A stretch of DNA of 23,240 nucleotides, taken from the IMG/VR virus record IMGVR_UViG_3300034378_000006, positions 1 through 23,240 of that record; one strand, given 5' to 3'. Positions within the stretch are counted from its first letter, which is position 1, and the number at the start of each line of letters is the position of its first letter. A model generated the notes under the pieces. It ran no database searches and was not told where the DNA came from. It saw nothing but the letters and a program-made list of their open reading frames with translations. A program made the translations under genes and the position numbers. Below are positions 1 to 23,240 of this stretch, piece by piece. The stretch is from a virus.

Positions 1-452
1 AAGATGCGCTCAATAAGACTTTGCACACCCTTGGACTTATGAAGGTCACCCGCATTAAGAGTGAAGAATTTGAATGCAGGAATAATCTCTTGTTCGATGA
101 AATCACCAAGGTTTGGAATTGCGCCACCAACTTCACGTTCACGGAACTGGCGCATAAGAAGTGCTACTGTATCCTTGAAGTGATCAGTATCCAGATACAG
201 CGCTGCATATTCCAAAATGAAATCTATGACCACAGTACCATCATTTGAGTTGAGATACTTCTGGAAGTCGTTACTCCCAAGAAGATCCATAGAGTTCGTA
301 ACCTTGATCTCCTGTACACGGAGATAAAGTTTTTCAAACATATCTGCCAATGCTCTGAGAACATCGTCATACTGTGCGTTATCTTGGAGGAATACCAACG
401 ACTGATTCGTGGCATCCTTTAGAAACTCATAGAAGTTGAATGTCTGTGGCAT
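1..452 (-). CDS. baseplate wedge protein, gp7/P2 gpI-like N-terminal part (partial, runs off the left edge)
   Basis: An open frame begins with ATG at 452-450 and stays open to base 1, giving about 150 residues that start MPQTFNFYEFLKDATNQS and include LLGSNDFQKYLNS and KSKGVQSLIERI. There is no stop inside the window, so only the N-terminus is seen. It follows the gp6-like gene after only 3 nt, with an AGGA ribosome site inside the end of that gene, so the two are co-translated neighbours. In T4 (6-7) and P2 (J-I) the gene after the gp6/J homologue encodes the third wedge component. The KSKGxxxLIExI ending resembles the region of gpI-type tail proteins before their beta domain. The assignment rests on position and this weak resemblance; a tail protein is likely, the exact identity is inferred. 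Confidence 0.6.
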   Translation of the reverse strand, partial: MPQTFNFYEFLKDATNQSLVFLQDNAQYDDVLRALADMFEKLYLRVQEIKVTNSMDLLGSNDFQKYLNSNDGTVVIDFILEYAALYLDTDHFKDTVALLMRQFREREVGGAIPNLGDFIEQEIIPAFKFFTLNAGDLHKSKGVQSLIERI

Positions 453-455
453 AGT

Positions 456-2669
456 TTATCCTAATTGAATCGATCCGAGAATTGCAAACTCGGCATCAAG
501 CAATTGGTAGTCACCGAGACTGTCCACTCTTGCTGCAACCTCTGGACTTCTAGGTGTTAGGGTGACAATTGCTCTTGCCACACCGGGAACATCATTGATA
601 AGATTGTTGAAGTCAACTGTATTGAGTCTTCCACCAAGTTCATTGTTACTTGGTAGGAATGCGTTAACAATTTCTGTTCGGATAGAGTTGGTAACTTCCT
701 CTGTCGTAATAATACTGGTTTCGTCCTTACGGAAGACAACACGCACATCAAAGGTTTGATATATCGGAGCAAGGATGTGGTTACGAACGGTAACCATCTT
801 GATCTTGTCCATATCTTCCAGCATGGTTTCCTTGGTTTCTACGTTCAAGTATCCACCATTCTCAGGAACAGGAACGACGAAAACGTCATTAGAGTTGAAG
901 CAACTATCCGGATAAACTCTTACGTTACCAAGAAGAAGTTGGTTGTTTGGTTTCACAAAGATAGAAGCAAGAACACTGGCGTTACCAGTGGTTGTATCCA
1001 ACTCAGTCTCATCTAGAAGGAAGACACCCTTGACCACGTACCAACCCTTAACATCACCTTCTCTATCACAGCAACACTCTTGAGAGACATAACCCTCAGT
1101 GTTGAAGACGAACGAGTCGAAGCGAGTGAAACACTTGATACCGTTGATGTAGAGTTCTACGTTATCCTTTGTGATAGCAGGATATTGTTGGGTATCGGGA
1201 TCTTGATTAGGGTTCAACACTTCCAACTCAAAGTGAATAACTGTGCAACATTCAGTGTTACCCACTAATGATACGTTTTGACTAATCAATGATCCGCGAT
1301 TATCACCACACGCTCTGGAAGTATCAGCATACAGCGCAGATGTTGTACCGAAGTTCAATAGCGTTCCTACGTTTACATCATTGCCTTCTAGATCAGGAAG
1401 TGGAAGAATATCTCCGTTCTCAACTGTATAGCGTTCATAGAATCCACGGAAATCCCAATCAGTTGGAATCTTCTTTTGTTCATCGTATCCTGTAATCGTT
1501 TGTAGGGTGTAGTCTGCCCAATCAGGGTTGGTGACAACGTTCTTACAAGGAGATGGCAGAAGACCCGCTTCTACTGCTTCCTGATAGTTAAACGCCGCAG
1601 CATCTACAACGAAAGGATATTCACCTAGCACGAACCACTTGTAATCAAAGTTATTCACCAAGCGGTTTTGAATGCCGAAGTAGAGTGGAGCAAACTTCTT
1701 GATTCTGCTTAGGGTTTCGATATTGATACCCTCGGAACTCTCGTTTGCTTGGGTTACAGTGAATTGACCTTGGATTGTATCAAGCGGATCTTCCGGGTTA
1801 ACAAAGAAAATCGTGTCTGAAAGTTCGTCAATAGCGTTGGCATCTACCTGACCATCAGATCCGAGAGTAGCAAGATACTCAATGCGGATTGTGCGTCCTG
1901 CCTCTGGAATCTTACCGAAGTTACCTTCAGCAAATAGAATCTCAAGTAGACCCTTAGGGTTGATGTATGGTACATAGATCTGCGATTCGGGACCACTATA
2001 GAACCAAGTTAGTACGCTTTCCCATTTCTCTTCTTCAGCAGAGTCGTTCAATACATAGACTTCGATGCTCTTAGTGTCTACGAATGGGTTTGGAATCTCA
2101 AAACTCTGTAGTTCTGTACCATCACTGGTGAATTGAATCGAAAGTGGAATACCCTGTGCCAACTCCAAAGATACGACATTAGGATCAGTATTGTCTGCTG
2201 TATCCGGATCTTTGATGGTCATAATCGTATCGCCAGTATTGGTGAATACGAGTGCCTTATTTCTATCGTTTGTGGTTCTAGTGGTAAATCTGGTATTCTT
2301 AGGGAGAACAGCAGTCCATCCGAAGTAAGGATCAATGTTATCTTGGATACCCATTGCCTCAAAATCAGGGGTTACTGTGACAGAAACACGGGAACCGGAG
2401 AACCCATGTGCCTTATATCCCACAAGATTGCCCAACATGTTACCAGTTTCATACAGACTACAGGTGTTGATATACTGTTCGTTTGCCATGGAGTTGATAT
2501 AGTTACCAAAAATGGCACCAGTATATGAAAACATGTTGACCAATTGACTCATAAAGGAACCTTCAAAGTTGGCATCCTTGAAAGTATCGGTTGCACGAAG
2601 GAACTCAATCAGTCCTTCTTTTAACCCTCTATAGTCAATATCGCGGAAATTGAGTTTTTGTTCTGACAT
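456..2669 (-). CDS. 6: baseplate wedge protein gp6-like (Baseplate_J family)
   Basis: This 737-residue protein is a little longer than T4 gp6 (660). In T4, two gp6 copies with gp25 and gp7 form each baseplate wedge and close the iris ring around the hub. The N-terminus (residues 8-85: DIDYRGLKEGLIEFLRATDT, then FKDANFEGSFMSQLVNMFSY and a leucine-rich helical stretch) matches the conserved start of gp6 proteins. The C-terminal third has the DVRVVFRKDETSIITTEEV and LNNVDF-like/VPGVARAIV pattern of baseplate J domains. The middle part (about residues 440-560) is Cys-rich, with NTECCTVIHFE and SQECCCDREG, which is unusual for a phage structural protein. The start is supported by an AGGA overlapping the stop of the preceding gp25-like gene. 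Confidence 0.88.
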   Translation of the reverse strand: MSEQKLNFRDIDYRGLKEGLIEFLRATDTFKDANFEGSFMSQLVNMFSYTGAIFGNYINSMANEQYINTCSLYETGNMLGNLVGYKAHGFSGSRVSVTVTPDFEAMGIQDNIDPYFGWTAVLPKNTRFTTRTTNDRNKALVFTNTGDTIMTIKDPDTADNTDPNVVSLELAQGIPLSIQFTSDGTELQSFEIPNPFVDTKSIEVYVLNDSAEEEKWESVLTWFYSGPESQIYVPYINPKGLLEILFAEGNFGKIPEAGRTIRIEYLATLGSDGQVDANAIDELSDTIFFVNPEDPLDTIQGQFTVTQANESSEGINIETLSRIKKFAPLYFGIQNRLVNNFDYKWFVLGEYPFVVDAAAFNYQEAVEAGLLPSPCKNVVTNPDWADYTLQTITGYDEQKKIPTDWDFRGFYERYTVENGDILPLPDLEGNDVNVGTLLNFGTTSALYADTSRACGDNRGSLISQNVSLVGNTECCTVIHFELEVLNPNQDPDTQQYPAITKDNVELYINGIKCFTRFDSFVFNTEGYVSQECCCDREGDVKGWYVVKGVFLLDETELDTTTGNASVLASIFVKPNNQLLLGNVRVYPDSCFNSNDVFVVPVPENGGYLNVETKETMLEDMDKIKMVTVRNHILAPIYQTFDVRVVFRKDETSIITTEEVTNSIRTEIVNAFLPSNNELGGRLNTVDFNNLINDVPGVARAIVTLTPRSPEVAARVDSLGDYQLLDAEFAILGSIQLG

Positions 2670-2678
2670 TGGTTAATC

Positions 2679-3095
2679 CTATCTACTTAGATCCTCAAAG
2701 GAGAGAGTTTCATCAAAAACACCTTGAGTTAATCCATCGTCTAGTAGGTATGCTATTGTGACTGTGACCTTATAGTTATTTATTTGGGAAAGGTTTACAT
2801 CTATTGTATTTATGCGTAATTGTGGTTCAATACCCTCAATAGATTTACGTATTTTGCTCTCTATTTCATAGGCGAGGATTTGTGGGGGATATGATTGCTC
2901 GAAAACTACGCTTTCCATGTCCGATCCGAAGATTGGTTCGAAGTTCTTATCACCGAAATTGGACATAAGAATAGCGTAAATCGACTGATTCACAGCATCA
3001 ATATCCTCTTTCATCTTGAGATCTCCACGGTCATCAAGATCGAAATTCCAAGGGATATCACGACGAAAAGCGAATGGAACTTTGTTGGTAAGCAT
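2679..3095 (-). CDS. 25: baseplate wedge protein gp25-like (GPW/gp25 family)
   Basis: This 138-residue protein has the length and layout of the GPW/gp25 family (T4 gp25 is 132 residues). These small proteins join the baseplate wedge to the sheath-initiating ring. Visible family features are the RRDIPWNFDLDDRGDLKMKE start, the LMSNFGDKNFEPIFGSDME segment (the family's GE/GD-x-x-x-P-x-FGS signature) and the C-terminal INNYKVTVTIAYLLDDG strand. It lies between the spike gene (stop 10 nt upstream) and gp6 (start 9 nt downstream), the same wedge gene neighbourhood as W-J in P2. An AAGGA site 6-8 nt before ATG supports the start. Confidence 0.9.
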   Translation of the reverse strand: MLTNKVPFAFRRDIPWNFDLDDRGDLKMKEDIDAVNQSIYAILMSNFGDKNFEPIFGSDMESVVFEQSYPPQILAYEIESKIRKSIEGIEPQLRINTIDVNLSQINNYKVTVTIAYLLDDGLTQGVFDETLSFEDLSR

Positions 3096-3105
3096 CTTTT
3101 ATTCC

Positions 3106-5289
3106 TTACTGTGCAACGTAACCGGGACAGAATGTCGGTAGAGTGAATCCATCTTGAGGATGATCCACAGAAGCAGAACCACCCGGAGGTGTAGCATTAC
3201 CGAGTACTTTAGCAATTACAGCACCAGAAACGATCATGTTAGGCGAACCGGGACTGTCAATAACTCCACACTTCACATTACCGTCAATCTGTACCTGTCC
3301 TGTAATTCTAACGTCACCATCCAACACAATGGTTGATGATTGAATTCTGAAGAATTCTGATGCTCTCATCTCCCAATGGGCAGCAGTAACTTCTACACAT
3401 GAATCTTGATAGTAGGTATAGCGGAAACCGTTAACCCACCTCTCCATATCACCCTCACAGAGTTCGAATCGTTGATCACCCTTGTTAAGTAGATAATATT
3501 GGTGACCTTCCTTCAAGTGGAAACCTTGGTTACCATTATCAAGTTGATAGGTTTGATTACCTTCGTGAAGATGGAAGCACTGATGACCCTTACGGAGTCT
3601 GAAGGTTTGGTTAGCATCTCCACCAATCTTAGACTCATGCAGCAAGAAGAATTGCGATCCTCTTTGCGTCTCGTTGTAAGTAATCTCATCAAATTGCCAG
3701 CGAGTATTCAGAATCTCAGAACCAGTATCCTCAATACCCTTATCAGCAACACCCGCTTCGGTATGCTGTGCGTTTTGATAATCCAGACTGGTATCCATCT
3801 TTGCCGCTGCTTCGTGCTGACCACTTGTTTCAAATGGACGTTCACCATTCAACTCAATGAAGTGGTGACCATCATCCAAATGCATATGTGCCCAACCCTT
3901 ATTCACGGTGATATTATGGTTACCAATATCGAGGTGTTGGTTATGACTACCACGGTGTTGACGGTAGTTTCTATCACCGATTTCGATCTCCATATTGTCG
4001 TTACCGGTGTACATTCTGGTATTACGGTCTACATTGAATGTCTCATTGACCTTATTAGCATAGTAGCGATAAACAAAGTCCTCAATAACAGTCTTTTCAC
4101 GACCCGGATTATGCTTACGTTCTTCGAAACGACCTAGAACTTGTTCGCGTTCTGATCCTTCAATATCATCATACGTAATATCGTTGTTCTTACGACCATC
4201 AAACGCCTGCGCAATAACTTGAATAGGATCAGGAAGGTTGGCAACAACGTTGGTTGGAGGATGATACGGAGTGGAAATAGGACCATCCGGACTGTTACCT
4301 TTACCACGCTGACGCTCATATACCTTCTTAATGGATCTTTCGTTAAGGAAATCATCCTTTTCACGACTGCTATCCAATTGAATCAATTCGGTGAAATACT
4401 TCGATGGATGGATATAGGTATGGCGCTCTTTAAGAATGTCTCTATCGACGATTTCACCTTGCGAATTGCGCTCGGTGCTGCACATAGGATACTCAGGTTT
4501 CCAATCATCACCACCTTCAAAGTCATGTTGGTGGGAATCGTCATCATCATTGTGACCCCACTTACGTTCGTTCCACAGATCAAGTTCTTGCTGTGACATA
4601 AGTTGGGTCAAAGCACTACTAGGTTTGATAGTATGGATACCATCATAACCCGGAGCATCTAGGTTTGCCTTACCATCAAACGCAATACGAATATCCTCTT
4701 GGAAGAAGTCAGATGGAAATAGCGGTTGTACCTCTTCTTCAGTCTTGATAGGTGGAGGAATCTGCTCAGATCCACCATCTCCGAAGGTATTCTTTCTAGT
4801 TTGTGGAGGATAGTCTTGTACAGGATGTTCGATCTGTTCGTCTTTAGGAGTTTCGTATTGATCCTTTTCATCGCTATAGTTGGTCTTATCATCGTATTGA
4901 CTAGACTTAGCGTATTCGTATTCGGTATCCTGTAACTTACCTTCCTTCTGTTGATAATCCTCTACGTCTTCAATGGCAGGCGCGGCAGCGAAGTAGACAG
5001 GGAAGTTGTGATCACCCGCTTCAAAGAATAGGAATACGTGACTACCGACATCCGGAACCTTGTAGGAACCAATGTTTCTTAGACCACCACCAAACCTTAG
5101 ATCGGTAGCGGGAATTGCCCAAGGCAATTGTTCAGTTTTGACATATGCTTTGTTGTCACTATGCACACCCAAGACACGAATCTTAACTCGTCCCGCTTTC
5201 TCTGGATCATTGACATCCTCGACCACACCACGATACATGAGTGGGTGGGTCAGAATATCATCACCAAACATATCAGAAACAACGCCCAT
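3106..5289 (-). CDS. 5: baseplate central spike, gp5-like with N-terminal OB fold and nonapeptide repeat region
   Basis: This 727-residue protein is the likely membrane-piercing spike. Residues 14-105 look like the gp5/VgrG OB fold (HPLMYRGVVEDVNDPEKAGR, then PDVGSHVFLFFEAGD). Residues 105-200 are acidic, Gln/Tyr/Lys-rich and probably extended. Residues 200-410 are not recognised, and I see no T4-lysozyme-type domain there. From about 429 to 482 and 557 to 620 there are two blocks of nine-residue repeats, each starting G-(N/H/D), for example GHQCFHLHE, GNQTYQLDN, GNQGFHLKE. These should form an intertwined beta helix like the octapeptide helix of T4 gp5. The C-terminus (PPGGSASVDHPQDG onward) is Pro/Gly-rich and may receive a PAAR-type tip. 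A GGGAG ribosome site precedes ATG, and the hub gene lies 9 nt upstream. Confidence 0.85.
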   Translation of the reverse strand: MGVVSDMFGDDILTHPLMYRGVVEDVNDPEKAGRVKIRVLGVHSDNKAYVKTEQLPWAIPATDLRFGGGLRNIGSYKVPDVGSHVFLFFEAGDHNFPVYFAAAPAIEDVEDYQQKEGKLQDTEYEYAKSSQYDDKTNYSDEKDQYETPKDEQIEHPVQDYPPQTRKNTFGDGGSEQIPPPIKTEEEVQPLFPSDFFQEDIRIAFDGKANLDAPGYDGIHTIKPSSALTQLMSQQELDLWNERKWGHNDDDDSHQHDFEGGDDWKPEYPMCSTERNSQGEIVDRDILKERHTYIHPSKYFTELIQLDSSREKDDFLNERSIKKVYERQRGKGNSPDGPISTPYHPPTNVVANLPDPIQVIAQAFDGRKNNDITYDDIEGSEREQVLGRFEERKHNPGREKTVIEDFVYRYYANKVNETFNVDRNTRMYTGNDNMEIEIGDRNYRQHRGSHNQHLDIGNHNITVNKGWAHMHLDDGHHFIELNGERPFETSGQHEAAAKMDTSLDYQNAQHTEAGVADKGIEDTGSEILNTRWQFDEITYNETQRGSQFFLLHESKIGGDANQTFRLRKGHQCFHLHEGNQTYQLDNGNQGFHLKEGHQYYLLNKGDQRFELCEGDMERWVNGFRYTYYQDSCVEVTAAHWEMRASEFFRIQSSTIVLDGDVRITGQVQIDGNVKCGVIDSPGSPNMIVSGAVIAKVLGNATPPGGSASVDHPQDGFTLPTFCPGYVAQ
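3430..3621 (-). repeat. spike nonapeptide repeat block 2
   Basis: These bases encode spike residues 557-620 as about seven consecutive nine-residue units that begin GD, GH or GN and mostly continue Q-x-(F/Y)-x-L. The period is nine residues (27 bp), not the eight of the classic T4 gp5 VxGxxxxx helix. The units are divergent in DNA, so this is a protein-level repeat and not a recent DNA duplication. Confidence 0.75.
3844..4005 (-). repeat. spike nonapeptide repeat block 1
   Basis: These bases encode spike residues 429-482: six nine-residue units beginning GND, GDR, GSH, GNH, GWA and GHH, many with N/H at positions 2-4 and a hydrophobic residue near position 7. The block is separated from block 2 by about 75 non-repeating residues, implying an interrupted beta helix. 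Confidence 0.7.
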
Positions 5290-5298
5290 GAAATCTCC

Positions 5299-6597
5299 CT
5301 AGTGTAAGAAATCGCCTCTACGGGACAATGCTAATACTTGACGATATGGAACACCCTTCGTATTCCAAGTATGCGATACGGTTCTCACAAACCATTCGCC
5401 TTCCAACTCTTCAATGTTTTCGTTGGCACCCTTTGCCTTGTTCATAACCTTAATCGAGTCTCCTGCCTTCATAAGTTTTTCACCAGTGATACCATTGATC
5501 AGAACGTTGGTTTGAACCTGTGCAGCAATAGCGGTAAGCAGTTGGTTGTACACCAATGCCTTACATGTTTCTTTATCCTTCTCGCCACGATAACCTGTAG
5601 GAATATGGAACCCAAACATATTATTGATGTCTGTAGGTTCTTCAAACATGTTGTTAACTTCTTGGATAGGTCGCTTCATATAACCGTTCTTAAGCGTGTA
5701 TTCTTTCTTTTTGAACCAATTGAAGCGTTCGGCAGACGCGCCGGAAAGACCAATCTTATAGAACTCCTTGTGGACAAACTCAGGATAGTAGTCGTTAATA
5801 ACCTTCTGCGTATCCTTCTGTGCATCAGCAATAGACGTTACCACAATGTCTTGAATATTGAGTTCATGTTGATCTCCCTCATCCATGATAGTTTCGAGAG
5901 ATCGGAAGTGGAATTGGTTCTTCAGATCAAACCACGTATGGAAACCACCCGCACCTTGCTTAGATAACGCATAGCGCTTCAAGTAGTTAAGTGTCTTGTG
6001 AGGACTCCAAAATGGAATACAGAAACTCTCCAATTTACCCTTGGTGATTTCTACTGTCTCTGTTCCACCTTCTAGCGTTCCAATGCGGTAGTCTTGTGGA
6101 GACTTGTTAAGAAAAACCTTAAAGAGATCCTTAACAATATCGCTAATCTTCTGATCCTTGTATCCCTTAGATACTTTCCAAACTAGCAAGTTACGATATG
6201 CAGGGAACTGAGCGATTGTGACGGTAAACTCATCATAAGCGGAACCAACCACGTGACCTTGTTCTTGTCCAACAACATTCAGGATTTCAAACTTGAGTTT
6301 GGTGCCACCCTCTTCACCATACGCTCCACCCTCTTCGCGGTTCGAACGTAAGGTCATCTCAAGATAATCGTATCCCTCGCGCATCAAGACTGCCATTTTG
6401 AACTTACCACGGTCAGAGAACTTCACTGTTCCAAAAACCACGAACTGACTGATGGATTCCTGTAGTTTGACTTCAATAACATCCTGCGGATCTAGTTGAG
6501 GTCCGTAGGGAGAAGGTTCACCATCTTTATTGACAGGGATGATCTTAGGAACTTCGTTATTGAACGTACCGAAAGTTAGTTCACTCGGTCTGGTCAT
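5299..6597 (-). CDS. 27: baseplate hub protein gp27-like
   Basis: This 432-residue protein (T4 gp27 is 391) lies directly before the spike gene, as hub and spike genes commonly do in contractile phages. Hub proteins form the trimeric ring that connects the tail tube to the spike. Sequence support includes a start typical of a structural protein (MTRPSELTFGTFNNEV), the VKLQESISQFVVFGTVKF region corresponding to a tube-like domain, and the long middle segment FWSPHKTLNYLKRYALSKQG followed by GGFHTWFDLKNQFHFRSLE, the 'two-step residence' pattern of gp27/gpD hubs. The C-terminus LEGEWFVRTVSHTWNTKGVP is the usual closing strand pair. Its ATG shares its A with the TAA of the small upstream gene (TAATG), implying coupled translation. 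Confidence 0.82.
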   Translation of the reverse strand: MTRPSELTFGTFNNEVPKIIPVNKDGEPSPYGPQLDPQDVIEVKLQESISQFVVFGTVKFSDRGKFKMAVLMREGYDYLEMTLRSNREEGGAYGEEGGTKLKFEILNVVGQEQGHVVGSAYDEFTVTIAQFPAYRNLLVWKVSKGYKDQKISDIVKDLFKVFLNKSPQDYRIGTLEGGTETVEITKGKLESFCIPFWSPHKTLNYLKRYALSKQGAGGFHTWFDLKNQFHFRSLETIMDEGDQHELNIQDIVVTSIADAQKDTQKVINDYYPEFVHKEFYKIGLSGASAERFNWFKKKEYTLKNGYMKRPIQEVNNMFEEPTDINNMFGFHIPTGYRGEKDKETCKALVYNQLLTAIAAQVQTNVLINGITGEKLMKAGDSIKVMNKAKGANENIEELEGEWFVRTVSHTWNTKGVPYRQVLALSRRGDFLH

Positions 6598-6740
6598 TAC
6601 TTTTCCATTTCCATCCGTTTTAGATACTGATCGTACAGATTAACTACAAGATCGAACTCGTCTATCATCATTGCGTCTGTTTCCTGTATTCCCAACTTGA
6701 TCGACAGTAACAGATTGAATTGCGAAGACAAGATGGTCAT
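6597..6740 (-). CDS. small protein, gp51/tail-chaperone-like position, in the -1 frame after the gp26-like gene
   Basis: A 47-codon frame begins with ATG at 6740-6738 (MTILSSQFNLLLSIKLGIQE) and ends TAA at 6599-6597, sharing one base with the hub start codon (TAATG). It fills the otherwise empty 157-base gap between the gp26-like and hub genes, and its content is helical and acidic (MIDEFDLVVNLYDQYLKR), resembling the ends of small hub-assembly proteins that accompany gp26 in T4-like phages. There is only a weak AGAAGA upstream. The frame is also open upstream in -1 relative to the end of the gp26-like gene, from just after a TGA near 6796 through that gene's TAA, so it might be reached by frameshift or by reinitiation. 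The function is not certain. Confidence 0.6.
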   Translation of the reverse strand: MTILSSQFNLLLSIKLGIQETDAMMIDEFDLVVNLYDQYLKRMEMEK

Positions 6741-6754
6741 GTAGTCTTCTACGG

Positions 6755-7987
6755 TTAGAAATCGTAGAAGAATAGAATAAAATCCGATATCTCAAATCCT
6801 CCCGCACTTTCATTGTAGGTCTTCACCCATTCATTGATAGTGCCGAAGAACGCTTTTTGATTCTCATCATACGCTTTGGAAATCTGACGCAGATGATCAT
6901 AAGAAAGACTGTTAACGAGTTGAATCCTTTGATCCGGACTCATAATGTTAGCAACTCCATCTTGTACATATGCCTTGACACACATAGCAATGGAGAGGAT
7001 ACTCAAAGATGCATTAGGATTACGCAAGCATTCTTGCTGAACGTAAAGCATATCGCCGCGAGTTGGCATCATAAGATACAGACCAACGTTTTCGTCTACA
7101 TCCACATATCCGATTGGATTCTGGATAAAGAGATTGCGGTTGGCGCGGAGATGATCAAGAAGTTCGCTTAGGTTGATATCGATATACTCAACCTTCTTCT
7201 CATCACCTTTCTTCTTTTTCGATACCTTTTTCTTAGGTTTCGGTTCAGGATCTTCAATTGTTACCTTGAAGTTTGCTTCCTCGCCTCTGGACATCAAGCG
7301 AGTATAAACCAACAGGTAAACCCAATCGTAGATTGTTAGGTTCTCAATTGGGAAGTTGTTAACAATGCAACGACGAAGGACCACATCCAAAGCATTGGTA
7401 AGAGCGAACTCTAGTTCCTGTGCCTTGTGAAGATAATCCTCATCATCTTTATCCAGATCTCGGGAGCGACCTTCGAATATCTCTAACTGCTTCGAAAGAT
7501 ACTTGTACTCTTCCACAGTCATACTCTTCAATTGAATCACATGTTCATCGCTTGAGAGAAGATGTACTTCATCAGAGTATACTTGAGAAGAGAAGTTACT
7601 GAGAAACTGACCAAACTCCACCGCATTAACTTGCTTCGTTTCTGTGATAGGATTAGATGGTGGATCTTCCTTTTGAACCTTTTTGGCAGCACTTTTCTTC
7701 TTTTTCGATACCTTTTTCTTAGGTTTCGATTCAGGTTTAGGTTCTGGTGGAGTTTCCTGTACGGGTTCATTTTCCTGTTTAGGAATATCGACCATATCAG
7801 GAAATAGTCGTTTCTTCATCTCCATCGCGTTTTTGCGGATTTCTGGATGCTCATTGGGGTTGTTGATCATAGCGTCGAGATACGCTGGATCGATCTCCCG
7901 ATTGGTCTGGTTCATAGCAGCGGGTTGTCCAGTACCCGGAACCTTTCCAAAGAACATATTATCGTCAATGAAACCTTGATTAGACAT
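6755..7987 (-). CDS. 26: gp26-like baseplate protein (T4_baseplate family) with Lys-rich insertions
   Basis: This 410-residue protein is about twice the length of T4 gp26 (208). The recognisable part is residues 195-245 (LTNALDVVLRRCIVNNFPIE, then LTIYDWVYLLVYTRLMSRG), matching the conserved 'I-x-x-L-T-x-x-D-x-x-Y-L-L' core of gp26-like proteins that assist hub assembly. In that family the next segment often carries a Cys cluster; here it is replaced by a Lys-rich tract, PKKKVSKKKK at 251-260. The same motif occurs at 89-98 in a Pro/Lys linker. The N-terminal 80 residues are polar and proline-rich. It follows the tube gene and precedes the hub. The start has a GGGAG site, and the whole start region is tandemly duplicated upstream. 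Family assignment is by motif and position. Confidence 0.65.
   Translation of the reverse strand: MSNQGFIDDNMFFGKVPGTGQPAAMNQTNREIDPAYLDAMINNPNEHPEIRKNAMEMKKRLFPDMVDIPKQENEPVQETPPEPKPESKPKKKVSKKKKSAAKKVQKEDPPSNPITETKQVNAVEFGQFLSNFSSQVYSDEVHLLSSDEHVIQLKSMTVEEYKYLSKQLEIFEGRSRDLDKDDEDYLHKAQELEFALTNALDVVLRRCIVNNFPIENLTIYDWVYLLVYTRLMSRGEEANFKVTIEDPEPKPKKKVSKKKKGDEKKVEYIDINLSELLDHLRANRNLFIQNPIGYVDVDENVGLYLMMPTRGDMLYVQQECLRNPNASLSILSIAMCVKAYVQDGVANIMSPDQRIQLVNSLSYDHLRQISKAYDENQKAFFGTINEWVKTYNESAGGFEISDFILFFYDF
7208..7242 (-). repeat. 35-bp direct repeat, copy B (Lys-rich motif of gp26-like gene)
   Basis: This stretch is identical over 35 bases to 7694-7728, on the same strand and exactly 486 bp (162 codons) away. 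It encodes the PKKKVSKKKK motif at residues 251-260. Identity at the nucleotide level points to recent duplication or gene conversion. Confidence 0.9.
7694..7728 (-). repeat. 35-bp direct repeat, copy A (Lys-rich motif of gp26-like gene)
   Basis: This is the partner of 7208-7242, encoding PKKKVSKKKK at residues 89-98 of the gp26-like protein. The in-frame spacing means recombination between copies would remove 162 codons without breaking the reading frame. Confidence 0.9.
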
Positions 7988-8063
7988 TGTTACTCTCCCT
8001 TACATTAGAATGATGCGAAACCTTGATTAGACATTGTTACTCTCCCTTACATTAGAATGATGC
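7970..8063. repeat. perfect 47-bp tandem duplication over the gp26-like start
   Basis: Bases 7970-8016 and 8017-8063 are identical over all 47 positions. Each copy contains the minus-strand ribosome site (TAAGGGAGAG), ATG and the first six codons MSNQGF. The downstream copy starts the full gene; the upstream copy starts a short leader frame. Confidence 0.97.
8005..8034 (-). CDS. nine-codon leader peptide MSNQGFASF created by the tandem duplication
   Basis: The upstream copy of the duplicated start region gives ATG at 8034-8032 with the same GGGAG ribosome site, reads MSNQGF as in the real protein, then crosses the repeat boundary to read ASF and stops at TAA (8007-8005). The stop lies 17 nt before the genuine ATG at 7987. 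If translated it could act as a decoy or reinitiation leader. It may equally be a neutral by-product of the duplication. Confidence 0.4.
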   Translation of the reverse strand: MSNQGFASF

Positions 8064-8219
8064 TTTCTACTCTATTTAGCATACGTATAGGTTATTTGGA
8101 GGATTTAAGGAGGGTTGGGTAAGGGTTCCAAAATGCCCTATAAAAATGCAGAAAGGGGTCTATAATAAATCTGGATACCCTAAAGGTATTTATCCCGTGG
8201 GTAGCAATATATCAAAGAA
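8064..8219. other. non-coding stretch between tube and gp26-like genes
   Basis: Apart from the CTAAATA motif at 8072-8079 and the terminator that begins at 8220, I see no gene here. The plus strand is purine-rich with several GG/GGG runs at 8098-8127. A GATAAATA on the minus strand at 8194-8187 is a possible second late-promoter-like site, but weak. Confidence 0.5.
8072..8079 (-). promoter_or_regulatory. candidate late promoter motif CTAAATAG before the gp26-like gene
   Basis: On the minus strand the bases read CTAAATAG, close to the T4 late consensus TATAAATA, in non-coding DNA 85 nt before the gp26-like start and just upstream of the tandem duplication. The same octamer stands before the endonuclease and the lipoprotein genes. 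Transcription from here would include both copies of the duplicated start. Confidence 0.4.
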
Positions 8220-8243
8220 AAACCCCCAATTTATTGGGGGTTT
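8220..8243 (-). terminator. rho-independent terminator after the tail tube gene
   Basis: Arms 8220-8229 and 8234-8243 form a perfect 10-bp stem (AAACCCCCAA / TTGGGGGTTT) with a 4-nt loop. On the minus strand it is followed by a T tract (TTTTTC). It lies 24 nt past the tube stop codon, ending the 15-18-19 part of the late transcript. Confidence 0.88.
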
Positions 8244-8266
8244 CTCGTATGCGATTGTTCGTTTGA

Positions 8267-8788
8267 TTATCCTACTTGGTTATAGTAACTGTAGGTAATC
8301 GTTGCGTCGAAGGTCAAAGGAGTATCCTTTGTTTCATGACCGTATTGAATTGCGCTGATCGCTGATAGGAAAGCGAAACCCAACTTGTATACCGAAGCGT
8401 TTGCACGTTGGGTATTGAGTTGGAATAGAGTCATCGAACCCATGTAGACGGTTGGCGCACCCCAAATTGGACCTGTACCTTCTTCGTACTTGTACACATC
8501 GTCAAGTACACGCTTCCACTCGGCAAGTACCTCATAGTCAGCATCAATAATGAACTGAGCAGTAAGAGGTTCATAGGTGGGGGTTCCACCTAGTTTGTAT
8601 GTCATACCAAAGTAGGATACTGCAACTTCGTTTACGGTAAGACCGGGAAGCGCAGATGTACGCATAGACGCGACCACTCGTTGTGGATCTCCAAGTTGAC
8701 CAAAGCAACCACCTTCGAAGAAACAACGGAAGTGATACGGTCTAGCAATATCATTGATTTTTTCTCTAAAATGATTTAGACTGTACAT
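8267..8788 (-). CDS. 19: tail tube protein gp19-like
   Basis: This 173-residue protein matches the T4 gp19 type (163 residues) that polymerises into the inner tail tube through which DNA passes. Its family pattern is visible throughout: RPYHFRCFFEGGCFGQLGDP near the N-terminus, MRTSALPGLTVNEVAVSYFG at 42-62, the loop KLGGTPTYEPLTAQFIIDAD, and a C-terminal beta segment LTFDATITYSYYNQVG. It lies 26 nt after the sheath gene with an AGAGGA ribosome site, as expected for the 18-19 pair, and is followed by a terminator. Confidence 0.93.
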   Translation of the reverse strand: MYSLNHFREKINDIARPYHFRCFFEGGCFGQLGDPQRVVASMRTSALPGLTVNEVAVSYFGMTYKLGGTPTYEPLTAQFIIDADYEVLAEWKRVLDDVYKYEEGTGPIWGAPTVYMGSMTLFQLNTQRANASVYKLGFAFLSAISAIQYGHETKDTPLTFDATITYSYYNQVG

Positions 8789-8814
8789 ATTGCTATCCTC
8801 TTTCCTTTATCTAA

Positions 8815-11226
8815 TTAGGCACCAGTAGATGGAACTGTATTTGTTACGCCCGGAGTAATTCTGGTCGCAAGTTCTTGAAGGTTCACACCTGCTCTTGTGA
8901 TAAAGAAGCGTAGATAGATGAACTCAGCAACAGGAGTAGGTTTCACATAGATGTCTACGTACAGTTCGTTATTATCAAGAACGATTGGAGTATTGTTAGT
9001 CTCGTCACAGACTACCAAGAACTCTTGAAGACCACGGTTATTTTGAACCCATTGTAGGAACTCATTGAAGATACCAGTAATTTCTGAACGGGTGAACTCA
9101 TCGTTGAACTCAAAGACGAATTGTTCAGCGAGTCTACGAGTTCTACGCTTAAGGAAAGCAAGGAGTCTACGAACGTTAATTCTGTTCAAGTAACTCTCGC
9201 GATCAAGCAAGGTCTTTTGACCGTAGATGGTGATAGCACTTCTGATAACTGCGATTGGGTTGACTCTGTTCGCATAAAGTGCATCACGTTGAGGAAGACG
9301 GAAGATCTCACGGAGGTCAAGAACCTCAGAAAGAACACCTCGTCTGCTACCAGCAGGAGCATACCATGGATAGAAATTCTTATCCACATCTGCGTAAACA
9401 CCAGCAACCGTTCCAGAAGGAGCAATCCAGCGGTATACACCACTGTACTTGTCGTAAACCTTCAAGCGGTTGTGGTAAAGTGCAGCGTATGATCCAGTTT
9501 CGCCACCAAGAAGAAGATTCTCTTGTGTCCACTGAACAATTTGATCTACCGTCTTGTATTCGAATGGAACGTCAAGAACAGCAATCGCCTCACCATTAAG
9601 GTCTTCAGCGAGAGCAGCAAGTTCCTTCTTAGCAACAAGAGGAAGATCACCTTCGATACAAACGTCAATGTCGATATCGGATTCACGGTAGAGATTAAGA
9701 CCTTCCAAGTATTCACCAACAAGCGTTACGGTTTGACCTTCGCGGGTTGTGGTTTCGTAGAAGTTTTGAAGTTCACCGGAGTAACCACCACGGAGTGCGA
9801 TTGGAAGAGTAGTTGTCATTTGGCAACCTTCCGCAAGATCCGAGAACTTCGCACGGATCAAGGTCGAGTTGTTGTTAACAACGTCTTCAACGTAAAGTTT
9901 GTTACCGTTGCCATCGAAAGCGTTCTTATCGGTAGATACTCTGTGGTATTCTACCTCGCTCCAAGAGTTGGAAATGGTATCGCGAGTAAGCACGAAGATA
10001 CCGAACTCAGTGGAAGCGGTAGGAAGGTTATTAGGAATGGTACCCAAGAAGTCAAACTCGTTGACAAGTTCTTGATAAGTAACCTTCGAAAGAAGACGCT
10101 TGATGCTTGGAGAATCGTCTGATCCCCAGTTTGCGAAATCTTCAGGCACGAACGAATCGGACTTGAGAGTTTCACGTGGGATGCTGAGACTGTAAGGGAA
10201 CTTCTTCAACTTCTCTGCATCATCATAACCAAGGATGAAGATGTAGTATTCGTTGTAGTCAGAACCCGGACCTACAGCAGCAAGGACAAGATCTTCGCTC
10301 TTTGCCTCACCATTGATCTCAACATTGAAATCAAAAGTAGTGGTGTCATCTGGATCGTAATACTCAGGATCTACAGTGGAACCATGCTTAAAGCGGATAC
10401 CACCAGTCCAAGTATTTTCAACCCAAGCAACACGTTCCCAAATCACTTCACCGTCTGTGGTGTTATCGCCAATGTCCGTATCCCAAGCAACAACTTCGTC
10501 ACTAGGACTACCCTTGTCAGCACGTTCTGCTGCTTGGTTCCACGCTTGACTGGTAAGACCAGCACGTGTACAGCGGTAAACGTAACCGTTAGGGAAATTA
10601 GGATCAGGCACCCCAGCACCGATTTCTGCTGAGAAGTGTTCTACTTGACCAAGAGCGGTATTTTCATACCAACCATCGTGAATGAGATCACCAACCTCAT
10701 ATTCACGGTTGCGCACACGTGGGAAAGCGCGGTTAAGGGTATGGCGAGTGTGGAACGCTTGGACACACTTGTATTGAGAATTGTAGTAATCCTCAACATC
10801 TTGTTGTGTGGCGAAGGTTTGATCAGTCACTTCGATATACTCGCTTACATCGTTGTTGTAGATGAGCGGATCAAGATTAGCAATGGTAGGGAGTGTACCA
10901 TCAGGTTCGTTATCTGAGTTACAATCAAAACCAACAGCGGAAACGATAGCAGTAGGACGATCAACTACTCTGGTGAAAAGTAGTTGCGCACCTCTGGTAA
11001 AGAATCCACTTGCTGCGAAGAAAGTTTTCACGGTGTCTTCACTAGGTTCACCGTATGTCTCCACGAATTCTCTCTCAGTGTTCACGATGTCGATTTTAAA
11101 TGCTGGACCACGTTCAGCGTTACCAACCAACATCGCAATCGTGTTGATTTGGTTGCTCACGTGATCAGATAAATCAATCTCTTGAACTCTGACAGCGGGA
11201 GAAAGACCAGATCGAATAGTTACCAT
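8815..11226 (-). CDS. 18: tail sheath protein gp18-like
   Basis: The sheath protein forms the contractile outer tail. At 803 residues it is longer than T4 gp18 (659). The N-terminus (MVTIRSGLSPAVRVQEIDLS) is the usual start of the family and is important for inter-ring linkage. The C-terminal domain is well conserved: DALYANRVNPIAVIRSAITI, YGQKTLLDRESYLNRINVRR, then RRLAEQFVFEFNDEFTR and the final VDIYVKPTPVAEFIYLRFFI strand. The extra length sits in the middle (about residues 160-300 and 400-520), where gp18 carries variable surface domains. An AGAGGA ribosome site precedes ATG, and a T4-like late promoter motif lies 56 nt upstream. Confidence 0.94.
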   Translation of the reverse strand: MVTIRSGLSPAVRVQEIDLSDHVSNQINTIAMLVGNAERGPAFKIDIVNTEREFVETYGEPSEDTVKTFFAASGFFTRGAQLLFTRVVDRPTAIVSAVGFDCNSDNEPDGTLPTIANLDPLIYNNDVSEYIEVTDQTFATQQDVEDYYNSQYKCVQAFHTRHTLNRAFPRVRNREYEVGDLIHDGWYENTALGQVEHFSAEIGAGVPDPNFPNGYVYRCTRAGLTSQAWNQAAERADKGSPSDEVVAWDTDIGDNTTDGEVIWERVAWVENTWTGGIRFKHGSTVDPEYYDPDDTTTFDFNVEINGEAKSEDLVLAAVGPGSDYNEYYIFILGYDDAEKLKKFPYSLSIPRETLKSDSFVPEDFANWGSDDSPSIKRLLSKVTYQELVNEFDFLGTIPNNLPTASTEFGIFVLTRDTISNSWSEVEYHRVSTDKNAFDGNGNKLYVEDVVNNNSTLIRAKFSDLAEGCQMTTTLPIALRGGYSGELQNFYETTTREGQTVTLVGEYLEGLNLYRESDIDIDVCIEGDLPLVAKKELAALAEDLNGEAIAVLDVPFEYKTVDQIVQWTQENLLLGGETGSYAALYHNRLKVYDKYSGVYRWIAPSGTVAGVYADVDKNFYPWYAPAGSRRGVLSEVLDLREIFRLPQRDALYANRVNPIAVIRSAITIYGQKTLLDRESYLNRINVRRLLAFLKRRTRRLAEQFVFEFNDEFTRSEITGIFNEFLQWVQNNRGLQEFLVVCDETNNTPIVLDNNELYVDIYVKPTPVAEFIYLRFFITRAGVNLQELATRITPGVTNTVPSTGA

Positions 11227-11281
11227 GTTCTGTTCCTCTTTCTGTAAAGAAATGAGTTTACACTCTACTTACATTCAACTA

Positions 11282-11289
11282 TATTTATG
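11282..11289 (-). promoter_or_regulatory. candidate T4-type late promoter CATAAATA before the tail sheath gene
   Basis: The minus strand reads CATAAATATAG here, one mismatch from the T4 late octamer TATAAATA. It lies in a 107-bp non-coding gap, 56 nt before the sheath ATG and with no nearby -35 element. The position and the high need for sheath protein fit a late promoter. Confidence 0.55.
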
Positions 11290-11333
11290 GATGTAACATA
11301 AGAAATCACAAACATTTTTTGGAAATTGCCTTC

Positions 11334-12077
11334 TTAATTAGACCAATTCGGACCAGACACCTCGGTTTGATCAAACAAACTGGTATTGATGTCGAAGTCT
11401 GCACTCTTGAAGAAGCGAATTGGAATATGAAGGATCGGTCCCGGTTGATCGGAAAGCGGTTTGTAGATCCACCCACGAATAGTGAAATTCAATTCTCCCT
11501 TTACAGTTCTTCTATCGGTGTCCAACCACTCGATAGGTATGTCTCTATTGATAGATCCGTCAAAGTCAATCTTCAGTTCTCTAGGAACCTGATTAAGCGT
11601 ATTGACGTTTTCCTTGATCTTTACCACCACATACGGAGCAATGAACGGTACAATGTTCTCTGAGATCTGATGGATGTGTGTTTCATACTTCGCAACAATG
11701 GCGAGAGTCATGCCTATGTTGTATGGAATAGGCATACGGTCATTGTATTGCTTTGGGTTCTGTTTGATGCGTCTGGTACGGTAGTAGTTGAGCGCTCTGG
11801 TATCGTCGTATGAGATTGAGTTGATAGACACTGAGAATACCGGAACCTTCATATCATATTGAGAATCAGGATCCAAATACTCGTATTTCTTCTCCAATGC
11901 TTTTCGTTCTTGGGGAGTATAGATAATATCAATAGGTGTTTCTTTTACTTCTGTCAATGTATTGTCAGAATTTCGAATCTCATCCACCACAGACATAGAT
12001 TTAAACAAACTCATAAACGCTATCACCTGATTCCTTACAGAATTATAGTAATAATATTCCTCGTTAGGTGTTCTCAT
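11334..12077 (-). CDS. 15: tail sheath stabiliser / tail completion protein gp15-like
   Basis: This 247-residue protein resembles T4 gp15 (272 residues), which caps the finished sheath and tube and joins the tail to the neck. Recognisable parts are the N-terminal YYYYNSVRNQVIAFMSLFKS, IDIIYTPQERKALEKK at 49-64 (family 'Y-x-x-x-x-K' strand), VPVFSVSINSISYDDTRALN and IPYNIGMTLAIVAKYETHIH, followed by ELNFTIRGWIYKPLSDQP near the C-terminus. It lies just before the sheath gene. In T4 gene 15 is followed by 16 and 17 before 18, so the order differs here. The ribosome site is AAGGAAAT, and a terminator hairpin ends about 30 nt upstream of the start. Confidence 0.8.
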   Translation of the reverse strand: MRTPNEEYYYYNSVRNQVIAFMSLFKSMSVVDEIRNSDNTLTEVKETPIDIIYTPQERKALEKKYEYLDPDSQYDMKVPVFSVSINSISYDDTRALNYYRTRRIKQNPKQYNDRMPIPYNIGMTLAIVAKYETHIHQISENIVPFIAPYVVVKIKENVNTLNQVPRELKIDFDGSINRDIPIEWLDTDRRTVKGELNFTIRGWIYKPLSDQPGPILHIPIRFFKSADFDINTSLFDQTEVSGPNWSN

Positions 12078-12108
12078 TAAAAATTTCCTTATAAATGATG
12101 AAAAATAT

Positions 12109-12131
12109 CCCCGACAATATTCTTGTCGGGG
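12109..12131 (-). terminator. rho-independent terminator ending the dCMP deaminase unit
   Basis: A perfect 9-bp stem (CCCCGACAA / TTGTCGGGG) with a 5-nt loop is followed on the minus strand by ATATTTTTC. It lies about 70 nt past the 107-residue gene and about 30 nt before the gp15-like start, separating the metabolic unit from the tail genes. Confidence 0.88.
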
Positions 12132-12202
12132 AGTGAAAAATGCTTCAGAAAGGGAACAACTTAAGGTGATTTTATATCCTATGGTAGATAGCTTCTACTG
12201 AT

Positions 12203-12526
12203 TTATTCCCCATCCTCACTATTATTTAGGGTATCTGTATTCTTATTGAGAGCATTTTCCGCATCTTTTTCCAACTCATTTGCAAGCAAAATGAGGTCAC
12301 ATGTAGGTACTGGAACATCATCGTGTTTGTACGCTAAATAATGATCTCTAGTTATCGCTGCAAGGATCGGATACTCCTTAACAACTTCCTTTGCTGCTGC
12401 CCTAAGTTCGCCCACTGCTAACCATTTATGCAGCGGATAACCGTTTCCGATCCTCGCTTCATCTTCAAACGCCATTGCTATAGCAACGTGCTCACGATAA
12501 CAGTCTAAACAGGATTCTTGTGACAT
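12203..12526 (-). CDS. hypothetical protein (107 aa)
   Basis: I do not recognise the family with certainty. The protein is small and mostly helical. It begins MSQESCLDCYREHVAIAMAF with a CxxC pair, continues EDEARIGNGYPLHKWLAVGE, and ends in an Asn/Asp/Glu-rich tail. One CxxC alone does not prove metal binding. The ATG lies 14 nt after the stop of the 418-residue gene, whose TAG is part of the purine-rich ribosome site (TAGGAGAGG). It is the last gene before the terminator, so it belongs to the dCMP deaminase unit. Confidence 0.8.
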   Translation of the reverse strand: MSQESCLDCYREHVAIAMAFEDEARIGNGYPLHKWLAVGELRAAAKEVVKEYPILAAITRDHYLAYKHDDVPVPTCDLILLANELEKDAENALNKNTDTLNNSEDGE

Positions 12527-12540
12527 CTCCCTAACCTCTC

Positions 12541-13797
12541 CTACAGTAACCCGTATTTTCTATCGTATGCCTTCTTTGCCATAGCGCCCATGAAACTTCC
12601 AGCGTTATAGTCAACAACTGATTCAAAGACAAACGTTCTCCCACTTCCGTCGATCTTGCTATATGCATCGCTGATCTTATTAGGATTGAACTTGCCAATC
12701 GAGAAATGATCCTCATCTACAACTCGCTCACCATCTCTTTCCGACTTGTGTTGATAGAGCATGATGTCGGAGTCTGCTTCTGGATCAGACTTGTAAATAC
12801 CAGCATCTTGATCGTATTTCTGAGTCATATCCATGATGAATTGACGCATTTCCTCACCGTCTGTACCCTTAGGTGCAGCAATGAAGAGTGAGCGTTCGCC
12901 CACATCTGCCTTCTCGCCCTGTTCATCAGTCTCTACCCAACGACCATCCAACTCCCAAAAACCGTAACCAGCATCACGCACATCTTGCTTCAACTGGTTC
13001 ATGAGTTTCTTATTGGTTGCTTCATCGTTCTCACCACGGTAAGCGGTGACAATACCCCAAACGAAACCTTCTTTCTTTGCCATTTGCCAAACACGGGACA
13101 ACTTCTCTTCATTGAGAAATTGCTTATGCTTGCTGACAGAATAACTTACATGCTTGTCTTCAAAAAGAAGATCTCTTTCGTGTTCCTTACGACCATCTTC
13201 CACCAATCTGAATGTCTCTTGTACACACTCAGCGGTCAAAGCACCGGCAACGCTTCTAGGATCTTCTACCTCATCCGTCTTCTCACGGAGAAGTTTACCC
13301 TTATCCATTCTCCTGAGGAATTCGTTAGGAGATACGATAGTTGAATCCGACTTCACATCGTCCTTATCATAGATACGCACAACACGCAACTTCATTGCGT
13401 TGGTAAGCAAGCGAGTGAGTTGATCCTTCATACGCTTCTTGAACATATCAGAACCGTAAGGATGCTCATCCGTATCTAGAATAAAGAATTGTAGTGCTTC
13501 TAAGGCATGTTTAACAGACTTCAGTTTGCCACCATCTCCCTTGTAGAACTCAATGGAGACTTGGTTGTCGTTGGCATCACCTCTGATACGGATCATACCT
13601 TCAACAAGAGCAGCAAGACGAACTGCCGTCTCGAACCCCTTATTGGCACGACTGAACTTGTTGATGACTTTACGTGATTCAGGTGAAAGATCTAATGCTT
13701 TTTGATCTTTTGGATCTGTGATTGAATCTTCATGGCGACGAACTTCTACATATTCAAGGTTATCAGGGTTCAACCAAATCCCTGTACCCATTGGCAT
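12541..13797 (-). CDS. hypothetical phage protein (418 aa), C-terminal region resembling DUF3293-type domains
   Basis: The N-terminal half is charged and helical (residues 30-150, with LSPESRKVINKFSRANKGFE and a Lys/Arg-rich KMKDQLTRLL segment). The C-terminal half, about residues 240-400, has a recognisable arrangement: VWGIVTAYRGENDEATNKKL, then LKQDVRDAGYGFWELDGRWV, then SLFIAAPKGTDGEEMRQFIM and GRTFVFESV. This 'W-G-I-x-T-A-[YF]-R, then GY-x-x-x-x-G-x-W-x-E' layout recalls small DUF3293-like domains found in phages, but I cannot confirm it and no function follows. It starts 5 nt after the dCMP deaminase stop with an AAGGAG site, in the same operon. Confidence 0.82.
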   Translation of the reverse strand: MPMGTGIWLNPDNLEYVEVRRHEDSITDPKDQKALDLSPESRKVINKFSRANKGFETAVRLAALVEGMIRIRGDANDNQVSIEFYKGDGGKLKSVKHALEALQFFILDTDEHPYGSDMFKKRMKDQLTRLLTNAMKLRVVRIYDKDDVKSDSTIVSPNEFLRRMDKGKLLREKTDEVEDPRSVAGALTAECVQETFRLVEDGRKEHERDLLFEDKHVSYSVSKHKQFLNEEKLSRVWQMAKKEGFVWGIVTAYRGENDEATNKKLMNQLKQDVRDAGYGFWELDGRWVETDEQGEKADVGERSLFIAAPKGTDGEEMRQFIMDMTQKYDQDAGIYKSDPEADSDIMLYQHKSERDGERVVDEDHFSIGKFNPNKISDAYSKIDGSGRTFVFESVVDYNAGSFMGAMAKKAYDRKYGLL

Positions 13798-13801
13798 AGT
13801 G

Positions 13802-14314
13802 TTACTCCTTATATCTTACTAACTTCACATTTGCTTCGTTGAACATCATCTTCGATACTCTCATGTCATCCTCCCAACGTTGATTCCAGTATGCCTCTTT
13901 CTTTTCTGCATCTCTGGCATCAATTACGACTGCAACGATACCGGACTGAATGATTGCCCTCGCACACCTAGCGCAAGGAATCCAGTCTACATAAAGGGTG
14001 GCACCATCTAACGCAACTCCATGTCGTGCCGCATTATAGATTGCATTTCTCTCCGCATGTTCGGTCCATAGATATTTATCAGGTCTTTCGTGTCGTTTAT
14101 CGATTTTTTCTGCTATTGTGCGTTTTGTGTGATGTGGGGCATAGACGTTAAGATCTGACTCTTCCTCCATGACCCCTCTCGGGAATCCGTTGAATCCTGT
14201 AGACAGTACATTATGGTTCTTACCGACGATAATAGCACCGACCTTGGTTGCCTGATCCTTGGACTTAGTTTTGATTACATCGATCATGTTGAAGAAATAT
14301 TCGTGCCAATTCAT
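13802..14314 (-). CDS. cd: deoxycytidylate (dCMP) deaminase
   Basis: This 170-residue enzyme converts dCMP to dUMP, feeding dTMP synthesis during phage replication. The zinc site is clear: TEHAERNAIYNAARHG carries the HAE motif (His ligand and Glu proton shuttle) and VDWIPCARCARAIIQ carries the PCxxC ligands. The N-terminal KDQATKVGAIIVGKNHNVLS and STGFNGFPRGV are the usual dCMP deaminase signatures (the NGFPRG loop binds nucleotide). The length is close to T4 gp cd (193). It overlaps the upstream 66-residue gene by 4 nt (ATGA), indicating coupled translation. A riboflavin-type or cytidine deaminase is less likely because of the NGxPRG loop. Confidence 0.93.
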   Translation of the reverse strand: MNWHEYFFNMIDVIKTKSKDQATKVGAIIVGKNHNVLSTGFNGFPRGVMEEESDLNVYAPHHTKRTIAEKIDKRHERPDKYLWTEHAERNAIYNAARHGVALDGATLYVDWIPCARCARAIIQSGIVAVVIDARDAEKKEAYWNQRWEDDMRVSKMMFNEANVKLVRYKE

Positions 14315-14511
14315 TTGCTATCTCGATCCTTGATAAGATTATGTGCCGATTCCAACGCTTCTTCGATTGTTTTACCATAACTCATAGGATCGAGAGTTGC
14401 ATCGTGATAGATCCTACCAACACACCACTCCATCTGATCGGTGTACGGGTTGACAGCGCGAGTTACCACCAAACAATGTTTCTCTATAATACCTTTATAA
14501 GAATCCATCAT
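14311..14511 (-). CDS. small hypothetical protein (66 aa)
   Basis: I do not recognise this protein. It reads MMDSYKGIIEKHCLVVTRAV at the N-terminus, has a TDQMEWCVGRIYHD strand, and ends in an amphipathic helix (GKTIEEALESAHNLIKDRDS). This beta-beta-alpha pattern is common in small phage proteins. It overlaps the gene before it by 4 nt and dCMP deaminase after it by 4 nt, so it is translated as part of the early-type unit. A second ATG follows the first directly, leaving the start ambiguous by one codon. Confidence 0.75.
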   Translation of the reverse strand: MMDSYKGIIEKHCLVVTRAVNPYTDQMEWCVGRIYHDATLDPMSYGKTIEEALESAHNLIKDRDSK

Positions 14512-14672
14512 ACCTCCTTGATGTACTTGAGTGCCATATTCTCGATCTCGCTACAGACATCCAAGTCGGGTCCGATAATATGTAGTGCCTTCATTGCTGC
14601 ATCTGCTAGTGCTGTAGCGCTCTTGTATTCTTGGTAGTGCAAGTCCATCCAGTTTTCAATACTGCGATGCAT
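14508..14672 (-). CDS. small hypothetical protein (54 aa), first gene of the dCMP deaminase unit
   Basis: I chose the ATG at 14672-14670 (MHRSIENWMDLHYQEYKSAT) because a strong AAAGGAGAATTT ribosome site lies just before it. An ATG 42 nt further upstream (14714) would sit across the -10 box of the promoter and lacks such a site. The protein is helical and acidic, with no recognised domain. It is the promoter-proximal gene, 26 nt from the predicted transcription start. Confidence 0.72.
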   Translation of the reverse strand: MHRSIENWMDLHYQEYKSATALADAAMKALHIIGPDLDVCSEIENMALKYIKEV

Positions 14673-14705
14673 AAATTCTCCTTTACAAAGACCTTTCCAT
14701 ATAGT

Positions 14706-14733
14706 ATTATACAACTAAATATGGGTGATTCAA
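14706..14733 (-). promoter_or_regulatory. sigma70-type promoter for the dCMP deaminase unit
   Basis: The minus strand reads TTGAAT, a 16-nt spacer, then TATAAT, a perfect -10 with a fair -35. The expected start is near 14699, giving a leader of about 26 nt that contains the GGAG site of the first gene. Such host-like promoters drive early genes in T4-type phages, so this unit is probably expressed early. Confidence 0.75.
14715..14721 (+). promoter_or_regulatory. candidate late promoter motif CTAAATA for the plus-strand genes
   Basis: The plus strand reads CTAAATA in the spacer of the minus-strand promoter, 58 nt before the chosen ATG at 14779. I see no convincing sigma70 -35/-10 pair for these genes. 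If this is a late promoter, late polymerase binding would compete with the early promoter on the other strand. The evidence is only the motif. Confidence 0.35.
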
Positions 14734-14778
14734 GTTCTTTTTCAGATATTTCTAGCGTCCGATAACGGGAGATTTTTT

Positions 14779-15381
14779 ATGTTTCAAATTCAGACAGTTG
14801 TTGAGAAGTTCGCTATTCCGCGATATGAAGGATGGGAAGAAATCCTAGAACCACTCGTTCGCAAGATCACAGGCGCACAACAGGGTAAAGTTCGAACAGG
14901 TGTAGACTATCAAAACAATGTCTTCAAGATGAAAATGCACCGCTTCGGCATATGTCATTGTTCCTATGGTAAGCAATATCGGGAGTTTGTAGAGAATAAC
15001 GGTCATGCTCTAGAGTGTTTCCATACAGCATGGCAGGAGATTCAAGACGCTTTCAAGAATCATCCTAAGTACCATGATGCACTGATACTTAAGACAGAAC
15101 GCATCAATATGGAGACTCAGTTGTGTCGCAAGTTCCGTGTACCGTATCGTGGTGGCGTATACATCGCAAACGTTTGTACTTGTGATTTTAAGCGCAAATG
15201 GGAAGCATTGGGTATTGAGCATGATGAAGATTGTGAACACGTTGCGCCGAATTTCTGGCATACGGAATCTGATTTGAAGATATGGTGGGTCAAGAAGTTC
15301 TTCAGAGAATCGTATTCCAACAAACGTGTTGACACTCAAGAGTTTAAGAGTATAATCAAAGAATGCCTCAAATCAGTTTGA
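14779..15381 (+). CDS. hypothetical Cys/His-rich phage protein (200 aa)
   Basis: I chose the ATG at 14779 because CGGGAGA precedes it by 6 nt; an in-frame ATG at 14725 has no ribosome site. The protein begins MFQIQTVVEKFAIPRYEGWE. It has scattered Cys and His (FGICHCSYGKQY; ANVCTCDFKRKWEALGI; HDEDCEHVAPNFWH), the 'CxC followed by HxxxC' pattern seen in several unclassified phage proteins, which could bind zinc. No enzyme motif is evident. It is divergent from the dCMP deaminase unit and followed after 57 nt by the repeat-protein gene on the same strand, so both may share a transcript. Confidence 0.78.
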   Translation: MFQIQTVVEKFAIPRYEGWEEILEPLVRKITGAQQGKVRTGVDYQNNVFKMKMHRFGICHCSYGKQYREFVENNGHALECFHTAWQEIQDAFKNHPKYHDALILKTERINMETQLCRKFRVPYRGGVYIANVCTCDFKRKWEALGIEHDEDCEHVAPNFWHTESDLKIWWVKKFFRESYSNKRVDTQEFKSIIKECLKSV

Positions 15382-15438
15382 ACCTTCGGGGCAGATCTTC
15401 GTTTGTATGATCGGGTATGTATATAGAAAGAATTTACC

Positions 15439-16941
15439 ATGGAAGAACAAGAATTCATTGAGTATGAAGAGGACGAAATTGAAGATGTAACCTTAAAAGC
15501 AGCAGTCATGGCGCAGTTTTCACAAGCACCGTGGTACTGTAGTTCTATTGCGGTTCACACTGTTATCCTGCTTATTCTTCTACTCCTGCCTGTAGCACAC
15601 GATCAAACCAACCATCGACGCATTGTTATCACGACAGAGATAGTCGAAGAACCTATTGTAGAGGATATCGACGAACCTGATCCAGATCTTGAAACCAAAG
15701 ATCCGGAAGTTACAGATCCAGAAAACCTCAAACTCGATGAAGTGATTATCAAGACTACCGATATTCAAATCTCAGATCACTTTGAAACAGATGACGATAT
15801 GGACACGGATACCGCTCTTGGAGATCCTGATAATATCTCTGATGTTGATCATGAGTTTATAGGTACTCCTTCGCTTATGGGTGTGGGAAACAGTGGTGGT
15901 AAAGGTGGTGGAGGTCGCTTTGGTTTCCGCACTGGTGGAGGTCGTGGTGACAAGGTAAGAGAAGGTGGTGGGGATAGAGGCACCGAATCTTCTGTGAATA
16001 TGGCATTGCGTTGGTTGGCAGCACACCAAGAGTCTGATGGTCGTTGGAATTGTAAAAAGTACGGTGGTGGTTTGAAGCACGGTGATGACCACGCTGTTAC
16101 TGCTCTTGCTCTACTTGCCTTTCTCGGTGCTGGTAACTCTTCCAGATTTGGAAAATATCGCCGCAATGTTAAGGCAGCATCCGACTGGTTGATGAATGAG
16201 CAAAAGAACGGACACATTGGGACTCACAGGTATACTTCGGGTCTGACTCTTATGGCAATGGCAGAAACCTACGGCATGTCCATGGACCGTAAATACCGCA
16301 AGTCTGCACAGGCGGCAGCAGATTGGGCAGTCAAATCGCAATGTAAAACTGGTGCTTGGGATTACAAACCAAACTCTGACAGAAGCGACACATCAGTTAC
16401 AGGTTGGTGGATCATGGGGATCAAGTCGGCAAAGGTATCCGGACTCCACATTCCTTCCGAAACCTATGAGTTGGCACTAGAATACATTAAGAAAGCCACC
16501 ACAAAGGCAGGAAGTGTTTCTTATTCGTCTAATGGTGGAGCAGTAAAGGCAGGTGGTGGATCTCCACGCATGACCGCTGTAGGTCTAACTTGTCTCCAAT
16601 TCCTCGGTGTCGATAAGAAGAACGAAAGAGTTAAAGGTTGTGCTGATTCTACATCCAAGATCAATCCTCAACCCGAGAAGTTTGATTTCTATCTCTGGTA
16701 CTATCAAGCGCTCGGACTCTTCCAAATGGGCGTTAAGTCAGACTACTGGAAGAACTTCAACGAATCAATGAAAACGTCCCTACTAACCACTCAAGTCAAG
16801 GTAGGGACGGTACAACAGAACAAGGGTTCTTGGAATCCTGATACAGATAAGTACGGTCCAAGTTGGGGTCGCGTTGGTCAAACCGCAATTGGCGCACTCA
16901 TGCTAGAGATCTACTACAGATACAAAGAGGTTAAACAGTAA
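15439..16941 (+). CDS. membrane-anchored prenyltransferase/squalene-oxidase-repeat protein of PVC-bacterial type
   Basis: This 500-residue protein has an acidic N-terminus, one membrane segment at about 35-53 (SSIAVHTVILLILLLLPVAH), a Glu/Asp-rich linker with the HFETDDDMDTDTALGD segment (114-129), a Gly-rich hinge at 150-180, and an alpha/alpha-barrel-like repeat domain from about 183 (TESSVNMALRWLAAHQESDG). Repeat signatures include QESDGRWNCKKYGG, QCKTGAWDYKP, SDTSVTGWWIMGIKSAKVSG and GRVGQTAIGALMLEIYYRY. Triterpene cyclases share this fold, but their DXDD acid motif is absent, so cyclase activity is doubtful. The linker-plus-domain layout is characteristic of proteins from Planctomycetota/Lentisphaerota/Verrucomicrobiota. 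It is on the opposite strand from the structural genes and overlaps terL 3' ends by 11 nt. The ribosome site is weak. Confidence 0.82.
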   Translation: MEEQEFIEYEEDEIEDVTLKAAVMAQFSQAPWYCSSIAVHTVILLILLLLPVAHDQTNHRRIVITTEIVEEPIVEDIDEPDPDLETKDPEVTDPENLKLDEVIIKTTDIQISDHFETDDDMDTDTALGDPDNISDVDHEFIGTPSLMGVGNSGGKGGGGRFGFRTGGGRGDKVREGGGDRGTESSVNMALRWLAAHQESDGRWNCKKYGGGLKHGDDHAVTALALLAFLGAGNSSRFGKYRRNVKAASDWLMNEQKNGHIGTHRYTSGLTLMAMAETYGMSMDRKYRKSAQAAADWAVKSQCKTGAWDYKPNSDRSDTSVTGWWIMGIKSAKVSGLHIPSETYELALEYIKKATTKAGSVSYSSNGGAVKAGGGSPRMTAVGLTCLQFLGVDKKNERVKGCADSTSKINPQPEKFDFYLWYYQALGLFQMGVKSDYWKNFNESMKTSLLTTQVKVGTVQQNKGSWNPDTDKYGPSWGRVGQTAIGALMLEIYYRYKEVKQ

Positions 16942-18457
16942 ACGTCAAACAATCCTGCATGTAAACAGAAGCGACAAGGAAACATACCCAACCCGTAGAA
17001 ACAACGCAGTCATCGTAAGAACCTTCCTCCGCTTGGAATCTTCTATTTCCAGCGGAGGTTTTCTTTTCAATAAAGGTGAGGAACTCGTTGATTGTATCCG
17101 CATCCCTCACAACTAACTTACCATCTTCTGCCATCTTCTTGAGAGCATTCACCATCTTAGTCTTCGTAGCAGTGTTGGAGTTGATACCAACCGTTGGTGA
17201 GTCTGGATGATAGTAAGCATTCTCCCAATAGTATTCCTCTAGCATCTTGTCTGCAAACGACTGACCAATACCGTTGTTTTCCAAAATGAAGTAAGGTTCA
17301 CCCCATTGTGGCAATATATCAAACACATACTCCACAAAGTTAGGAATGTTGACTAAGTTGGATCTAAAGATAGCACACTGTACTAACTTGGTAATTACAG
17401 CGTCCGGAACATCTTCGGACTTCTTCTGATATTCTAGATAGTCCTGCTCGTTGGGTTCTCTCCACTCTACGCGATAGATTTGCAGTACAGAGTAGTCGTT
17501 ACCACTACCAGTTGACACATCAGCAGACGCGATATACGGTACATTCTTTTTTGGCATTTCATAGATACGATAGTATCCACCCATTGCCTTTTCTTCTTGG
17601 ATAGGTTTGATACCCTTCATGTTCTTAAGAGCAGCTGCAGAAACAACAGTGGTTTGGGAACCGATAAAGTGGTTACCATACTCAGAGTTGAACGCAATCT
17701 GCCCAATGTCGGCAATCATGTTCTCTTTCCACTCTGCCGACGAATACTCTGGAACTTCCCAATAATCCACACGCACAGGAACATACGTGTTAGTCTTATC
17801 GATAGCACCCTTCCAGATCGTGTGGAATAGGTTTCCTACACCTCTAGCGGTAGAAGTAATAACAATTTTTTCACCCTTGGATATGGTTGGAAAGTTAGCT
17901 CGATAAAACTCTCGTGCTAGGTTCTCTGGTATCAAAGCACACTCATCAATATAGAGGAATGATACAGACTCACCAGCTATAGCATCCTTGGATGTCGCTG
18001 CTGAAAAAATCTTAGATCCATTTTCAAAAGTGATTGTATGAGCATTATATTCAATAACACCTAATTTTAACCAATCAGGAAGATTTTCATATGCTGTTTT
18101 AACATCATCCAAAATGCTTTTCGCGGTCGAATCCTTATTTGCTAAAATAGCACAGCATTTATGCGGGTGAAAAATGGCATACCACACCATATAAATAGCA
18201 ATAGCAGTTGTTTTTCCAACCTGCCTAGATGCTAAGATCACAGTAGATCTATTATTGTGAACAGTATTAATAATCCTTTCTTGATAATCTCTAAAATTGA
18301 GTTTAATTCTACCTTCGGATGGATGAATTACATAACAATACTTATTGGAAAAATATATAGCATCTTGTTTACATTTATATAGTTCTTGAAGCATTTTTTC
18401 AGAAAACTCAACTTTTGCTCCCGGATCTGTTAAAAGACTATTTTTTTTCTTTGCCAT
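16931..18457 (-). CDS. terL: terminase large subunit (gp17-like)
   Basis: This is the DNA-packaging motor and headful nuclease. I start at ATG 18457 (MAKKKNSLLT), which has GTGTGGAG 5-9 nt before it; an in-frame ATG 30 nt upstream lacks this. That gives 508 residues against 610 for T4 gp17. ATPase motifs: Walker A SRQVGKTT at 78-85, Walker B SFLYIDE at 166-172, coupling motif TSTAR at 201-205. Nuclease acidic residues: SADVS (D313), ILENNG (E393) and YDDC (D482/D483). The first 20 nt overlap the end of the homing endonuclease gene. GC falls to about 28-30% for the first 150 codons and returns to about 44% afterwards, unlike a single-origin gene. The 3' end overlaps the convergent repeat-protein gene by 11 nt. 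Confidence 0.95.
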   Translation of the reverse strand: MAKKKNSLLTDPGAKVEFSEKMLQELYKCKQDAIYFSNKYCYVIHPSEGRIKLNFRDYQERIINTVHNNRSTVILASRQVGKTTAIAIYMVWYAIFHPHKCCAILANKDSTAKSILDDVKTAYENLPDWLKLGVIEYNAHTITFENGSKIFSAATSKDAIAGESVSFLYIDECALIPENLAREFYRANFPTISKGEKIVITSTARGVGNLFHTIWKGAIDKTNTYVPVRVDYWEVPEYSSAEWKENMIADIGQIAFNSEYGNHFIGSQTTVVSAAALKNMKGIKPIQEEKAMGGYYRIYEMPKKNVPYIASADVSTGSGNDYSVLQIYRVEWREPNEQDYLEYQKKSEDVPDAVITKLVQCAIFRSNLVNIPNFVEYVFDILPQWGEPYFILENNGIGQSFADKMLEEYYWENAYYHPDSPTVGINSNTATKTKMVNALKKMAEDGKLVVRDADTINEFLTFIEKKTSAGNRRFQAEEGSYDDCVVSTGWVCFLVASVYMQDCLTFTV

Positions 18458-19988
18458 TTTTACTCCACACAAAAACTTTATTTCCACAATTGTATATCTT
18501 TTGGTATTTATGTTTTCTCATCTGTTCATCTTCTGTTAAAGAAGATTCTTTCAACTCCGATTTCCGAAATTTGAATCTATTAAACCTTTGATTTCCATAG
18601 CACCAATAATAATTAGGCGTTGTTTCTTTATGTAATTCAAACCCATTCGCTAAATACACATCCCCGGTAAATAATCGTTTATCACAATATGATATGGTAG
18701 ATTGAATAGAAAGGTGTTCGACAGCATATTTCCATAGTTTACTAAATCCACCTATTACCTTCATATTTGCCATATTACAAAATCTTAACAATTCATAATC
18801 ATATATTTTATTTTTGAATCTTGGAGATCCAAGAGTAATACAAGATACTAATTGATCATTATGATACAAACCAAAAGCGTATTTGGATGGAATATACCCT
18901 TGAATATGATTGTTATCTAAAAATGACTTCTCTTCAGAATATGATACTGGTCTGACAATTGTCTTACGACCATATATTCGAGACACATCCACATTCAAAA
19001 AACAGTTAATAAGAGATTTTACCAAATGTGATTTTTCAATCCATTCGTCTTCATAAATCTGTATTAATCGTATACCTTCTTTGGCGAAATATTCCGTTTT
19101 GTTTTTGTGATAATCAGCGGATTTAAACAGATCTGAATGGTAATATAATCCATTCATTTCAACCCCAAATTTCTTCTCTGGAACATAAATATCAATTTCA
19201 TTTTTTTCTTTAACAAATCTAGAAACAACTGTTTGGTTTAAAGTTGTTTCAACATACTCTTTCAGTTGACGCTCCATTGAAGATGTCTTTAAGTCTTTTG
19301 GTAGACATTGATAACAGATTTCCATATTATGATCTAAACGATACTCCAATGGTTTTCGATTAAAAACACTTATCGAATTACATTTTGGACATTGAATATG
19401 GAATAAAGATTGATACTTAAAAGTTTTTTGAACCAGCGTGTATCCTTCTGGAAGTCTTTGTTGTATTTGCCAGCATATTCGTTTTTGTTTAGATTCTTTA
19501 GTTTTCTGATAGATGTCTGAATTTTGTAGAGGAAAATCACAGTTGTATTTTTTTTGATTTCGTATCCGAGTCTTAGCATGAAATGTTTCCATGTAATCTT
19601 CACCATAACGAGATATCATTGTAGAAATTTGTTTCGATGAGTTATTATAATTCTCATCGCCATACTTCTCTTTTTTTATATTCTTAACATGCTCAACAAA
19701 TCCATTCATTGATCCATATTTTTTATTGATTGTTTGTTGTCTTTTAATAATATGTGTCTTATCTTGATAGTAGCAAGATCTAGAACAAAAATCACTATAT
19801 CCTCTTTTGAGTCCCTGAAACTTAGTAGGTTTTCCACAATTTACACAAACACCCTCGTTCTCTTTTCTCAGCACTTGATCATAAAAATCTTTAGATTTTT
19901 TGATTCCGTGATGCGACCGAACATGAAGTAAGAATAGTTGGCTTATATTAGAACATTCAATATCTTGATTACATATGGGACAATTCAT
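18438..19988 (-). CDS. free-standing homing endonuclease, EDxHD (Vsr-like) family
   Basis: This 516-residue protein is a probable DNA endonuclease that promotes its own spread. Residues 1-75 carry Cys/His pairs (CPIC with HVRSHH; VCVNC with CSRSC) and 200-228 another (CPKC, CYQC). Residues 86-155 hold repeated KYG modules (KKYGSMNGF, EKYGDENYN, SRYGEDYM, KKYNCDF) typical of DNA-binding regions in this group. The catalytic core is at 264-317: EIDIYVPEKKFGVEMNGLYY, HSD, HKNK, and QIYEDEW, the Vsr-like EDxHD pattern of I-Bth0305I-type enzymes. A C-terminal domain (345-475) has VRPVSYSEEKSFLDNNHIQG and GFSKLWKYAVE, common in phage homing proteins. GC is about 30%, well below its neighbours. It overlaps terL by 20 nt and has an AAAGGAGAAAT ribosome site. 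Confidence 0.85.
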   Translation of the reverse strand: MNCPICNQDIECSNISQLFLLHVRSHHGIKKSKDFYDQVLRKENEGVCVNCGKPTKFQGLKRGYSDFCSRSCYYQDKTHIIKRQQTINKKYGSMNGFVEHVKNIKKEKYGDENYNNSSKQISTMISRYGEDYMETFHAKTRIRNQKKYNCDFPLQNSDIYQKTKESKQKRICWQIQQRLPEGYTLVQKTFKYQSLFHIQCPKCNSISVFNRKPLEYRLDHNMEICYQCLPKDLKTSSMERQLKEYVETTLNQTVVSRFVKEKNEIDIYVPEKKFGVEMNGLYYHSDLFKSADYHKNKTEYFAKEGIRLIQIYEDEWIEKSHLVKSLINCFLNVDVSRIYGRKTIVRPVSYSEEKSFLDNNHIQGYIPSKYAFGLYHNDQLVSCITLGSPRFKNKIYDYELLRFCNMANMKVIGGFSKLWKYAVEHLSIQSTISYCDKRLFTGDVYLANGFELHKETTPNYYWCYGNQRFNRFKFRKSELKESSLTEDEQMRKHKYQKIYNCGNKVFVWSKNGKEKK

Positions 19989-20006
19989 TCGATTTCTCCT
20001 TTATAC

Positions 20007-20014
20007 CTATTTAG
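20007..20014 (-). promoter_or_regulatory. candidate late promoter motif CTAAATAG before the homing endonuclease gene
   Basis: The minus strand reads ACTAAATAGGTATAAAGGAG in the 55-nt gap after terS. The motif ends 18 nt before the ATG, so a transcript starting downstream of it would have a very short leader carrying the GGAG site. It is almost the same arrangement as before the lipoprotein gene. Confidence 0.4.
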
Positions 20015-20043
20015 TGGGTATAAAGGCACAATCGGCAAAAAAA

Positions 20044-20721
20044 TTATTGTTTTTCTTCATCTTCGATGATAGGTGCTTCAACAATGTTCTCTGTGCCCAT
20101 ATTTCCATTCATAAGTTCTAATAGTTCATGTGTTGATCCAACAGCAATAATCTGATTATTAGATGGTCCTGCTTGCGCAACCTGTTCCTTGATCTCAATC
20201 TCGCGCTTCTTAAGATCTGCCTTGTACTTCTGAATCTCAAGGTGGGATCTCTCGTTTTCCAACTTTGCTTTGCGGTATTGAATCTCGCCAATATCTCTCA
20301 ACATGTCGGCAACTTTACCCATAGTCTCATTGATAGACATGACTACGTTGGTATTGTAACCGACTTCTGCAAGACAATTCTCAAGATGGTCGAGAAGGTT
20401 GATACCTCTTTCTGCCAGCATCCCGAAGACAATCTTTGCTTTCTCTTCTTCGTTGTACATAGGCACAAAGACTTCATCTCCATGCTCATCCACCTTCTTA
20501 ACTCTAGCGCCCATCGCTTTCTTAATCTCATTCAGCGTATGGATCGGTAGATGCTGTGGACCATCATCTGAACCAGAAACAGGAGCAGGTTGCCCACCCA
20601 ACACAGCAAGGATATCAGTGACGGTCACTCCGTTCTGTGCCTTAGCATCTTCCATCAGTTTCTTGGTTTCCTCGATACCATCATCGACTTTCTTCTTGTC
20701 TTCGTTTCTAGGTCTACCCAT
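20044..20721 (-). CDS. terS: probable terminase small subunit (gp16-like)
   Basis: The assignment rests on position before terL (interrupted only by the endonuclease) and on architecture. I start at ATG 20721 (MGRPRNEDKKKVDDGIEETK) because GGAGACAGT precedes it; the longer ATG at 20742 does not have a site. The 225-residue protein has a basic N-terminus, a middle region (INLLDHLENCLAEVGYNTNV) and a long coiled coil at about 140-185 (YRKAKLENERSHLEIQKYKA). T4 gp16 (164 residues) is likewise built around a central coiled coil that forms a ring regulating packaging. The last ~40 codons are unusually AT-rich, continuing the island of the neighbouring endonuclease. There is no sequence motif unique to TerS, so identity is inferred. 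Confidence 0.65.
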   Translation of the reverse strand: MGRPRNEDKKKVDDGIEETKKLMEDAKAQNGVTVTDILAVLGGQPAPVSGSDDGPQHLPIHTLNEIKKAMGARVKKVDEHGDEVFVPMYNEEEKAKIVFGMLAERGINLLDHLENCLAEVGYNTNVVMSINETMGKVADMLRDIGEIQYRKAKLENERSHLEIQKYKADLKKREIEIKEQVAQAGPSNNQIIAVGSTHELLELMNGNMGTENIVEAPIIEDEEKQ

Positions 20722-20739
20722 ACTGTCTCCAAATAAAAA

Positions 20740-20785
20740 CACCCCACCATAATCGCCGGGAGAGAAAAACGATTACAGCAGGGTG
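20740..20785 (-). terminator. long rho-independent terminator just upstream of terS
   Basis: Arms 20740-20755 and 20770-20785 pair over 16 bp in the minus-strand RNA, including four G-U pairs, around a 14-nt loop, followed by TTTTTATTT. It lies after the lipoprotein stop and before the terS ribosome site, which begins right after the T tract. Confidence 0.82.
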
Positions 20786-20806
20786 CAAAGTTTCCGAAAG
20801 GATACG

Positions 20807-21547
20807 TTATCTTCTAAAACGTGCCCGACGAGTAATTTGACGGATCAGATCACTTTGATCATGTTCGCGTAGAGGTTTCTTGATATACTCATCGAGCATG
20901 TCGTGTGGCATCTCGGAGATCGCCTCTACAAGTTCCTCAAGAACAAAATTCGTATCCTTGTTCTCTCCCAACAAGTTTTTCTTACGGTGTTCGACGTAGA
21001 TGTAGTATCCAGCAGCAACAAGACCGACACCAATAACAATCAGGACTACCCATGGATATTGGTTGATCATGATACCACAAGCGATTAGAGAAGCACCCCC
21101 GGCAGAGATACCCATACCTAACCACCACATTCCAAAGAACATTAGAACTACACCAACAGCAACCATGATGCCACCAAAGACAAACAGTTGTACTGGTGCC
21201 GAATTTAGTTTCCAAGAAGAAGACATCTCAGTGAAAGAGTCAAGGGATGAGCGACCATCTGCCGAAAGACGGAACTTACCCTTAGAACCTACAGGAAGTT
21301 CTGCATCTACACCGTCAATTCGAATCTTTTGGTTGGGTAGAGGTCCACCGTTTTCATCCAGAACAGGAACATCTGGAAGTTCAATCTCACCCTCAATAGA
21401 TCCGATTACACGCTCTTTGACGTTATCTGTTTGTGATGCGTTGCCTTGATTACCTTGGGGAATACGGTTCTTAGGTGAACCCCATCTACCATTGCAACCT
21501 GTCAGCAAACACACCAGCAATAGAACTATGAATGTCTTCTTAAGCAT
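20807..21547 (-). CDS. putative lipoprotein with three membrane segments (246 aa)
   Basis: I start at ATG 21547 (MLKKTFIVLLLVCLLTGCNG), which has GAGGTGATT before it. This gives a clear lipoprotein signal with lipobox LLTGC (Cys18), typical of Gram-negative-type lipoprotein processing. After a polar domain (20-118) come three hydrophobic segments at about 120-140, 141-162 and 165-184, then a charged C-terminal tail with a helical segment (FVLEELVEAISEMPHDMLDE) and a basic end (RRARFRR). A lipoprotein that also spans the membrane three times is unusual. Possible roles are host-envelope modification, superinfection exclusion or lysis, but nothing specific identifies one. It is followed by a terminator, so it ends its own transcript. 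Confidence 0.75.
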   Translation of the reverse strand: MLKKTFIVLLLVCLLTGCNGRWGSPKNRIPQGNQGNASQTDNVKERVIGSIEGEIELPDVPVLDENGGPLPNQKIRIDGVDAELPVGSKGKFRLSADGRSSLDSFTEMSSSWKLNSAPVQLFVFGGIMVAVGVVLMFFGMWWLGMGISAGGASLIACGIMINQYPWVVLIVIGVGLVAAGYYIYVEHRKKNLLGENKDTNFVLEELVEAISEMPHDMLDEYIKKPLREHDQSDLIRQITRRARFRR

Positions 21548-21563
21548 AATAATCACCTCTATC

Positions 21564-21571
21564 CTATTTAG
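21564..21571 (-). promoter_or_regulatory. candidate late promoter motif CTAAATAG before the lipoprotein gene
   Basis: The minus strand reads ACTAAATAGGATAGAGGTG; the octamer ends 16 nt before the ATG. It repeats the motif and spacing seen before the endonuclease gene. It is in non-coding DNA between the LamG fragment and the lipoprotein gene. Confidence 0.4.
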
Positions 21572-21589
21572 TATCAATATGCTGCGATT

Positions 21590-21913
21590 TTACATATAAT
21601 CTCGGTAAGGTGCAGTTGGTGGAGTAAATGCTGCTGTCCAACGTGCAACTCCCTTTGTAACTCTAAATTCGTCAAAGTATCCTCTCACATATTGCGGAGT
21701 GAAGAAGTCTGTACCAATATATAGAGGACCATCGTGTGAGAATGTTATACTATTCGTGGCAGTAGCGATAACCGAACCATTGCGGAATGCATACCACGAA
21801 TTTCCAATACGAGTTACAGCGACATGATACCAAGTATCAACGCTCCATCCAGAAAGACTATTCTGATCCAAGATCTCTGTAGCACTACCACCTGTACGGT
21901 TTGTGAACGTCAA
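21590..21913 (-). CDS. LamG-like (concanavalin-type) C-terminal fragment of a tail fibre or virion surface protein, probably 5'-truncated
   Basis: The translated part has the end of a LamG jelly-roll domain: SGWSVDTWYHVAVTRIGNSW, FRNGSVIATA, PLYIGTDFF, GYFDEFRVTKGVARWTAAFT and the PPTAPYRDYM end common in phage virion proteins with carbohydrate-binding folds. There is no ATG at the start of the domain, only a TTG at 21913. The frame stays open upstream to a TGA at 21991-21989, reading ANRQIGIQRHDSTGLTFTN, which looks like genuine LamG sequence up to about 21955, after which the GC-rich neighbouring sequence begins and the frame becomes Cys/Gly-rich nonsense. The fragment is therefore likely the tail end of a longer gene cut at the junction. 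It may be a pseudogene or an assembly artefact. Confidence 0.6.
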   Translation of the reverse strand: MTFTNRTGGSATEILDQNSLSGWSVDTWYHVAVTRIGNSWYAFRNGSVIATATNSITFSHDGPLYIGTDFFTPQYVRGYFDEFRVTKGVARWTAAFTPPTAPYRDYM

Positions 21914-22281
21914 TCCAGTGCTATCGTGTCTCTGGATTCCAATTTGACGATTCGCGCATACAACCTGGCCGCAGCCGCAGCGTCCGCATCAGATACGGCC
22001 AGCGCCTTTGCCCGTTCCAGCAGCGCCAGCTCGCGCTCCTGCTCTGCCGCAGCCAGATACTCCACCGCCTTACGCTCCGCAGATGCCTCGGCCTCGGTCA
22101 TAAGCGACTCCGGGTTGTTGCCGAGGTCAAGCCATGCCTGCACCGCGTCAGTGTACTTTGACAGCCGACCACCCCGAACCTTCGGCGGAATGGGATAGGG
22201 GAACGCGCACTCGCGCCCATCGTCAAAAGTGCAGTGCAGCGTCTTGCCGTCCATGCTCGTCTTCGCTTCTGTAAGTTTCAT
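21910..22281 (-). CDS. hypothetical phage protein (123 aa), 3' end crossing the junction
   Basis: The protein begins MKLTEAKTSMDGKTLHCTFD and contains ECAFPYPIPPKVRGGRLSKY, a small beta region with a Tyr/Pro loop, then an Ala/Glu-rich helix (ASAERKAVEYLAAAEQEREL) likely to be a coiled coil. I do not recognise the family; such proteins occur near tail-fibre genes of many phages. Its start overlaps the stop of the 214-residue gene by 4 nt (ATGA), so the two are coupled. The last roughly 15 residues (KLESRDTIALD) come from the lower-GC sequence that in another frame encodes the LamG domain, so the natural C-terminus has probably been replaced. Confidence 0.68.
   Translation of the reverse strand: MKLTEAKTSMDGKTLHCTFDDGRECAFPYPIPPKVRGGRLSKYTDAVQAWLDLGNNPESLMTEAEASAERKAVEYLAAAEQERELALLERAKALAVSDADAAAAARLYARIVKLESRDTIALD
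21935..21965. other. composition junction between phage backbone and GC-rich segment
   Basis: The 60 bases before 21960 are about 47% GC, the 60 after are about 68%, and the difference holds on each side (about 42% against over 60%). The LamG frame and the 123-residue gene both run across the site in different frames. I see no integrase, att repeat or inverted repeat at the site. Confidence 0.7.
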
Positions 22282-22922
22282 TTCACGGTCTCCTTCTCTA
22301 TCTGTTTGATTTCGTCGGGACTCGGCAACGCCTGCTCGTGCCGCCCGTATTCCGATTGTTCCAGCATCTCAATCAACTTCCGGTCATCCTTGATGATCGC
22401 CGCCCACTCCTCGCGCTCTGCAATAGGCAGCGAGCACAAATTCTTCAGCGTCACCTCGTCCACGCGCCCCGTCGTCAGCTTGGATAGGGCGGCGCGTTTC
22501 AGGTGCCACCAGCGCCACTCCTGGCGATCCAGCTCGATACGGCGTTCCTCGGTGATCTCCCCCAGTTCGGCCTTGAGGTCACTCGCCACTCGTAAAAACA
22601 GCGCGGCCTCCCGCGTCGTGTCGCGGATGCCGCGTTCGGCCTCTTCGAGATGACCATGCGCGGCGCGGAGTTCGATAGTCGCCCGGCGGGCGTCCCGTCC
22701 ATCCTCGCCATCAACACGGTCCTGCAAATCCTCCATGTTGATCAGGAGCAAGTCGCGGTCGGTAATCATCTGGCGCAGACCCCGAGCGCGCTTGTACAAT
22801 TCTCGCAGTGCCTGCTTGTATGTTCCCCATGGCGTGCGGCCTCCCAGCACGAAGGACCCTAGCTGAGTGGCATCCTGCCCGGTACGATGGTCAAGCAGTA
22901 AGTCGTGTAAGTCGTTTAGCAT
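22278..22922 (-). CDS. hypothetical coiled-coil phage protein (214 aa)
   Basis: I do not recognise this protein. It is almost wholly helical and highly charged: MLNDLHDLLLDHRTGQDATQ, then ALRELYKRARGLRQM, a long heptad-like region (ATIELRAAHGHLEEAERGIR onward), and a C-terminal KEWAAIIKDD-like segment. It follows the Kelch-repeat gene by 15 nt with a strong GGAGAGGAG ribosome site and overlaps the next gene by 4 nt, forming a three-gene run. Codon use is strongly GC-biased, unlike the genes left of 21.95 kb. A structural or assembly role near a fibre is possible from context only. Confidence 0.72.
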   Translation of the reverse strand: MLNDLHDLLLDHRTGQDATQLGSFVLGGRTPWGTYKQALRELYKRARGLRQMITDRDLLLINMEDLQDRVDGEDGRDARRATIELRAAHGHLEEAERGIRDTTREAALFLRVASDLKAELGEITEERRIELDRQEWRWWHLKRAALSKLTTGRVDEVTLKNLCSLPIAEREEWAAIIKDDRKLIEMLEQSEYGRHEQALPSPDEIKQIEKETVK

Positions 22923-22937
22923 GTTATGTCTCCTCTC

Positions 22938-23240
22938 CTAAATAGTCGATGCGGCGAGATTACGCCGACCCGGCGTCGGCATATCGGTCTCGTTCGCCCA
23001 ACTGGTCCCGTCCCATGAATCGCAATCTTGTAATTCGATGCCGTCGTCCCCTCCGTAGACGTAGCCGGTGGAGCCGATCGTCGATGCGGCGAGGTAATTT
23101 CTCGCCGGCGTCAGCATATCGGCCTTGCTCGCCCAACTACTCTCGTCCCACGAGTCGCAATCTCGCAAGAGGCCGTGGCCGTTCCACCCGCCATAGACGT
23201 AGCCAGTACCGCCAATCGTCGATGCGGCGAAGTGTCCCCG
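22938..23240 (-). CDS. Kelch-repeat protein, C-terminal part (partial, runs off the right edge)
   Basis: The frame is open from base 23240 to TAG at 22940-22938. It shows two complete Kelch-type blades and parts of others: AASTIGGTGYVYGGWNGHGL, CDSWDESSWASKADM, TPARNYLAASTIGSTGYVYG, CDSWDGTSWANETDMPTPGR. The 'GG' and 'W' residues of Kelch blades are present, and the unit is 45-46 residues. Such beta-propellers occur in phage tail fibres and host-attachment proteins. The protein ends abruptly with AASTI at the point where the next blade would begin. The start lies outside the window. Confidence 0.72.
   Translation of the reverse strand, partial: RGHFAASTIGGTGYVYGGWNGHGLLRDCDSWDESSWASKADMLTPARNYLAASTIGSTGYVYGGDDGIELQDCDSWDGTSWANETDMPTPGRRNLAASTI
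22945..23223. repeat. tandem 135-138-bp coding repeats of the Kelch gene
   Basis: The hexamer-plus GTCGATGCGGCG recurs at 22945, 23080 and 23218, spaced 135 and 138 bases, with strong similarity between units. The similarity in DNA as well as protein suggests recent tandem expansion. Confidence 0.8.

Follow-up and report, generated by a model that had tools for sequence, protein, structure and literature searches.

A T4-like phage gene of planctomycete origin encodes a putative TonB/TolA-type force transducer with a squalene-cyclase-like head

The closest described systems to the one considered here are the TonB/TolA proteins and a class of bacterial force transducers that was reported in 2025. 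For TonB, cryo-EM places Ser16 and His20 in contact with ExbB, and the D-box (ISVTMVT, residues 45-51) binds ExbD (PMC12215075). The second class, described from PVC and other bacteria, joins an SHLS-type helix and a disordered linker to a von Willebrand A (vWA) head, has a TolQ/TolR-like motor link in its PVC group, and came with the expectation that more such transducers would be found (PMC12204202).

Like TonB/TolA, the protein analyzed here combines a single N-terminal transmembrane (TM) helix containing an SxxxH motif, a candidate short extended strand after it, a disordered charged linker and a globular, predicted periplasmic C-terminal domain, and it belongs to a bacterial family of which a part is encoded together with ExbB and ExbD. 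Unlike TonB/TolA, it has a toroid as its head, a Pro in place of the last Ser of SHLS and an acidic, Gly-rich linker, is carried by a phage without the motor, and shows no TonB sequence match. It shares the SHLS-type helix, the disordered linker and a non-TonB head with the vWA transducers, whereas the head is a vWA domain there and a toroid here, and that class is known from bacteria, not phages (PMC12204202). The toroid family fits the published description of these proteins with another head, and a literature search found no paper reporting a toroid-headed transducer family.

The DNA under study (the window) is the complete IMG/VR record IMGVR_UViG_3300034378_000006, 23,240 bases in length. 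The gene of interest, here called the cargo gene, is an open reading frame (ORF) of 500 codons for amino acids that begins with ATG and lies exactly at 15439-16941 on the plus strand; the ORF itself, its homologs, an AF2 model and a tree together point to an inner-membrane-anchored protein with a TonB/TolA-type anchor, an acidic/Gly linker and an alpha/alpha toroid. On the minus strand around it are T4-type genes for terminase, sheath, tube and baseplate proteins (PHROGs), and the terminase is ~34% identical to gp17 of phage RB49, in agreement with the T4-like context proposed in a preliminary description of this locus. The domain order given in that description (anchor, acidic linker with HFETDDDMDTDTA, Gly hinge and alpha repeats) is also present in full, and the role at the host envelope that it suggested fits a periplasmic protein anchored by an SxxxH helix.

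From sequence comparisons and structural modelling, we consider the chances about even that this protein is a periplasmic force transducer with TonB/TolA topology and a new head, which a T4-like phage lineage took from a planctomycete host. In such a system, the N-terminal helix would dock via Ser36 and His40 on a proton-driven host motor of the ExbB/ExbD (TolQ/TolR) type, the acidic/Gly linker would cross the periplasm, and the squalene-cyclase-like toroid would grip a periplasmic or outer-membrane partner of the host. The phage would supply the transducer alone and depend on host motors, and the most likely role of the protein during infection would be that of a functional substitute, by which an envelope function driven by the motor is maintained or redirected while synthesis by the host is shut off. 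Motor binding, coupling to the proton motive force, the partner and the role in infection are features that we infer.

The anchor carries the main resemblance to TonB. The AF2 model contains a single TM helix at residues 32-49 (15532-15585, plus strand), which is hydrophobic in sequence, and the motor-binding motif of the TonB/TolA type, S36-x3-H40 (15544-15558, plus strand), lies near its start. SxxxH is found at this position in 63 of the 68 full-length family members and in none of 120 background ORFs (other ORFs from the same loci with an N-terminal TM-like segment), and it is invariant in alignments of the phage and close planctomycete copies. As for the remainder of SHLS, L47 of the window protein occupies the Leu position (+7 from His) and P51 stands where TonB has Ser (+11). 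By sequence resemblance only, IVITTEI (residues 62-68; 15622-15642, plus strand) is a candidate D-box-like strand; it starts 22 residues after His40, compared with 25 residues between His20 and the ISVTMVT of TonB, and the AF2 model of the protein alone has no strand there. When the N-terminal region was searched as a profile against the PDB, no TonB or TolA chain was matched; this result and the replacement of Ser by P51 limit the tie of the anchor to TonB to motif and topology.

Between anchor and head, the AF2 model has low confidence (residues ~74-158), and this part includes the linker motif HFETDDDMDTDTA (residues 114-126; 15778-15816, plus strand) of the disordered acidic linker. The motif is common to planctomycete homologs, with the counterparts NFETDDNMDDATALG in L120 and METEDDMDLDMAHG in L005, and is followed by a Gly-rich hinge with conserved Gly columns (residues 147-179; 15877-15975, plus strand). 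Structure prediction, which the preliminary description had proposed as a check, gave a confident toroid over residues 169-500 (15943-16938, plus strand; pLDDT mostly >92), and the alpha/alpha toroid was obtained with both AF2 and VIA. Its best fold match is squalene-hopene cyclase (2sqc; Z 26.7, 281 residues aligned, 18% identity), the same family is matched by profile in the PDB (E 1e-16), QW-type motifs occur at Q197, Q301 and Q452, and further fold matches are to terpene cyclases, epimerases and GH76. With Pfam and NCBIfam, the window protein matched squalene-hopene cyclase and pectate lyase only below cut-off; it gave no TonB_C match, and the toroid takes the place of a TonB/TolA C-terminal domain.

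The toroid is like squalene-hopene and terpenoid cyclases (PF13243) in its fold and QW-type repeats, but it has about half the length of the bacterial squalene-hopene cyclase, stands behind a membrane anchor, scores below the Pfam cut-off and lacks DXDD. The absence of this motif had been remarked on before and extends across the family: D.DD[TS] occurs in none of the 89 aligned members, and the D-R-S-D of the window protein (residues 314-317; 16378-16389, plus strand) is its likely counterpart. Squalene cyclase activity was rejected because DXDD is missing. D317, S319 and W323 are invariant across the 89 members, and the phage copy retains all 18 family-invariant residues. An alpha/alpha toroid is also found in the TED domain of bacterial alpha-2-macroglobulin, a gene for which immediately precedes that of the L004 homolog; identity with this protein was rejected because the window protein lacks its domains, and it also lacks the CGEQ thioester sequence.

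In bacteria, a scan of 84,980 species genomes yielded 114 relatives, and the best 80 of these were nearly all from Planctomycetota, with some from Verrucomicrobiota and Lentisphaerae and a few labelled only 'bacterium'; the scan was seeded by a pattern based in part on a consensus sequence, so these distribution counts are not exhaustive. A two-row seed alignment with this consensus served only for choosing patterns, and all matches were confirmed by tblastn with the window protein. Together with 58% identity over the full length (511 columns) to a chromosomal planctomycete protein (L090; 44% to L004), this result bears out the assignment to a PVC membrane-protein family that had been made from the sequence alone, and the matches are to PVC genomes rather than only to phages or unrelated phyla. 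Several genomes of Planctomycetota and related bacteria (G008, which is the genome of L006, G006, G010 and G011) contain many matches to the family, as many as 23 in a single genome, and we know of no phenotype for any of its members.

The neighbors of the bacterial genes bear on motor coupling in both directions. Genes for ExbB and ExbD lie co-oriented upstream in 16 of the 80 loci (confirmed with Pfam on representatives), and a SurA/PPIC gene is upstream in 24. At six of the 16 ExbBD-linked loci (L019, L035, L049, L050, L054 and L062) the toroid protein has SxxxH, and in L019, L049 and L050 it is in addition fused to TolB-like PD40 propeller repeats. Counted against motor coupling are nine of the 16 loci, where the protein has a different N-terminus without SxxxH, the fact that most SxxxH members do not adjoin ExbBD genes, and the 24 loci that follow a SurA/PPIC gene instead. 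The two genomes nearest to the phage copies encode 6 and 7 ExbD proteins and 2 TonB_C proteins each, and therefore contain more motors than classical transducers.

The separation of most SxxxH members from motor genes would also suit a membrane-tethered binding protein or enzyme, in which the toroid binds lipid, glycan or protein, the anchor is simply a tether and SxxxH is otherwise used. The best folds (squalene-hopene cyclase, terpene cyclases, epimerases and GH76) and the invariant Asp, Tyr and Trp positions are consistent with such a protein, yet this proposal leaves the SxxxH of 63 of the 68 members, the D-box-like strand and the exbB-exbD operons unexplained, and its cyclase version conflicts with the lack of DXDD in all 89 proteins; we regard it as somewhat unlikely. 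The TonB/TolA-type anchor, which the preliminary description had missed, shifts its reading of a binding or structural protein to that of a probable motor-coupled transducer.

The cargo gene also has viral relatives. Viral scans identified four further T4-like contigs that carry it, with 65% identity in L003 and 53-54% in L002, L086 and L087, the last on a contig of 191,782 bp. In all five, a small Cys/His-rich gene is followed by the cargo gene and then by the convergent terminase gene, with an additional HNH-like ORF (by eye) within this arrangement in L086. In the window, the conserved small gene (200 amino acids; 14779-15381, plus strand) is directly upstream of the cargo gene, and the 3' end of the gene for the terminase large subunit (16931-18487, minus strand) shares 11 bp with the cargo stop. 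The small gene product had no family match, and its structure model was useless (pLDDT 47). A perfect sigma70-like promoter (TTGACA-16-TATAAT; 15329-15356, plus strand) lies within the 3' end of the small gene; it was given no weight because it is not conserved in the other cargo-bearing phages. The idea of a CTAAATA late promoter was dropped, as matches were no better than chance.

In L126, a sister phage from the same metagenome as L003, the stop of the small gene abuts the terminase gene and no cargo gene is present on the 35 kb contig. Therefore, the cargo gene is an accessory insertion, and its site is between the stops of the small gene and the terminase gene. Among the phage copies, dN is 0.18-0.40 and lowest in the toroid (for the L002-L087 pair, 0.125 in the toroid and 0.415 at the N-terminus), with synonymous sites at or near saturation, and the copies have diverged about as much as their terminases. 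The phage copies are under purifying selection, and the retention of the gene by five T4-like contigs, with non-synonymous change low and synonymous change saturated, indicates that its presence is not due to chance.

A sixth viral copy, L088 (33% identity), belongs to a viral contig that is unrelated to these five and encodes ClpB-like, dUTPase and ribonucleotide reductase proteins; an ORF on the same contig (L088:12982-14439) resembles, by eye, a TROVE/Ro-type RNA-binding protein. The statement that T4-type phages were not known to carry this family fits the result that tblastn of the cargo protein found nothing in 50,697 phage records (INPHARED). In addition, the protein had no match in 72,556 plasmid records, no PHROG match and no BFVD match at E<=1e-3, the use of the 89-row alignment in a viral scan brought no further members, and a single-sequence scan with the cargo protein detected no relatives. 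For these large T4-like viruses, no close relative was found among deposited phages.

Phylogenetic analysis places the five T4-like copies in a single clade (100/100) together with six genes from two Planctomycetota genomes that belong to one class, and the window protein is nearer to L090 (58%) than to the phage copies L002, L086 and L087 (53-54%). The bacterial copies adjoin topA or metabolic genes and are therefore chromosomal. These comparisons show that the cargo gene derives from planctomycete chromosomal genes, and the nested tree implies a planctomycete host. The earlier hint at the host phylum is strengthened to this extent, and a CRISPR search added no spacer link, as the best short DNA matches (in one planctomycete class) were outside CRISPR-like repeat arrays. 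An AU test left the choice between one capture and more undecided for the five T4-like copies (monophyly, p 0.13), and the joining of L088 with these five was weakly rejected (p 0.03, with the caveat of a long branch), so that the L088 copy is probably a separate acquisition.

Since the nearest relatives include bacterial chromosomal genes, the cargo gene might also be a fragment of host DNA, present through assembly error or transduction, and not a phage gene. Its location is identical in five contigs, one of them of 192 kb, a conserved synteny that refutes this idea; furthermore, its GC3 of 0.406 is like that of the phage and unlike that of the bacterial copy (0.669), from which we conclude that the gene has long been resident in phages, and the copies have diverged like terminases under purifying selection. 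We consider a host fragment extremely improbable.

Neither ExbD nor an ExbB above cut-off was found in the viral records, including the one of 192 kb. With both ends of the protein kept and motor genes missing, a working transducer on host motors is the simplest reading, and it suggests that the virus plugs a part of its own into the host envelope machinery. The same features, SxxxH without motor genes in the phage, could belong to a decoy that occupies ExbBD-type motors of the host or a partner in the outer membrane and thereby prevents rival phages from entering by TonB/Tol-dependent routes (superinfection exclusion) or blocks a host defence. Other phages interfere with the Ton system, and the presence or absence of this accessory gene between sister phages is moron-like. 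A pure motor decoy needs no toroid, yet the toroid has kept its 18 invariant residues and is the best-conserved part, for which reason a decoy is less likely than a working transducer; a decoy that grips a partner may be compatible with this conservation. Overall, we judge a decoy unlikely.

A further alternative is an accessory for lysis or envelope disruption late in the cycle. The gene sits beside terminase and late tail genes, and a lipoprotein or multi-TM protein is conserved nearby, but the cargo gene is on the strand opposite to that of the late genes, its product shows no features of a hydrolase or spanin, and a sister phage lacks it; we consider such a role very unlikely. The nearby protein (20807-21577, minus strand) combines a lipoprotein-type signal with several TM segments, is conserved beside the terminase genes of L002, L003, L087 and L126, and has no PHROG or Pfam match over cut-off.

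If the protein is a motor-coupled transducer, proton-motor-driven envelope systems would gain a second type of non-TonB head in addition to that of the vWA class of 2025, a large and still unnamed planctomycete family would acquire a testable role, and a virus would be seen to hijack a trans-envelope motor by supplying the transducer only. A broader proposal, which we rate as slightly less likely than not, is that PVC bacteria possess a whole class of proton-motor-driven transducers with squalene-cyclase-like heads and many paralogs, that lytic T4-like phages capture one of them to run or hijack the host motor, and that this is the first phage-encoded force transducer of the TonB/TolA type. 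The system also gives phage-based access to the envelope of planctomycetes, which is poorly understood, and provides a clue to the host of this lineage of large viruses.

The surroundings of the terminase gene contain other elements. A homing-endonuclease ORF with a GC content of ~0.30 (18438-19988, minus strand; phrog_3339, E 2e-96) overlaps the start of the window terminase, and the terminase gene of L126 (L126:3776-6304, minus strand) has an in-frame, intein-like insertion of ~330 amino acids exactly at Walker A (QCGK-ALSLD...HNTT). With the HNH-like ORF of L086, they give this region the appearance of a hot spot of selfish elements, which may have served the cargo gene as a vehicle.

Elsewhere, the product of 12541-13797 (minus strand) has a C-terminal S-adenosylmethionine lyase domain (PF23780, E 3.7e-9) and is possibly an anti-restriction enzyme. 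The large T4-like phage G004 (191,782 bp, L106-L115) encodes 29 tRNAs as well as proteins with Ser-rich repeats. At the end of the window, GC rises from ~0.43 to 0.5-0.6 over 21500-23240, where a kelch-like repeat fragment reaches the contig end, and this segment is probably a recently acquired fibre region.
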